From: Opitutales bacterium
Lineage (GTDB): Bacteria; Verrucomicrobiota; Verrucomicrobiia; Opitutales; Opitutaceae
Direction of reading: 5' to 3'
Length of the DNA stretch: 59,363 nucleotides
NCBI GenBank assembly: GCA_018700525.1
Contig: JABITN010000048.1
Span: 1 to 59,363 of the forward strand
Shown in pieces: positions 1 to 59,363 of this stretch. A model generated the notes under the pieces. It searched no databases, was not told the origin of the DNA, and was given only the letters and a program-made list of their open reading frames with translations. The position numbers were made by a program, and so were the translations under genes. How positions within the stretch are numbered: the stretch's first letter is position 1; each line of letters begins with the position of its first letter.

Positions 1-2120
1 AACGCCCCAATTTCGTATTCGGTAAACTGCGACGCTATAAAACCCACGCGATTGATAAACGAATCCACGGCCGCATCCCATTTATCAAGTTTCGCTTTGC
101 CTTCTTTGACCAAACAAGCCAAAGACTCCGCGGCCGCATCCAAGTCGACGTCCAAGTTCTCTTTTGCCTCGATAGCGAGATCTCGATAGCGAACGAACAC
201 AGTCTCTACTACCCGCTTCTTGCGTTCATCGAACGCCGTCTCTCGACCGGACTCAAAATCGCTCGGAAACAAATCCTCCAACCACGAACGCTGAATCTCG
301 GAACACAGATTCAATACCGTAGAAACTTCTCCGCTCTGCTTTCCAATCTCGCTAATCTCGCAAGTTACCAACAACTCCGCATCTCTTGCCAAACTCTCGC
401 GAGCCAACATTCCGCGAAGTCCACCCGTCATTTCGCAACGCAAGGTCCCTCGATCCAATCGTCTACACACACGATCCGGAAAGCCCGCTAGCAGACTCTT
501 CACTATCGCTTCCTCGGTTGCAGGCGCATCTTGGATCAACGAAAGGTCCGCATACTTCGCGTATCCAAATATCTGTTTCGACAGATTCGATGCTTGCCGA
601 GCACTCTGAGCGTGAATCCCAAGTTCTTTGCAAAATCCGATTTCGAAGCGATTCGCATTCGCCGCGCTCCAAGCCCGCATTTGAGCCACCAGGTCACTAT
701 TTGCACAATCGCCAAGCAACGACTCCCGGCGATTCAAGACCGACTTATCCACCTTCCGAATCAACAACCCACGCGTCTGCGTCACAGCCGCCGCCAACGC
801 CATTTCCTGCACGCAGCCAAACCGATCCGCCGCCAACATCATCGCCGCATAACGCGGGTGCAACGGGAAGGAACTCATCCGTCGCCCATTTCGCGTCAGC
901 TTCCCCTCCGCGTCCATTGCCCCCAGCATTCGCAATAAACAACGCGCCTCGTCCATGCGTTCTGACGACGGCCGTTCGAACCATTCGAAACTTTCCAAAT
1001 CTTGCACGCCCGATGCCATCAAAGTCAAAAGCGACTCGGCCAAATCCATTCGCAAAGCTTCCGGTTCGTCGAACTCCAAGCGATCGCTATGGTCGCGTTC
1101 CGTCCACAGCCGAATACAACGTCCCGGTGCCGTTCGACCCGCTCGTCCCATACGCTGCTTTGCCGAAGCATGACTGATTTTCTCTATCCAAAGCGTATTC
1201 AATCCACGAAGCGGATCGTAGCGAGCGATCCGAGCCTGGCCGCTGTCGACCACGATACGCACGTTATCGATCGTCAGCGAGGTCTCCGCTACATTCGTCG
1301 AAACGATAACCTTGCGACGCGGACACGGATAGATCGCCTCGTCCTGGTCTTTCGAGCTGAGTTCGCTATGCAACGGAAGCAGCTTAAAATCGCTCGAGGA
1401 CAACCTCTCTCCCAAAGCCCGAATCGTCCTCCCAATCTCGAACGCTCCAGGCATAAAAACCAAGACATGCCCCTCTGGTTCAGCCCGTGTGGCGTCCTCG
1501 ACTGCCTTCGCTGCCAAATCCCAGATCGGAGCGCTCGTATTCGCCAGCCGACCATCGATATGATTTACGTCCACTGGAAATATTCGCCCTTCTGAAAACA
1601 CTATTGAACAGGGACTTAGGTAAGTCTCCAACGCCGTCGCATCAAGCGTCGCCGACATTACGATGATCTTCAAATCCGGACGGTGGCTTTTTTGAAGCAT
1701 CAGAGCCCGGGCCAAGGTTAAATCGCCATGCAGGCTGCGTTCATGAAATTCGTCGAAAACGATCCCTACCACGCCTCTCAATTCCGGGTCGTTGATAAAA
1801 CGCCGTAGCAGTATCCCTTCCGTCACAAAACGAATACGCGTTTTCGCCGAAGTCTTATTCTCGTTACGGATTTGATAACCAACCCCATCGCCAAGGCGCT
1901 CGCCCATTTCGAAGGCCACGCGTTGAGCCAGCATGCGAGCGGCGATCCGACGAGGCTGCAGCACGAGTAGCTCTCCTACCTCCAAAAAGCCCGCTTTCGA
2001 GAGCATTTGAGGCGTTTGAGTCGATTTACCCGAACCCGTTGGAGCTTCCAGAATAATCCGCGAATTATCGCGAAAAGCCTTCAGGAACTCTATTTCAATC
2101 TCATGGATCGGTAAACGCAT
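1..2120 (-). CDS. hrpB: ATP-dependent helicase HrpB (DEAH/RHA family), 3' end cut by window edge
   Basis: A reading frame without stops runs leftward from an ATG at 2120 past the window edge, so only the first ~706 residues are present. The N-terminus (MRLPIHEIEIEFLKAFRDN) leads into Walker A (EAPTGSGKST, near residue 27), the motif QPRRIAARM, the Walker B/DEAH-type box DEFHERSL, the SAT motif VMSATLD, and helicase C motifs (STNVAETSLTI and GRAGRTAPG). DEFHER in place of DEAH together with this motif series fits HrpB rather than HrpA or a Ski2 helicase (family knowledge). It is a predicted RNA helicase whose cellular role is not well defined even in model species. It is divergent from typA. 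No strong Shine-Dalgarno precedes the ATG; a TTG nine codons upstream is also in frame, so the start is uncertain. Confidence 0.9.
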   Translation of the reverse strand, partial: MRLPIHEIEIEFLKAFRDNSRIILEAPTGSGKSTQTPQMLSKAGFLEVGELLVLQPRRIAARMLAQRVAFEMGERLGDGVGYQIRNENKTSAKTRIRFVTEGILLRRFINDPELRGVVGIVFDEFHERSLHGDLTLARALMLQKSHRPDLKIIVMSATLDATALETYLSPCSIVFSEGRIFPVDVNHIDGRLANTSAPIWDLAAKAVEDATRAEPEGHVLVFMPGAFEIGRTIRALGERLSSSDFKLLPLHSELSSKDQDEAIYPCPRRKVIVSTNVAETSLTIDNVRIVVDSGQARIARYDPLRGLNTLWIEKISHASAKQRMGRAGRTAPGRCIRLWTERDHSDRLEFDEPEALRMDLAESLLTLMASGVQDLESFEWFERPSSERMDEARCLLRMLGAMDAEGKLTRNGRRMSSFPLHPRYAAMMLAADRFGCVQEMALAAAVTQTRGLLIRKVDKSVLNRRESLLGDCANSDLVAQMRAWSAANANRFEIGFCKELGIHAQSARQASNLSKQIFGYAKYADLSLIQDAPATEEAIVKSLLAGFPDRVCRRLDRGTLRCEMTGGLRGMLARESLARDAELLVTCEISEIGKQSGEVSTVLNLCSEIQRSWLEDLFPSDFESGRETAFDERKKRVVETVFVRYRDLAIEAKENLDVDLDAAAESLACLVKEGKAKLDKWDAAVDSFINRVGFIASQFTEYEIGA

Positions 2121-2272
2121 ACTGTATAGCGGAATAACCAGGCTCAAATCCCCCAAGAAATCAAAGCCAACTTCCTTTTACTTCTCTTTTAGAGTCCAAG
2201 GTCATCAATCCGCTTGCCAAAGCAGAACCGAAGCGCCATGTCCATCGCTTTTCCAAAAAGGAGGAGTATTCC

Positions 2273-4084
2273 ATGAAAGTTAATAACGACATCCGCAATA
2301 TCGCAATCATCGCACACGTTGACCACGGCAAAACCACATTGGTCGACTGCTTGATGCAAGAAGGCGGCGTCTACCGCGAAAACCAACAAGGCGAGGAACG
2401 CGCCATGGATTCGATGGACCTCGAACGCGAAAAAGGCATAACCATCAAGGCCAAGAATACTTCCGTTCATTGGCAGGGTAAGACGATCAATATCGTCGAT
2501 ACTCCCGGTCACGCGGATTTCGGCGGCGAAGTGGAACGCGTAATGAAAATGGTCGACGGCGTATTGCTGCTCGTAGATGCCAAGGACGGTCCTCAAGCCC
2601 AAACCCGCTTCGTACTACGCAAAGCCCTCGCACACGGACTCAAGCCAATCGTAGTGGTCAACAAGATCGACCGCGACTTCGCTGACCCGGAACACGTACA
2701 CGATCTCGTTTTGGAACTCTTTTTAGAGCTCGACGCCGACGAAGAGCAGTTCAACGCCCCTTTCCTCTATGGATCCGCCAAAAACGGCTTCATGGTCAAG
2801 AACCTCGAAGATCCTCAAGAAAACATGCAGCCGCTCTTCGAAACCGTGGTTGAAAATATCCCAGCCCCGGAAGCGGATACCGAGGGCGAATTCCGCATGC
2901 TCGTCAGCAACATCGACTGGGACAACTACGTCGGACGCGTCGCAGTGGGAAAAGTCCTCAGTGGCAAAGTGGAAACCCGTGGCAAAATTTTCCGCGTCTT
3001 GAAAGACGGAACGCGTGAACGCGCCAAGATCACCAAAGTTTTCGAATACACCGGTCTGGGTTCCAGTGAATCCGCCCTAGGCGAAGCAGGCAATATCGTT
3101 GGCATCGCCGGATTCGAAGAGGTGAACATCGGCGAAACCCTCTGCTTCACTCAAGAACAAGAGGCCCTACCTTTCGTGGAAATCGATCCGCCAACGATCC
3201 AAATGCAGTTCGCCGTCAACGACGGTCCGCTTGGAGGTCGCGACGGCAAACTCGTCACTTCCCGCCAAATCCGCGAACGCCTTTTTCGCGAAATGAAGAC
3301 CAACGTCTCCATTCATGCAGAAGATACCGAGAAGAGTGGTGTTTTCAATGTATCCGCTCGCGGAGCAATGCAAATTTCCGTCCTCGTCGAAACGATGCGC
3401 CGCGAAGGCTTCGAACTCCTCGTATCCCGACCGACCGTCATCACCAGAGAAGTCGACGGCAAAACCCACGAACCTTACGAAACGCTCTGGATCGAGCTTC
3501 CGGAAGATTGCATGGGCGGCATCATGGAAAACCTTTCCAACCGTCGCGGCCAAATGACCAATATGGAAACCCGCAACGGAACGATCTTCCTCGAAGCGGA
3601 AATCCCGACACGCGGCATCATCGGCCTCGAAATCGATTTGGTCAACGCGACCAGCGGTCACGGTATTATGTCCCATCTCTTTAAAGACTACCGTCCGATG
3701 GCCGGCGGAATAACCACCCGCCTGACCGGAACCTTGGTTTCCATGGCCCCTGGCAAAACGACCGCATACTCGCTCGCTGCCCTCGAAGATCGTGGCAAAC
3801 TTTTTGTCTCCGCTGGAGTCGAAGTTTACGAAGGCATGATCATCGGCGAGAATCCTCGCGCGAACGACATTCCAGTCAACCCAGTCAAACCCAAGCAATT
3901 GACCAACTTCCGAAGCCAAGGCGACGGTAAGGCTATCCAGCTTTCGCCTCCAATCCATTTCTCCCTGGAACGCTCCATCGAATACATCGCTCCCGATGAA
4001 TTCGTCGAAGCAACGCCAAACTTCCTTCGCATGCGCAAGCGCGTTCTTAACGCGACACTACGCAAACGTGCAGCCCGCGTTTAG
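2273..4084 (+). CDS. typA: Ribosome-associated translational GTPase TypA/BipA
   Basis: This 603-aa protein has the usual length of TypA/BipA. It is a translation-factor GTPase that binds the 70S ribosome and supports ribosome assembly and stress or low-temperature growth (established for the family). The G domain shows G1 AHVDHGKTT (about residues 14-22), the switch I segment REKGITIKAKN, G3 DTPGHADFGGEVERV and G4 NKID. The EF-G-like domains III and V and the TypA-specific C-terminus (NPVKPKQLTNFRS, ending in a basic tail) are all present. A very good Shine-Dalgarno, AAGGAGG, lies about 8 bases before the ATG and fixes the start. It stands alone, divergent from hrpB and convergent with the gene ending at 4146. 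Confidence 0.97.
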   Translation: MKVNNDIRNIAIIAHVDHGKTTLVDCLMQEGGVYRENQQGEERAMDSMDLEREKGITIKAKNTSVHWQGKTINIVDTPGHADFGGEVERVMKMVDGVLLLVDAKDGPQAQTRFVLRKALAHGLKPIVVVNKIDRDFADPEHVHDLVLELFLELDADEEQFNAPFLYGSAKNGFMVKNLEDPQENMQPLFETVVENIPAPEADTEGEFRMLVSNIDWDNYVGRVAVGKVLSGKVETRGKIFRVLKDGTRERAKITKVFEYTGLGSSESALGEAGNIVGIAGFEEVNIGETLCFTQEQEALPFVEIDPPTIQMQFAVNDGPLGGRDGKLVTSRQIRERLFREMKTNVSIHAEDTEKSGVFNVSARGAMQISVLVETMRREGFELLVSRPTVITREVDGKTHEPYETLWIELPEDCMGGIMENLSNRRGQMTNMETRNGTIFLEAEIPTRGIIGLEIDLVNATSGHGIMSHLFKDYRPMAGGITTRLTGTLVSMAPGKTTAYSLAALEDRGKLFVSAGVEVYEGMIIGENPRANDIPVNPVKPKQLTNFRSQGDGKAIQLSPPIHFSLERSIEYIAPDEFVEATPNFLRMRKRVLNATLRKRAARV

Positions 4085-4114
4085 GAGGTTTTCAGACAAG
4101 CCTTCCATCGCATA

Positions 4115-4141
4115 GCAGAGGCGGAGAGCTATCCGCCCTGC
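4115..4141. terminator. Hairpin between convergent genes, possible shared terminator
   Basis: An inverted repeat with stem GGCGGA/TCCGCC, extended outward by GCAG/CTGC with a small mismatch, and a 6-base loop, sits between the typA stop at 4084 and the stop of the convergent gene at 4146. There is no long T-tract on either side. It may act as a two-way terminator or transcript-end stabiliser, but it is not a classic intrinsic terminator. Confidence 0.4.
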
Positions 4142-4145
4142 TCGC

Positions 4146-4673
4146 CTAATTATCCTCGGATTCTCGAAAAGGGATCGCTTCGCGAAGGAGCCAATCCCCT
4201 TTGCGTTTCGTATAAATCTCTAATTCGGTCGCTCGACATTTAAGGGGAAGCAGATCTCCGCTCAATAGGTGAAACGCCTCTAGCAATTCGTACTCGCCGA
4301 GCTCGCTTCTTAAAGCGAGGGTTAGGCGCATTAGGTGAAGATCTCTAATGTCAGGTTCTATCCCAAGCGCATCCATAAGAGCCTTGCGCAGTTCGAAAAA
4401 CGGTTCGACCGGATCTGGCTCTAAATACAGCGCCTTCAGAGCTTCGTCCCAGTTCAAACGAGACAACGTATAGCCGAATGTCGAAAGCGAACGACAAAGA
4501 GTCGCCAACCGATTAGTAAGCTGCAAACGTTCTTCGGAGTTACGCGAAATCGAACACAACTCGAGGTGAGCAGGGATCATCGCTTTCGACGAATGCATGT
4601 GCTTTGAGCGAAACCCATGTAATCCAGGAGTCCACACCTTCATGGGCATCACGATTGTCAGTGTTTCGTTCAT
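4146..4673 (-). CDS. 2H phosphoesterase / 2'-5' RNA ligase-like protein with degraded active site
   Basis: This 175-aa protein resembles the 2'-5' RNA ligase (LigT/2H phosphoesterase) fold in layout. A first short motif, IPAHLELCS (near residue 34), sits where family members have HxTL. A second, MRLTLALR (near residue 114), sits where a second HxTL is expected. The C-terminus (ELEIYTKRKGDWLLREAIPF) resembles the terminal strand region of the family. Both catalytic HxT/S motifs look altered (HLE and RLT), so if the assignment is right the protein may be inactive or a binding protein. It lies 44 bases downstream of the exonuclease gene on the same strand and may be co-transcribed with it. The family call is a weak pattern-level inference; 'hypothetical protein' is the safe alternative. 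Confidence 0.5.
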   Translation of the reverse strand: MNETLTIVMPMKVWTPGLHGFRSKHMHSSKAMIPAHLELCSISRNSEERLQLTNRLATLCRSLSTFGYTLSRLNWDEALKALYLEPDPVEPFFELRKALMDALGIEPDIRDLHLMRLTLALRSELGEYELLEAFHLLSGDLLPLKCRATELEIYTKRKGDWLLREAIPFRESEDN

Positions 4674-4717
4674 ACAAATAGAATTTCCTTACAATCAGCG
4701 TTCGATCGCCAACAAGA

Positions 4718-5569
4718 TCATCGCTTCGCTACCAATTTCTGCAAGCGCTCCCATTCCTCTATATAACGTTCGAAATGCGTTTTCCCTTCGGCGATTCCCT
4801 TAACCATCAAATCGCGAATCAAAGCCTGCTCTTGTTCGTAAGCCTCATCTCCCAACAAGCCCCCGAAATGGGCGACTCGCGCCCAAAGCAAGTGCGTCGT
4901 TATCGCATCGAATTCATTGTAGTTAACAATTCCCTGCAAGTCGCCTTGCAGCCACATGCCGGAAACGCTTCCGCCATCCGTATCCACTTTCCCAGGTATT
5001 CCGCACAAGGTGGCGATTTCGTTAAGCTTCGGCGTTTGAGCGAAACGTCCCAGTATCGGAGCCAAGTCCACGTTGAAATCCCCGCTCTGAGCAAAATAAT
5101 CGACGCCTTCCCAAGGTTTATCAGGACGCTCCCCCATTCCTTCGCCGAACAACCCATTCACGATCGAACGCTGTATGATAATCGGCACATCGGCGTTATG
5201 CGAGTTGTACCCAACCAATTGCGGCTTTCGAGAGCCGATCGCTTTGAGCATCGTCTGGAGAATCGACTTCTCCTTTATTTTCTCGCTATCGCCCGTGTCC
5301 GAGGGAAGCGAAACCAGTTTTAGTTTCACTTCGCCCTGGGACACCTCTCTAAAAATGCCTGCTATCGAAACGATACGACACAGCACCGTTTTCAAATAAG
5401 GCTGCGGCTGCTCTTCCGTTGCTCCGGCTTCCGCCCATAGGCGCTTCATCCCATCTTCGTAGGCTTGGACCCCTTCCCCGCCTACGCCGTGCAATATTTC
5501 GGCAGATAAGGGATCGGGGATCCACTCAATATCGAAAGAAAAGAGACAGGGAGCGATGGTCTTGAACAC
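4718..5569 (-). CDS. Predicted 3'-5' exonuclease related to the PolB proofreading domain
   Basis: The product starts with a DEDD-type exonuclease motif I (FSFDIEWIPDP), followed by motif II-like QLVGYNSHNADVPIIIQR and a closing segment NYNEFDAITTHLLWAR that fits motif III (YxxxD). This arrangement matches the family of predicted 3'-5' exonucleases related to the exonuclease domain of DNA polymerase B, with D and E in motif I as metal ligands (family knowledge). The frame stays open upstream to 5821, but that part overlaps the divergent nucleotidase gene and looks non-coding. I therefore place the start at the GTG at 5569, giving 283 aa; the Shine-Dalgarno is weak. It probably acts in DNA repair or nucleic-acid trimming; its substrate cannot be read from sequence. 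Confidence 0.75.
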   Translation of the reverse strand: MFKTIAPCLFSFDIEWIPDPLSAEILHGVGGEGVQAYEDGMKRLWAEAGATEEQPQPYLKTVLCRIVSIAGIFREVSQGEVKLKLVSLPSDTGDSEKIKEKSILQTMLKAIGSRKPQLVGYNSHNADVPIIIQRSIVNGLFGEGMGERPDKPWEGVDYFAQSGDFNVDLAPILGRFAQTPKLNEIATLCGIPGKVDTDGGSVSGMWLQGDLQGIVNYNEFDAITTHLLWARVAHFGGLLGDEAYEQEQALIRDLMVKGIAEGKTHFERYIEEWERLQKLVAKR

Positions 5570-5667
5570 GAAAAGACTGCTAGCAAGTCGGAGCCCATTT
5601 GTTAAGGCAATTCTTCCTGCACCGTTGTCCTTGCATAGAAATTGGAAATCGATCAACACAACAAGCC

Positions 5668-6681
5668 ATGCCATACGAACAAGAACTCGCCATTGCCTTA
5701 GAAGCCGTTCGCCAAGCCAGCGCCCTTTGCTCCACCGCTCAAGCCGGTTTAACTTCCAGTGAACACATGGATAAAGCCGACAAGTCGCCCGTAACCGTTG
5801 CTGACTATGGAGCTCAAGCACTAGTCCTCAATACCTTGGCGAAAACCTTTCCCAACGACCCCGCAGTAGGCGAGGAAGATGCAGGCGATCTTCGAAAAGA
5901 AGAAAACTCTATCCTCTTTTCCAAAATCGTCAGTTACGTCCAAGAAATCGATCCATCGATGAATGAAGCGACAATCCTCGCATCGATCGACCGTGGTGCC
6001 CATTCTGGCGGGGCCGACGGACGCTTCTGGACGCTCGACCCCATAGACGGCACAAAAGGATTCCTACGCGGACAACAATACGCGGTGGCCTTGGCGCTCA
6101 TCGAGGACGGCGAAGTCGTATTGGGAGCTCTTGGCTGCCCGAACCTTCCCGTCGATCCATCGAATCCAGAAGGAGAAAAAGGCTGTCTGCTTTACGCCGT
6201 AAAGGGACACGGCGCTTTTCAAGCCCCGCTCAGCGACTTGTCAAAGGCGGTGGCTGTTAGCTGCGACACTGTATCGGAAGCTTCGCAGGCGGTATTCTGC
6301 GAATCCGTCGAATCTGGCCATACCGCCCATGGCCGTTCCGCCGTGATTAGCGAACTACTTGAATCGCAAGCGACCCCATTTCGCATGGACAGTCAGTGTA
6401 AATACGCTGCCTTATCTCGAGGCCAAGCCTCTATTTACCTACGCCTTCCCACCCGTCCCGGCTATGAAGAAAAAATTTGGGACCACGCAGCCGGATTCAT
6501 CGTTTTAACGGAAGCCGGAGGCAAAGTAGCCGATACTTTTGGTAAGCCCCTTGATTTCTCTCTAGGCCAAACCCTAAGGCTCAATAAAGGCATCGTAGCG
6601 ACCTCGGCAGGACTTTTCGATTCCGTTATCGAAGCAGTCGTAAAATCAGGTCAAATCGATTCCCAGCGAACGCCATCGTGA
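5668..6681 (+). CDS. 3'(2'),5'-bisphosphate nucleotidase (CysQ/Hal2 type)
   Basis: This 337-aa member of the inositol monophosphatase superfamily carries the metal-binding motifs VGEEDA (about residue 70) and LDPIDGTKGF (about residue 125), and the C-terminal IWDHAAGFIVLTEAGG motif. The nearby GKPLDFS segment is typical of Hal2/SAL1-like bisphosphate nucleotidases, which hydrolyse 3'-phosphoadenosine 5'-phosphate to AMP in sulfur metabolism (family knowledge). The length is closer to the eukaryotic-type Hal2 group than to the ~250-aa E. coli CysQ. The start is placed at the ATG at 5668, since the open frame further upstream overlaps the divergent exonuclease region and lacks family residues. 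Only a weak GGAAAT precedes it. Specificity among PAP, PAPS and inositol phosphates is inferred. Confidence 0.85.
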   Translation: MPYEQELAIALEAVRQASALCSTAQAGLTSSEHMDKADKSPVTVADYGAQALVLNTLAKTFPNDPAVGEEDAGDLRKEENSILFSKIVSYVQEIDPSMNEATILASIDRGAHSGGADGRFWTLDPIDGTKGFLRGQQYAVALALIEDGEVVLGALGCPNLPVDPSNPEGEKGCLLYAVKGHGAFQAPLSDLSKAVAVSCDTVSEASQAVFCESVESGHTAHGRSAVISELLESQATPFRMDSQCKYAALSRGQASIYLRLPTRPGYEEKIWDHAAGFIVLTEAGGKVADTFGKPLDFSLGQTLRLNKGIVATSAGLFDSVIEAVVKSGQIDSQRTPS

Positions 6682-6922
6682 CGAGCGACCGGCTATGACT
6701 AGAATATGAGCAATGCATACCGTGATTAGTATTTTTACTTATACAGTGACGGGAATACCTCTCAATCGTGTCTAGTGGCTAAAGTTCAGCAGCTTCCAAG
6801 CGATTATAGGAATAATCGCTCAACCAAGAAGCACTCTGAATACGCATTCCCACAGACTAGCCCCGTTTTTCGGCACTACGACATCAATTCGTAGCATCTC
6901 GATAATAGCATGCATTGCTTGC

Positions 6923-8140
6923 TTGATCTCGTCGCAATCCGGCCAAGCCCAATCGCTCGCAGCATCCATTGAAGCGATGCTCCAAAATTTCCCCGAAATT
7001 AAGGTCGGCCAAGCGGATGTACGCATCCAGGAAACAGCGATCAATACTGCACACAGCCAACGCCTCCCTCAGCTCGGTCTGAGTCTGAGAGGCGGTGAAG
7101 AACGCTTTCGAAATTCAGCATCCCGCTACTCCCTCTCGAAAATCGGTGGATTTTCCTTCGACGCCAGCCAACTCCTTTTCGATGGCGGCTCTGCCAGGAG
7201 CCGGATCCGCGAAGCCCAAGCCCTCAATCAACTCAGCGAGATCGAATTGGAATCCACTCGGCAAGTCCTCGCCCTAGACCTCTCCCAAACATACGTCGAT
7301 ATCATCAAATATCGAGCATTGCTCGGGTTCGCCGAGGAAAGCGCCCGCATCCATCGAATCGCTCTCGACAAAACTTCGCAAAAGTTCCGGGCCGGAGCCG
7401 GCCCCCAAGCCGATGTCGAGTTGGTAACCGCTCGCCTGTCCATGTCCAAAGCGATTCTTGAAGCAAGTCGTCGTCAACTCGCCTACGCTGTCAACAACTA
7501 TCGCAAGTACACTGCGCTCGATCCCGACGCACTTGAAGAACCCGAATTCCCAGACTGGGCCCTTCCGCTTTCGATTGAAGAAGTAAACCTAGCCCGCAAT
7601 CCGAGGATTCGCTCAGCGCTCGCAAACATTTCCGCTACCGAAGCCCGTCACCGCGGAGCCAAGAGCGCCTTCTTTCCACAACTTGATTTCCTCTTGCAAA
7701 GCAGTGGTTCGGACAGCGCACGCTATGCAAACCAGCAACAAGATTCCTCCGGTCTCATCGTCATGTCCTACAATATTTTCGGAGGCGGCCGGCGTAAGGC
7801 CAACTTGCAACAAACGCTTTCCTCGATCGACAAAGCAACCTACGAACTCGAAACCACCGAGTCAGAACTAGGAGCCGCATTCATGAACGCGTGGAACGAC
7901 CTCACTATTGCAGAAGAACGCCTCTACCGACTTGAAGACTATCGCGACGCAATGACCTCCGTGGTCTCCGCCTATCAACAGCAATTCGAACTCGGGCAAC
8001 GCGCCCTTATCAACGTCCTCGACGTTGAGAACGAACTTTTTTCGGCCAAGTCCTCCGTGGCAGAAGAACGCTACAACCGAATTCAAGCCGCCTACCGCAT
8101 CCTCTCCCTCAACGGAACGCTTTTAGAAAACCTTCAATAA
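6923..8140 (+). CDS. TolC-family outer-membrane channel of a type I secretion system (start codon unclear)
   Basis: The product has the tandem OEP/TolC layout. The two halves begin near SIEAMLQNFPEIKVGQADVRI and VNLARNPRIRSALANISATEARHR, with the typical LPQLGLSLRGG and FFPQLDFLLQSSG strand segments and long helical coiled regions between them. It should form the trimeric outer-membrane/periplasmic tunnel for the ABC transporter and HlyD protein encoded just downstream. The coordinates start at the first conventional in-frame start codon (TTG, 6923). That codon lies inside what looks like a signal peptide (SIIACIACLISSQSGQA, cleavage before QS), which is encoded upstream. The frame is open back to 6776 with no ATG, GTG or TTG there; a CTG at 6836 preceded by AAGAAG is one possible start. 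First gene of the secretion operon. Confidence 0.88.
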   Translation: MISSQSGQAQSLAASIEAMLQNFPEIKVGQADVRIQETAINTAHSQRLPQLGLSLRGGEERFRNSASRYSLSKIGGFSFDASQLLFDGGSARSRIREAQALNQLSEIELESTRQVLALDLSQTYVDIIKYRALLGFAEESARIHRIALDKTSQKFRAGAGPQADVELVTARLSMSKAILEASRRQLAYAVNNYRKYTALDPDALEEPEFPDWALPLSIEEVNLARNPRIRSALANISATEARHRGAKSAFFPQLDFLLQSSGSDSARYANQQQDSSGLIVMSYNIFGGGRRKANLQQTLSSIDKATYELETTESELGAAFMNAWNDLTIAEERLYRLEDYRDAMTSVVSAYQQQFELGQRALINVLDVENELFSAKSSVAEERYNRIQAAYRILSLNGTLLENLQ

Positions 8141-8168
8141 CTTCATTTTAACATCCGAATCCCTTTAA

Positions 8169-9050
8169 ATGGAATCCACCGATCAAACCAATCCAGCCAG
8201 GCCAGCAATAGACCTAAGAGTCCTCATCATCGAAGACTCAAAAATCGAAGCCACATTCACCGCCAATCTTCTCAATAAAAACGGCTACGCAGTCGTCCAT
8301 GATCGTGTCGAGACCGAAGAAGATATGGTGGCGGCGCTCGAAGAGCACAAGTGGGATATCATCATCTCCGACTACCAAATGCCCGATTTCGACGGTATGA
8401 AGGCTCTCCAAGTTTTCCAACGCTACGAGCTAGATATTCCTTTCATTCTCGTCTCCGGAAAGATTGGCGAAGAAACCGCAGTCGACCTCATGAAAATGGG
8501 TGCCCACGATTATATAATGAAGGGCAATACCGCTCGATTAGTGCCCGCGATAAAAAGCCACCTCCAAGACGCTGCCAATAGACGAGATAATCTCCGCCTT
8601 GAAAAACGTCTCAAAGAAAGCGAAGCCCAATACCGAGGATTTTTCGAGCACGCACACATCGGCATTTTCCGTTGTTCGGAATATGGAGCTTTGCTCGATG
8701 CCAATGGCCGTTTGGCTAATGCATTTGGCTACGCCAACGCCCAATCATTCATGAAGGATGTCGAGTTTCTCCGCCCCGAAATCCACGATTCCAATACACG
8801 TAATGCTCATACCGTTCAACTCATCGAACTCGCCAAAGAAAGCGAGACATGCGAATCCACATTTCACCGTAAGGACGGTTCCATTCTAGAAGTTAAGATC
8901 AACGTTTGGGCAATTCAGGAAGATCCGGAAAAACCAGTCTACCTCGAAGGGGTCATTGAAGACATCACCGAGCAAAAAGCGATGGAGCGCAAGCTTCGCG
9001 AGATTGAAGAACTCCACGAGTCTCTAATCGATCTAACCAGCAATCTATAA
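8169..9050 (+). CDS. Response regulator with REC and PAS domains, no DNA-binding output
   Basis: This 293-aa protein has an N-terminal receiver domain: acidic pocket IIEDS (E22, D23), phosphoacceptor D68 in IIISDYQMPDFDG, and conserved Lys in DYIMKGN near 118. A PAS/PAC domain follows (QYRGFFEHAHIGIFRCSEYG through YLEGVIEDITEQKAMERKL, about residues 155-280), then a short helical end. There is no histidine kinase, GGDEF or helix-turn-helix domain. The gene sits inside a type I secretion operon between the TolC-like and ABC transporter genes and overlaps the ABC gene start by one base (TAATG). This suggests it works with the secretion complex, perhaps as a phosphorylation-controlled protein-binding module (inference). 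No cognate kinase is encoded in the window. Confidence 0.85.
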   Translation: MESTDQTNPARPAIDLRVLIIEDSKIEATFTANLLNKNGYAVVHDRVETEEDMVAALEEHKWDIIISDYQMPDFDGMKALQVFQRYELDIPFILVSGKIGEETAVDLMKMGAHDYIMKGNTARLVPAIKSHLQDAANRRDNLRLEKRLKESEAQYRGFFEHAHIGIFRCSEYGALLDANGRLANAFGYANAQSFMKDVEFLRPEIHDSNTRNAHTVQLIELAKESETCESTFHRKDGSILEVKINVWAIQEDPEKPVYLEGVIEDITEQKAMERKLREIEELHESLIDLTSNL

Positions 9051-11281
9051 TGAGCGCGACGAACAAGACTGAAACAGCGCCACCTCAAGGACCCGCGAAG
9101 AATCGTCTCGCTGGTTCCATTGGTATTGAGAATCCCAAGACGTCCATGCCTTGTGAAACTTCTCGCGTCGACGATCCCTTGCTCGAATGCCTCGTAACGC
9201 TCGGAAAGATACATCATCGGCCCCTTTCGAAAGAGGCATTGATCACTGGCATGCCATTGGTCGAAAATCGCCTAACGCCAAAACTCTTTCTCCGAGTTGC
9301 CGCTAACGAGGGATTCTCTTCGCGTATAGTAAAGCGCTCCCTCGCGAAAATACCCAATCTGGCCCTACCTGCTATTCTCATTCTCACCGACAACCAAGCC
9401 TTGGTTCTCGTGGAGCGGAAAAGCGACGATACTTGCCGCGTTATCCTTCCGGAAACCGGAAACGGTGAAACCACTGTCAAGACCAGCGAGATCGCGAAAG
9501 ATTACTTAGGAGCAGCAATATTCATCAAACCCAAATTCGACTTTGACACGCAGGCCGAATCCAGTTCGGAAAGTATCAACGCCAAAAACTGGTTCTGGGG
9601 AACACTTTGGAAGTATCGTAAAATCTACTTCAACGTAATCCTCGCCGCTGTATTCATCAATATATTCGCCATTGCTGGATCGCTATTCGTGATGAACGTC
9701 TACGATCGCGTTATACCCAACAACGCCACCGATACGCTTTGGGTCCTCGCGACCGGAGTATGCATCGTTTACGTATTCGACTTCCTGCTGAAATCGCTTC
9801 GCGGATTACTCATCGACAAAGCGGGAAAGAACGCGGATGTGCTTATGTCTAGCTTTATTTTCCAACGCGTCATGGGCATCAAGATGCAAAGCAAGCCAAA
9901 CTCATCCGGCAGCTTCGCCAATCAAGTGAAGGGGTATGAAAGCCTGCGCGAATTCTTCACATCCGCTTCTCTAACGACACTCATCGACCTCCCCTTCGTC
10001 TGCCTATTCATTCTTTTCATGGGATACGTCGCCGGATGGGTAGCCCTCATTCCTTGTGCAGCCATCGCCCTCATAATCGGACTCGGCGCAACGATGCATA
10101 TTCCGCTCAAACGAGCTGCTGAGAAAACGCACGGAGCATCCGCTCAGAAACACGCCATTCTCGTCGAAGCGATCAATGGCTTCGAAGCGATTCGCGGGCT
10201 TTCCGCCGCCGGCAGCTTTCAAAAACGAATGGAAGATTCGTTAAGAAAAATGACGAAGAGCGAAGTTTCCTCTCGACGCTATTCCTCCCTAGTATCGAAC
10301 TTTACGGTATTCGTCACTCAGATGGTTTCAGTCGTCATAATCGTAGTGTCCGTCTATCGGATACATGCGGGCGAAATGAGTATGGGAGCCCTAATTGGTT
10401 GTACCATACTAACCGGAAGAGCCATGGCTCCAATCGGCCAAGTCGCCGCCCTACTTTCTCGACTTCAAGGTTCGCTAGTATCGCTCAGTGGACTCAATAA
10501 TCTCATCAAACTTCCCCAAGAACGCGAAGAAGGACGCGACTATATTCGGAAACCGGATTTCGAACCGCGGATTTCGTTCGACGACGTCACTTTCTCATAC
10601 ACGCCCGAAAGCGTTCCCGCGCTCATCAACGCTTCCTTTAAAATCGAACCGGGAGAACGCGTCGCAATTCTGGGCCGCGTCGGGTCGGGTAAAAGCACTC
10701 TACTTCGACTTATCCTGGGATTCTATCCTTCAACCGAAGGCATGATAACGGTCAATAATACTGACACACGCCAAATAGATCCAGCCGACTTGCGCCGAAA
10801 ACTTGGATACATTGGACAAGACAATCTTCTATTCCAAGGATCACTCAAAAGCAACGTCATGATCGGGGCTCCATGGATGGAGGAAGCGGCTATGATAAAG
10901 GCCGCATCCCTTTCCGGGGTCGAGCGTTTCGTTTCAAAACACCCGCTTGGCTATGATCTTCAAGTAGGCGAACGCGGAGAACTCCTGTCAGGCGGCCAGC
11001 GCCAAGCAGTCAATATCGCTCGGGCTCTGCTAAACAAGCCCAGCTTGCTAGTCATGGACGAACCGACGAGCGCTATGGACGCCAATGCTGAACGTGACTT
11101 CATTTCAAATATGGAACGCTACTCCAAAGAAGGAAATCGCACGCTGATACTTTCCACTCACAAACCGTCCATGCTGAAACTAGTCGATCGCATCATCGTT
11201 ATGGATCAAGGTAAAATCGTAGCCGACGGACCGAAAACCGACGTCATGCGTCAACTATCCGGAGGAGGAGGCAGAAACTAA
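9050..11281 (+). CDS. Type I secretion ABC transporter/permease, LapB/LssB type with C39-like domain
   Basis: This 743-aa protein has three parts. Residues ~40-165 form a C39-peptidase-like domain (DPLLECLVTLGKIHHRPLS). It lacks the catalytic Cys motif, as in LapB/HlyB-type transporters that do not cut a leader peptide. A six-helix ABC transmembrane domain spans ~185-450. The nucleotide-binding domain has Walker A GRVGSGKST, signature LLSGGQRQAVNIARAL, Walker B LLVMDEPTS and H-loop LSTHKPS. It should export large RTX-type proteins or adhesins across both membranes with the flanking TolC-like and HlyD-type proteins (family knowledge). Start and stop overlap the neighbouring genes as TAATG on both sides, showing translational coupling. 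Confidence 0.93.
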   Translation: MSATNKTETAPPQGPAKNRLAGSIGIENPKTSMPCETSRVDDPLLECLVTLGKIHHRPLSKEALITGMPLVENRLTPKLFLRVAANEGFSSRIVKRSLAKIPNLALPAILILTDNQALVLVERKSDDTCRVILPETGNGETTVKTSEIAKDYLGAAIFIKPKFDFDTQAESSSESINAKNWFWGTLWKYRKIYFNVILAAVFINIFAIAGSLFVMNVYDRVIPNNATDTLWVLATGVCIVYVFDFLLKSLRGLLIDKAGKNADVLMSSFIFQRVMGIKMQSKPNSSGSFANQVKGYESLREFFTSASLTTLIDLPFVCLFILFMGYVAGWVALIPCAAIALIIGLGATMHIPLKRAAEKTHGASAQKHAILVEAINGFEAIRGLSAAGSFQKRMEDSLRKMTKSEVSSRRYSSLVSNFTVFVTQMVSVVIIVVSVYRIHAGEMSMGALIGCTILTGRAMAPIGQVAALLSRLQGSLVSLSGLNNLIKLPQEREEGRDYIRKPDFEPRISFDDVTFSYTPESVPALINASFKIEPGERVAILGRVGSGKSTLLRLILGFYPSTEGMITVNNTDTRQIDPADLRRKLGYIGQDNLLFQGSLKSNVMIGAPWMEEAAMIKAASLSGVERFVSKHPLGYDLQVGERGELLSGGQRQAVNIARALLNKPSLLVMDEPTSAMDANAERDFISNMERYSKEGNRTLILSTHKPSMLKLVDRIIVMDQGKIVADGPKTDVMRQLSGGGGRN

Positions 11282-12525
11282 TGAGTCAAGAATCGCAACC
11301 CAACTCGCTCCCCAATGGAACACCCAAAGAAAAGGTGCTTTCCGAAGACCTCGACTTTTTCGGGGACTGCAAAACGGCATTTCTCGAAGAGAAAATGCCC
11401 TACGCAAATGTTCTTCTCCTTACGATCGCCGGCATAGTCGTTGCGTTCTTTATCTGGGCTTCCAATTCCAGGGTTAGTGAAATCGCCCGCGGCCAAGGGA
11501 AGGTCATTCCATCGGCAAGCTTGCAAATTATTCAAAGTCTCGAAGGCGGAATCGTTTCGCAAGTCCATGTAGCAGAAGGTCAATTCGTCGAGCAAGGCCA
11601 GCTACTTGTCAAGGTCAACGACATGCACTTTAACGCCGCATACAACGAAAGCCTTTTCGAGAGTAACGATTTACTCGCCAAAATAGCTCGGCTAAATGCC
11701 GAATCAAATGACCTTCCAGAACTCCTCTTTCCTGAAGGATTCAACACAGCGAACTCCGAACTCATCGCTTCCGAAACTCTCCTCTTCAAAACCCGTCGCG
11801 AAAACATCGAAACGCAACAGGAGCGATTGCAAAAAAGCCTAGCCCTAAAAAACAGGGAGCTCTCGATGACTCGTCCGCTCGCCGATTCAGGCGTGGTCTC
11901 CCAAGTCGAACTCCTGCGATTGGAAACCCTAGTCAACGATATTGAAGGCCAACTCGAACGGGAATGGTCTGACTACAAAAGCGAAGTCGTATCTCAAAAT
12001 AACGAATACAAAACTCGCCATAAGCAAATCGAAGAAACCCTTCTAGCCTACAAAGACAAAATATATCGCACATCAATCACTGCTCCGATTTCCGGCTTCG
12101 TAAACAAAGTTCATATCAAAACGCTCGGCGGCGTTCTGCAACCGGGAGCCCCCATTATCGAAATCGTTCCAAACGAGGACAGCTTGCTCGTCCAAGCAGA
12201 TATTAGCCCTTCCGATATCGCCTTTATAAGCCTTCAACAAGAAGCGACCGTTAAATTAACTGCCTACGATTTTTCGATCTACGGCGGACTCAATGGGACG
12301 GTCGAGCACATCAGTGCCGACACTTTCCTCAACGAAAAAGGAGAGAGCTTCTACAAAATCCTCGTTCGAACAGGCGATCGATCATTACAGACATCAGGCC
12401 AGGAACTTAAGATTATACCAGGTATGGTCGCCCAGGTAGATATCAAAACTGGAAAAAAGAGCGTTCTCGATTACGTATTGAAGCCATTGATGCGGGCCAA
12501 AATGAACGCATTTACCGAACGCTAA
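11281..12525 (+). CDS. HlyD-family periplasmic adaptor (type I secretion membrane fusion protein)
   Basis: The 414-aa product has a cytoplasmic N-terminus and one transmembrane helix (NVLLLTIAGIVVAFFIWAS, about residues 41-59). A lipoyl/barrel-sandwich half-motif follows (SLEGGIVSQVHVAEGQFVEQG), then a long coiled-coil hairpin (about 115-255), the second lipoyl half (TAPISGFVNKVHIKTLGGVLQPG) and a C-terminal beta domain ending in a helix. This is the HlyD/LapC/PrsE layout: the inner-membrane adaptor joining the ABC transporter to the TolC-like channel. It is the last gene of the + strand operon and overlaps the ABC gene by TAATG. Its end faces the end of the convergent VWA operon, 133 bases away. 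Confidence 0.93.
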   Translation: MSQESQPNSLPNGTPKEKVLSEDLDFFGDCKTAFLEEKMPYANVLLLTIAGIVVAFFIWASNSRVSEIARGQGKVIPSASLQIIQSLEGGIVSQVHVAEGQFVEQGQLLVKVNDMHFNAAYNESLFESNDLLAKIARLNAESNDLPELLFPEGFNTANSELIASETLLFKTRRENIETQQERLQKSLALKNRELSMTRPLADSGVVSQVELLRLETLVNDIEGQLEREWSDYKSEVVSQNNEYKTRHKQIEETLLAYKDKIYRTSITAPISGFVNKVHIKTLGGVLQPGAPIIEIVPNEDSLLVQADISPSDIAFISLQQEATVKLTAYDFSIYGGLNGTVEHISADTFLNEKGESFYKILVRTGDRSLQTSGQELKIIPGMVAQVDIKTGKKSVLDYVLKPLMRAKMNAFTER

Positions 12526-12658
12526 AAAACCTCCCCAGATTAGGCCTAGCATCGTCCAGGATCGCTGCACTTCAGCAATAAATTTTCGAAGGGAGCGATG
12601 ACGGCTCGGTTCTCTTAACAACAACAGATCCCCCAACCTGTTCGCCCATTCGAAAGTA

Positions 12659-13777
12659 TTACGGTCCGTAAATGCCTCCACGTCTTCCGGGGCCGTAAAT
12701 GATGGATGGTACCCTCGGCTCTCTGCGCGGAATCGGCGCCGGATAGCGCTCGTCGATCTCTCTCGATCTCGCCTTCAAACTCTCACGCTCCAAAGCAACG
12801 AAAGCGCCTCCATGCTCATAGGTCAGCTCGCGCATGAGATTGGCAAACTTCAAACCGGATTGGCTAAGAGACAAAGTGCTGCGAATCAAATTCGGAAATC
12901 CAATTGCGTTGATCAAAGTCAGACGCTCGCCATCTTTTCCTTTATTCAATTTGTCCAACGTATTGAGAACCGGTTCCGACTTGCCGGTAAATTCATCTCC
13001 GAACACATAAATCCCCATTTTCATCTCTTCGTCATTCGGTTTCGCTAAGCGGCGAATCGCTTGAGCGATTCCCGGAACCGGATTACTCTCGCTGTCGTAA
13101 GGATAGAGGCGAAGCGTTCGTACCATATAGTCCCGCGTCTGCTTATCGTCTTTCATCCATGAATTCCCCATACCGCGACCGACGATAAACCGCCCATTCG
13201 CATCGAGTAACTGGATCCCTTTCACCTCCGGATATGAATCCAAGGCTTCCTCGAATTTCTGAATCACGTAGCCCCAGACCAACCGAGTATTCGGATCGCG
13301 CATACTACCAGAAGTATCTATCACAAATGCGATATGATTGCTTTCGACAGAAACGCCGACCGGCGTATTTTCCTCCGGTTTTTGTTCGATTTCAGGATCA
13401 GTCTGCCGAGCTGCTAATTCGTTTTCGAGATCCTCGATATCCGTAACGAACTTGTCTTTACTGAATTCCTTGTCGTTTATCTGTTCCTTTAGCTTCGCGA
13501 TTATCGCGTCCAGATCTTCTTCTACGATTTTCTTATCCTTTATCTTCGATTCTTCCATCAGGATGAATGTAGATATCTCGTCAGTGACAATTTCATACTC
13601 GTTGAGCTGAAGCATTCGTTGCTGAATAATTCGCTCCAAGGCGATCCGAAGATTGGTCACCTCTTTAGTCTTCTTGCCCATCGTTATTACGAAAAGAAGA
13701 ATTATTGCCCCGAAACCGCAGCAAATCACATCCAAAAAGGATAGGCTAAATACCTCTGTCGCCCGTTTGCGCTTCAT
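12659..13777 (-). CDS. Membrane-anchored VWA-domain protein with ExbD/MotB-like N-terminus, intact MIDAS
   Basis: The protein (372 aa) begins with a basic cytoplasmic stub. A single membrane helix carrying an acidic residue near its start (FSLSFLDVICCGFGAIILLF) follows, then a coiled coil (about residues 35-125) and a von Willebrand A domain. The MIDAS motif is intact: VIDTSGSM near residue 156. The membrane segment with its Asp resembles the ion-path helix of ExbD/TolR/MotB, partners of the MotA/ExbB-like protein encoded in the same operon (inference). The C-terminus is Pro/Gly/Arg-rich (YGPGRRGG). I chose the ATG at 13777 because it overlaps the upstream gene's stop as ATGA and makes the N-terminus match that of the neighbouring paralogue; a TTG 12 bases earlier is less likely. 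Confidence 0.82.
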   Translation of the reverse strand: MKRKRATEVFSLSFLDVICCGFGAIILLFVITMGKKTKEVTNLRIALERIIQQRMLQLNEYEIVTDEISTFILMEESKIKDKKIVEEDLDAIIAKLKEQINDKEFSKDKFVTDIEDLENELAARQTDPEIEQKPEENTPVGVSVESNHIAFVIDTSGSMRDPNTRLVWGYVIQKFEEALDSYPEVKGIQLLDANGRFIVGRGMGNSWMKDDKQTRDYMVRTLRLYPYDSESNPVPGIAQAIRRLAKPNDEEMKMGIYVFGDEFTGKSEPVLNTLDKLNKGKDGERLTLINAIGFPNLIRSTLSLSQSGLKFANLMRELTYEHGGAFVALERESLKARSREIDERYPAPIPRREPRVPSIIYGPGRRGGIYGP

Positions 13778-14838
13778 GTATTCGGCCAAGTTTTAGAGGG
13801 GCATACCATCGCTCCGCCTTGATCGTCAGCCAAACGCCAAAAGTGAACTGCAGCGCCTGGGTCGTTTTTCATTGGATACAGGAGTACATTAACAGGCGCC
13901 TGGACAGTGAGGGCTTTCTTGGCCACTCGAAACATATTTATACGATCATGATCATCGACCACACTCGAAGTCGTATAGCTATCGGCTAGTGTCGGCAGGC
14001 CATCGACGATCAAGACGATTCTATCGGGTTCGATTGGCAAATCGCTCACCATACTAAACGCTTTTTCCAAATTCGCGCCCTTTCTCGGTACCACTTCTTC
14101 GATTAGACCAAGCACTTCTTTTGTAACACCACTATCCGATGGGTCCATCCAATCGACTCCATAACTTGTTTGCAATTGATCGATCTCATCGTTAAATGTA
14201 ATCACCTTGTAACGTGACGTAGACTTCAAGTTTGCGATCAACCATCTCATCCCCTTTTTGACCCGCATCCACTTGGGTGATTCCCGCTTCTCGTCATCGG
14301 TATCGTTAAGCCGTTCAGATGCCGTCTCCGGCGAATCGTCCATCATCCCCCCGGACGCTTCGATTAGAAAAACCACGTTGTCTCCTTGAATATCGAAACC
14401 CGTCAAATACTGACGGCGGATTGGATTGAGTATAGGAATCGGCGGTTCCTCCTCCTGCTTCGGCATGTTTTCCTTATCGTCTATCAACTTCCCCAAGTCC
14501 TCTTCCATTGACGATAATTGGGCGAGGAGCAGAGCGAACTCATCTTCCAATTCGGTCTGCATTTTGACTTTCTCGATAACCTCCTCCTCGGCGCTACGAC
14601 TACGTTCGCGTATCGAGGAAAGGGAGCGCTGAAGGTCCTTTAACTCTTGATCCTTCAGAGAAATATCATTCTCCATCTGCCCGATCACTTGCTCGATCTT
14701 CGCCTTAATATCGATCAGCGTATCCGACTTCTTACCCACGGTTAACACGAAAAGCAGCAAAACTGCTCCAAAACCGCAACAGATGCAGTCAAGAAATGAC
14801 AGACTGAAAATTTGAGTTTCGCGTTTCCTTCGTTTCAT
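13774..14838 (-). CDS. Membrane-anchored VWA-like protein, paralogue with degenerate MIDAS
   Basis: This 354-aa protein shares its N-terminus with the next gene (MKRRKRETQIFSLSFLDCICC, then GFGAVLLLF), so the pair looks like a tandem duplication. After one membrane helix comes a long coiled coil (about residues 40-120), then a VWA-like fold. The metal-site motif reads LIEASGGM where DxSxS is expected, so D and the second S are replaced and metal binding may be lost. A VWA core is still suggested by YKVITFNDEI and DRIVLIVDGLPT. It overlaps the following gene by ATGA and is 21 bases downstream of the actin-fold gene. A heteromeric pair with one metal-binding and one degenerate VWA subunit is a plausible reading (inference). 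Confidence 0.78.
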   Translation of the reverse strand: MKRRKRETQIFSLSFLDCICCGFGAVLLLFVLTVGKKSDTLIDIKAKIEQVIGQMENDISLKDQELKDLQRSLSSIRERSRSAEEEVIEKVKMQTELEDEFALLLAQLSSMEEDLGKLIDDKENMPKQEEEPPIPILNPIRRQYLTGFDIQGDNVVFLIEASGGMMDDSPETASERLNDTDDEKRESPKWMRVKKGMRWLIANLKSTSRYKVITFNDEIDQLQTSYGVDWMDPSDSGVTKEVLGLIEEVVPRKGANLEKAFSMVSDLPIEPDRIVLIVDGLPTLADSYTTSSVVDDHDRINMFRVAKKALTVQAPVNVLLYPMKNDPGAAVHFWRLADDQGGAMVCPSKTWPNT

Positions 14839-14859
14839 CGGTATTTCGGATCAACTAAC

Positions 14860-16329
14860 CTACTCGATACAATGAACAAGCAAGAGTCGTTTTCGCGTTC
14901 CTTGTATCAAGATTTCAATGGCATCACCAGCCTTCAAGCTAGCATCGGATTGCATTTCCAGGCTGGAGCCTTCCATCGCCTCGATCATCCAACGATCATC
15001 AACAGAGTTTAATGCAAATAGTGCTTGAGGCGATCCAGCAGTCCCTCGATCAGCAACCAAATCAAAACCATCGCTTTCGCCAACGCCCACCAAAAAGGAT
15101 TTCCCCTCTAAACGATACCCCAATCCGTCGCACACCATATGCGTTGGGTTCAGCGATCGGTCTTCTCTAATAATTCGTATCGATGCAATATTCGGAGTTC
15201 TTCCGACGATTTCACTCTCGGGAATTGCGGCCATCGAGATGCCCACTTCCACCCGCATTTCTTCTACGTCGTTTACGACGCCCCAGTCTTTGCCGTAGTT
15301 CGCCGCTCCAAAAGCCGCGCTCTCCGTAGGCAATTCCTTAACCATACCCACGCCTTGAGAGACGATCGATTCTTTCAACCCTTGGATTGCCGCAGCTCTT
15401 CCGGACAACGCTATCTGTATCGCCTGGTCCCCGTTTGCGAAATCATTAACCGCTCTTAAAACCAACTGCGTGAGCTGTTTCACCTGCGGTCCCAACTCGA
15501 ATGCAGCCAACTCTTTGGAGATCACCATTTGACGAGACTTTTCACGCGTGGACACTTCGATATTCGCCACGCTCTGACGACCAAAGCTGAATAAGGCTTC
15601 CCGTGCCTGAGCGTTAAATGCTCGCTCAATCTGGCGATCCTCATTGATATCGAACGATGTCTCGACCAAAAACTTATTCGACATCGATGTCGTAAATCGC
15701 TCCAGCATTTTGCTAAATCCGTGTTGCGTCAATCGAGCAAAGTAAACCCGTTCTAGACCAGATCGCTTATGGAAAACAGTGATATGAGTCGCGTGGGCCA
15801 GGAGATCCACATGAAAAATCCGTTCACCTTCGGGCACATTCCAAAGTCCTTCGCTGTACAATGAAGCCGCAGCCATATCGACAATCCCAGCGACCGGGAT
15901 TCCGATATCGGCCAAAATACTCAAAAGCAGCCCCAAGTGCTCTTCCGACTTTTCATTAACCTCCAAGTAGTGACCCGGAACGGCAATAATCGCTCGATCG
16001 ATTTCTCCAACCTCTTTTTCGATACGCGTAGCCAAAACTTGGAAATACTCGTAAGCCAATTGCGAGTACATGGTCTTACTGTAGTGCCCATCGAAATTAG
16101 TAGACTGAAAGGACAATTCATCCAGGAACTCGCTACATGTACGACCCGGATATACGAAGTTCATTTCCTGGGCTTCAGAGCCAAACCAAAGTTCTCCTGA
16201 TCGAGCATACGCGCAGGCCGGAAATGAATTCGCCTCCTCGCCTAAAGACAGCGTGCGTGAAGAGCCGTCATCCATAATTAGAACAGCATTTACGCCAACG
16301 TCGCTAAGTTCAATTCCGAGTGTCGCCAT
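14860..16329 (-). CDS. Actin/Hsp70-fold protein with FHA-like C-terminal domain
   Basis: The 489-aa product has the outline of an Hsp70/actin-fold ATPase. It opens with a phosphate-1-like strand-turn (TLGIELSDVGVNAVLI). The segment DRAIIAVPGHY and the helix-strand region GIPVAGIVDMAAASLYSEG follow, then a phosphate-2-like strand HVDLLAHATHITVF and an adenosine-like motif IALSGRAAAIQGL. The phosphate-2 loop lacks the usual DxGxGT and the adenosine motif lacks GG, so ATP hydrolysis is doubtful. The last ~100 residues (LEGKSFLVGVGESDGFDLV ... LKAGDAIEIL) look like an FHA-type beta sandwich. It is probably cytoplasmic. It lies between the MotA/ExbB-like gene (25-base gap) and the VWA pair, so it may be the cytoplasmic controller of that membrane complex (inference). 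Confidence 0.65.
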   Translation of the reverse strand: MATLGIELSDVGVNAVLIMDDGSSRTLSLGEEANSFPACAYARSGELWFGSEAQEMNFVYPGRTCSEFLDELSFQSTNFDGHYSKTMYSQLAYEYFQVLATRIEKEVGEIDRAIIAVPGHYLEVNEKSEEHLGLLLSILADIGIPVAGIVDMAAASLYSEGLWNVPEGERIFHVDLLAHATHITVFHKRSGLERVYFARLTQHGFSKMLERFTTSMSNKFLVETSFDINEDRQIERAFNAQAREALFSFGRQSVANIEVSTREKSRQMVISKELAAFELGPQVKQLTQLVLRAVNDFANGDQAIQIALSGRAAAIQGLKESIVSQGVGMVKELPTESAAFGAANYGKDWGVVNDVEEMRVEVGISMAAIPESEIVGRTPNIASIRIIREDRSLNPTHMVCDGLGYRLEGKSFLVGVGESDGFDLVADRGTAGSPQALFALNSVDDRWMIEAMEGSSLEMQSDASLKAGDAIEILIQGTRKRLLLVHCIE

Positions 16330-16354
16330 ATCAAGTGAAGCTTATTTTTGACTC

Positions 16355-17179
16355 TTAGAGAGAAGGTTTCTTCATCAGCCCAATAACTTTCTTAGTCGCG
16401 GTATCTTGCAGATCGATAATCAACGATTCCTGCTTAGACTGCAAAAGGTGGACCATCAACATAAGTACGATACTCAACATCAATGCCACAAACGTAGAGT
16501 TAAACGCCAATCCCAGATTTGAAGTAACCCCGCTAATATCGCCTTGAATCGCCTTATCCGCTTGCTCCAACGCCTCCCCAATACCGCGAACCGTACCGAT
16601 AAAACCCACAGAAGGTATTGCCCAAGCGATATAACGTACCAGCGATAAATCCGATTCCAATTGCTCGTAAGCCATTTCAGCTCTTTCGCTCACGGCATGG
16701 GCTGCGTCCTGAATCGACCGAGTGGCATCAAATCGATGTAACGCCGCCATTATCACATCCGGCAAAATCTTGTCACGAAGCCGCGGCATTCGCCTCAATT
16801 GACTCTCAACCTCCTTATAGTGCCCCAATGCGTCCTCCGGAATGATCCGCTCCCCTCGAGAAATCTTCAAGAAAGCGTGCTCTGCCATCGACTGCTCTCC
16901 GCTTAATTTAACGAATTTGAAGGCAATAATAATCGTAGCCCATATCATCAAAATCAGACAGGCTTCTTGCTCAACGTTCTTCAGTAGAACCACAATCGAT
17001 CGCTCTGGAACAAAATCCCCGTCGGGATGCTGACTAGCCCGAATGGCATTCGTCATTTTAATATCTTCCGAAACCGGCAATATGTAGGTCTGGTAGACCG
17101 TCACAACTACGGCTACGGAAACCAATAAACCAACTACCTGGATAATGAAATCTCGAGAGAGAAACCCTTTGCTCTTCAT
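16355..17179 (-). CDS. MotA/TolQ/ExbB-family proton-channel protein
   Basis: This 274-aa inner-membrane protein has an N-terminal membrane helix (FIIQVVGLLVSVAVVVTVY) and a second helix near 75-92. A cytoplasmic helical domain separates these from the family signature in the last two helices: AIPSVGFIGTVRGIGEAL and SNLGLAFNSTFVALMLSIVLML. This is the conserved MotA/TolQ/ExbB core that forms the pentameric stator around an ExbD/MotB-type dimer and uses ion flow (family knowledge). No exbD, tolR or motB gene lies nearby. The two VWA proteins with Asp-bearing N-terminal helices in the same operon are the best partner candidates. It is first in its operon and divergent from the lipoprotein genes. 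Not flagellar, as no flagellar genes are present. Confidence 0.85.
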   Translation of the reverse strand: MKSKGFLSRDFIIQVVGLLVSVAVVVTVYQTYILPVSEDIKMTNAIRASQHPDGDFVPERSIVVLLKNVEQEACLILMIWATIIIAFKFVKLSGEQSMAEHAFLKISRGERIIPEDALGHYKEVESQLRRMPRLRDKILPDVIMAALHRFDATRSIQDAAHAVSERAEMAYEQLESDLSLVRYIAWAIPSVGFIGTVRGIGEALEQADKAIQGDISGVTSNLGLAFNSTFVALMLSIVLMLMVHLLQSKQESLIIDLQDTATKKVIGLMKKPSL

Positions 17180-17404
17180 ATTCTACAATCGCCTGAGGCG
17201 TATTAAACCAATTTCAACAAGTTACGCAATCTGACGCATTTAATCCAGCATTCGTTACGTTAATCTCTACGGAGAGCGATCGCTCACGGATTCACTGAAA
17301 ATTACTGCAACAAAGCGGATTTACAAATGTCAGGAAAAAGTCTACCTTCGCCGACATAACAACGAATCCAAATCAACCCGCGATTGCGTAGTTACTTACT
17401 AAAA

Positions 17405-17992
17405 ATGAATCGGTCGAAAATTCTTGGAAAAACCATCATCGCCCTCGTTAGCCTCTTCCTGATGACAATACAATGGGGATGCGCAGGGCCAGCAGCCTCT
17501 AAAACCGTCAAAGGAGCCGGAACCGGAGCCGCCGTTGGAGCCATTGGAGGCGCGATAACCGGCCAGGATACAGGAGGCATTGTTGCTGCTGGAGCAGCCG
17601 GAGCTATCGTGGGTGCTACAATTGGAGCGATCCAAGAGGGCAAGGAGCGTAAACGCCAGGACACTCTAGCCCAACAGCGGGCCTACAATCAGGCGATTGC
17701 CATGCAGAAACGGGCGATCGACAAGGAAAAGGCCACTTTACAGGAAGAATTGGACATAGCCGAGGGCTTTAGAATTTCCGACGAAGAGCTCGACGAAATG
17801 GCCGGAAGAGCCGAAACCGCCGAAGGGCGGCTCAAAGTTTTACAGGCCAAACGTCAAGCGGCCATCGATCGCAAGAACGCTCTAGAGGAGGCGGAAGAGC
17901 GGGAACGCGACGCATTGGCGGAAATCGAACGCCTCGAAAAAGAACTGGCCGAACTTGAGGGGACCGGTAACGGAGATGGCACAAGCCCCTAA
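17405..17992 (+). CDS. Glycine-zipper lipoprotein with C-terminal coiled coil
   Basis: The 195-aa product starts with a signal peptide ending at a lipobox-like QWGC (Cys about residue 25; the -3 position is atypical). A glycine-zipper membrane hairpin follows (GAGTGAAVGAIGGAITG and IVAAGAAGAIVGATIGAI), then a highly charged coiled-coil tail (about residues 90-185). This is the layout of YMGG/OmpA-like glycine-zipper outer-membrane lipoproteins. I chose the ATG at 17405 over a TTG at 17384 because it gives a normal signal peptide. It is divergent from the MotA/ExbB-like operon and 26 bases upstream of a second lipoprotein gene. It may connect the inner-membrane complex with the outer membrane (inference from context). 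Confidence 0.75.
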   Translation: MNRSKILGKTIIALVSLFLMTIQWGCAGPAASKTVKGAGTGAAVGAIGGAITGQDTGGIVAAGAAGAIVGATIGAIQEGKERKRQDTLAQQRAYNQAIAMQKRAIDKEKATLQEELDIAEGFRISDEELDEMAGRAETAEGRLKVLQAKRQAAIDRKNALEEAEERERDALAEIERLEKELAELEGTGNGDGTSP

Positions 17993-18018
17993 AGAATGAT
18001 CTAGTCGTCCTGAGAACC

Positions 18019-18822
18019 ATGAATCACCTCCATCGCATAATCTTTTACGTATTTGGAGCAGCCTGTGCACTGCTGTTTTGGGGATGTAACACCACCTATG
18101 AGATGGAGGTCGACGCCATACAGAACCCAACTATTCAAGACGCCGATTCCTACGTCATCGTTCCACGAGATCCTGAACAAGACGTAAACGACCTACGTTA
18201 TAAGGAGACGGTCAGCTACATTAAAACCGCTCTGTCAGGAAAAGGCATGTACGAAGCCATTGACGCCCAAGAAGCAGACATGGTTATAGAAATCGACTAC
18301 GGTATGGAACCCCCGCGTCGAGAAATGAAAGTTGTCGAAGAACCTGTTTTCGCGACTATCCAAGAACCCGACACCTACCAAACAGTCAGCCAACAAGACC
18401 CTAAAACTGGCCGAGTTGTAACCTACACGGTACGCATACCCGGCAGGCGTTCGCGAGAGTTGATTGGCTATCAAGAACGTCTGGTTGCGGTTATCATAAA
18501 CGAAAAATACATGGAGCTAACTGCCAAGGAAAACATGCTCGATGCCGTTTCCAGCGATGTTCCAGCCCAAGAAATTTGGAGTGTACGCGTACGCAACTAC
18601 GACGAAAACGACGATCTGCGTGAATACCTCCCCATTATGGCTGCTTCCGTCGCTGACTACGTGGGTGAAGACACCGGTACCAATCAAAAGGTAAGGCTCA
18701 AAAATAACGACGAAGTCGTGGAATTCATCAAACGCGGAATAATAGCAGATCGTCCTCTCGATTCCAAAATTCCCACCGAATCGATCAGCGAAAACCAGTT
18801 GGGCGAAGATACAAGCATCTAA
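18019..18822 (+). CDS. Lipoprotein with DUF4136-like fold
   Basis: This 267-aa protein has a lipoprotein signal (ALLFWGC, Cys about residue 23). The central part, with ADSYVIVPRDPEQDVNDLRY, an IKTALSGKGMYEAID helix and the strand ADMVIEIDYGM, resembles the DUF4136 pattern: a 'string plus conserved strand' domain found in outer-membrane lipoproteins. A middle insert (EPDTYQTVSQQDPKTGRVVTYTV) and a C-terminal tail complete it. Function unknown. It follows the glycine-zipper lipoprotein with a 26-base gap and is probably co-transcribed. Its stop is only 8 bases from the end of the convergent dcw operon. The domain assignment is by overall pattern only. Confidence 0.65.
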   Translation: MNHLHRIIFYVFGAACALLFWGCNTTYEMEVDAIQNPTIQDADSYVIVPRDPEQDVNDLRYKETVSYIKTALSGKGMYEAIDAQEADMVIEIDYGMEPPRREMKVVEEPVFATIQEPDTYQTVSQQDPKTGRVVTYTVRIPGRRSRELIGYQERLVAVIINEKYMELTAKENMLDAVSSDVPAQEIWSVRVRNYDENDDLREYLPIMAASVADYVGEDTGTNQKVRLKNNDEVVEFIKRGIIADRPLDSKIPTESISENQLGEDTSI

Positions 18823-18830
18823 GTAAATCG

Positions 18831-19199
18831 CTACTTCTGTTCAGATGGCTTTCCGAGACCATAGCGTACAATCAATCGAAACGTTTCTCTCAAACCATCG
18901 GCACGGTTCCCCTCCGCCAAACTCGCTTCAGCTATTTCGAACGCTATTCGAAATTGCTCGAACAGGGTTCGATAAGCAAAAAACAGCCCGTATTTAGGAT
19001 CGTAAATGTTGGCCGACTCTGAGGTTAGTCCATTGAGCTCGATAATCCGAATATTGCGACCAGCCATCAAATCCACTTCCGACGGAACCCGAATGTCGTA
19101 TCTCCCGAAGTGAAAGCCCTTCACTCCCCGACTCATCGCATCGATCGCCTCTTCTAGCTCGGGCGTCATCAAAGACTCCGAATACGTGCGCCCAATCAA
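18831..19199 (-). CDS. Short ATP-grasp-like C-terminal fragment at the end of the dcw operon
   Basis: This 122-aa frame starts at a TTG overlapping the ftsZ stop (TTGA). Its core, GFHFGRYDIRVPSEVDLMAG followed by IRIIELNGLTSESANIYDPK, matches the C-terminal end of ATP-grasp carboxylate-amine-ligase-like proteins, where ELNG/DP residues contribute to the metal site. The nucleotide-binding lobes normally found before it (several hundred residues) are absent. A stop codon lies four codons before the TTG and ftsZ occupies the DNA upstream. It is therefore either a remnant left after a deletion fused to ftsZ, or a shortened domain kept for another role. The frame has intact coding character with no internal stop. 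Confidence 0.55.
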   Translation of the reverse strand: MIGRTYSESLMTPELEEAIDAMSRGVKGFHFGRYDIRVPSEVDLMAGRNIRIIELNGLTSESANIYDPKYGLFFAYRTLFEQFRIAFEIAEASLAEGNRADGLRETFRLIVRYGLGKPSEQK

Positions 19200-20428
19200 A
19201 TAGGAATCCTTACTCCACGCCGCAAAAAGGTAGGAGTATCCAGGTCTTGGCCTTCGAACATCGTACCCTCCGTATTCTCGAACTCGCCCCTCGGCTCTCC
19301 TTCGCTAAATGAAAATTCGTGCTGCTCCGTCTTCTGGCTCTTATCGTGGGTTTTCTTCGATTTTCTGGACTTTTTTTCCGGGATTTCAGCGGAATCCGGC
19401 TCTACTAAATTCGCCGAAGGAATTTTCTTCATCCGCCTTCTGCCTCTAAATATCGTAACATCGCTGCTACCACTTGTGCCGATCACGCAGATCTCAACTC
19501 GATGGCCCATCGACTCATCGATCACCGCTCCCATGACGACGTTCGCATCCTTTCCGAATGCGTCGGCAATGCTGTCCATAATACGCTGAGTCTCACTGAT
19601 CCCAAGACTGGTCCCACCAATCAGATTCACTAGCAATTGATCAGCCTTCTTCGAAAACTCCGGAGTATGCAACAATGGGCACAATTTCAGATCCGCAATC
19701 GCAGCATTCGTCGCATCTTCGCCCGTTCCTTCTCCGAGTCCGAACAAGGTCTTGCTTGAACGATTTGCAAACACCTGCTGCAACTGCGAGAAATCTAGGT
19801 TAATCAAACCCGTCTTATTCATCATCGACCAAATCGACTTGATCGCTTTTTCAACCCAAGCATCCGCTTGCGAAAATGCCTCGAGCAAAGACGCATCCGG
19901 TTCGCTTTCCTGAATCAATAAATCGTTCGGCAGAGGTATGACCGCATTCGCAACTTCCCGTAGTTTATCGAGACCGACTTTCGCTGCGTTCGACCGCGCT
20001 GCTCGTTCGATCGTGAAGGGGAGCGTTACGAAAACGATGACCGTCGCTCCTTTTTGAGCGGCAATATCCGCTAGAACTGGGGTAACACCTGTACCAGTAC
20101 CGCCTCCAAGTCCCGCAGTCAGAAACAGCAGATCGACATCTTTAACCATTTCCTCAAGCAATTGCTTGTCGGCCAATGCAGCTTCTCGTCCCACATCGGC
20201 ATCGCCGCCTGCTCCGAGCCCGTGCGTAACCGTCTTTCCGATACAATGCTTATCCATTACCGGAGAGTTGGATAATGCCTGCTGATCCGTATTGATTGCC
20301 GTCAAATGAAGATCCGAAGGATTGGAAAGCATCAATCGATCGACGATATTGGATCCAGCTCCACCGACTCCGATGACTTTCATTCGGATGGGCTTAATTT
20401 CGCTAGAACCTTCGTTTAGTTCGCTCAT
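19196..20428 (-). CDS. ftsZ: Cell division protein FtsZ, with altered T7 loop
   Basis: The 410-aa tubulin-like GTPase polymerises at mid-cell to form the division ring. It has VIGVGGAGSNIVDRL (about residues 18-32), the tubulin signature GGGTGTG (108-114), the NTD motif and TLPFTIE. The variable linker contains charged and Lys/Ser-rich stretches (about 335-390). The C-terminal peptide LDTPTFLRRGVRIPI is the FtsA/ZipA-type tail. The T7 (synergy) loop reads NLDFSQL (210-216). The first Asp is kept, but the second catalytic Asp of NxDxxD is Gln215. The gene lies 19 bases downstream of ftsA. Its stop overlaps the TTG of a short ATP-grasp-like fragment. Confidence 0.95.
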   Translation of the reverse strand: MSELNEGSSEIKPIRMKVIGVGGAGSNIVDRLMLSNPSDLHLTAINTDQQALSNSPVMDKHCIGKTVTHGLGAGGDADVGREAALADKQLLEEMVKDVDLLFLTAGLGGGTGTGVTPVLADIAAQKGATVIVFVTLPFTIERAARSNAAKVGLDKLREVANAVIPLPNDLLIQESEPDASLLEAFSQADAWVEKAIKSIWSMMNKTGLINLDFSQLQQVFANRSSKTLFGLGEGTGEDATNAAIADLKLCPLLHTPEFSKKADQLLVNLIGGTSLGISETQRIMDSIADAFGKDANVVMGAVIDESMGHRVEICVIGTSGSSDVTIFRGRRRMKKIPSANLVEPDSAEIPEKKSRKSKKTHDKSQKTEQHEFSFSEGEPRGEFENTEGTMFEGQDLDTPTFLRRGVRIPI

Positions 20429-20447
20429 ATCTTTTCGGTATTCAAAG

Positions 20448-21653
20448 CTACTGAAACAAACCCTTCAGCTTTCGCAACAGACCCGGAGCCTTGTTCTCGC
20501 TCGGCCCGAGTTTACTTTGATACTGCAATCCGTATTTCAAAAGACCCAAAGCCACGCTGTACTGGGATTCACGTAATTCGCCTGTCGCCATCGTTCCGTT
20601 ATCACCGACTCGCGCAGGAGCTCCAAAAACCCCTTCCGCGCATTGCTCGCAATTTCGCAAATTAGCGCCGCCGCCGCAAAGAATAACTCCGCCGCCCAAT
20701 CGCTCCGAGCGCCCGAGAGCTCCAAGTTTCTTGCTTATCACTTCGAAGATTTCAGTCATACGAAGTTCGATTATTTTTTCGATGCTCCATAACCGTATTG
20801 GGCGGTCGCCAATCTCGAAATCATTGTTTAACCAAACTTTTTCTCCTTTGTTCTTATGTTCGACGATCGCTGAACCATAGCGATGTTTTAAACTCTCGGC
20901 CTGATTCAAACGCATACGTAACCCAATACTCAAATCGTTAGAAATATGGTCGCCGCCCAAAGGGAAACTACCCGCTACCACGCAACGCCCGCTTTGATAC
21001 GCAGCGTAGTCCGTCGAGCCGCGTCCGATATCGATAACCAAACAACCGTTCTGTTTCTCCTCCTCCGAAGCGACCACGGATCCCGCGGCGACCGCAGATA
21101 GTATCACATCGTCTACGTGCAAGTTGAACCCGTTGATGATATGGATCGCATCGCCAATCTTTCGAGCATTTCCGTGAACGGTCCAGTAACTAGCTTCGAG
21201 GTGTTCGCCCTCTAGATTCAATGGCTTTTCAACCGAGCGATTATCCAATCTATAAGGCCGACGTAGGTGATGAATAACCACTCGTTCCTCCGGTAGATCA
21301 CGTCCCTTCGCTAAGCTTGAAACCTGCTCAATATCCTCTTTGGAAACACGTCCGTCCTCTGAAGTGACATTAACCGATGCCTCGCTCGGAAATCCGTTAA
21401 CGTCGCTGCCGCTTAACGCAAGGTAAACCCCATCTATCTTAACGCCCGCTTGATCCTCTGCCGACAAAATTGCCGCGTGGGCGCAATCGCTTGCTGCGTG
21501 AAAATCCACGATGTCACCCTTGAGCACGCCTTTCGAAGAGCTCTGGCCCATGCCAATGATATTCAAACTTTGGCCTTCTACGATCTCACCCAGTAAGACC
21601 ACAACCTTACTGGTTCCTATTTCGATTCCTGCTATGACTTTAGAACTATACAC
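20448..21653 (-). CDS. ftsA: Cell division protein FtsA (actin-like membrane anchor)
   Basis: The 401-aa actin-fold ATPase tethers FtsZ to the membrane. It begins with the phosphate-1 loop IAGIEIGTSKVVVLLGE, has an SHS2/1C subdomain (IIGMGQSSSKGVLKGDIVD through VYLALSGSDV), the phosphate-2 motif LVIDIGRGSTDYA and the adenosine motif VILCGGGANL. It ends in a short amphipathic membrane-binding helix (PGLLRKLKGLFQ). The order ftsQ-ftsA-ftsZ is the classic dcw end. The sequence is clearly divergent from proteobacterial FtsA, as expected for Verrucomicrobiota. Confidence 0.92.
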   Translation of the reverse strand: MYSSKVIAGIEIGTSKVVVLLGEIVEGQSLNIIGMGQSSSKGVLKGDIVDFHAASDCAHAAILSAEDQAGVKIDGVYLALSGSDVNGFPSEASVNVTSEDGRVSKEDIEQVSSLAKGRDLPEERVVIHHLRRPYRLDNRSVEKPLNLEGEHLEASYWTVHGNARKIGDAIHIINGFNLHVDDVILSAVAAGSVVASEEEKQNGCLVIDIGRGSTDYAAYQSGRCVVAGSFPLGGDHISNDLSIGLRMRLNQAESLKHRYGSAIVEHKNKGEKVWLNNDFEIGDRPIRLWSIEKIIELRMTEIFEVISKKLGALGRSERLGGGVILCGGGANLRNCEQCAEGVFGAPARVGDNGTMATGELRESQYSVALGLLKYGLQYQSKLGPSENKAPGLLRKLKGLFQ

Positions 21654-21693
21654 GTGTCCTTTTCGATTCGTATTTCGGTCCGGTAAAAACTCT

Positions 21694-22596
21694 CTATTGC
21701 AAAAACGAAGCGCGCGTCACCGGCACCTGCGAATTTAAAGTCAGATCCACTCGAACAACCTTATTAACCGACCGACTTTTGTTGTAGTCGATAATATAAT
21801 CCAACTCAGCTAATTGACGGCGATAGCCGTTCGGATTCGGCTCGAAAACGGCCTCCCTAGCAAAGTCGCTTTTCACCACGATATTCGGCCAAGCTTCAAA
21901 AGATACAACTTTCCATGAACTGTAAAGATGCGGCGCAAGCGTTCTGGCTTCGCTCAACAATTCCTCCAGAATATCCATTCCTGCGATCGATTTGAATCCG
22001 CCATCTTTACGCTTCAAGCGAATACCATCCAACGAAGGCAATGAACGCACCTGCTTTGGATCGTAACCAATTCCTTCGTAAATCACGCCCTCATCGTCAG
22101 CCAACAATGTGATACGGCCGCGACCGACATCCGACGCTATAATCTTAGCGATCGGCTCGCGCTCTTCAATCGAAACGAACAATGTATCCGGAAGCAGACG
22201 TACCAATTCCGCTTTCCGAATTTGCGTATAGCTTTCCAAACTCCGCTTCATTTCGCCCAAGTCGAGAGTCAGTAGATTCAACCCATCCCGGTTCAGGTCC
22301 AAGTGATACAATATCCACTCGCGACTCAAAACGTCACTCTCAGTTTCAACAGTCTTTAACGGCAGCGCTCGGCCCGCTTTAGTCAATGCATTCGAAACAT
22401 CTTCCGTCTCAAGAAATAACTTCGCTCCTCCAGCGACTACGACAATTGCGACGATTACGATAACCGATTTTCGGCATCGAGCGAAAATCATCCGCTTGAA
22501 TGCCGTGGAACTCATGCTTTTCGCCCGAACGTCTTGATCGATGTCTTTCCAGGATTTGGATTTGAGAGCGGTCTTCGTTGCTTTTTTAGTGGCCAT
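21694..22596 (-). CDS. ftsQ: Cell division protein FtsQ/DivIB
   Basis: The 300-aa bitopic protein has a Lys-rich cytoplasmic N-terminus, one membrane helix (SVIVIVAIVVVAGGAKLFL, about residues 44-62) and a POTRA-type domain starting near LNLLTLDLGEMKRSLESY (about 108-125). The typical strand ELVRLLPDTLFVSIEERE and an FtsQ C-terminal beta domain follow. FtsQ scaffolds FtsB/FtsL and FtsW/FtsI in the divisome (family knowledge). Sequence similarity to model FtsQ proteins is low, so the call rests on topology, the POTRA pattern and the position between ddl and ftsA. Confidence 0.88.
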   Translation of the reverse strand: MATKKATKTALKSKSWKDIDQDVRAKSMSSTAFKRMIFARCRKSVIVIVAIVVVAGGAKLFLETEDVSNALTKAGRALPLKTVETESDVLSREWILYHLDLNRDGLNLLTLDLGEMKRSLESYTQIRKAELVRLLPDTLFVSIEEREPIAKIIASDVGRGRITLLADDEGVIYEGIGYDPKQVRSLPSLDGIRLKRKDGGFKSIAGMDILEELLSEARTLAPHLYSSWKVVSFEAWPNIVVKSDFAREAVFEPNPNGYRRQLAELDYIIDYNKSRSVNKVVRVDLTLNSQVPVTRASFLQ

Positions 22597-22597
22597 A

Positions 22598-23530
22598 TCA
22601 ACAGATTGAATACTTACTTTGAAACCTTAAAAAGGCTGGCGCTACCAGCCTTTTCAGTAGCTCCTCGAAATTTATTCCAGCAGCTCCCGCCGACATCGGC
22701 AAAAGACTTGTCGCCTTCATACCCGGAAGCGTATTCACTTCCAGGACAAAAGGATTGCTTTGCTCGTCTAACATAAAATCAACTCGAGTATAATCCCGAC
22801 ACCCACAAGCCTCGTAAGCTCGCATTGCGAGCAATTTTATAGATGCCTCAAGCGATTCCGAAAAAGGTGCCGGAGCGATGTACTCCGTCATGCCTTTCGT
22901 ATACTTGCTAGCGTAGTCAAATTGTCCCGACTCTGGTCGAATCTCAACGATCTCCAATGCCTCGCCTTCCAATACGCCAATGGATATTTCTTTTCCCACA
23001 ATCAGTGGTTCTAACATCCATTCTTCGAATTCCAAACGGGCCAACAACGATTCTAGCTCAGTCACGCTATTCGCGAATCCTAAACCAATACTACTCCCTT
23101 GACAAACTGGTTTCAAAACAACCGCTGGTCCTAAACGCTCGAATACAGATTCAACGTTTGGAATCGCATCCCGAGAAAACGCGACTTGATCGGCCACTGG
23201 AACTCCCGCTTCAGCCAACGTCGCTTTAGTTTTCACTTTATCGAAGGTCAATTCGCTACATTCGCGTCCACATCCGGCATACTCGATTCCAGCAGTATCC
23301 AAAAGCGACTGAAACCCACCGTCCTCTCCAAACGTACCATGTAAAGTCGAAAAGACTACGCAACGCTCAGCGTCCAAACCAACAGGCAAACGCTCTCCAT
23401 CTAGCTCGATTCGCTCGACCTCATATAGAGCCGAGAACGCTTTCGCTGTGGCAATGCCCGAACCGATAGAAACTTCGCGTTCCGCTGATGTTCCTCCACA
23501 AACGACCGAAATCCTAGGGGTTCTACTCAT
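22598..23530 (-). CDS. ddl: D-alanine--D-alanine ligase
   Basis: This ATP-grasp enzyme (310 aa) joins two D-Ala residues for peptidoglycan. It shows the N-terminal VVCGGTSAEREVSIGSG motif, STLHGTFGEDGGFQSLLD, the ATP-binding strand VVLKPVCQGSSIGLG and the C-terminal metal/substrate motif EVNTLPGMKATSLLPMSA. The ATG at 23530 is chosen because GGAGG lies 7 bases before it and it overlaps the murC-murB stop as ATGA. An ATG 18 bases earlier would include the Shine-Dalgarno as coding sequence. It stands between murC-murB and ftsQ in the dcw operon. Confidence 0.95.
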   Translation of the reverse strand: MSRTPRISVVCGGTSAEREVSIGSGIATAKAFSALYEVERIELDGERLPVGLDAERCVVFSTLHGTFGEDGGFQSLLDTAGIEYAGCGRECSELTFDKVKTKATLAEAGVPVADQVAFSRDAIPNVESVFERLGPAVVLKPVCQGSSIGLGFANSVTELESLLARLEFEEWMLEPLIVGKEISIGVLEGEALEIVEIRPESGQFDYASKYTKGMTEYIAPAPFSESLEASIKLLAMRAYEACGCRDYTRVDFMLDEQSNPFVLEVNTLPGMKATSLLPMSAGAAGINFEELLKRLVAPAFLRFQSKYSIC

Positions 23531-25755
23531 GACAAAGCCTCCTTCCATTGACCGCCATAAAGCAACGCTTCCGGCTCCAACTCTATCGAACGGCGATCCA
23601 TGGCGACTCGCCGAGCCAGCTTAACCAATTCAATCACGTCGCCACTGGTCGCGCAGCCTCTATTTATAATGAAATTTCCGTGAGTTTCGCTGATCTCCGC
23701 GCCACCAACAACCGTTCCCTTCAATCCAAGCTCTTCGATCAACCTCCCCGCCGATTCGTTTTCCGGATTCTTAAAGATACAGCCAGCGCTGGGCTCTCGA
23801 GGTTGCGACTCCTTTCGTTTGGATTGATACACGTCAATCGCTTCGCGTAACGCCGTTTCGCTTTGGCCAATCGCAGTCGACTTCAAGACGGCATCCAACG
23901 CGATTGCGGTCTTCAACTCGCGACAGTGGCGATAACCAACTTCCAGTTCCGCCGAGCTCGCCTCAATCACATTTCCATCCAAAGTCGCAAACCGAACACT
24001 CTCGACAACATCGAACATCCAACCGCCCATCGCCCCCGCATTCATTCTCAACGCACCTCCAACGCTTCCCGGAATGCCTTCCAAAAACTCAAATCCTTCC
24101 AACCCTTTCCGACAAGCGATTCCACAAAGCTCCTTTATTCGCATTCCCGCTCCCAAGCGAATTTTGCCATCGCCCAAATCCTCCAAACTCTTCCAAGCGG
24201 TATGAGACAATCGAATCACCATTCCCGACACGCCCTCGTCAGGAACAATCAAATTCGATCCACGGCCCAAAGGATAAACAGGGATTCCCGCTTCATGGCA
24301 AAACCTCAACGCGACCTGCAACTCATCGATCGACGAAGGCTCGAAATACAACTCCGCTTCTCCGCCTACCCGCAATGTCGTTTTCCTTGCAAGCGGCTCA
24401 TTCGAACGGAGTCGCGATTGGAAACTCGCCTTGGGGGCAAGTTTATAAAAGAAATTCCCCCAGCGTCGATCGCCAAACTTAAGCTCCTCCGCAAATCGTT
24501 TCCCTACAACATCCGTACGACCGGCACCCAAAAACGTCACAACCGAATCTGCGCCGTTGGCGCAATCCGCCAACAATTCACTAATTAATAGTTTGTCCGA
24601 TTCAAAAAATCGACAATCGCCTATCTTTTCCTTGCACGCTAGATACAAATCTTCTCCGTTCCCACCCGGAATGAGCTCTTCAGAAGCAGCGTATACATCC
24701 ATCAAATACACCAAATCGAATTCGGCCAAAGAATCGACCAATTCGCTTTTAAGCGATTTCGTGCGCGAGTAGCGATGCGGCTGAAACACAACTATTTTAC
24801 GAGCCGAAGAAACTTCCGCTAAAGCCTGCGCGATCGCTTGAATCTCCTTTGGATGGTGTGCGTAGTCTTCGAGAACAACGACCTGAGACGAAAAATACAG
24901 AATATTTTGCCGACGCCTAATTTGGTTAAACCGAATGAAACTCTGTTTAGGTCTCTCCAATCCGGCCGCTTCAAAAGCGGCCAGAGCAAATCCAATATTC
25001 TTTTGATTGAATGCCCCAAACTGATTCGTTTCAATTCTTTCCGAATCACTGAAATTCGGATACGTAACGATGTCTATTTCCCGGCCGACCAATGCCTCCA
25101 GCGACACAGCCGCAATTACTGATTTATTCGTACGGGCAGCAAGTGCTTTAAACACCGCCTGATAAGCCTCTTCGTCGGGATAACGGCTGTGGTGATCGAG
25201 ATCCGCATTGAGTATCAAAGTAATCTCGGGAGAAAAGAGATCAATTGTTCCATCACTCTCATCCAACTCCGCTATCAGCCATTCAGAATCGCTCCACGCC
25301 CCCGGAGCTTTACCATCCGAAAACAAGCCCCCCAAAACATAACTTGGACGTTCTCCCGATTGCTCGAAAAGGTCGATTAGCATCCCGCAAGTAGTAGTCT
25401 TCCCATGCGATCCCGATATAGCGATCAGCTTCTTATTCTGGGCAAGCGCTGCCAAACATTCGCCGCGACGAATCGTTTTCCAATTTCTGTGACTGGCCTC
25501 CGTCATAGCGGGATGCGAGTCTCCAATAGCAGACGAACGAACCAAAAGTGCCTCTTCCTCCAGTAACTCAAACGACGAAACAGCAATCCCATCGGTATCC
25601 AAAAAACCGTGCGCGATCGTGGACAGCGTTTCATCTTCTCCACTTACGTCGAACCCGGCCTGCTTCATGCAAAGCGCCAAAGGCAACATACCTGCTCCGG
25701 AAATGCCAACAAAGTGAACCCGATTAGGCAATTCGCTTAACTCTAAGTTCTTCAC
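23527..25755 (-). CDS. murC-murB: Bifunctional MurC-MurB fusion: UDP-MurNAc--L-Ala ligase / UDP-MurNAc reductase
   Basis: The 742-aa protein joins two cytoplasmic peptidoglycan enzymes. Residues ~1-440 are MurC, with N-terminal VHFVGISGAGMLPLA, Walker-type ATP loop SGSHGKTTT (114-122) and the YAHHPKEI and HRYSRTKSL motifs. Residues from ~445 are MurB, with FAD motifs TTLRVGGEAELYF, YPLGRGSNLIV and the signature EGIPGSVGGALRMNAGA. MurB's proton donor is in PSAGCIFKNP, so Cys stands where E. coli has Ser. The end of MurB (EPEALLYGG) is intact. The GTG start overlaps the murG stop as GTGA. The fusion would couple the reductase step to the first amino-acid addition. Confidence 0.95.
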   Translation of the reverse strand: MKNLELSELPNRVHFVGISGAGMLPLALCMKQAGFDVSGEDETLSTIAHGFLDTDGIAVSSFELLEEEALLVRSSAIGDSHPAMTEASHRNWKTIRRGECLAALAQNKKLIAISGSHGKTTTCGMLIDLFEQSGERPSYVLGGLFSDGKAPGAWSDSEWLIAELDESDGTIDLFSPEITLILNADLDHHSRYPDEEAYQAVFKALAARTNKSVIAAVSLEALVGREIDIVTYPNFSDSERIETNQFGAFNQKNIGFALAAFEAAGLERPKQSFIRFNQIRRRQNILYFSSQVVVLEDYAHHPKEIQAIAQALAEVSSARKIVVFQPHRYSRTKSLKSELVDSLAEFDLVYLMDVYAASEELIPGGNGEDLYLACKEKIGDCRFFESDKLLISELLADCANGADSVVTFLGAGRTDVVGKRFAEELKFGDRRWGNFFYKLAPKASFQSRLRSNEPLARKTTLRVGGEAELYFEPSSIDELQVALRFCHEAGIPVYPLGRGSNLIVPDEGVSGMVIRLSHTAWKSLEDLGDGKIRLGAGMRIKELCGIACRKGLEGFEFLEGIPGSVGGALRMNAGAMGGWMFDVVESVRFATLDGNVIEASSAELEVGYRHCRELKTAIALDAVLKSTAIGQSETALREAIDVYQSKRKESQPREPSAGCIFKNPENESAGRLIEELGLKGTVVGGAEISETHGNFIINRGCATSGDVIELVKLARRVAMDRRSIELEPEALLYGGQWKEALS

Positions 25756-26876
25756 GATACCGCGACCTCCGTTCTCTGTTCCGGCTTTCGCGAAACCAAC
25801 AATGCCTCGATATCATCCGCGATCATCGACTTGGCGTCGATTCCATCGATTGTCTCGAGACAAGACTCGAATTTCCTCAATCCAGCCTCATCCGAAATCG
25901 CGCTTCTAATTAGCTCAAATAATTCGCCCATCGATCCGTCATTCAACATCAATCCACCGCCCGCATCCATCACCCATTTCGCGTTATGATATTGATGATC
26001 GTCCGCCGCATACGGATACGGAATAAAAATCGACGGCGTTCGACATCGAGCGATTTCGGCAATACTGCCAGCGCCCGAACGCGATACCGCCATATCGGCA
26101 GCCGAAAGCAACAATGCCATTTGGTCGCTAAATCCTTGAATAAGCGACTTCACTGGCACGCCTGACTGCGACGGATACTGCCGCTCTTCGGTTTCATCGT
26201 TTCGGTTTCCCGTCAGGCAATGCATTTGAACTGATTCGAGCGCCAAAGGTTCCATCGATGCAGCCATCCAATCATTTAGAGAACGAGCTCCCTGACTTCC
26301 CCCAAAGACCAAAAGCAATTTCCGTTCGGAATCGAATCCTAATTGCCGCTTCGCCTCCTCTTTCGGAATCTTTTCGATTTCCGTCCGAATGGGGATTCCC
26401 ACATGCAGAGTCCTTCCCTCGCCGGCAGATTTCAAATAAACATCAGCCGGCAGATACACTCTATTCGCAAAGCGACTCACTAGGCGAGTCACGCGCCCAG
26501 GTACTCGATTTGCTTCATGAATAGCCACTGGAGTTTTAGTGATCACCCCAGCAAGAAGCGCCGAAGCTGACGAAAATCCGCCAAAGCCAATCACCGCATC
26601 CGGGCGGGTATTACGAATTTTCGCGATACACAAACAAACACCCGAAAACAAATCTCGGACGAATACCGCAAATGGTATCGGCGAAAGGCTCATCGCGCAT
26701 CCCGGAATCGAATCGTATACGAACTGACGGTATTTTTTCACCAGCTGCGCATCCACCTGCTTCTTGCTTATTAGCAATTCGCAAGACCATCCCCGAGAAA
26801 CCAGCTCTTCGGCGAGGGCGATACCGGGAGCAAGATGCCCCCCCGTTCCCCCGCATGCTATAAGAGCCTTTTTCAT
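25752..26876 (-). CDS. murG: Lipid II synthase MurG (UDP-GlcNAc transferase)
   Basis: The 374-aa GT-B glycosyltransferase adds GlcNAc to lipid I at the inner face of the membrane. It shows the G-loop CGGTGGHLAPGIALAEEL at the N-terminus, IGFGGFSSASALLAG, AIHEANRVPGRVTRL, the second G-loop VFGGSQGARSLND (about residue 193) and the donor-binding segment SRSGAGSIAEI and IPYPYAADDHQYHNA. The length is typical. It starts 2 bases after the ftsW stop and overlaps murC-murB by GTGA. Confidence 0.97.
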   Translation of the reverse strand: MKKALIACGGTGGHLAPGIALAEELVSRGWSCELLISKKQVDAQLVKKYRQFVYDSIPGCAMSLSPIPFAVFVRDLFSGVCLCIAKIRNTRPDAVIGFGGFSSASALLAGVITKTPVAIHEANRVPGRVTRLVSRFANRVYLPADVYLKSAGEGRTLHVGIPIRTEIEKIPKEEAKRQLGFDSERKLLLVFGGSQGARSLNDWMAASMEPLALESVQMHCLTGNRNDETEERQYPSQSGVPVKSLIQGFSDQMALLLSAADMAVSRSGAGSIAEIARCRTPSIFIPYPYAADDHQYHNAKWVMDAGGGLMLNDGSMGELFELIRSAISDEAGLRKFESCLETIDGIDAKSMIADDIEALLVSRKPEQRTEVAVS

Positions 26877-26878
26877 TC

Positions 26879-28042
26879 CTAAATTTCCTTCAGTTTTCGT
26901 TTGGAGTCATTCAATGCGGGCGAACGCCACGCCAGGCTCGTATTCAGAATCAAGGCTACACAAAGCCCCATCACGAGAAAGTTGGACCCCCCATAACTAA
27001 TAAACGGCAAAGGCAATCCGGTCGTCGGCAAGGACCCGGTAACGACTCCCAAATTAACCAATGCCTGCACGCTTATGGTCAGCAAACAGCCTGAGGCCAA
27101 TAGAAATTGATAGGGGTTCGGAGCCTTTCTCAAATGCGAAATTCCAGCGATAAAGAGCGTCATAAAAACCAGTACAACAGCCAATGTTGTAATCAGGCCC
27201 AATTCTTCTCCCACAATCGCGAAGATAAAATCCGTATGGGCTTCAGGCAGTGAACGCAATTGCTGACGCCCGTTACCAGCCCCAACCCCATCGACGCCAC
27301 CCGCTCCAAAAGCGAGTATAGCCTGCCACACCTGGTAAGCGTCACCCGCCTTATTCCCTTCCATATCCATGAAAGCCGTCAAGCGACTTAAGCGTTCCGC
27401 ATCTTTCGATATGAGCAATGCCGCAGATCCAAATCCCAATATCGTAGAGCCGATCAAATAAAACACATTCGTTCCCGCAAGAAAGAGAACACAGAAACTC
27501 ACCATGGAGATAATCAAGGCCGTCCCCAAATCCGTCTGTATCATAATTAATCCGACAACCAAGGCGATCGCCAATGACGGGAAGACAAAACCTTTCCAGA
27601 AAGTATTGGACTCCTTCCGTATCAAACTAAAATAGTGAGCCAAAAAGAACACCAATCCAATCTTCGCGAACTCCGCGATTTGCAAACCAAAAGGACCGAA
27701 ACGAAACCAACTGCGGCTACCGTTTATCGTAGAACCGATACCGGGAATCAAAACCAAAACAAGGCCAATCACACACACGGCATACCCGACCCATATGAAT
27801 TTCCTAAACCATTCCAAATCGATCTTCAATGCCAACAAACCAGCGACAAACGTTATCCCCATCCACAACGCTTGCTTTTCGATGATCTGATAAGGATCGT
27901 TAGTATCGACAGGCAAACTCGCGCTAAAAAGAACCGACACTCCTAATATCGCCAACGCGAAAACACAGACGACGATCACGACCGCCGGGTTTAAAATACC
28001 CAATTGGCCGGTGTGGCTTTCTCTCGTTTTGCGTTTTGCCAT
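26879..28042 (-). CDS. ftsW: Peptidoglycan glycosyltransferase FtsW (SEDS family)
   Basis: The 387-aa protein has about ten membrane helices and the SEDS hallmarks: GSRSWFRFGPFGLQIAEFAKIG, QTDLGTALI, the loop AHTDFIFAIVGEELGL with the catalytic Asp, and GLPLPFISYGGSNF near the C-terminus. It polymerises lipid II at the septum together with the transpeptidase FtsI encoded in the same operon. It lies between the LysM gene and murG. Confidence 0.95.
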   Translation of the reverse strand: MAKRKTRESHTGQLGILNPAVVIVVCVFALAILGVSVLFSASLPVDTNDPYQIIEKQALWMGITFVAGLLALKIDLEWFRKFIWVGYAVCVIGLVLVLIPGIGSTINGSRSWFRFGPFGLQIAEFAKIGLVFFLAHYFSLIRKESNTFWKGFVFPSLAIALVVGLIMIQTDLGTALIISMVSFCVLFLAGTNVFYLIGSTILGFGSAALLISKDAERLSRLTAFMDMEGNKAGDAYQVWQAILAFGAGGVDGVGAGNGRQQLRSLPEAHTDFIFAIVGEELGLITTLAVVLVFMTLFIAGISHLRKAPNPYQFLLASGCLLTISVQALVNLGVVTGSLPTTGLPLPFISYGGSNFLVMGLCVALILNTSLAWRSPALNDSKRKLKEI

Positions 28043-28075
28043 ATGTTGTTGAAAAACGTATACCGGACCGCTTTT

Positions 28076-29266
28076 CTATTCTTCGATCTGAATCACCGGC
28101 TGCTCGACCGAATCTTCATCCACGAAAACATCATCTTCGTCGACCAGTTGAAGCTCGACATCCTCCGGAATGGATCGAGTAGTTGGTCCAGGGGTAGCAA
28201 TAACCGGCTGCGAAAAAGCTGGTTCCGAAACTGGTTGGGAACGAACAGCTGGAGCTGCCGCATTCGAAGTCGATCCGGGAATGAAAAACGTCTGCCCTAC
28301 ATTGATGAGACGAGGGTTCTGGATATTGTTATGCGATATCAAATCCTTGATCGAGACGTTGTATCGCGCAGCAATCGACGACAAACTGTCTCCGGGTTCG
28401 ACCACCACTTGAAGTCCTTGCTTTCGGCTTGCTAAAGGCGATGGAGCCCACGTCGATCCAGAAGAGTTTGGAATGATCAGCTTTTGACCGACACCGATCA
28501 AATCGCCTCTCAAATTATTAGCAGATCTCAGAGCATTCAAAGTCACGCCTTGACCAGCAGCGATTCGAGACAATGCATCTCCCTTCTTAACCGTGTAGAA
28601 AGTGCCTTCCACCTGTTGAGGGGCCGGAGAACCGGCGCTCGAGCTGCCCGCATCGGAACTTTGCCGCGGAACATTCAATACTTGCCCGAGCTGAATATTA
28701 TTCGTTAAACCAGGATTGACCGAATGAAGCTCAGCCGACGTAACGTTGAACCTTCTAGTAATCCCCCAAATGCTATCGCCGTTCGATACAGTGTATCGAA
28801 TAACCTGCGACGCTCTATCTCTTGCGATAATGTCGGAAGGTTGCTGATACCCACTTGCAGGCTGTCCCCTTACTGGGGTCAACACATCGTTATTGCTACT
28901 ACGCAACAGCGTCTGCGGACTTGAAGAACCACCCGGACGAGTCGGCTCGAACCGTTGGCGACTCGAAATCACCGGAACCCCAGTCTGAGCCTCAAGAATC
29001 GCATCGCCCTCGTTAAACCCTGCAAGGTCGTTCGTCCGAGAATCGAAACCGCTCGCCGACACTGTCGTCGATTGAGCCCCTGGATCCTTGCTGGACCAGT
29101 TCACGATTCCGTTCGCGCCGGCAGTTGCGATCTGTTCGTCGCCAATGTCGCCGTTACCGATTCCACTCATCAAATATATAATCGCCAAAACGACCAAATG
29201 CGCCCCCGCGATGATTCCAAATCTAATTAAATTCATATTCTTACCTTTGCTTAAAAAATCAGACAT
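28076..29266 (-). CDS. Membrane-anchored protein with three LysM domains in the dcw operon
   Basis: The 396-aa protein has one N-terminal membrane helix (FGIIAGAHLVVLAIIYLMSG) and a low-complexity Ser/Pro-rich linker. Three LysM repeats follow, beginning at YTVSNGDSIWGITRRFNV (about residue 160), YTVKKGDALSRIAAGQGV (about 223) and VVVEPGDSLSSIAARYNV (about 285). The tail is acidic (VDEDDVFVDEDSVEQPVIQIEE region). LysM domains bind peptidoglycan glycan chains, so this should be a periplasmic cell-wall-binding division or growth factor (inference). The ATG at 29266 overlaps the murD stop and has AGGAG upstream. An internal ATG at 29236, preceded by AAAGG, is equally possible. Confidence 0.85.
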   Translation of the reverse strand: MSDFLSKGKNMNLIRFGIIAGAHLVVLAIIYLMSGIGNGDIGDEQIATAGANGIVNWSSKDPGAQSTTVSASGFDSRTNDLAGFNEGDAILEAQTGVPVISSRQRFEPTRPGGSSSPQTLLRSSNNDVLTPVRGQPASGYQQPSDIIARDRASQVIRYTVSNGDSIWGITRRFNVTSAELHSVNPGLTNNIQLGQVLNVPRQSSDAGSSSAGSPAPQQVEGTFYTVKKGDALSRIAAGQGVTLNALRSANNLRGDLIGVGQKLIIPNSSGSTWAPSPLASRKQGLQVVVEPGDSLSSIAARYNVSIKDLISHNNIQNPRLINVGQTFFIPGSTSNAAAPAVRSQPVSEPAFSQPVIATPGPTTRSIPEDVELQLVDEDDVFVDEDSVEQPVIQIEE

Positions 29267-30566
29267 CTTTCATGCTCCTTTCCGATTGTAAACAGTCAAT
29301 GACCTTCCTAAAAACCTCTCCTCTTTCCGCATAACCTTTAAACATATCAAAGCTAGCGAAGCCAGGACTAAGTAGGACATTATCACCAGTTTTTGCCATT
29401 TCTGCGATCAATCGAACAGCCGCTTCCATAGAAGGTTGAGCATACGCAACGCAAGGTTCATTTTCGAAAGCTTCCCTCAAGCGTTCCTTCGTCTCTCCGA
29501 CCACCGCGGCTGCTTTGATATTCGGGGCAATCAACCGAACAAACGCCTCGAGATCGCCGCCTTTGTCCTTTCCGCCGCCAATCCAAAAGACCGGTTCCTC
29601 GAAACGTTCCAAGGCCCCATATACGGCATGAAAATTCGTCGCTTTCGAGTCATTCCAAAACTGGACCCCTCCTACATCACCGACCAACTCTATGCGGTGC
29701 GGACTCTTGTGGAAAGAAAACGCAGCTCGAATCAAATCGACTTCAGGCAATTTCAAAGCCAACCACATGGCCCGTGCCATCAGATAGGTCCACCGCTCTG
29801 GAACAGTCTCGAACTCAGTCCCCACAATTCCCAAAGATTCGACATCTCTCTCATCCTCGACGACACTTGACTCCGGAATATCCACTCCGATTCGCTTGCC
29901 AAAATCGTAAACGGAACGGCCGACCAGAGCAATTTTTCCTCGTGCGTTTGCAATCAAATTGTACTTGGATCTAAAATACGACTGCATCGACTGATGCCGA
30001 TCCAAATGATCCTCATCGAAATTCGTCCATAAGACATGATCCGCTTGAAACGAGCTCATTTGCTCCGCTTGAAACGAGCTAATCTCACAAACGGCGATCG
30101 CCTCCAAATTACATTCGCCCGCCAGAACCTCGCACAACGGCGAGCCAATATTCCCAACCGCGTACGATTCTATTCCCAATTGCTGAAACGCGTCGTTCAA
30201 AAAAGACGTTAGAGTTGTTTTTCCGTTCGTTCCCGTAATCGCTACAATCGGTCCCTGCCACAATGCCGCGCCTAAATCGAATTCCGGAATTAGACGGCAT
30301 CCCGCTTCCGTTGCCGCGATTACCCAAGAGTGAATCGAACTAAACCCAGGACTGCACACAACCAAAGGATACGCTCTAGCGATTTCCGGATTGAACACGT
30401 TCGCCACACCGTCATTGCTGCTCTCGTCGAAAACCTGAACATCACCACCCAGTTTTCTAATTAAAGAAGCGGCAGCCAAGCCGCTTCGACCCTCACCGAA
30501 TATGGCTATTGGTTGTATCAGGCCCGTTTCGAGCCATTCAGGAACACAATGAGTGCCTACCATCAT
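29259..30566 (-). CDS. murD: UDP-N-acetylmuramoylalanine--D-glutamate ligase MurD
   Basis: The 435-aa ligase adds D-Glu to UDP-MurNAc-L-Ala. It has the N-terminal Rossmann start IAIFGEGRSGLAAASLIRK, ATP loop AITGTNGKTTLTSFL (about residue 112), the ISSFQ motif, FDEDHLDRHQSM and the C-terminal NDSKATNFHA and WIGGGKDKG segments. The start is set at the ATG at 30566, which overlaps the mraY stop as ATGA. Further in-frame upstream codons lie inside mraY and encode nothing MurD-like. A second ATG directly follows. Confidence 0.95.
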   Translation of the reverse strand: MMVGTHCVPEWLETGLIQPIAIFGEGRSGLAAASLIRKLGGDVQVFDESSNDGVANVFNPEIARAYPLVVCSPGFSSIHSWVIAATEAGCRLIPEFDLGAALWQGPIVAITGTNGKTTLTSFLNDAFQQLGIESYAVGNIGSPLCEVLAGECNLEAIAVCEISSFQAEQMSSFQADHVLWTNFDEDHLDRHQSMQSYFRSKYNLIANARGKIALVGRSVYDFGKRIGVDIPESSVVEDERDVESLGIVGTEFETVPERWTYLMARAMWLALKLPEVDLIRAAFSFHKSPHRIELVGDVGGVQFWNDSKATNFHAVYGALERFEEPVFWIGGGKDKGGDLEAFVRLIAPNIKAAAVVGETKERLREAFENEPCVAYAQPSMEAAVRLIAEMAKTGDNVLLSPGFASFDMFKGYAERGEVFRKVIDCLQSERSMKDV

Positions 30567-31663
30567 CTTATCTTCAAAGTTGCTAAACCAGCGATCGCAA
30601 ATATAAGCGAAAGTATCCAAAAACGGATCACAACCTTCGTTTCAGGCCAACCCTTCAATTCGAAATGATGATGAATGGGAGCCATCCGAAATATTCGTTT
30701 ACCGGTACTTTTGAAAGATCCTACTTGCAGGATAACCGAAACCGTTTCCATCACGAATATACCACCGACAATTACCAACGTAACCGGTTGATGAGTCATA
30801 AAGGCGATCACTCCAACCAATCCCCCCAAAGCCAATGATCCGGTATCGCCCATAAACACTTCGGCAGGATGTGAATTGAACCACAGGAACGCCAAACCAC
30901 CCCCGACAATCGCCGCGCAGTAAACACCCAATTCCTCCACGCCGGGTACATGCGAAATGAGCAAATAATCTGAGATAATGACATTGCCAGCAGCGTACGC
31001 CATAATCGCATACACGATTGCAACTGTTATGGTGCAACCGATCGCCAACCCATCAATTCCATCCGTAACGTTAATCGCATTGCTCGAACCCACCAATACC
31101 AAGAAAAGAAAACCGCTCAAAAACCACAATGGCATCGGATTCCAAACAGTACCCTTCAAAAAAGGTAGCCAGAGCTCATACATTTTATCGGTGCTCATGG
31201 GGTTATTCAGCAAGATAACTAATGTCACCACTGTCGTCAGGCTCTGCCAGATCAACTTGCCACGGGACGGAAACCCTTTGCTGCTGTGCTTAGAGACCTT
31301 CAAATAATCGTCAAGAAAGCCCAATACCGTAAGACTGGTATAGACGAACAACGCAGTCAGTGTCCAAACATTGAAATCCGCCCATAGCAACCCGCTAATA
31401 GTTACCGAAAAATAGATCAACAACCCTCCCATCGTCGGAGTGTCTTTTTTCCCAGAATGCAAAGCCGCCAATTTGCCTACCTCTGACTCGCTTCGAAAAC
31501 TCTGTTGAAAGCTCAAGCGACGTAGCAAAGCAATCAACCATGGCCCCAAAGCGAAACCTATCAGAAACGCAGTTCCAGATGCCATGAGCATCCGCAAAGT
31601 CAAAAATCGCAACAGCCGCAATGGACCGAAATACTCTTCGTATTGTGCCAGATAACTTAACAT
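30563..31663 (-). CDS. mraY: Phospho-N-acetylmuramoyl-pentapeptide transferase MraY (lipid I synthase)
   Basis: The 366-aa polytopic enzyme transfers phospho-MurNAc-pentapeptide to undecaprenyl phosphate. It has about ten membrane helices and the family motifs KKDTPTMGGLLIY, FLDDYLKVSKHSSKG, NVTDGIDGLAIG and FMGDTGSLALGG, and ends with the MAPIHHHFELKGWPE signature. The ATG overlaps the last 7 bases of murF. Confidence 0.97.
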   Translation of the reverse strand: MLSYLAQYEEYFGPLRLLRFLTLRMLMASGTAFLIGFALGPWLIALLRRLSFQQSFRSESEVGKLAALHSGKKDTPTMGGLLIYFSVTISGLLWADFNVWTLTALFVYTSLTVLGFLDDYLKVSKHSSKGFPSRGKLIWQSLTTVVTLVILLNNPMSTDKMYELWLPFLKGTVWNPMPLWFLSGFLFLVLVGSSNAINVTDGIDGLAIGCTITVAIVYAIMAYAAGNVIISDYLLISHVPGVEELGVYCAAIVGGGLAFLWFNSHPAEVFMGDTGSLALGGLVGVIAFMTHQPVTLVIVGGIFVMETVSVILQVGSFKSTGKRIFRMAPIHHHFELKGWPETKVVIRFWILSLIFAIAGLATLKIR

Positions 31664-33042
31664 GACACCCCTTCGCTACAGGATTCGCGTTCCAAGAAAC
31701 CAATCGCTGTCTCCAAACGGTATCGCCGACTTCCTTTCAAAAATACATCTCCGCAGAACCCGGATAGCAATGGCTGTAACGCTTCCACGTTTTGAATAAT
31801 CACCGTATTCACGAGACTCTTACCTGACAATTTCATTCCTTTCAGAACACTCTCCGCCCCATCTCCGATAAGACGAACATAATCCTCTTCCACAATCGAG
31901 ATTTCGCGACCCAGTTGCTCATGCCATTCGGCCGAATGGGCTCCCAGCTCCTCCATGCTTCCAATAACGAAAAGCCGGGCCCGCCCAGGTTCGCAAGCGT
32001 CTTTAAACGCGTCCAAGGCATCGCTCATCGATAATGGATTTGCGTTGTAGCAGTCGATATAGACGCGTGCCGAGCGATAGGACCGCCATTCGCCTCGCAT
32101 TCCGCTCGGCTTCCAAGAACTCAATCGTCGAGCAACTTCCTCAGCGGATACTCCATTGTCCCGAGCGACGGAAATCGCCAAAGCCGCGTTTGAAGCACTT
32201 CCTTTCCCTACCGAATCAATTTTATAGGACTCAATACCTCCAGGGCCCTGCACCACGAGTCGAGTAATTCCATCCTCAAGTATTCGTCGATAGCTCCACA
32301 ATGAATCCAACGAGTCCTTTTCTTCAAGGAGCACCCCTTTCCCTCCGAAAACATTCGCATTATACGGCGCCCAGGTCGGGCCCATATACACGCGCTTAGT
32401 CGAACTCGGCTCAGACAATTTCGATTTTTCCGAAGCGATCGTATCCACATTTATCAAACCCTCCAAATGAGCCGGTCCAATTGCAGTAAAAATCACCGTA
32501 TCTGCCTGAATCGTTTCAGCCAATTTCTCCATTTCTCCCGGTTCGCTAATCCCCGCTTCTACAACTGCAAAGCAACAAGAGGCTTCATCGATGGAAAGCA
32601 AAGTACTCGGAACCCCAATCAAATTATTCAGATTCCCCAAAGTCGCCTGCACGGTCGGTTCTCCTCCTAAGAGCAGAGAAAGCAAATCCTTAACGGTCGT
32701 TTTGCCACAACTTCCAGTTACCGCGATAACCGGAAAACCCCACCCTTGCCGATAAGCTGCTGCAATCGATCGAAAACCAACCAAGCTGTCATCAACGATC
32801 AACTGAGGCAATGAACTCGAAAGCCTTCCTTCCTGTACCAAAGCGGCAAGCGCTCCCTTCTCCCGAGCATCCTCTAAAAAATCGTGCCCATCCCGGGAAT
32901 CCGTTTTTATGGCGATGAATAAATCCCCTGGCTTCAATTCCCGGGTATCGAAACAAAATCCAGAAACAGGCGATGCAGGCGGACCGCTTAACCATTGGCC
33001 GTCACACGCTCGTGCAAGGAATTTCGCATCGAATAGGGACAT
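31657..33042 (-). CDS. murF: UDP-MurNAc-tripeptide--D-Ala-D-Ala ligase MurF
   Basis: The 461-aa Mur ligase adds D-Ala-D-Ala to the tripeptide. It begins with the typical SGFCFDTRELKPGDLFIAIK segment, and has ATP loop AVTGSCGKTTVKDLL (about residue 106), LGNLNNLIGVP, VVEAGISEPGEMEKL and the C-terminal YNANPLSMSDALDAF. The ATP loop reads GSCGKTT where GSxGKTS/T is usual. It starts 1 base after the murE stop and overlaps mraY by 7 bases. Confidence 0.95.
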   Translation of the reverse strand: MSLFDAKFLARACDGQWLSGPPASPVSGFCFDTRELKPGDLFIAIKTDSRDGHDFLEDAREKGALAALVQEGRLSSSLPQLIVDDSLVGFRSIAAAYRQGWGFPVIAVTGSCGKTTVKDLLSLLLGGEPTVQATLGNLNNLIGVPSTLLSIDEASCCFAVVEAGISEPGEMEKLAETIQADTVIFTAIGPAHLEGLINVDTIASEKSKLSEPSSTKRVYMGPTWAPYNANVFGGKGVLLEEKDSLDSLWSYRRILEDGITRLVVQGPGGIESYKIDSVGKGSASNAALAISVARDNGVSAEEVARRLSSWKPSGMRGEWRSYRSARVYIDCYNANPLSMSDALDAFKDACEPGRARLFVIGSMEELGAHSAEWHEQLGREISIVEEDYVRLIGDGAESVLKGMKLSGKSLVNTVIIQNVEALQPLLSGFCGDVFLKGSRRYRLETAIGFLERESCSEGVSC

Positions 33043-33043
33043 C

Positions 33044-34540
33044 TCAGAATCGCCCGCCTAACTTCATCAATTCAAGCAACTCGCTCGCGACCTTTCTATC
33101 GTCGAATGGAACTACCGTGTCTCCAAATTCCTGAAACGGTTCGTGCCCTTTTCCGGCAATCAAAACACAGTCGCCAGGCTCTGCGCTTTTAAGCGCCAGT
33201 TCAATCGCCCGTCGCCGATCCAATACGAAGTCGATTCGAGATGGATCCGTAACGCCCTCCCGCATGTCATCGAAAATCTGCTCTTGAGCCTCTGAACGTG
33301 GATTGTCGGTCGTCGCCCAGCAACGATCCGCCAAGATCTGGGAAACGCCCGTCATCTCGCTACGCTTACCTCGATCTCGATCACCCCCGCATCCGAAAAC
33401 GACGCTCAGTTTTCCAAGAATAATTTCCCGTAACATGCTCAATGCGTTTTCAAGGGCATTGCCCGTATGTGCGTAATCGACCACAACTTCAAAAGGTTGC
33501 CCATTCTGAATTCGCTCCATGCGACCAGGAATTCCGCCAAACGTACCCAAACTTCCAATACAACTATCAAGATCCGCTCCCACCGCCGCGCTTATTGCCA
33601 TCGCGGCAAGTACATTGCTCACGTTGTAATGACCAATTAACGGAGATCGAACCAAGCGATTCTTTCCTTCGTAGCGAAGTGTGAAGGTTGTTCCATCAGG
33701 CGCCATATCAACATCAATCGCCTGCATCTCAGCATCTGATCCGGTGCCGAAAGAAATCAACGAATCGTCATCCAATTCCTGGGCAAGCCTTCGCCCATAA
33801 ACATCATCCACGTTGATCGCCAACTTCTTCGGCCTTCGTCCCAAATCGCCCACGATGAAGCGACGCTTCACCTCGAAATAGGAATCCATATCCCCATGAT
33901 AATCCAAATGATCCCGAGTAAGGTTCAAAAACACTCCTACATCGAATCTCAAATCGGCAACTCTCATCTGATCGATCCCGTGAGAACTCACTTCCATCAC
34001 TGCTCGCTCGCAGCCAAAGCCTTTCATTTGAGCCAACAATTCACAAAGATCGTGAGCCTCAGGAGTCGTTCGAAACGAAGGCAACACCCGCTCTACAAGA
34101 TCGTAGCCAATAGTCCCCAAGCAACCCGTCTTCACTCCGTCGAGCGAGAGAAAATGCTTCGCCATATAAGAAACCGTCGTTTTCCCATTCGTTCCCGTAA
34201 TTCCAATGAGGGCCAAAGCCTTATCGGGTTTCCCGAAGAAACGCCGAGCTACCTTTGCCAAAGTCACGCGAGGATCCGCGGAATTCACGAATACCGCTTT
34301 TGAATTCCCGAAACGTCGCGGCACACTTGAAACGACCCCGACCGCTCCGCGAGTCAGCGCTTCATCGACAAATGACGTACCATCATAACGGATTCCTGGC
34401 AGTGCGAAAAACAAGCTTCCCGGCGTTACACGACGACTGTCGATTACAAGACGATTCACAATCGGATCCGCCGAACCACGTTTCAGCTTCGCTTTCGAAT
34501 TCTTCAGTAATGAGCTTAATTTTTTCCCTTCTGCCTTCAT
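33044..34540 (-). CDS. murE: UDP-MurNAc-L-Ala-D-Glu--meso-diaminopimelate ligase MurE
   Basis: The Mur ligase (498 aa) adds the third stem-peptide residue. Key features are LVIDSRRVTPGSLFFALPG, the ATP loop GITGTNGKTTVSYMA, EVSSHGIDQMRVADLRFDV and, decisive for substrate, TTDNPRSEAQEQI. The DNPR motif indicates meso-diaminopimelate rather than L-lysine (established for MurE). The start at 34540 is chosen because AGGGGG lies a few bases before this ATG and the 24 extra residues from an ATG at 34612 look unlike MurE. It follows ftsI and precedes murF. Confidence 0.95.
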   Translation of the reverse strand: MKAEGKKLSSLLKNSKAKLKRGSADPIVNRLVIDSRRVTPGSLFFALPGIRYDGTSFVDEALTRGAVGVVSSVPRRFGNSKAVFVNSADPRVTLAKVARRFFGKPDKALALIGITGTNGKTTVSYMAKHFLSLDGVKTGCLGTIGYDLVERVLPSFRTTPEAHDLCELLAQMKGFGCERAVMEVSSHGIDQMRVADLRFDVGVFLNLTRDHLDYHGDMDSYFEVKRRFIVGDLGRRPKKLAINVDDVYGRRLAQELDDDSLISFGTGSDAEMQAIDVDMAPDGTTFTLRYEGKNRLVRSPLIGHYNVSNVLAAMAISAAVGADLDSCIGSLGTFGGIPGRMERIQNGQPFEVVVDYAHTGNALENALSMLREIILGKLSVVFGCGGDRDRGKRSEMTGVSQILADRCWATTDNPRSEAQEQIFDDMREGVTDPSRIDFVLDRRRAIELALKSAEPGDCVLIAGKGHEPFQEFGDTVVPFDDRKVASELLELMKLGGRF

Positions 34541-34625
34541 ACGGCCCCCTGTCTCGATTCGACCCAACGTTTTTGTTGAACGATTCGATTTTCGACTAAG
34601 CAACGATCCCATAACCCCACAATCA

Positions 34626-36431
34626 TCAGTTGCTAGCTGCTATTCTACTCGCATCTTCAGTCATTGCAAACGCTTCCTTTGAATCAATCGGAGTAATCGC
34701 ATAGTACGGAATAAGCTTCTCCGCAATCCGCCTGAATGAAGGAATCGCTGTGCCACTTCCAGAAACCGGCATTCCGATAGTAGACCCGTCCACGATTACC
34801 GTAATAACGACTTCCGGATTATCCGCAGGAAAATATCCCGAAAACGAACCAGTATGCTGGCGAGACGAGAAACGGCCATTGACCAGCTTTTGGGCGGTAC
34901 CCGTCTTACCGGCCACAATATATCCTGGTATCGCAGCTTTATGAGCTGTGCCTCCAGAAGACGCAGTCTTCATGAGCAATTGCGACATCGTGCGAGCCGT
35001 TTCTCTGGAAACGACCCGCCGCCGAACCATCTTCCCGAACGAAACCGTTTCCTTATTGTTAGTATCCAAAATCTTGGTAACGACCTGCGACCGCATCAAC
35101 AATCCTCCATTCGCAATCGTCGCCATCGCGTTATGAATCTGCAATGGAGTCGCTGAGAGAGAATGCCCCATCGTCATTCTCGATAGCGTCAGACCATCCC
35201 ACTTCCGAACTGGATGAACTATGCCGCGAGATTCAACGCCAAGATTCAAACCAGTCCGCTCGCCAAACCCAAAGCGACGAACGTATTCATAGAAATGATC
35301 ATAACCTACCAAAGTCCCCAAATGGGCCGCGCCGCGATTCGAAGAATTCGTCACGATTCCCTCAACCGAAAGCACTCCAAACGGTTTCCAATCCTTCGGC
35401 AGTCTAGCCACATAACCGGTTGGCATTCTCAAATCCGGAATCGAACAATCAAACGTATCATGAATATTAACCAATCCTTCTTCCAAAGCGCTGCTGGCCG
35501 CGACGATTTTGAACGTCGATCCAGGTTCGATCGGATCCGTCAAAGCTCTATTCTTATGGCTCGATATTTCGTATTTGGAATAATGATTCGGATCAAAAGT
35601 AGGGTAATTGGACAATCCAAGAATAAATCCCGAATGAGGATCTGAAACGATAATCGTAGCGGACTCCGGTTTATACGTTTCGGCGATCAGCTTTAACTCT
35701 TCTTCAATAGAATGTTGGACGAAAGAATCGATCGACAAAGCCAAGCTCATTCCATCGCGCGACGGCACGTTACGACGCTGAAACTGAGCCATCTCCCGAC
35801 CGGCAGTCACCTCCGACTCCCTCCAGCCTCTTTGACCGCTCAGATAAAAGTCGAACTCCTTCTCGATACCAGATTCAGCTTGCCCGTTGCCGCCAATAAA
35901 ACCAATCAAGTGAGCTCCCAGTGAATCTTTTGGGTACACACGCTCATATTGTCTTGTGCCATACAATCCACTAATCTTCAGATTGGTAATCTTCTGGTAT
36001 GTGCTTTCATCCACACGCCGACGCAACAAACGCCAGCGATCCGACCGCGATGACTCATCTCCCGTAAAACGGCCATTCTTTGCCGCAAACACTTTTTCCA
36101 CGAGAGCCAACTGCAAGCCCAACACGCGACTCAACTGAGGCAACTTCGCCAAATCAGACTCTTTCAGCGAAACCGGATCAACGCCAACTTCGAGAAACGT
36201 CTGGCTCGTCGCGAATAGTTCCCGTCCTCCATTTAAATCGTAGCTAAAGATATCGCCCCGACGCGAGTTCAATGGGATAACGCGATAGCGACTGTTCTGG
36301 ATCTCCGAAACGCGTCCTGGACCATCGATGACGTGCAATTCGACAAGACGGTATCCAATCGCTCCGTATCCTGCTAGAATACAAAGAGCGAGCATCCAGA
36401 ACCGAATTCTTGGAGCGAAGCCTTTGGCCAT
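34626..36431 (-). CDS. ftsI: Septal peptidoglycan transpeptidase FtsI (PBP3 type)
   Basis: The 601-aa class B penicillin-binding protein has an N-terminal membrane helix (FWMLALCILAGYGAIGYRLV) and a non-catalytic pedestal starting at NSRRGDIFSYDLNG. The transpeptidase domain carries SxxK in PGSTFKIVAAS (Ser305), SxN in TNSSNRGAAHLG and KTG in VAGKTGTAQK. It has no PASTA domains. It crosslinks septal peptidoglycan with FtsW. The gene lies 9 bases after ftsL. Confidence 0.95.
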   Translation of the reverse strand: MAKGFAPRIRFWMLALCILAGYGAIGYRLVELHVIDGPGRVSEIQNSRYRVIPLNSRRGDIFSYDLNGGRELFATSQTFLEVGVDPVSLKESDLAKLPQLSRVLGLQLALVEKVFAAKNGRFTGDESSRSDRWRLLRRRVDESTYQKITNLKISGLYGTRQYERVYPKDSLGAHLIGFIGGNGQAESGIEKEFDFYLSGQRGWRESEVTAGREMAQFQRRNVPSRDGMSLALSIDSFVQHSIEEELKLIAETYKPESATIIVSDPHSGFILGLSNYPTFDPNHYSKYEISSHKNRALTDPIEPGSTFKIVAASSALEEGLVNIHDTFDCSIPDLRMPTGYVARLPKDWKPFGVLSVEGIVTNSSNRGAAHLGTLVGYDHFYEYVRRFGFGERTGLNLGVESRGIVHPVRKWDGLTLSRMTMGHSLSATPLQIHNAMATIANGGLLMRSQVVTKILDTNNKETVSFGKMVRRRVVSRETARTMSQLLMKTASSGGTAHKAAIPGYIVAGKTGTAQKLVNGRFSSRQHTGSFSGYFPADNPEVVITVIVDGSTIGMPVSGSGTAIPSFRRIAEKLIPYYAITPIDSKEAFAMTEDASRIAASN

Positions 36432-36440
36432 GAGTACCTC

Positions 36441-36821
36441 CTAATTGCCGGACGAAATTGACGCAGTAAAAACGCTATTGGCAGTCTTATCGTAAAGTCT
36501 GGTCTCCACGTTATCCGTAACGTGAACAATTTGCGTATACGCAGGTTCTCGAAGTCCGAGTTCCAGCGTCCGATTAAGATCAATTAGCTTATCGGTAGAC
36601 ATTGCTACCGTTAATTCTACCTCCAGCTGCGCAAGTTCGCGGCGACCTTCCCTGATCTGCTGCTCTATCGCTTGGAGTCTATTCGCAGACTGCGAAGTTT
36701 GATGACGCGTCCAAACAGTAACCACACCACCTCCCCCCACGATCGCTAAAATCAATAACGAGTATGCGATAATCCGATTAAGGAGTTGGTTTGCGGCGCG
36801 TTTCTTTGAATTACGATTCAT
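36441..36821 (-). CDS. ftsL: FtsL-like divisome protein
   Basis: This 126-aa bitopic protein has a basic N-terminus, one membrane helix (IIAYSLLILAIVGGGGVVTVW, about residues 17-37) and a periplasmic coiled coil (about 42-85: RLQAIEQQIREGRRELAQLE). Sequence is poorly conserved in FtsL proteins. The call rests on size, topology and location directly upstream of ftsI. Its ATG overlaps the stop of the preceding 67-aa gene as ATGA. Confidence 0.75.
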   Translation of the reverse strand: MNRNSKKRAANQLLNRIIAYSLLILAIVGGGGVVTVWTRHQTSQSANRLQAIEQQIREGRRELAQLEVELTVAMSTDKLIDLNRTLELGLREPAYTQIVHVTDNVETRLYDKTANSVFTASISSGN

Positions 36822-37021
36822 CTAACTTCAACTGACATAGAGGGCGTATCCCTAAAAAGTGGATACGCACGTTCGAAAGATCTGAACGAAACCGATGGTT
36901 TGTTCGCTCCAATTTGTTCGCCCCGCTTACAATCGAACATTCCGCGATCGAGCGGCATATAGGTGGACAAAGCCACGAATTGACGGTTTAAAGCTTCTTT
37001 AAGTGAAGTATTGTTATTCAT
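36818..37021 (-). CDS. Small 67-aa protein between rsmH and ftsL, unknown function
   Basis: A small frame with a clear Shine-Dalgarno-like AGGA just before its ATG ends in TGA overlapping the ftsL start (ATGA), so it looks translated and coupled to ftsL. The product (MNNNTSLKEALNRQFVALST...) is mostly polar, with no membrane helix, signal peptide or recognised domain. Position suggests a division-related role, but that is inference only. It may be lineage-specific. Confidence 0.6.
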   Translation of the reverse strand: MNNNTSLKEALNRQFVALSTYMPLDRGMFDCKRGEQIGANKPSVSFRSFERAYPLFRDTPSMSVEVR

Positions 37022-37057
37022 TATCCTGCTGTTTTTATGCGTGTGACGCGTTTATGC

Positions 37058-38014
37058 CTATTTTTCCGCTTTCCTTAGCGTCCTAAGCTTCGCGGATCTA
37101 CTCCGCGAATTCGCCGCGATTTCCGTATCGCTAGCCGTTGCTGGTCGGCGGGTCAGAAGATCCGCCTTGATTTCGCGCATATCCTGAGGCCGATGGTCTC
37201 CAGGTTCGGGTCGCCCTGCCAATCGGCGAAACAGATTCTTCGCAATCCGGTCTTCCAATGAATGGAAGCTAATCACGCATAACCTACCGTTTGGCTTCAA
37301 CCGCTCGAAAGCAGCCGGCAATCCGCGCTCGATGACGTCGAGCTCTTGGTTCACCGCGATACGAATTCCTTGAAAGGTCTTAGTAGCGGGGTGAAGTCTC
37401 GAAGCGAATCGCAGCCTAGCCGGAGTGCAGGATAGGATTAGGTCCGCGAGGACCTTTGTGGTGAGTAGCGGCGACAGCGCTCTCGCTTCGATAATGGCGG
37501 CGACAATGCGACGCCAGTTTTTTTCTTCTCCGTAAACCTTGATGGCCAGAACCAGCTCGTGACGACTTGCAGTCGATAGCCAATCCGAAGCGGACACCCC
37601 GGTTTCAGGATTCATTCTCATATCTAGAGGCGCTTCTCCGCGAAAGGAGAAACCACGATCAAGTTGATCGAGCTGGAAGGAAGAAACTCCAAAGTCGAAT
37701 AGGATGCCGTCAAAGGGTCCTTCTTCCAAGTTCTCTAGATCTACGAAATTCATGCGGCGAAATCGAAAACGTTCGCCATACTCAGCCTTTAAAACCGCAG
37801 CGCGCTCAACGGCTTGCGGATCTTGATCCAAGGCCACGACCGTAACATCGGCTGCATTGAGAATCAAACGCGAGTGGCCACCCCCGCCAAACGTACAATC
37901 CAAGTACAACCCTCCGTCTTGCGGATCTAGCAAGCGGAGCGTTTCCTCGGCAAGAACTGGGACGTGACCGTTCATCGGCGCGTTTTCGATCAGGCTATCT
38001 GACAATGAAATCAT
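37058..38014 (-). CDS. rsmH: 16S rRNA (cytosine-1402-N4)-methyltransferase RsmH (MraW)
   Basis: The 318-aa SAM-dependent methyltransferase modifies C1402 in the decoding centre of 16S rRNA. It has HVPVLAEETLRLL, the SAM motif LDCTFGGGGHSRLIL, the FDGILFDFGVSSFQLD segment, RGFSFRGEAPLDMRM, KTFQGIRIAVNQEL and the terminal VISFHSLEDRIAKNLFRR. The ATG at 38014 has AAAGG upstream and overlaps the end of the preceding 101-aa gene by about 20 bases. It is the second recognisable gene of the dcw cluster. Confidence 0.95.
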   Translation of the reverse strand: MISLSDSLIENAPMNGHVPVLAEETLRLLDPQDGGLYLDCTFGGGGHSRLILNAADVTVVALDQDPQAVERAAVLKAEYGERFRFRRMNFVDLENLEEGPFDGILFDFGVSSFQLDQLDRGFSFRGEAPLDMRMNPETGVSASDWLSTASRHELVLAIKVYGEEKNWRRIVAAIIEARALSPLLTTKVLADLILSCTPARLRFASRLHPATKTFQGIRIAVNQELDVIERGLPAAFERLKPNGRLCVISFHSLEDRIAKNLFRRLAGRPEPGDHRPQDMREIKADLLTRRPATASDTEIAANSRSRSAKLRTLRKAEK

Positions 38015-38300
38015 AGAAGCCTTTCTTCTTCTCGCCGGCTAGACGTTCGGTCGCTTCCGCCCGACGCCGCTGGGCGATACCTTTAATGTCTTGCCTAACT
38101 GCAACGTTTTCGGGGTTGCCCTCTCCGAACTCCCAAGTATCGCAATGCTTGATCGAGCCACGACCAAACGTGCCGCTCATTCCAAATAGCTGCATTTTGC
38201 CAAGACCATTACGGTCACGGCTCTGCCCACCTCTTAGGTTTAACAACGAGGAAAGCACCGAACGGCCCGAAGGAGACTTAACTGTTTCTATGCCCTTCAT
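37995..38300 (-). CDS. Conserved-position 101-aa protein between mraZ and rsmH, unknown function
   Basis: The frame begins 1 base after the mraZ stop and overlaps the rsmH start by about 20 bases, so it fills the mraZ-rsmH gap exactly and is probably translated. The product is basic and Gly/Arg-rich in its first half (LRGGQSRDRNGLGKMQLFGM), with a charged helical end (IAQRRRAEATERLAGEKKKG). No membrane helix, signal peptide or known domain is visible. A nucleic-acid- or ribosome-related role would fit the basic charge but is speculation. Confidence 0.55.
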   Translation of the reverse strand: MKGIETVKSPSGRSVLSSLLNLRGGQSRDRNGLGKMQLFGMSGTFGRGSIKHCDTWEFGEGNPENVAVRQDIKGIAQRRRAEATERLAGEKKKGFYDFIVR

Positions 38301-38301
38301 A

Positions 38302-38754
38302 CTAGAGATTCACCCGCTTCATCAGCTTGCCCAAATCATCGTTGTTGACCTTCGGGTCGATGGCATTCCACCGCTCCGGGCTCCAGATTCTGAAATTGAT
38401 CATGCGGCCAATCAAAACCGCCTCTTTTGTTATGTCCGAATGCTCAAGTAACTCTTCCGGCATGTTAATGCGACCCTGCTTGTCGCAGCTAAAGAAAGTC
38501 GCTTGAGAAAACAACTTGTCCTGAAGCTCCTGAGCATCCTCGTCGCTCAACTGCTGCTCCTCGATTTTGTCGTAGAGCTTAGCGACCTGCTGAGGAGGCA
38601 GCACCAGAATACAACCACTAGGGTCCGGCAAGGCCAGATAGCCGTCTTCCGTGTCCCCATCAAAGCGCCATTTCGAAGGAATCGCTAGGCGACTCTTCGA
38701 ATCAAGATTTCGTTGGTGCTTACCAACGTAAATCATTCTGGCGAGTGATGTCAT
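38302..38754 (-). CDS. mraZ: Transcriptional regulator MraZ
   Basis: This protein (about 150 aa) has the two SpoVT/AbrB-like swapped-hairpin repeats of MraZ. The first contains NLDSKSRLAIPSKWR; the second contains FSCDKQGRINMPEELLEHSDI followed by KEAVLIGRMINFRIWSPERW. MraZ is a DNA-binding repressor of the dcw operon (established in E. coli) and binds TGGG repeats. Such repeats lie just upstream at 38785-38809. Two ATGs (38754, 38733) fit; the second gives the more usual MraZ N-terminus (MIYVGKHQRNLDSK). A TTG at 38790 would run into the operator and is unlikely. Confidence 0.92.
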   Translation of the reverse strand: MTSLARMIYVGKHQRNLDSKSRLAIPSKWRFDGDTEDGYLALPDPSGCILVLPPQQVAKLYDKIEEQQLSDEDAQELQDKLFSQATFFSCDKQGRINMPEELLEHSDITKEAVLIGRMINFRIWSPERWNAIDPKVNNDDLGKLMKRVNL

Positions 38755-38784
38755 AGTATTTTGTGTGTTACTTGTGAAAAACTG

Positions 38785-38809
38785 CCCCAAAACTCCCCAT
38801 TTCTCCCCA
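38785..38809 (-). promoter_or_regulatory. MraZ operator (three TGGGG direct repeats, 10-bp period)
   Basis: On the minus strand three copies of TGGGG occur at 38809-38805, 38799-38795 and 38789-38785, each exactly 10 bp apart. This equals the MraZ-binding region known from other bacteria: TGGG repeats spaced one helical turn apart upstream of mraZ. It lies 31-55 bp before the mraZ ATG, overlapping the likely promoter, and so implies autorepression of the dcw operon. A further TGGGG lies at 38840-38836, out of register. Confidence 0.8.
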
Positions 38810-38812
38810 CTT

Positions 38813-38818
38813 TGTCAA
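38813..38818 (-). promoter_or_regulatory. Possible -35 element (TTGACA) of the dcw promoter
   Basis: A perfect TTGACA on the minus strand lies immediately upstream of the MraZ repeats. No good -10 box follows at 16-18 bp (the region is occupied by TGGGG repeats), so the promoter assignment is tentative. If real, MraZ bound to the repeats would block it directly. Confidence 0.4.
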
Positions 38819-38965
38819 AATTTTTCTCCACATTACCCCATAGAGATATCAACAAGTTGTTAATACCCCCCCAATTAGCGGCCTTTTTACGAAAAAAGGC
38901 CTCTTGCCCGAGCAATCACGCCCCATCTCACGGTCCAAAACGCAAATCGCCGCCAAAGCCGAACG

Positions 38966-39043
38966 TTGTTCACAGGATTCGTGGGCACCAAAACGGCTTC
39001 GAATTTCACCTATTCGCAACACCCTCGAAAAATCTGTGAATAA
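38966..39043. promoter_or_regulatory. DnaA-box-like sites upstream of mraZ
   Basis: TGTGAATAA at 39035-39043 is a perfect reverse complement of the DnaA box TTATNCACA, and TTGTTCACA at 38966-38974 differs from it by one base. Both lie in the 386-bp gap between mraZ and the DUF971 gene, next to an AT-rich stretch. Two sites are too few to call an origin; DnaA-linked control of the dcw operon is possible. Otherwise this gap holds the MraZ operator and no gene that I can see. Confidence 0.3.
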
Positions 39044-39140
39044 CTATCGAAATCGATCTCCGAAAAGGTCTCTTACCTTCCTTTGAAATAGTCCGAACCT
39101 AACATTGAATCTTAGCGAAGGCCCTCCTAGCGTCCGTGCA

Positions 39141-39440
39141 ATGAATCAAACAAAAACCATACAAGTGATCGGAACCGATCTCGCGATCATTTGGGAAGAT
39201 GGCCAAGAAGGCTACATTTCGTCCGAAGCCTTGAGAGCCAACTCCCCCAGTGCATCCGTTTCCGGAGAACGCGATATTTTCGGCACTCAATACGGCGGCG
39301 AATTCCAAAAAAACTATTCAGGAGTGACCATCGATTCCTGGACGACCATAGGCAACTATGCAATCCGCTTTCAGTTTTCCGACGGCCACAATACCGGAAT
39401 CTATGGCTACGACCTACTGAGACGATTAGGCGAAGCCTGA
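39141..39440 (+). CDS. DUF971 domain protein
   Basis: This ~99-aa single-domain protein matches the DUF971 / gamma-butyrobetaine-hydroxylase N-terminal-like family: AIIWEDGQEGYISSEALRAN SP at the start and IRFQFSDGHNTGIYGYDLLRRLG at the end. Members are often small stand-alone proteins; in eukaryotic hydroxylases the domain binds zinc, and in bacteria the role is not settled. The start is set at the ATG at 39141, since 12 extra residues from an ATG at 39105 are not part of the domain. It is divergent from mraZ. Confidence 0.75.
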   Translation: MNQTKTIQVIGTDLAIIWEDGQEGYISSEALRANSPSASVSGERDIFGTQYGGEFQKNYSGVTIDSWTTIGNYAIRFQFSDGHNTGIYGYDLLRRLGEA

Positions 39441-39533
39441 GTAGCGCTCCAAAGGGCACAGACTGCCTTTTCAGTAAGCCCAGCTCATCATTGGCTTTAC
39501 ACGCTCCGCCCTCTCCGCTTCAGTCCTCTCACT

Positions 39534-39980
39534 ATGTCACAGAGCTGTCTCCATGAAAGATCCTCGAAAGAGGACATTGAAAAAGGTCTGAAGCTTCAGC
39601 CCAAGTTCGACCAGAATGGGCTAATTCCCTGCATAACGACGGATGTCCATACAAACGAAGTTCTCATGTTCGCATTCATGAATCAAGAAGCTCTCGAGCA
39701 CACGATTCATAGCGGTAAGGTCACCTACTTCAGCCGCTCTCGCGGAAAGCTCTGGGTCAAAGGCGAATCCTCCGGTCAAGTACAGTGGCTCAAGGAATTG
39801 CGGACGGACTGCGACCAAGACGTAATCCTCTGTAAAGCGGATATCGGCGAAAAAGGCGCGTCCTGCCACAATGGATACCGCTCCTGCTTCTACCGGAAGC
39901 TCGACAACGAATCCGGAGAACTAGCCTACGATGGCGGCGATCCTCTCTTCGATCCCGATGCCGTCTACGGCAAAGCCTAA
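39534..39980 (+). CDS. hisI: Phosphoribosyl-AMP cyclohydrolase HisI
   Basis: The 148-aa enzyme opens the purine ring of phosphoribosyl-AMP, the third step of histidine synthesis. It shows TTDVHTNEVLMFAFMNQEAL, TYFSRSRGKLWVKGESSGQVQ, the metal-site segment TDCDQDVILCK and ASCHNGYRSCFYR, whose Cys residues bind zinc. There is no HisE (phosphoribosyl-ATP pyrophosphatase) domain attached. No other his gene is nearby. The Shine-Dalgarno is weak. A strong terminator follows at 39997. Confidence 0.95.
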   Translation: MSQSCLHERSSKEDIEKGLKLQPKFDQNGLIPCITTDVHTNEVLMFAFMNQEALEHTIHSGKVTYFSRSRGKLWVKGESSGQVQWLKELRTDCDQDVILCKADIGEKGASCHNGYRSCFYRKLDNESGELAYDGGDPLFDPDAVYGKA

Positions 39981-39996
39981 ACATTTTCTTTTTCAT

Positions 39997-40027
39997 AAGC
40001 CGCTTAAGAAACCTTAAGCGGCTTTTT
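39997..40027 (+). terminator. Rho-independent terminator after hisI
   Basis: A perfect 12-bp stem, AAGCCGCTTAAG / CTTAAGCGGCTT, with a 4-base loop AAAC is followed by TTT(A)T. It lies 17 bases after the hisI stop and ends transcription before the DUF72 gene. Confidence 0.9.
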
Positions 40028-40049
40028 ATAGCATATCCCCGACCCAATC

Positions 40050-40943
40050 ATGAACACCCCCTCACACTACTTCATTGGATGCCCAGTGTGGTCTTGTCGC
40101 GACTGGATTGGCACGGTATTCGACAAACAATCGGATCCAGGCGACTTGCTGCGCGAATACGCCAAGCGCTTCAATACCGTGGAAGGCAATTCGATTTTCT
40201 ATGCCCTACCCCCGCTCGCCACCGTAGAACGCTGGATGGCGGAATCAGGGGATGGCTTTCAGTTCTGTCCCAAATTCCCCAAGACGATTTCCCACGACCG
40301 CCGACTATCCCAAGCGGAAAGCGAAACCAGCGAATTCCTCAGAATTCTGGAAACCCTTCAACACGGCGATCGCCTTGGCACCAGTTTCCTGCAATTGCCG
40401 CCTTCCTTCAATGCCCACAACATAGATACGCTCGAAAGCTACCTGAAAGCGTTACCTGAGGATTTTAAATACGCAGTAGAGCCACGCCATATCACCTGGT
40501 ACGACAACGGCGACAACGAATGTCAGCTCGACGCCATGCTTCAAAACCTTGGAATCGACAAAGTCATCTTCGACAGTCGCCCCCTCTTCGCATCGAAATC
40601 AAAAGACCCCGACGAAATCGAAGCTCGATCCCGAAAACCCCAGACACCGGTTCGTAAAATCGCCCTCGCAGCACACCCATTCCTCAGACTCGTCGGCAGT
40701 AACGATCTCGACGCCAACGAACTTTGGATCAAAGGATGGGCTCCGATCATCAATAAATGGATACTCGAGAATAAACAGCCCTACGTATTCCTCCACTGCC
40801 CCGATGAAGCGCACGCGCCCTACTTTGCGCGTCGCCTGCATCGACAATTAAGAAAGCTCAACCCATTGCTGGAAGAGTTTCCGGCATTCGCAAGCGACCT
40901 CGCCAAAGAAGAACACGAGCACGAGCAACTCGATCTATTCTGA
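40050..40943 (+). CDS. DUF72 (YecE-like) TIM-barrel protein
   Basis: The 297-aa protein matches DUF72: N-terminal FIGCPVWSCRDWIGTVF, EYAKRFNTVEGNSIFYALP, FCPKFPKTISHDRRL, the strand-loop TSFLQLPPSF, KYAVEPRHITWY and C-terminal YVFLHCPDEAHAPYFARRLH. DUF72 proteins have a TIM-barrel fold with conserved polar residues at the barrel end, and their function is unknown. The gene begins right after the hisI terminator and its stop is 3 bases from the stop of the convergent gene. Confidence 0.9.
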   Translation: MNTPSHYFIGCPVWSCRDWIGTVFDKQSDPGDLLREYAKRFNTVEGNSIFYALPPLATVERWMAESGDGFQFCPKFPKTISHDRRLSQAESETSEFLRILETLQHGDRLGTSFLQLPPSFNAHNIDTLESYLKALPEDFKYAVEPRHITWYDNGDNECQLDAMLQNLGIDKVIFDSRPLFASKSKDPDEIEARSRKPQTPVRKIALAAHPFLRLVGSNDLDANELWIKGWAPIINKWILENKQPYVFLHCPDEAHAPYFARRLHRQLRKLNPLLEEFPAFASDLAKEEHEHEQLDLF

Positions 40944-40946
40944 CGC

Positions 40947-42962
40947 TTAGCGGACCTCAAACACTTCAACTAGGCCAACGCCTGTCGTATCGCCGACTCC
41001 GCTAACGATTACCGTATATCCACCAGGAGCCAGCGTGACGATAGCAGCAGCGTCCTTGCTTCCCTCATCCGGAACTTCAGCAAATGCAGCTAGTGTTTCA
41101 CGAATCAGAGAGTCCTTGTAGCTTACCTCTCCCCAATTATCAGCAGTTGCGACTGTTTCCCCCAGCCCGTTAACAATTCTGAATTGCGGATCCACCAGGG
41201 TGTTGCCCACACCTTGTTTAATCAACCCCGGCCCTAACGCGCGTATCAATAGATTCGCGCTCTCGCCACCAACAATCCAAAACCCAGCGATCAAAACACC
41301 ATCTCCCTTACCCACTTGAGCCCGAGTCGCGATATTAAACAAACGTACTGGGCTATTCAAATTATCTTCGTCTGCATCGAATACTTCCGCGAGAACAATC
41401 CCATCTGCACTGCCCCCCTTAGGGGTTATCAAAGCAGTATATCCAGTTACAGGAAACGACCCCGCGATAACAGCATCCGTACTACCTGGAACCAACGGTT
41501 GAGCGCCTGATCGAGCTGAATAACTGGATACAACAGCCAAATCATTGCCAATATCCCAATCATCGTTAATCAATTGATCGCCTACGAGAGGAACTAACTG
41601 AACCCGAGGATCCGGCATCGTACCCGACACGCCACGAGCACTTAGGTCTGGTCCTAAAGCGCGGATGAGCATTTTCTTTTCCCCTGGACCTCCGCTCAAG
41701 AAAAAGCCCGCAATCATGGTTTCATCTCCTGTACTCGCGATTCCTCGGGTGGAAATATTCACCAGGCGAGCAGCTTTCTCAATCGCAAACAACTCGCCAC
41801 TCAACGATGTACTTGTTCCATTCGCATTCGTCGCGCTAAGCGTATAAACTCCACCATCCGCCTCGGTAAAGGATGCTATCATATAAGTCGACTGCGTAGC
41901 ACCCGCAATCGGCACACCGTCTAAGTTCCACTGATACGTTGTATCTCCTTCGGAAATGGCAGTCGCCGAAACCGTCACAGATCGACCTATCTCTACCGTA
42001 CGACTCAACGGACGGCTCGAAAAAGCCGGAACGCTAGACTCGACTAGAGCTTGAAAGCTTTTCTCAATCGAATTTCCATTCGTATCGATTGCCGATACGC
42101 TAATTGTAGACGATCCCACAAATGAACCGATCGACAATAGAGTCAAAATCGATCCATCCAAAGTCGCTTCCACGATTCCGTCAGACGAACTGCCAACAGT
42201 AAAACTGATCATAGAATCGCTACTTCCAACCTCTGGGTACATCGAAACTCGTTTTGCCTCCACAAGCTTGACCATCAAATCAACGGAAACGTCGTCATTA
42301 ACGCCACCAAGCATTGGGAAATTCTCATACGGAAATCCGCTATTATCTAAGGTCAAAGTCCAGGTTGGGACATCCTCAATCGCATCCGCAATATCCATCC
42401 CCGTTCCAATCACTCGAGCGAAAACGGTAAACCCGCCGTTTTGCGGATCCAAAATCTCCGAATTATCCGCCAGACTAATAAAGAAACCACTTGTAGCGCT
42501 ATCCGGTTGATCTGCCAATTTCGCCATCGACACAGTTCCTCTCAAATTCGACAAAGCGAACTCGTTCACCACCGGATCGCGCGTCGGAACCGACTCTAAT
42601 GGAAGGGTCGCAGTAAAGCTACCTCCTTGCACAACGAAACCCTCCAACGAGCGATGAATGATCGTGCCATCATAAGAGTCATCATCCACATAACTCAAAA
42701 AATTCGCTACGTTCAATGGAGCCGCGGCGTCAAGCATCTCGATATTGATCGTGCCTTGGTCGAAATTCATTTGTACGATCTGTCCATTCACCCCATCGAT
42801 CGTAAAGAAATCGGCCAAGTCGATTTGCACTTCCGCTCCACCTAACGGAACGCTAATGTCCTCGAAATCCTGAGTTTCTTCCAACTGCAGATTCTGCCCA
42901 AACAAACTAGACGATAAGATAAACGCCGACAAAGCAGCGAACGAGAAATGGAGGGTTTTCAT
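40947..42962 (-). CDS. Secreted cyclophilin-type peptidyl-prolyl isomerase with Ig-like and twin C-terminal modules
   Basis: The 671-aa protein has a signal peptide (cleavage after SLFGQ, about residue 23). A cyclophilin-type isomerase domain covers about residues 50-225, with NVANFLSYVDDDSYDGTIIHR, FVVQGGSF and TVSMAKLADQPDSATSGFFIS. A strand-rich segment and an Ig-like domain (about 310-395, TYQWNLDGVPIAGATQSTY) come next. Two tandem ~130-residue modules start at LVNISTRGIASTGDETMIAG and LFNIATRAQVGKGDGVLIAG, each with an LIRALGP motif. Such modules recur in secreted proteins of Opitutae (from memory of the lineage). The fusion of a folding enzyme to adhesion-like modules suggests an extracellular or outer-membrane role; isomerase activity is not certain. 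Confidence 0.85.
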   Translation of the reverse strand: MKTLHFSFAALSAFILSSSLFGQNLQLEETQDFEDISVPLGGAEVQIDLADFFTIDGVNGQIVQMNFDQGTINIEMLDAAAPLNVANFLSYVDDDSYDGTIIHRSLEGFVVQGGSFTATLPLESVPTRDPVVNEFALSNLRGTVSMAKLADQPDSATSGFFISLADNSEILDPQNGGFTVFARVIGTGMDIADAIEDVPTWTLTLDNSGFPYENFPMLGGVNDDVSVDLMVKLVEAKRVSMYPEVGSSDSMISFTVGSSSDGIVEATLDGSILTLLSIGSFVGSSTISVSAIDTNGNSIEKSFQALVESSVPAFSSRPLSRTVEIGRSVTVSATAISEGDTTYQWNLDGVPIAGATQSTYMIASFTEADGGVYTLSATNANGTSTSLSGELFAIEKAARLVNISTRGIASTGDETMIAGFFLSGGPGEKKMLIRALGPDLSARGVSGTMPDPRVQLVPLVGDQLINDDWDIGNDLAVVSSYSARSGAQPLVPGSTDAVIAGSFPVTGYTALITPKGGSADGIVLAEVFDADEDNLNSPVRLFNIATRAQVGKGDGVLIAGFWIVGGESANLLIRALGPGLIKQGVGNTLVDPQFRIVNGLGETVATADNWGEVSYKDSLIRETLAAFAEVPDEGSKDAAAIVTLAPGGYTVIVSGVGDTTGVGLVEVFEVR

Positions 42963-43508
42963 AAAAAGAGATAACTACGATCAAACAGGACAGCCTTGCC
43001 CACTCACCTATACGAGTGGAATAGTCTAGCGGTTTCACCAATTCGAAACGAGTAAGAGCAGCAAGTTCCCGAAATTAATCAAGGAAACAACCCATCTACT
43101 TTTAGTCCAAATAAGCCCCCTCGACATTCTCAGATACCAAATCGAACAAATTGAGCATCGCGTTCCGAGCATCCGCAACTCGAGCGTCAACAACCGCTCT
43201 GCCGATTTTTAGATGAACCGGAAAGCGGCGATATCCCTGCACCCTCTTATTCCACAACGCTCATTTCGGCAGGGCTACTCTTCGGAGCAACAGCACAATC
43301 CCTTCCACGTCTTCTCAGACACGAACAGCCCTATAATCTAGCCCCCAGAGCCGTGAGAGCTAACCCTGTTCGCAAAACTCCGAGACGCCTATAATAGAAG
43401 CTTATCTAAAAAGATGAACAAATTGAAGTAGCCAAAAAGCCATGCGCCGTTTTGATTGTCCAAACTCCCTGGACTATCCAAGTTCAGGAAGCCCGAAAAA
43501 CCAACCCT
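42963..43508. other. Gene-free 546-bp stretch between divergent genes
   Basis: This gap lies between the starts of the cyclophilin gene (-) and the aldehyde dehydrogenase gene (+). No RNA gene or repeat is apparent. It should hold both promoters; CTATAAT-like and CCTATAATAG-like -10 boxes occur near 43330 and 43390 on the plus strand. A short, coding-like remnant on the minus strand (43102-43260) is listed separately. Confidence 0.5.
43102..43260 (-). pseudogene. Possible coding remnant, C-terminal fragment of an unidentified protein
   Basis: A stop-bounded frame of 52 codons reads WNKRVQGYRRFPVHLKIGRA and continues with ARVADARNAMLNLFDLV, ending at a TAA. Its composition and helix-like periodicity look like real protein rather than noise. 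No normal start is present (only TTG at 43257) and a TGA lies directly upstream. It may be the tail of a decayed gene or a very small gene. I do not recognise the family. Confidence 0.3.
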
Positions 43509-45077
43509 ATGAAAATCCAAGGACGTTCAATCATCGGTTTCAATTCTGCTCCCCAAAGCGACACATCGATCAAGGCGATTGATCCTTCGACAGGATCGGA
43601 AATCGAACCGCCCTTCTACAACGCGGAAACCGAAACCGTGAATCAGGCAGCGGCTCTCGCTAGCGGTACATTCCAGATCTACAGCAAAAAGAGCAGCCAG
43701 GAACGAGCGGCGTTTCTCAACGAAATCGCGAATCAAATAGAAGCCATTGGCGAACCATTGGTGACTCGGGCTATGCAAGAGACCGGTCTGCCAGAAGGTC
43801 GAATCAAAGGCGAAACCGGACGCACGACCGGACAGCTTCGTCTCTTCGCCTCTTTGATCGAAGATGGCTCATGGTCGCAAGCCCGGATCGACACTGCCCT
43901 GCCCGACCGTGCACCTTTGCCCCGACCAGACATCCGGTCGATGTCTCGCCCTCTGGGTCCAGTCGTCGTGTTCGCGGCCAGCAATTTCCCCCTCGCTTTT
44001 TCCACCGCAGGCGGCGACACCACTTCAGCTCTCGCCGCCGGCTGCCCAGTAATCGTCAAAGCCCATTCTTCTCATCCAGGGACCGCCGAGCTAATCGCTC
44101 GAGCCATACAAAAAGCCGCCGAGAAAACCGGAATGCCTGATGGAGTGTTCAGCCTCCTATTCGGTGGCGGTCGCACAGTCGGTTCCGCCCTCGTTGCGCA
44201 CCCTGCAATTAAAGCTGTCGGGTTTACCGGATCCACAGCTGGCGGTACAGCACTCATGGAGATCGCTGCCAAACGTGCAGAACCCATCCCCGTCTATGCC
44301 GAAATGGGTAGCGTTAATCCAGTTGTCCTACTACCGGAAGCTGTCTCTCAAAATGTCGAATCCATAGCCAACGGTCTCCATATTTCGGCAACACTTGGAG
44401 TCGGTCAATTCTGTACGAATCCAGGGGTCGTGTGCATTAAGAAAGACGCTAGAGGCGATGCTCTCGTCAACCGCTTCGTCGAAAAGATGAATAACACCGC
44501 TGCTCAAGTGATGCTCAATGCAACTATTCATCGCGCCTACTGCGATGGTATCACGCAGTTGCAAGAGAACGATAAGGTCGCAACGCTCGTCTCCGGATCC
44601 GGGAATGACGATGACTCTCCTTGCTTGGGAGCAGCTGCCGTCTTCGAAACCAGCGCTTCGTCTTTCCTCCAGGACGAATCTCTCAGTCATGAAATTTTCG
44701 GTCCAGGCACTACTCTCGTTCGATGGCAAAACAAAGAGGAACTCCTCGCCTTACTGGAAAGCTTCCAAGGGCAACTGACCGGAACCATTCACGCCAGTGA
44801 AACGGATTTAGGAAATTACAGCGAAATCCTAGCGGTTCTGGAACGCAAGGTTGGGCGTATAGTCTACAACAGCTTTCCAACAGGAGTTGAAGTCTGCCAT
44901 TCCATGGTTCACGGTGGTCCCTTTCCGGCGACTTCCGATGGACGCAGTACCTCGGTCGGCACGCACGCAATTTCCAGATTTACCCGTCTAATCGCATACC
45001 AGGACAGCCCCCAATCGCTGCTTCCCGATGAATTGAAAGACGGAAACCCGCTTGGAATCGTTCGACTTGAAAACTGA
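43509..45077 (+). CDS. NADP-type aldehyde dehydrogenase, alpha-ketoglutarate semialdehyde (2,5-dioxovalerate) dehydrogenase-like
   Basis: The 522-aa aldehyde dehydrogenase has the cofactor/GxxxxG motif VGFTGSTAGGTALM, catalytic Glu in PVYAEMGSVNPVV and catalytic Cys in GVGQFCTNPGVV. The N-terminal RSMSRPLGPVVVFAASNFPLAFS and the C-terminal TGVEVCHSMVHGGPFPATSDGR fit the ketoglutarate semialdehyde dehydrogenase subgroup, which ends pentose, hexarate or hydroxyproline breakdown by making 2-oxoglutarate (family knowledge). The ATG at 43509 is preferred over a TTG at 43452 since the domain begins with KIQGRSIIGFN. No sugar-acid pathway genes are adjacent, so the substrate pathway is open. Confidence 0.85.
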   Translation: MKIQGRSIIGFNSAPQSDTSIKAIDPSTGSEIEPPFYNAETETVNQAAALASGTFQIYSKKSSQERAAFLNEIANQIEAIGEPLVTRAMQETGLPEGRIKGETGRTTGQLRLFASLIEDGSWSQARIDTALPDRAPLPRPDIRSMSRPLGPVVVFAASNFPLAFSTAGGDTTSALAAGCPVIVKAHSSHPGTAELIARAIQKAAEKTGMPDGVFSLLFGGGRTVGSALVAHPAIKAVGFTGSTAGGTALMEIAAKRAEPIPVYAEMGSVNPVVLLPEAVSQNVESIANGLHISATLGVGQFCTNPGVVCIKKDARGDALVNRFVEKMNNTAAQVMLNATIHRAYCDGITQLQENDKVATLVSGSGNDDDSPCLGAAAVFETSASSFLQDESLSHEIFGPGTTLVRWQNKEELLALLESFQGQLTGTIHASETDLGNYSEILAVLERKVGRIVYNSFPTGVEVCHSMVHGGPFPATSDGRSTSVGTHAISRFTRLIAYQDSPQSLLPDELKDGNPLGIVRLEN

Positions 45078-45140
45078 AAAATCGTTTGGGTAATAGCATC
45101 GAAAAACGCGTCATCGCCCTCTCTCCAAGAAATCAAAAGT

Positions 45141-48100
45141 CTAGACGGGGTCCGCTTTAGCTTTTCGTCCCTTGCGCCCCCAAACATCCTTAATTGTATT
45201 CGCAAACCAATTTCGCATATCATCTAGAATCGCGTAGAAAGTTGGAACGATGATCAATGCGAGAAAAGTGGATACCATCAGTCCTCCCACAACGACTCGA
45301 CCCAGCGGAGCATAGGAAATGTCCATCATCTTCGATCCGCCAATAGCTATCGGTATCATGCCGCACATTGTCGTCAACGAGGTTACCCAAATCGGTCTAA
45401 AGCGTCTACGACTGGCCTTCATCAACGCTTCATTTCTAGACATGCCGGAAGCCATGAGGCGCTGCGACAAATCCACCAGCACAATGCCGTTATTCACCAC
45501 TACGCCGATCAGGATCATCGCTCCCATGCCCGCCATGCGATCGAACGCCGTATCCGTCGCAACCAACATCCACACAACTCCAATTCCCGCAATAGGAACA
45601 GTAATGATTACCGCCAGCGGCATAATGAAAGACTCGAACAATACTCCCATCAGGAATATCACGAAAACAAAGATAAGCACTAAAGCAAACTGGAGTTCTT
45701 GATTCTCCTCTTGCTCCTTTTTCATACTGCCACCACGGTCCCACTTGTATCCACGCGGCATTTCGAAGCCTTGCATAACACTTTCCACATCTGTATTCGT
45801 TTTTCGAGTATCCTCTGTTTCCATCAATGCGCGAATACGCATGTTCGTTTTGCGATCATAACGCCTAATAGTCTGCGTCGCATCACGAAAGCTCATTTTG
45901 GAAATAGCATCGAGGGGCACTTCTTTCCCCGTATCGGATTTGAAACGCATCTTGTTCAGTTCAGTAAGCGATTCTCGGTCCTCTTCGCGTAAACCTGCGT
46001 CGATATCTATCTCCCTTCCGTCTTCCATGTAATAGCGACCGACACTAGAACCTCGCATTGCCGAAGAAATCGCAGAAGAAACCTCACGAGTACTTATCCC
46101 CAACTGCTGGGCCTTTTCCCGATCCATATGAATTCCCAGCTCTTGCTCATTCGCTTCTACGTCTAAATCGAGTCCCACGAGTTCCTCTATACTCTGTAGG
46201 CGACGAACGACCTCCTCTCCCAAATTAAAAAGTGTTTCCGTGTCATCGCCGTACAAATACACATAAAACGACCGCGTATTATCCGAAGAACTACTCGTTC
46301 GATAGCGAGCTTTCAATCCTGGCGGCAAATTGAAGCGTTCCGCGAAATCCCGCATAATGTCTCCACGGCTCATTGGTTCCTCCGGGCTCATGCCAACAAG
46401 ATCGAGAATTCCAGCGTATGCGACTTGATACCAAGTCTCTGTTTCCTCGATCATATTCAGCCGCACGTACATGCTGCTTCTACTGTGACTAGAAGAGTAG
46501 GAATCGAATACATACAGCTCCCGATTCTCTTCGAGAAAAGTCTCCACTTGATTCGTCCATTCCTCGACTTCGTCTTTTGTCACGCCACCGGGAAGCTCGA
46601 AACTGAAATAGACATAACCGCCCTTGCTCCGACCATCCCGGACATCAATCCATTCCTCCTGGATAGGGATTAGAGTTACGCCCACCAAAGAAAAAATGAT
46701 CAGCATCGCAAAGTAGCGATCGTCAATCGCTTTTCGCAACACAAGTTGATAAGCTCTACCAATCTTTCCGCCTGCCTTTTGCGAGGCTTCTCGCACCCGT
46801 TTTGCAGCAAAGGTTTTGCTTGCCAATGGAATCAGCAACAACGCTATCCCAAGGGACGCTCCCAATGCGGCGATCACGGGAATTCCAATACGAAGAAAGA
46901 AAAAATGCGTTTCACTCCCAGAACGCATCAATAGCAACGGAATGAACACTGCCGCCGTCGTCAAAGTCGCCATAGTAATGGCCAGACCGATTTCGCTCGC
47001 TCCGACCAAAGCACTTTCCCTTGGACTCATTCCCTCCTCTCGTTTCGAGTAGATGTTCTCGACCATCACAATGGCATTATCCACCACTAGCCCCACCGCA
47101 AGGAGGAGCCCCATCATGGTAAGCACATTCATAGTCCACCCCATGAAATACAGAGCGATAATGGAGCACAGTAGCGATAAGGGAATGGCCATCGCAATCG
47201 TCACCGCAATACTCAGCGAGCGCAAAAAACAAATCAGAACGATGAACGAGAAAATGCCGCCCCATATCGCTGTCATTTTCAAATTGCTTACAGACTCCAG
47301 AATATACGCCCCTTGATTTTGGAATATATGAAAATCGATTCCACCCCAACGTTTCGCTCTCGAAAACCGATCGAACACGCGCACTACCGCATCGCAAATC
47401 TCAACGATATTTGCATCCGCCGAGCGCGTGATTTCAACACCATAAGACATCCCTCCATTCAAGCGCCAAGTACTGTATCCTTCGATTACGCCAATATACA
47501 CTTCGCCCAAGTCACTCAAACGTAGTCCCGTATCACGATCGACCACGAAATCCTCCAAGTCCTTCAAATCTTCTATCCGTCCCACTGAACGAACCATCAA
47601 TTCCTGCCCCCCTTCTCTCACTCGACCAGCACTGAGATTTAGATTATCGCTCTTCAAAGCGCTGGTCAAACGATTTATATCCACATTGTGGGCACGCAAT
47701 TTCTCTTGATCCAAAGAAATACGCACTTCCTTGTACTGCGTTCCTTTGATATCGACATCTCCCACTCCATCTATCCGCTGCAAAGCGGGTCGCAAATAGC
47801 GCTCGATAAAAAACTCCGGATTCTCAATATGGTCTCCTAAAGTCATGGCAGCGAAAAGCACTTCCTCGTCATCTTCATCGTAACGGTAAACCGTAATCTC
47901 ATCCACTTCTTCCGGCATCTCCGGCAATACACGATCCATGCGATCTTTAATTTCTGCATACGCCTCATCCATATCCACATCCTTGTGGAAATAGACGTAC
48001 GCTCGCCCCTGCGTACCATAAGATCTCGTGTATACTTTCTCAACGCCACTGACAGTTCCCAGCGCGTCCTCCATCGGTTCGACTATTTTGTCGAGCACAT

Positions 48101-48293
48101 CAAGTGGAGTGGAATTCTGATAATAAGCTCGCACCATCAATCGCTTCTCCTCCATGCCGCTTGGCATCAATTCGATTGGAATGCGATTGTAAGCGATGAT
48201 TCCTAAAACCAATGCCATCAGCAACCCCATCAATACCGTCACCGGGCGATCGACCGAAATAGTCGGGAGCAAACTGTATTTGGGTTCGGGCAT
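45141..48293 (-). CDS. RND efflux permease (AcrB/CzcA superfamily), second of a tandem pair
   Basis: The 1050-aa inner-membrane transporter has the usual RND plan of 12 membrane helices and two large periplasmic loops. It opens with VDRPVTVLMGLLMALVLGIIAYNRIPIELMP. TM4 has GLLLAVGLVVDNAIVMVENI, with the intramembrane Asp of the proton path; the second half has MILIGVVVNNGIVLVDLSQ and GLMVSTFLALIIVPTFYAIL. It follows the other RND gene with a stop/TTG overlap. I set the start at the ATG at 48293, preceded by GAAG, rather than the TTG at 48302. It likely forms a pump with the adaptor lipoprotein encoded at the operon start; the substrate is unknown. Confidence 0.92.
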   Translation of the reverse strand: MPEPKYSLLPTISVDRPVTVLMGLLMALVLGIIAYNRIPIELMPSGMEEKRLMVRAYYQNSTPLDVLDKIVEPMEDALGTVSGVEKVYTRSYGTQGRAYVYFHKDVDMDEAYAEIKDRMDRVLPEMPEEVDEITVYRYDEDDEEVLFAAMTLGDHIENPEFFIERYLRPALQRIDGVGDVDIKGTQYKEVRISLDQEKLRAHNVDINRLTSALKSDNLNLSAGRVREGGQELMVRSVGRIEDLKDLEDFVVDRDTGLRLSDLGEVYIGVIEGYSTWRLNGGMSYGVEITRSADANIVEICDAVVRVFDRFSRAKRWGGIDFHIFQNQGAYILESVSNLKMTAIWGGIFSFIVLICFLRSLSIAVTIAMAIPLSLLCSIIALYFMGWTMNVLTMMGLLLAVGLVVDNAIVMVENIYSKREEGMSPRESALVGASEIGLAITMATLTTAAVFIPLLLMRSGSETHFFFLRIGIPVIAALGASLGIALLLIPLASKTFAAKRVREASQKAGGKIGRAYQLVLRKAIDDRYFAMLIIFSLVGVTLIPIQEEWIDVRDGRSKGGYVYFSFELPGGVTKDEVEEWTNQVETFLEENRELYVFDSYSSSHSRSSMYVRLNMIEETETWYQVAYAGILDLVGMSPEEPMSRGDIMRDFAERFNLPPGLKARYRTSSSSDNTRSFYVYLYGDDTETLFNLGEEVVRRLQSIEELVGLDLDVEANEQELGIHMDREKAQQLGISTREVSSAISSAMRGSSVGRYYMEDGREIDIDAGLREEDRESLTELNKMRFKSDTGKEVPLDAISKMSFRDATQTIRRYDRKTNMRIRALMETEDTRKTNTDVESVMQGFEMPRGYKWDRGGSMKKEQEENQELQFALVLIFVFVIFLMGVLFESFIMPLAVIITVPIAGIGVVWMLVATDTAFDRMAGMGAMILIGVVVNNGIVLVDLSQRLMASGMSRNEALMKASRRRFRPIWVTSLTTMCGMIPIAIGGSKMMDISYAPLGRVVVGGLMVSTFLALIIVPTFYAILDDMRNWFANTIKDVWGRKGRKAKADPV

Positions 48294-48302
48294 TGTCTTC
48301 AA

Positions 48303-51300
48303 CTAAGCTTCCGCTGATGCGACCTCAGGCAAAGCCGCTTCCTCATTCACTTCGAATTTTCCATAGTCCAGCAAGAGATACAAAGAAGGAATCACCACTA
48401 ACGTGAGAAACGTAGACGAAGTTAAACCAGAGATAACGGTAATCGCCAGGGGAACGCGAATTTCCGCCCCTTCGCCAACTCCCAAGGCCATGGGAATCAA
48501 GCCCAGCACCGTCGTCATGGTGGTCATCAAAATGGGCCGTAGGCGAGCCAAGCAAGCTGATTTTACCGCATCGACTTTATCTCGCCCTTGCCGCCTCAAA
48601 TTATTGATATAGTCAACCAATACGATCGCATTATTAACCACGATACCGGCCAACATTATCAGTCCGATGAATACAAGAATATTGAGGCTCCAACCTCCGA
48701 GAAACAGAGCTAAAACCACCCCAATAATCGCCAAAGGTACTGTGAAGAGAATGATGAACGGATGAAGCAAGGACTCGAATTGACTTGCCATTACAATGTA
48801 CACCAAAAAAAGTGCTAAGCCTAAAGCGAAGAGTAGGCTATCCATCGAGCTCTTCATCTCGGCAGCTTGCCCTGCAACATCATAGTCGAAACCAGCTGGA
48901 AGCTCTATTCCAACCAGTGCCTCCTCTATTCTTAGAGTAGCCTCCGAAAGATCAATTCCATCGACATTGGCTGTTACGATCGCTCCACGTTGACGATCCA
49001 AATGTCGGATCTCGTTGGGACCTTCACGCACTTGCAATTCTGCAATTGAAGAAAGCGGAATCGGAATTGTGCCTCTTGGGTTCACGATCATTTCGCCCAA
49101 ATCTTCGATTCCCAATCGATCCTGTTCATCCAAACGGACAAGAATATCGATCTGACGATCACGTTGTTGGAATTCCGTTGGCACCTGGCCTTGGATCTTG
49201 TTGCGTACCAATTCAGCAACCGTTTTTAACTGCAAATCCAATTGCGACAGTCGCTGTCGGTCATAGATAATCTGCACCTCGGGATTTCCTTTTTGAATAC
49301 TGGACCGCACATCCACAATTCCCGGAATCGCTTGAATCGCCTTAACAACCGAAGCGCTCACCGATTTCATCTCGACTAGATCGTGACCATACAACTCGAC
49401 CTCGATAGGCGCCTTGACTGTTATGAGTTCCGGATAAGTTATCTCGACTTCCAAATCCGGAATATCAGCTCCATATCCTCTCAATTCCTCTAGCACTATC
49501 TGCTCCGATTCTCGAGTCGAACCCTCTTCTAATACCACGGTAATCATCGAAGTGTTTTCCCCCTCATCCGAACCGCTTGAGGCATCTCCATCCGTTCCAA
49601 TGGTTACGGCAGTACGCTTGACTCCCGTAATATCCAAAGCGACCTCTTCGATTTCACGAGTGATTTCTCCCGTTTCTTCGATCGGAGTGCCCACTGGTAA
49701 TTTCAATTCCACGTTGAATTCCCCTTGGTGTACTTTCGGAATCAATTCGCTTCCTAGTCGGGGAAAAACAAATACAATCGTCAGGGCAAAAACGGCAAAC
49801 ATGCCACCAACAATAAATATCTTATTGTCCAGAGCCCAATTCAATAGTCCTTTGTAAAATCTCGTTACTACATCGAATGCAAAATCGAACAAATTAAGGA
49901 CTGGTTGAATCGCAGTTAGAATCAATTTCCCTAACAAAGCGAAGACGCCAACGATCAATAGCAAAATTCTGAATACTAGTGAAATGATTCTACCGACGAA
50001 ACACATTCCAATCCGGAACGGAAGCGACAGCAGCAACAACGCAAAGATCACCGGCATCAACAGCCACCCCAGGATCTTCACAATAATGGGACTGCGTTTA
50101 ATCCAAGCAAAATAGGCCACAAAAGATGAAGCGCACTTTCGCCAAGAATCCGCGAAGAAACTCAAGCTCCACCAAGATTTCAATTCTCTCTCATCTTCCT
50201 CGGAATCATCTCCTAATCCACGCGATGCCAGCATCGGTATAAAATACAAGGCGACCGCCAATGAAGCCAATAGCGAGAAGACTACCGTCAATGACATATC
50301 GCCGAAAATCTGACCGGCAACACCCTCTACGAAAACAATGGGGAAGAAGACTGCGATTGTCGTAAGGGTCGACGCCACGACCGCGCCCCCAACTTCCGAT
50401 ACGCCTCTTACTGTTGAATCTACAAAGCTATCGCCTTCTTCTCTACATCGGAAAATGCTCTCTAAAACGACGATCGAATTATCCACGAGCATACCCACTC
50501 CCAAGGCAAGGCCACCTAGTGAAATGATATTCAATGAGACACCTGCCAGTTGCATCGGTGCGAACGTCACCACAATGGAAACGGGGATGGTGATCCCGAT
50601 TATCGCTGTGTGACCAACATTTCGCAGAAAAAGAAAAATGACGATAACGGCTATGCCACCGCCCACGATAGCGTTGCCTTTCACATCCTCGATCGACTGC
50701 TCGATAAATGTCGATTGATCCGTAAGCAATTCAAGCACGCATCCCTCGGGAAGTTTGAACCCAACGAAATTGGTCAACTCACGCTCTTTCTGCGTTTCTT
50801 CTGCAAACTTTCTTCTCACCTCAAGCAGCTCAGCAGAACTTAACCTACGAGTCCCTTGAGGGTCCGGTCGCCGACCAAAGCTCTCGCCCCTCGCTCTCTT
50901 CGCTTCCACATAGGCGCGCTGCTCCGGCAGGCCCAGAGTACGAGTTCTCACTCGATCAGCGACTTCGACAATATTCGCATCCGCTTCCTTATAGATCTCG
51001 ATTTCCACGCTCTCCCGTCCGGAAACAAAAGTCTCGATCTCAATCTCCTTATGGCTCTTCTCTATCTCAGCAATGTCATTGAGATGCAAATTCACACCAT
51101 TCTTCTGAGCTACGACAATAGCTCCAATTTCATCGATCGATTTGAATTCGTTCAAAGTTCGAATCGAGTAACGGAAGCGTCCTTCGTAAAGCCTGCCGCC
51201 CGGCAAATTAACATTATTTTGGGCAAGTCGCGTATTAATCTGCTGAATATCCAAATTCAAGGAAACCAATTTATCTTCGAAAATTCGCACCTGGTACTCC

Positions 51301-51845
51301 TCTTCGAGTCCTCCAACCACCTTCACAGCAGCCAAGCCCTCTTCGCCTTCCAACTCGCGCTGCACGATCTCTTCGGCAAATAATCGCAGTTCATCCAGAG
51401 GATACGGACCCGTTAGACCGATTCGCATAATCGGATCCAAAGTAGGGTCATATCTGAGAATCAAAGGACGCTTCGCATCACGCGGCAGACGCACTCGATC
51501 CAGTTTTTCGCGGATCGCTTGAGTTGCCTCATTCATATCAGCCCCCCATGCGAATTCTAGCAGAATGTCCGATTGATCTGCGCGGGAAATCGAAGTGATT
51601 TTCTTGAGTTGCTGAACGATGCCCAACTGCTCCTCCAAACGTTGCGACACCTGAGTTTCTACCTCCTGCGGCGCCGTTCCAGGGTATTCCGTTCGAACCG
51701 TAAGAGTCGGGTAGGAAATATCCGGCATCAAGGTCACCGCCAATTTCTGATAGGATACGTATCCAAAAACGCATACAGCCAATACGATCATCAAAACCGC
51801 GACTGGCCGCCGGGTCGCTACGGCGAAATGGGAATGCTTATTCAC
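48303..51845 (-). CDS. RND efflux permease with extra membrane segments, first of a tandem pair
   Basis: The 1180-aa RND transporter is about 130 residues longer than usual. Standard parts are FAVATRRPVAVLMIVLAVCVFGYVSY, the TM4 motif GLALGVGMLVDNSIVVLESIF with the proton-path Asp, GVAGQIFGDMSLTVVFSLLASL, and in the second half LIMLAGIVVNNAIVLVDYINNL. The excess is mainly a hydrophobic insertion between TM6 and TM7 (about residues 545-660, DNA 49865-50215), with about three additional potential helices. A smaller charged insertion lies before TM2 (about 325-385). It is 32 bases downstream of the adaptor gene. Tandem RND genes with one adaptor recall MdtABC or TriABC-type systems. Confidence 0.92.
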   Translation of the reverse strand: MNKHSHFAVATRRPVAVLMIVLAVCVFGYVSYQKLAVTLMPDISYPTLTVRTEYPGTAPQEVETQVSQRLEEQLGIVQQLKKITSISRADQSDILLEFAWGADMNEATQAIREKLDRVRLPRDAKRPLILRYDPTLDPIMRIGLTGPYPLDELRLFAEEIVQRELEGEEGLAAVKVVGGLEEEYQVRIFEDKLVSLNLDIQQINTRLAQNNVNLPGGRLYEGRFRYSIRTLNEFKSIDEIGAIVVAQKNGVNLHLNDIAEIEKSHKEIEIETFVSGRESVEIEIYKEADANIVEVADRVRTRTLGLPEQRAYVEAKRARGESFGRRPDPQGTRRLSSAELLEVRRKFAEETQKERELTNFVGFKLPEGCVLELLTDQSTFIEQSIEDVKGNAIVGGGIAVIVIFLFLRNVGHTAIIGITIPVSIVVTFAPMQLAGVSLNIISLGGLALGVGMLVDNSIVVLESIFRCREEGDSFVDSTVRGVSEVGGAVVASTLTTIAVFFPIVFVEGVAGQIFGDMSLTVVFSLLASLAVALYFIPMLASRGLGDDSEEDERELKSWWSLSFFADSWRKCASSFVAYFAWIKRSPIIVKILGWLLMPVIFALLLLSLPFRIGMCFVGRIISLVFRILLLIVGVFALLGKLILTAIQPVLNLFDFAFDVVTRFYKGLLNWALDNKIFIVGGMFAVFALTIVFVFPRLGSELIPKVHQGEFNVELKLPVGTPIEETGEITREIEEVALDITGVKRTAVTIGTDGDASSGSDEGENTSMITVVLEEGSTRESEQIVLEELRGYGADIPDLEVEITYPELITVKAPIEVELYGHDLVEMKSVSASVVKAIQAIPGIVDVRSSIQKGNPEVQIIYDRQRLSQLDLQLKTVAELVRNKIQGQVPTEFQQRDRQIDILVRLDEQDRLGIEDLGEMIVNPRGTIPIPLSSIAELQVREGPNEIRHLDRQRGAIVTANVDGIDLSEATLRIEEALVGIELPAGFDYDVAGQAAEMKSSMDSLLFALGLALFLVYIVMASQFESLLHPFIILFTVPLAIIGVVLALFLGGWSLNILVFIGLIMLAGIVVNNAIVLVDYINNLRRQGRDKVDAVKSACLARLRPILMTTMTTVLGLIPMALGVGEGAEIRVPLAITVISGLTSSTFLTLVVIPSLYLLLDYGKFEVNEEAALPEVASAEA

Positions 51846-51877
51846 AACAAAAAGCTCTCAGACTTGACTAACTAATA

Positions 51878-53083
51878 CTACCCTTCCGCTGTGGCAGGGT
51901 GAGTCGTTTCAGCGTTTTCAGAAGCGACAGAGTCGGTCACGACCTTCACATTCGCACCATCTTTTAGCGCATTGTGCCCCATAACAATCACTGCATCGCC
52001 CCTATTGACACCCGAAGTGGCCTGAACGAACTCCACATTGGAATATCCCTCTTGCAACAATTGCTTGCGAGCTTTGCCTTCCTGCACGGTATATATGTAT
52101 TTCAAGTCCCCCTCGTGCACTACAGCATCCTTAGGAATAAGGATCGAATCTTTGCGATTATCAACGATGATCCTAACGTTGACAAACATACCAGGATATA
52201 TGGGCATTCCATTGTCCTGAAGCACTGCAACCTTGACTTTGAATGTGCCGCTTCCGGGATCGACCACAGGACTGACTAGTCTTACGAAAGCATCGTACTG
52301 AACGCCTTCAATCAAATCGGAATCAATCACGGCCTCCAATCCTTGCTTAACGTTCAGCAGGTGCTGCCCGGAAACATTCACATTCGCGTGCAATTCATCG
52401 AGATTCATCATCGTGTAAAGCTGGCGATTTGCCGTAACGCGACGTCCAACCTGAGCCAACCGTTCCGTTATTACCCCATCCACAGTCGCACGAACGACCG
52501 TATTCTCAAGCTGAATACTCGCTCTCTCGTAGCGCAAGCGCATTTGCTCCAAATTAAACTTTGCCGTTTCGAATTCCTGCAGATTGATCAGCTTTCGCTC
52601 GTGTAGCTCGACCATCCGTTGATTGTTCAACTTTTCATGTTCGTAACGTGCTTCAGCCTCATCTGCGTCGACCTGTTGCATATCGCTTTCCAATCGAGCC
52701 AAAATCTGTCCTTGCTTTACGCGATCGCCTTCTTCTACCAAAACTTCCAGAATAACGCCTGAGGATTCAGCGAATATTTCGATCGAACTCTCGGTCTCGA
52801 GTACTGAATCGAAAACCAGAGAAGAAGTAATATCACCCTCCTCTACTATCGCAACTTTGACGGGAACCGCCGGTCTTACCCGCGGTGTAGGTTGAGTCTT
52901 CTCAGGCTTCTCGGTTTTCTGTCCCTTATCCCCCTTTGCCTTAATTCCACCGCCCTTCTCGGCACTTGCGGTTTTACCCCCTTTGCCAGACTTCGATTCA
53001 AGGAGGTTATCACTCAATTTCGAGCAGCCAGCAATGGCTAGGCTTGCAAAAAGCACTATCCCTATTCGTCTCCACGTCTTCAT
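51878..53083 (-). CDS. RND efflux periplasmic adaptor lipoprotein
   Basis: The ~401-aa membrane fusion protein has a lipoprotein signal (ASLAIAGC, Cys near residue 19) and a Lys/Gly-rich linker (about 25-65). A lipoyl domain (FAESSGVILEVLVEEGDRVKQG), a helical hairpin, the second lipoyl half (VRATVDGVITERLAQVG) and beta-barrel/MP domains follow (IYPGMFVNVRIIVDNRKDSILIPKDAV). It should bridge the two RND permeases encoded downstream to an outer-membrane channel that is not encoded in this operon. I chose the ATG at 53083; the TTG seven codons earlier adds nothing to the signal peptide. Confidence 0.92.
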   Translation of the reverse strand: MKTWRRIGIVLFASLAIAGCSKLSDNLLESKSGKGGKTASAEKGGGIKAKGDKGQKTEKPEKTQPTPRVRPAVPVKVAIVEEGDITSSLVFDSVLETESSIEIFAESSGVILEVLVEEGDRVKQGQILARLESDMQQVDADEAEARYEHEKLNNQRMVELHERKLINLQEFETAKFNLEQMRLRYERASIQLENTVVRATVDGVITERLAQVGRRVTANRQLYTMMNLDELHANVNVSGQHLLNVKQGLEAVIDSDLIEGVQYDAFVRLVSPVVDPGSGTFKVKVAVLQDNGMPIYPGMFVNVRIIVDNRKDSILIPKDAVVHEGDLKYIYTVQEGKARKQLLQEGYSNVEFVQATSGVNRGDAVIVMGHNALKDGANVKVVTDSVASENAETTHPATAEG

Positions 53084-53230
53084 CTTAAAAACACAATAAT
53101 ACAATTCTATCGTCCTAGCTAGCGATTAAAAAAACACTCTCCGTATCCCAATCCAAAAGCTCATTAACAATTGAATTCCAACTGTTTCAGGAGCTCTAAT
53201 TCCATAAGAGCATCCCTTCTCTCAAAGCTA

Positions 53231-53273
53231 AGTTCGAACTGATGGATTTACTTAATAATCCTCAGTTCTGGAC
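53231..53273. promoter_or_regulatory. Inverted repeat upstream of the RND efflux operon, possible operator
   Basis: The arms AACTGATGGATT (53237-53248) and AATCCTCAGTT (53257-53267) are inverted repeats with a single bulged base and an 8-base AT-rich centre. Partial symmetry extends outward (GTTC ... GGAC). It lies about 150 bp before the adaptor gene and 40 bp after the arsS stop on the same strand. With no T-tract, it looks more like a repressor site or a transcript-end hairpin than an intrinsic terminator. Confidence 0.35.
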
Positions 53274-53307
53274 AACGTAGATTCGTAAAAATCCAGGAGA
53301 ATGAAAA

Positions 53308-54288
53308 TCATCCATCTAAAGCGCCGCCACAACTAGATCCCGCGCCAGCAGTACACCCATAACAGTGATTTCCCATCGCTATCGCCTCGTTCTCCAATCC
53401 CTCGGATTCCAGCTCCCACAGAAACCGATTTTCCACTCTCCCGAGGGGCAATCCAAGCATCTGATTAAAATCGCAATCGAAGACTCGCCCTTCCCAATCG
53501 ACGCTAACGGTATCGCAACACATCAATCCATCGATCGAAGCCGGATTGAAATTTTCGACGAGCAACTGATTATAAGAATCTGCCTTACCTTCCCGCCTCA
53601 ATTGCGTTAGGAAACGAGCAATCGGCATATTCGTAATCGTGAACAAGCGATCGAATTCAATTCCGAATTCAGCTCGAAGCGCCTCCTTATAATCAAATTC
53701 CAGCTCTTTCTGATTCGGTGGCAAAACCGCCCCAATCGGGTTGTAAACCAAGTTCAGAACCAATCCTGAATCCTTCCCGTAGCCGAGAGCATTCAATCGT
53801 TTCAAAGCCTCAATCGATCCATCGAAGACACCCTCTCCTCTCTGCAAATTAACGTTTTCAGGCTGATAGCATGGCATCGAAGCCACGACCTTAACCCGAT
53901 GCAAAGCAAGAAATTCCGCTAGGGTTTCGTAACCCGGCTCTAGCAAGATCGTCAGATTACAACGATCGATGATCGTCACCTCAGGCCGGATCGCACGGAC
54001 TTTCAAAATGAACTCTCGAAAACCCGGATTCATTTCCGGAGCTCCACCCGTGAGATCGATCGTGTCAATCGAAGGAGAACGAGCGATCCAATCGACCACT
54101 CTATCGACCGTCTCCTCGCTCATAATTTCCTTTCTTCCAGGACCTGCATTCACGTGACAATGCACGCAGGCAAGATTGCAAAGCTTACCCAAATTCACTT
54201 GCAAAACACTCGGAGATTTTCGTGCCAAGCGAAGGCCTTCCCCCTTAAGACGTTCTTCGAAAGCTATACTCCGATCGGCAACCAGCAT
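53308..54288 (-). CDS. arsS: Arsenosugar biosynthesis radical SAM protein ArsS
   Basis: The 326-aa radical SAM enzyme has the 4Fe-4S motif CNLACVHCH (Cys37, 41, 44), DLTGGAPEMNPGFREF, and a C-terminal Cys-rich segment (HCYGCTAGAGSSCGG) typical of ArsS. ArsS joins a 5'-deoxyadenosyl group to dimethylated arsenic on the way to oxo-arsenosugars (established in cyanobacteria). It lies directly after arsM. The start is taken at the ATG at 54288, 12 bases after the arsM stop; an ATG or alternative further upstream would overlap arsM and adds no family residues. Confidence 0.9.
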   Translation of the reverse strand: MLVADRSIAFEERLKGEGLRLARKSPSVLQVNLGKLCNLACVHCHVNAGPGRKEIMSEETVDRVVDWIARSPSIDTIDLTGGAPEMNPGFREFILKVRAIRPEVTIIDRCNLTILLEPGYETLAEFLALHRVKVVASMPCYQPENVNLQRGEGVFDGSIEALKRLNALGYGKDSGLVLNLVYNPIGAVLPPNQKELEFDYKEALRAEFGIEFDRLFTITNMPIARFLTQLRREGKADSYNQLLVENFNPASIDGLMCCDTVSVDWEGRVFDCDFNQMLGLPLGRVENRFLWELESEGLENEAIAMGNHCYGCTAGAGSSCGGALDG

Positions 54289-54299
54289 ACTATCGCTCT

Positions 54300-55409
54300 C
54301 TAACAACAGGAATCGTCCGAGCAACAGGTGCTCGAGTTCGCCGACACCGCCTGGTACTGGATTTGAGGAGAGTCCGAACCGCCAATCCCAAGAAATGCAA
54401 AACTATCCCCATACGGACTAGCTTTAAGCCGCTCAAAAGCGGCTTTTCCAATCTTACTCCGATCCCCGCGTTCCCAGATTTGCCCGTCCTCGTCCTGGAT
54501 CGCCTTAAAGGGACCTTGATAAATCGCTTCGCAAACCGCTGCTTCCTCCGAATCGTCCGAAACTCCCTTAAATGCCTCAACTGTTACCGACCGAAAAACA
54601 ACCCCATCGATAACTCTCCAAGGTTCCACATCGAACTTGCGGAAACGGATCCCGTAAAAACCAGCTTCTTCAAATGCCTCGAGAAAATCGCTTTCGGTCA
54701 TCGCCCCAGACAGACAACCACTCCAAAGCTCAGTATCCTGCATCATCTCCTCGGTCACCGACTGATCCGAAACGATGTCGGAAATGACTGCTCGCCCTCC
54801 CACCTTCAAAACGCGAAACAATTCCGAAAACATCAGACGCTTTTTATCGGCATCGACCAAATTCAGCACGCAGTTCGACACAATCGCATCGATACTATTA
54901 TCCTCGATCATAGGCTGCTCCGAGCGCAATCGCTCAACTCGCTCTTCCAATTCCAAAAACCCATTAGCATCGCCGACCGGATGCTCGCTAAGCGATTTCT
55001 CTAGATCGTCCAAATCCAACTTCAAATCCTGGATACGTCCCTTTCGAAACGAGACATTCGCGAAACCGATATTCTCAGCCACTTCCGGAGCTGCTTCACG
55101 AGCAACGTCCAGCATATCATCCGTCATATCCACGCCGATCACTCGCCCTTCCGCCCCGACGACCTGAGAAGCGATAAAACAAATTTTTCCCGTCCCAGAA
55201 CCAAGGTCCAACACAGTCTCGCCCGGCTTTAAATACCGGCTTGGATCGCCGCAGCCGTAATCTCGTTCGATCACTTCTGCCGGAATCGCTTCCAAGTAGC
55301 GCGGATCGTAATCAACTGGGCAACACAAAGCCTGCTCTCTCGATTGGGCCGCTTTCGCATAACGAACACGCACTGCGCCTTCTTGGGATGGATCAATTAT
55401 TTTACTCAT
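54300..55409 (-). CDS. arsM: Arsenite methyltransferase ArsM, arsenosugar-type
   Basis: The 369-aa SAM methyltransferase has VLDLGSGTGKICFIASQVVG (motif I), GVDMTDDMLDVAREA, SNCVLNLV and a C-terminal extension ending in a Cys-rich tail (STCCSDDSCC). Cys residues in LCCPVDYDP, YGCGDPS and SNCVLNL match arsenic-binding positions of ArsM proteins. It would methylate As(III), and with ArsS next to it, feed arsenosugar synthesis. It has no adjacent arsR, arsC or arsB, so control is not visible. It is separated from the oxidase operon by 150 bp. Confidence 0.92.
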   Translation of the reverse strand: MSKIIDPSQEGAVRVRYAKAAQSREQALCCPVDYDPRYLEAIPAEVIERDYGCGDPSRYLKPGETVLDLGSGTGKICFIASQVVGAEGRVIGVDMTDDMLDVAREAAPEVAENIGFANVSFRKGRIQDLKLDLDDLEKSLSEHPVGDANGFLELEERVERLRSEQPMIEDNSIDAIVSNCVLNLVDADKKRLMFSELFRVLKVGGRAVISDIVSDQSVTEEMMQDTELWSGCLSGAMTESDFLEAFEEAGFYGIRFRKFDVEPWRVIDGVVFRSVTVEAFKGVSDDSEEAAVCEAIYQGPFKAIQDEDGQIWERGDRSKIGKAAFERLKASPYGDSFAFLGIGGSDSPQIQYQAVSANSSTCCSDDSCC

Positions 55410-55559
55410 AAAAGCAGGTAAACCTAATAGCTAGGAAACGAGCTGCAGACCAACCCGATTTCAATGTTTAACAAGAGGATACAAGAAAGCCGCGAATCTC
55501 TAAACGCGAGCAATTCTATTGTTTCGAAGCTCACGCCCGAAACTCGATAATCGACAAGC

Positions 55560-55754
55560 CTAACGGCTTTTCTTCGCAATATAGAAGACCACTCCCCCAA
55601 TCATCAACAGAGGAAGAAAAGTCAACAAAGCGGTCGTCGCATAATAAGCGTACCGGGCTTCTTCATTCGCCACCGCGCAAACCGAGCAAGCATGGCTTGC
55701 CTGTATCGCGAGCGAAACGATTCCCAAACTTAAAACTGACCGTATCGATTTCAT
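55560..55754 (-). CDS. Small CxxC membrane protein at the end of the cytochrome oxidase operon
   Basis: The 64-aa protein has a signal peptide-like start (VLSLGIVSLAIQASHA), a CSVC motif (Cys23, Cys26) and a C-terminal membrane helix (ALLTFLPLLMIGGVVFYIA) ending in a basic KKSR. It lies 11 bases after a subunit III gene, so it is probably co-transcribed. Similar small C-x-x-C membrane proteins occur near cox operons in Verrucomicrobiota and Planctomycetota as far as I recall. A copper- or assembly-related role is possible but unproven. Confidence 0.65.
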   Translation of the reverse strand: MKSIRSVLSLGIVSLAIQASHACSVCAVANEEARYAYYATTALLTFLPLLMIGGVVFYIAKKSR

Positions 55755-55765
55755 TTTCAGTCGCT

Positions 55766-56371
55766 TCAGCTAAGATAAACTAAAACGTACAAGACCGGCC
55801 AAATGCCGACTACGAAATACCAAAAGAACAAAACCGCCTGAAATGAAGATTGCTTCAAAACACCCGATCGCAGTTTGGACAACAGGCACCAAATACCTAT
55901 GAGAGCGCCAATCGCATGAATCGCATGCGTACCGATAATCAGATAGAAAAACGCTCCGTATTGGCTCGAAGTCATCGTCAAACCATAGCTGAGCAAACGC
56001 ACCCACTCGAAACCTTGCACAGCTACGAAAACCGTGCCGAGCCAGAGACAAAGGCGGACGAGCTTTATGCTCCTTTCGCTATGTCCCTCGCTGATGAAAG
56101 ATCGATAACCGCGAAACAAAACGAAACCGCTTGCGAACAATACCAAGGAATTCAAAGCGGATGCGAGCACCGGCAAACGCGGTTGCCCCTCGGGGGGCCA
56201 AGCCTCTGCAACTGCGCTGATGATCAAATAAGCGCTGATGAGCGACGCGAAGAACATCAGTTCTGTCACAATAAAGATCAATATCCCCATAGCGCTGCTA
56301 CTCAGTACTGGAGAACGCTCCGGTTGCTCCGGTTCCGCAAAGCTCGCATCGATCGTTTTCATCGTATCCAT
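55766..56371 (-). CDS. Heme-copper oxidase subunit III-like protein (second copy)
   Basis: The 201-aa polytopic protein has the subunit III layout of five membrane helices: GILIFIVTELMFFASLISAYLI, LNSLVLFASGFVLFRGY, LWLGTVFVAVQGFEWVRL, YGAFFYLIIGTHAIHAIGALIGI and the end VLFFWYFVVGIWPVLYVLVYL. It carries the acidic TM residue and TGxHxxH-like region of the family (GTHAIHA). It differs from the subunit III at 56897-57478 and may be an additional or specialised subunit. It is 32 bases downstream of the subunit IV gene. Confidence 0.85.
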   Translation of the reverse strand: MDTMKTIDASFAEPEQPERSPVLSSSAMGILIFIVTELMFFASLISAYLIISAVAEAWPPEGQPRLPVLASALNSLVLFASGFVLFRGYRSFISEGHSERSIKLVRLCLWLGTVFVAVQGFEWVRLLSYGLTMTSSQYGAFFYLIIGTHAIHAIGALIGIWCLLSKLRSGVLKQSSFQAVLFFWYFVVGIWPVLYVLVYLS

Positions 56372-56403
56372 AATGTTGCTAACAGAAAACCGATAAACGA
56401 AAA

Positions 56404-56871
56404 CTAGTGAGAATCCTTGTCCTCGCCATCATGATGAGCATCGCCATCATGATCGCCTTCTTCGTGATGATCACCCGAGTGGTCATCTCCATGATCGTCG
56501 TGACCACCATGGCTGCGAGATTTGGCTTCCTCGGCTGCCGCTTCTTCCGAATAAGGCTTCACCCAATTGTGGCCATTCGAGAACATCGCATCGGTTGCTG
56601 TTCCGAAAAAGAAAACTAACAGTAACGAAAGGCACGCCAAGAGAATATACGGTGCATAGATTTTCTCGAACTTCAAATGCATGAAGTAAGCGCAAACAAG
56701 ATAGGCTTTCCAAAGCGCGATACCGAAAGCGGTAACCAGCACAAGTATCGTGCGCGACACTCCTTCCATTCCGAAAATTTCAGCAACCTCCGGACCAGCG
56801 ACACTCACGACGAAAAGCACGAGTAAAATAAAATAGATTTTCAAGTAACTGGGATGTTTATGTCCTGCCAT
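56404..56871 (-). CDS. Cytochrome c oxidase subunit IV-type protein with His-rich tail
   Basis: The 155-aa protein has three membrane helices of the prokaryotic subunit IV (CtaF/CoxD) type: IYFILLVLFVVSVAGPEVAE, ILVLVTAFGIALWKAYLVCAYFMHL and PYILLACLSLLLVFFFG. A hydrophilic C-terminus ends in an unusual run of His, Asp and Glu (about residues 122-155). The tail is likely periplasmic and could bind metal ions, copper being an obvious candidate next to an oxidase (inference). GGAG lies 9 bases before the ATG. It sits between two subunit III genes. Confidence 0.85.
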   Translation of the reverse strand: MAGHKHPSYLKIYFILLVLFVVSVAGPEVAEIFGMEGVSRTILVLVTAFGIALWKAYLVCAYFMHLKFEKIYAPYILLACLSLLLVFFFGTATDAMFSNGHNWVKPYSEEAAAEEAKSRSHGGHDDHGDDHSGDHHEEGDHDGDAHHDGEDKDSH

Positions 56872-56896
56872 TTTCTATATCTCCAATTAAATTTAA

Positions 56897-57478
56897 TTAC
56901 TTCGCGATGTACATCAACGGGAAGAGGAAAATCCAGATGATATCAACAAAGTGCCAATACAATCCGATGTTTTCCACGCGATGCCAATTACGCTCATGCT
57001 TGATGTCGTTTTCGGCAATGATCCCCATGATCACCATTCCGCAAACAACGTGAAAGCCGTGTAGACCCGTTGCCGTGTAATAGAAGCTCCAAAAGTTGCT
57101 CGTGAAGAGCGTGAAGCCGTGCTGGATCTCAGTCGTGTACTCGTAGGTTTTGAAACCCATGAAGAATCCGCCGAGCAGAATAGTCAGCCAAATCCAAATA
57201 CGGGTTTTCTTCGCGTCGTGCTTCTCAGAAGCAGCATGAGCGAATACGACAAAGAGACTGGAGGTCAAAAGCCAGAACGTATTGCATGCGCCAATAAAGG
57301 TGTTCGTGTTCGCTGCCTCAACCGACCATGACGGTCCGTGATTGAAACGGTTCAACAGGTAACAACTGATAAGACCGCCGAAGATCAGAATTTCCGATCC
57401 AATTACCCACCATACCGCCAAGCGGCCTGTTGGGATTCCGGTGCGACTACGACCGGTCGCTATAATTTCGTGAGCCAT
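56897..57478 (-). CDS. coxC: Cytochrome c oxidase subunit III
   Basis: The 193-aa protein has five membrane helices and the family features GRLAVWWVIGSEILIFGGLIS, NTFWLLTSSLFVVFAHA, KTYEYTTEIQHG, FYYTATGLHGFHVVCGMVIMG and YWHFVDIIWIFLFPLMYI. The TGLHGFHV and YWHFVD motifs are hallmarks of subunit III in aa3/caa3-type oxidases. It follows coxA by 18 bases. Confidence 0.94.
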   Translation of the reverse strand: MAHEIIATGRSRTGIPTGRLAVWWVIGSEILIFGGLISCYLLNRFNHGPSWSVEAANTNTFIGACNTFWLLTSSLFVVFAHAASEKHDAKKTRIWIWLTILLGGFFMGFKTYEYTTEIQHGFTLFTSNFWSFYYTATGLHGFHVVCGMVIMGIIAENDIKHERNWHRVENIGLYWHFVDIIWIFLFPLMYIAK

Positions 57479-57496
57479 AATTAATTTCGTTAACGT

Positions 57497-59215
57497 TTAG
57501 CTTTCTGACGGTTTCTCGTTTTGCGGCCAGTAGTCTTCTTCGCGACCTTCAACCGAAAATTCATAAGGTCCGCGATAGACTTCCGGCATAGTTGCTCCGA
57601 AGTTGCCATGCGGAGCAGGCGACGTTGCCACCCACTCCAACGTATTCGCTTTCCAAGGATTGTTGCCAACCTTCTCGCCTCGTTTGAGGCTGACGAAGAA
57701 ATTGACGATGAAAATAACCTGAAATGCCAACATCACGATCAAAGACAAGGTAGCGAAAACGCGCATGTCCTGCATATCTGCTCCCGCAAGATCGGGATAG
57801 TGCTGGAAGTTGTAAATACGGCGATGTTGTCCGCCTGCTCCAAGGATAAACAAAGGAATGAAAATTCCATTAAACGATACAATTGTACCCCAGAAGTGAA
57901 TTTTGCCCCACGTTTCGTTCATCTTGCGACCGAACATCTTCGGATACCAATAGTAGACCGCTGCGAAGGTCGCTATAATCGCGATGGGCACGAAAGTATA
58001 ATGGAAGTGAGCCAACACGAAATAGGTATCATGCAAATAGACATCTACACCACTCGAACCGAGCCATATACCGGTCACACCACCGAGAAGAAACTCTCCT
58101 GTGAACGCCAAAGCGAAGAGCATAGCCGTCGTAAAACGGATAGACCCTCCATAAAGCGTAGCGATGTAAGCGAACAATACAATCGCCACCGGTATCGAGA
58201 TCAACAGTGTAGTGGTCGTAAACAGGTAGGCCGCTCTAGGATCAACCCCGGAAATGAACTGATGGTGAGCCCAAACGAAGAAACTCAAAATACCCAAGCC
58301 GATAGTACTGTAGAGAATCAGCTTGTAGGCGAAGAGTTTCTTGCGAGCAAACGTACAGGTTATCTCGCCAACGATACCCATAGCAGGAAGCAGTACCACG
58401 TAGACTTCCGGGTGACCGAAGAACCAGAACAAATGCTGCCACAAGACCGGATCACCCCCCGCTGTGCCATCAAAAAAGCCTGTCCCAAGGGTTTGGTCGA
58501 ATAACAACATCACTGCGCCTGCAATCAAAGGACCTACTGAACACATGAAGAGGATACTCGCGATGACGATCATCCAAACGATAATTGGAATGTCATACAT
58601 TCGCATCCCCTTAGCTCGGGCATTCATAACCGTGGTAATGAAATTGATCCCGCCAAGAAGGAAGGCGACAATTTCGAGAGTCACCGCGATTAACCACATG
58701 GGAGCCCCAAACGGAGTCGCATTGAACTCGGCTTTCGCCGAAAGAGGAGGATATGCAGTCCAAGCCCCGCCAAACCCGCCGCCAGGAACGAAGAACGAAA
58801 TAATGAGGATAATCGCGCTGAGCAGGAAGATCTGGTAGGAAAGTCGATTGACTCTCGGAAACACCATATCGTCGCAACCAATCATGAGCGGTATTAAGAA
58901 ATTGCCCATCGCCGCGATCAAAACCGGCATCGCTACCCAGAAAATCATGATTGTACCATGATTCGTGACCAGCGAGTTATAAGCCGCTGGCGAAAGCGTC
59001 CCAAAAAATGGAATCGAAGCGCCAGGAAACGCTAATTGCATCCGAAAAACATAAGCGAAATAACCGCCTATCAAAGCCATAGCCATGCCCGTGAACATGT
59101 ACTGCAGGGCGATCATCTTATGATCGGTGGAGAAGACGTACTTGCTCCAAAACGAGGGTTTGTGATGCTCATGATGAGCATCATGAGCGCCATCTACGTG
59201 AGTGACTTCAGCCAT
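57497..59215 (-). CDS. coxA: Cytochrome c oxidase subunit I
   Basis: The 572-aa catalytic subunit has 12 membrane helices and reduces oxygen at a heme a3-CuB centre while pumping protons. It shows STDHKMIALQYM, NYHGTIMIFW-type segment NHGTIMIFW, the CuB/heme region WFFGHPEVYVVLLPAMGI with the A1-type Glu of GHPE, WAHHQFISGVD and YFVLAHFHYTFVP with the heme ligands. The N-terminus is His-rich (DAHHEHH). AGGAGG lies about 9 bases upstream. The start codon lies inside the coxB end (8-base overlap). Confidence 0.97.
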   Translation of the reverse strand: MAEVTHVDGAHDAHHEHHKPSFWSKYVFSTDHKMIALQYMFTGMAMALIGGYFAYVFRMQLAFPGASIPFFGTLSPAAYNSLVTNHGTIMIFWVAMPVLIAAMGNFLIPLMIGCDDMVFPRVNRLSYQIFLLSAIILIISFFVPGGGFGGAWTAYPPLSAKAEFNATPFGAPMWLIAVTLEIVAFLLGGINFITTVMNARAKGMRMYDIPIIVWMIVIASILFMCSVGPLIAGAVMLLFDQTLGTGFFDGTAGGDPVLWQHLFWFFGHPEVYVVLLPAMGIVGEITCTFARKKLFAYKLILYSTIGLGILSFFVWAHHQFISGVDPRAAYLFTTTTLLISIPVAIVLFAYIATLYGGSIRFTTAMLFALAFTGEFLLGGVTGIWLGSSGVDVYLHDTYFVLAHFHYTFVPIAIIATFAAVYYWYPKMFGRKMNETWGKIHFWGTIVSFNGIFIPLFILGAGGQHRRIYNFQHYPDLAGADMQDMRVFATLSLIVMLAFQVIFIVNFFVSLKRGEKVGNNPWKANTLEWVATSPAPHGNFGATMPEVYRGPYEFSVEGREEDYWPQNEKPSES

Positions 59216-59363
59216 TATTGCGGTCCTCCTTTACTTCTGAATTCTTAGAATCATTTGTCGCGACGTATTCGTCGCTAGACCCGACTGGCGTGTTCGCCGC
59301 TAGCCAAGTATTGTGCTCTTCTTCGGTTTCTATAAATACTCGAGCGGCCATGATACCGTGAGC
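59208..59363 (-). CDS. coxB: Cytochrome c oxidase subunit II, C-terminal end (cut by window edge)
   Basis: About 51 codons up to a TGA overlapping the coxA start encode AHGIMAARVFIETEEEHNTW and LAANTPVGSSDEY. This is the last strand after the CuA Cys/His cluster of subunit II, where members read ...GHxxMxxxVxVxTxEEFxxWL. The His and Met of AHGIM are likely the last CuA ligands. The rest lies outside the window to the right. Confidence 0.8.
   Translation of the reverse strand, partial: AHGIMAARVFIETEEEHNTWLAANTPVGSSDEYVATNDSKNSEVKEDRNNG

Follow-up and report, generated by a model that had tools for sequence, protein, structure and literature searches.

Two paired VWA proteins as the probable axle of a TolQ/ExbB-type ion-driven motor in an Opitutales bacterium

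The window analysed here is a stretch of 59,363 nucleotides that makes up a whole contig of an Opitutales bacterium (GCA_018700525.1, JABITN010000048.1). Its minus strand carries an operon with the gene order TolQ/ExbB-type, Hsp70-like, VWA1 and VWA2. The first gene (16355-17179, minus strand) encodes a protein of 274 amino acids with long predicted helices at residues 9-50, 69-100, 156-205 and 216-264. This candidate ring subunit passed the Pfam family MotA_ExbB (PF01618) with 58.3 bits against a cut-off of 22.9, and its AlphaFold2 (AF2) model reached a mean pLDDT of 93. Foldseek searches with the model returned TolQ and ExbB structures as the top PDB rows (probability 1.00, TM 0.55/0.66 for rank 1, best E-value 1.7e-3), with no PDB row at E<=0.001. 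By sequence, no clear PDB chain was detected either with the ring protein alone (TolQ at E 0.78) or with the profile of its family at E<=0.01, and the fold assignment is therefore based on the AF2 model and the Pfam match. Both agree with the preliminary description of this DNA, which had placed a MotA/ExbB-type gene in the VWA operon.

Two threonines of the ring subunit are candidates for a pore ring. Thr196 (motif GTVRG, codon at 16592-16594, minus strand) and Thr229 (AFNST, codon at 16493-16495, minus strand) were invariant in the 42 rows of the ring-family alignment. When the ring protein was aligned by profile with the ordinary ExbB proteins of the window genome (E 1.2e-7), Thr196 fell on the threonine of their GTV motif and Thr229 on the second threonine of ALxTT. 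We take these threonines to form the pore ring of ExbB and TolQ.

VWA1 (13774-14838, minus strand) starts with MKRRKRETQIFSLSFLDCICCGFGAVLLLFVLTVGKK and combines a basic stub, a helix with Asp17, a probable coiled coil and a VWA domain with a degenerate MIDAS (EASGG). VWA2 (12659-13777, minus strand) starts with MKRKRATEVFSLSFLDVICCGFGAIILLFVITMGKK and comprises a basic stub, a helix with Asp16, a long predicted helix and a VWA domain with an intact DTSGS motif. The motif FSLSFLDxICCGFGAxxLLF after the basic stub is common to both. At the positions of Asp17 (codon 14788-14790, minus strand) and Asp16 (codon 13730-13732, minus strand), the VWA1 and VWA2 alignments hold an aspartate in 43 of 43 and 45 of 45 rows, respectively. 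The ATG of VWA2 at 13777 overlaps the VWA1 stop codon as ATGA; we therefore delimit VWA2 to 12659-13777, and the listed start (TTG, 13789) is probably wrong. The two proteins share 34% identity over their residues 3-169 and are paralogues. Both reading frames lie on the minus strand where they had initially been placed, and both products begin with the basic stub and the single helix that had been ascribed to them; this helix is hydrophobic and has its Asp close to the N-terminal end.

AlphaFold2 models VWA2 (mean pLDDT 77) with a single helix over residues 14-124, which puts Asp16 in or near the predicted first turn; the exact start of the helix is uncertain because pLDDT falls below 50 at residues 6-16, Asp16 included. 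C-terminal to this helix, the modelled residues 145-334 matched the VWA domain of 4fx5 (Z 17.3, rmsd 2.6, 167 aligned residues). The Pfam family VWA_2 was matched at E<=0.01 by 37 of the 43 VWA1 homologues, the window VWA1 itself being without a match, and 18 of the 45 VWA2 homologues matched it as well. Within the DxSxS MIDAS of VWA2, D, S and S were kept in all 45 homologues. The MIDAS of VWA1 is variable (D in 35 of 43 homologues, final S in 40 of 43) and reads E-A-S-G-G in the window, with neither the D nor the final S. The VWA domains had been described as metal-binding, which fits VWA2 but not the VWA1 of the window.

The second gene of the operon (14860-16329, minus strand) encodes an Hsp70/actin-like protein of 489 amino acids. 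Its family profile matched Hsp70 structures (best E 1.8e-7); the window protein alone matched no family over a cut-off, and Hsp70 was found only through the family profile. A C-terminal FHA domain was present in 6 of 33 members of this family. Two divergent proteins with lipobox-like N-termini, recognized by eye, are encoded on the plus strand beyond the ring gene: a glycine-zipper protein (17384-17992; YiaD-like Gly-zipper model at E 1e-8, below cut-off) and a DUF4136-like protein (18019-18822; DUF4136 at E 1.7e-4, below cut-off). Both recur in the window's clade, the former at 12 loci, always upstream and on the opposite strand, the latter with 16 members at 13 loci.

A protein search of 387 genomes of the window's phylum gave matches in 27, and 23 of the 387 encode the VWA-pair family. 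The weak matches in the other four (G082, G267, G356 and G380) were unrelated VWA proteins without the motif and were left out of all counts. All 23 family-bearing genomes have two VWA genes; these are near neighbours in every case but G157, which has them on separate contigs. In this sample, collected by homology, the Asp was present in 46 of 46 readable N-termini (23 VWA1 and 23 VWA2). For the class to which G400 belongs (Gammaproteobacteria; G400 is the genome of locus L103), a profile search covered 369 genomes and gave matches in 32 at E<=1e-10. Gammaproteobacterial loci were then read with a pattern that fixes the flanking residues and leaves the Asp position free: all 53 helices from 30 loci had the Asp, with 7 of these loci yielding a single helix rather than a pair. 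Homologues without the Asp, which the preliminary description had named as counter-evidence, were thus looked for and not found among these 46 and 53 helices. At such frequencies (23/387 and 32/369) the family is not rare; our literature search found no function assigned to it. The contig G400:C1 carries one VWA1 gene near the ring gene and two more VWA-family genes elsewhere, as if these were interchangeable second axle subunits.

We also scanned species genomes with a DNA pattern of the helix motif, which gave at least 119 matches; the 80 loci listed from these were analysed. Among the matches listed, 78 of 80 loci belong to the VWA-pair family, and these loci span Gammaproteobacteria, Alphaproteobacteria, deltaproteobacterial groups and Verrucomicrobia. 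On viral contigs the same pattern gave four matches, none of them from the VWA-pair family. The helix motif is not a product of chance. Since the scan pattern contains the Asp, the motif-scan loci are no evidence for its conservation. Among the matches listed, 24 of 194 VWA-family ORFs are without the scan pattern; 13 of these keep the Asp in a different residue context, two (L123 and L149) have it when read further, five are truncated at a contig end or by a masked stretch, and four are unrelated.

Gene linkage was analysed at 104 loci, namely 23 from the phylum sample, 80 from the motif scan (among the matches listed) and the window. The counts that follow hold among the matches listed. VWA genes were present at 102 of the 104 loci, and at 78 of these 102 the cognate ExbB gene lies upstream on the same strand. 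Another 19 have less than 3 kb of flank, including L099, where ExbB lies downstream, and the cognate ExbB is absent from five (L054, L063, L072, L084 and L149). Seven genomes were searched for it, four behind the five ExbB-less loci and three with short flanks (L094, L103 and L110), and all seven encode it (E 1e-86 or better). Both VWA genes are present at 87 of the 102 loci, several of them with the 4-base VWA1/VWA2 overlap seen in the window. These locus counts contain likely duplicates: the contigs of L063 and L084 have the same length (177,196), as do those of L059 and L151 (58,081), and the first two loci are apparently a single place.

With an ExbD HMM built from 25 sequences, no match was found at E up to 10 in the 102 VWA loci among the matches listed; the only match in the locus set, again among the matches listed, was at L064, an unrelated VWA locus. 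The window genome has eight ExbD genes and flagellar MotAB, all on other contigs. The earlier statement that no ordinary ExbD or MotB is present therefore holds for the operon and the whole contig (C75, identical with the window), but not for the genome.

Several other genes accompany the family. Of the 78 loci whose ExbB gene lies upstream (among the matches listed), 60 gave an Hsp70-like match within the same locus, irrespective of its position relative to the other genes. Neighbour families were formed as single-linkage clusters, with Pfam run on seven representatives. Among the matches listed, they comprise a PEGA/FGE-sulfatase-like protein at 43 loci and a TPR protein at 33, which lie upstream on the same strand at 42 and 26 of them, respectively, two proteins encoded downstream whose N-termini look lipobox-like by eye (28 and 24 loci) and an M48 peptidase (22 loci). 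The TPR neighbour of L146 carries a kinase domain, that of L116 none. Three operon neighbours (L049:4379-5671, L113:3394-4563 and L045:11449-12612) resemble one another in the N-terminal part and have long low-complexity tails rich in Asp, Gly, Ser and Gln.

The Asp of the VWA helix had been likened to the ion-path residue near the cytoplasmic end of the single helix of ExbD and MotB, and its distances to the flanking charges bear this out. The median distance from the preceding charge to the Asp was 10 residues in VWA1 (n=85), 8 in VWA2 (n=85), 8 in ExbD (n=25) and 5 in MotB (n=5), and from the Asp to the next charge it was 18, 17, 17 and 18, respectively. Judged from these sequences, the Asp geometry matches that of ExbD, and that of MotB on the far side, a likeness of position and not of function. 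In local hhalign comparisons, the VWA helix scored 9.7 and 9.4 against ExbD and MotB, below all 10 control families with an N-terminal TM helix (10.0-19.5). As the positive control, ExbD against MotB, reached 15.3 and itself fell below one control, this test cannot decide on kinship. Profile searches of the PDB with the VWA families found no ExbD or MotB, and neither was among the best 25 of 38 and the best 25 of 41 Pfam families matched by the 43 VWA1 and 45 VWA2 members. A profile search against ExbD and MotB, proposed at the outset, thus detected no kinship, at low power and with a positive control that barely works. The CCGFGA that follows the Asp occurred in none of the ExbD and MotB sequences compared.

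Motor proteins of this kind were described in 2025 as 'TPH-vWA', with a TolQ-like partner, in Mol Biol Evol (PMC12204202). In that report, the tolQ-like gene stands without tolR/exbD, and the vWA proteins have one transpore helix with a conserved Asp and occur in heterologous pairs in Proteobacteria and Verrucomicrobia; AF3 models put the Asp within the ring of Thr residues of the partner pentamer. The window shares with this account the syntenic TolQ-like gene, the lack of a syntenic tolR/exbD, the Asp helix, the paired vWA genes and the threonines of the partner, and no tested feature contradicts the match, which was made on the features described in PMC12204202. The reading as a VWA-headed axle is already proposed in print, and the window is one more example. 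Neither Hsp70 nor heat shock is mentioned in the main text of PMC12204202. Our additions are the Hsp70-like gene, in some cases with FHA, the recurrent PEGA, TPR, lipoprotein-like and protease neighbours, the degenerate MIDAS of the window VWA1 and VWA2 genes away from the operon.

Among the better-known systems, ExbBD/TolQR resembles the operon in the modelled fold of the ring protein, in the pore threonines and in the distance of the Asp from both helix ends, as in ExbD. The window differs from ExbBD/TolQR in that a VWA head and a predicted helical stalk of ~90 residues replace the periplasmic domain of ExbD/TolR, the axle proteins are of two kinds, and the helix contains CCGFGA. MotAB/PomAB has a comparable single helix with an ion-path Asp and a periplasmic extension, but no MotB match was obtained and the ring model ranks TolQ/ExbB above PomA/MotA. 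ZorAB of Zorya defence likewise includes a MotA/ExbB-type protein, and the ring protein gave weak ZorA matches (best E 4.3e-6, PADLOC). We rejected Zorya after scanning the four operon proteins with PADLOC: of the Zorya models only those for ZorA matched, and only the ring protein; no ZorB, ZorC or ZorD was found, and the other matches were low-scoring.

We consider it very likely that VWA1 and VWA2 form, with the TolQ/ExbB-like ring, an ion-driven motor of the 5:2 type whose axle is made of the VWA helices, a relative of the motors that serve flagella and nutrient uptake. The stator unit envisaged in the preliminary description is supported by the linkage, by the lack of ExbD at the loci, by the Asp geometry, by the pore threonines of the partner and by the published AF3 models (PMC12204202). 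The observation itself is real, and the motor reading is well supported. In such a motor, the TolQ/ExbB-like protein (16355-17179) would form the channel ring as a pentamer, and the single helices of VWA1 and VWA2 would form a dimeric, presumably heterodimeric, axle with one Asp each toward the ring threonines. Ions passing the Asp residues would make ring and axle rotate against one another, and the stalk of long helices would transmit this motion into the periplasm to the two VWA heads, which would replace the peptidoglycan-binding domain of ExbD, TolR and MotB. The Hsp70-like, sometimes FHA-bearing protein may regulate the motor from the cytoplasm, and the VWA heads may engage envelope partners, for example the neighbouring lipoprotein-like proteins. 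This would broaden the kinds of work ascribed to 5:2 ion motors, the outer part being a VWA protein-binding head and not a peptidoglycan clamp.

The composition of the axle allows a variant within the motor reading, in which VWA1 and VWA2 build separate homodimeric axles and one ring protein serves two alternative motors. VWA2-like genes that stand alone at L063 (the other contig of G157) and at L072 would fit such an arrangement, as would the two VWA-family genes that G400 has away from its VWA1-ExbB locus. However, the two genes stay together at most VWA loci among the matches listed, several with 4-base overlaps, and the published family (PMC12204202) occurs mostly in heterologous pairs; we regard separate homodimers as rather unlikely. 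It is improbable that there is no motor at all and that the VWA pair is a membrane-anchored scaffold whose buried Asp merely locks the helices together. No functional data on the VWA-pair family are known to us and the profile searches gave no kinship to ExbD/MotB, both of which would suit a scaffold; against it stand a partner that keeps both channel threonines, the close co-occurrence of the VWA genes with the ring gene and an Asp placed like that of ExbD/MotB. Similarly improbable is that the VWA proteins transduce force in the manner of TolA/TonB, with their helix docked outside a motor that has an ordinary ExbD axle: a first vWA family of such a kind, beside tolQ and tolR-like genes, is described in PMC12204202 and eight ExbD genes exist elsewhere in the window genome, but PMC12204202 keeps the two vWA families separate, and none of the 102 VWA loci among the matches listed has ExbD. 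The motor-binding His that PMC12204202 gives for the TolA/TonB-like family is also missing: 90 VWA1 and 91 VWA2 sequences have no His between Asp-5 and Asp+16, whereas the Asp never varies.

For the motor with a VWA axle, the Hsp70-like/FHA gene and the neighbour genes suggest phospho-regulation and an action on outer-membrane lipoproteins. A more specific version, which we put forward tentatively and hold to be somewhat doubtful, is an obligate VWA1/VWA2 heterodimer switched by cytoplasmic phospho-signalling (the FHA-Hsp70-like protein with PEGA/FGE and TPR proteins, at least one of them a kinase-TPR), with the VWA heads pulling or twisting neighbouring outer-membrane lipoproteins. If true, such a phospho-switched motor with a heterodimeric axle would be a trans-envelope machine that is regulated and differs from Ton, Tol and flagella.

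Further genes were observed around the operon and its relatives. Convergent with the VWA operon lie two plus-strand genes (9050-12525) that presumably encode a type I secretion ABC permease/ATPase and a HlyD-type adaptor; the relatives L042-L044 have the same neighbours. Just beyond the divergent lipoprotein-like genes, the minus strand carries what we take to be ftsZ, ftsA and an ftsQ-like gene (19196-22596), and L041 and L042 likewise have ftsZ and ftsA homologues close to their VWA operon. Beside the solitary VWA2 gene of L063, two tandem genes (L063:7527-10040) have closely similar starts after exported-protein-like N-termini.
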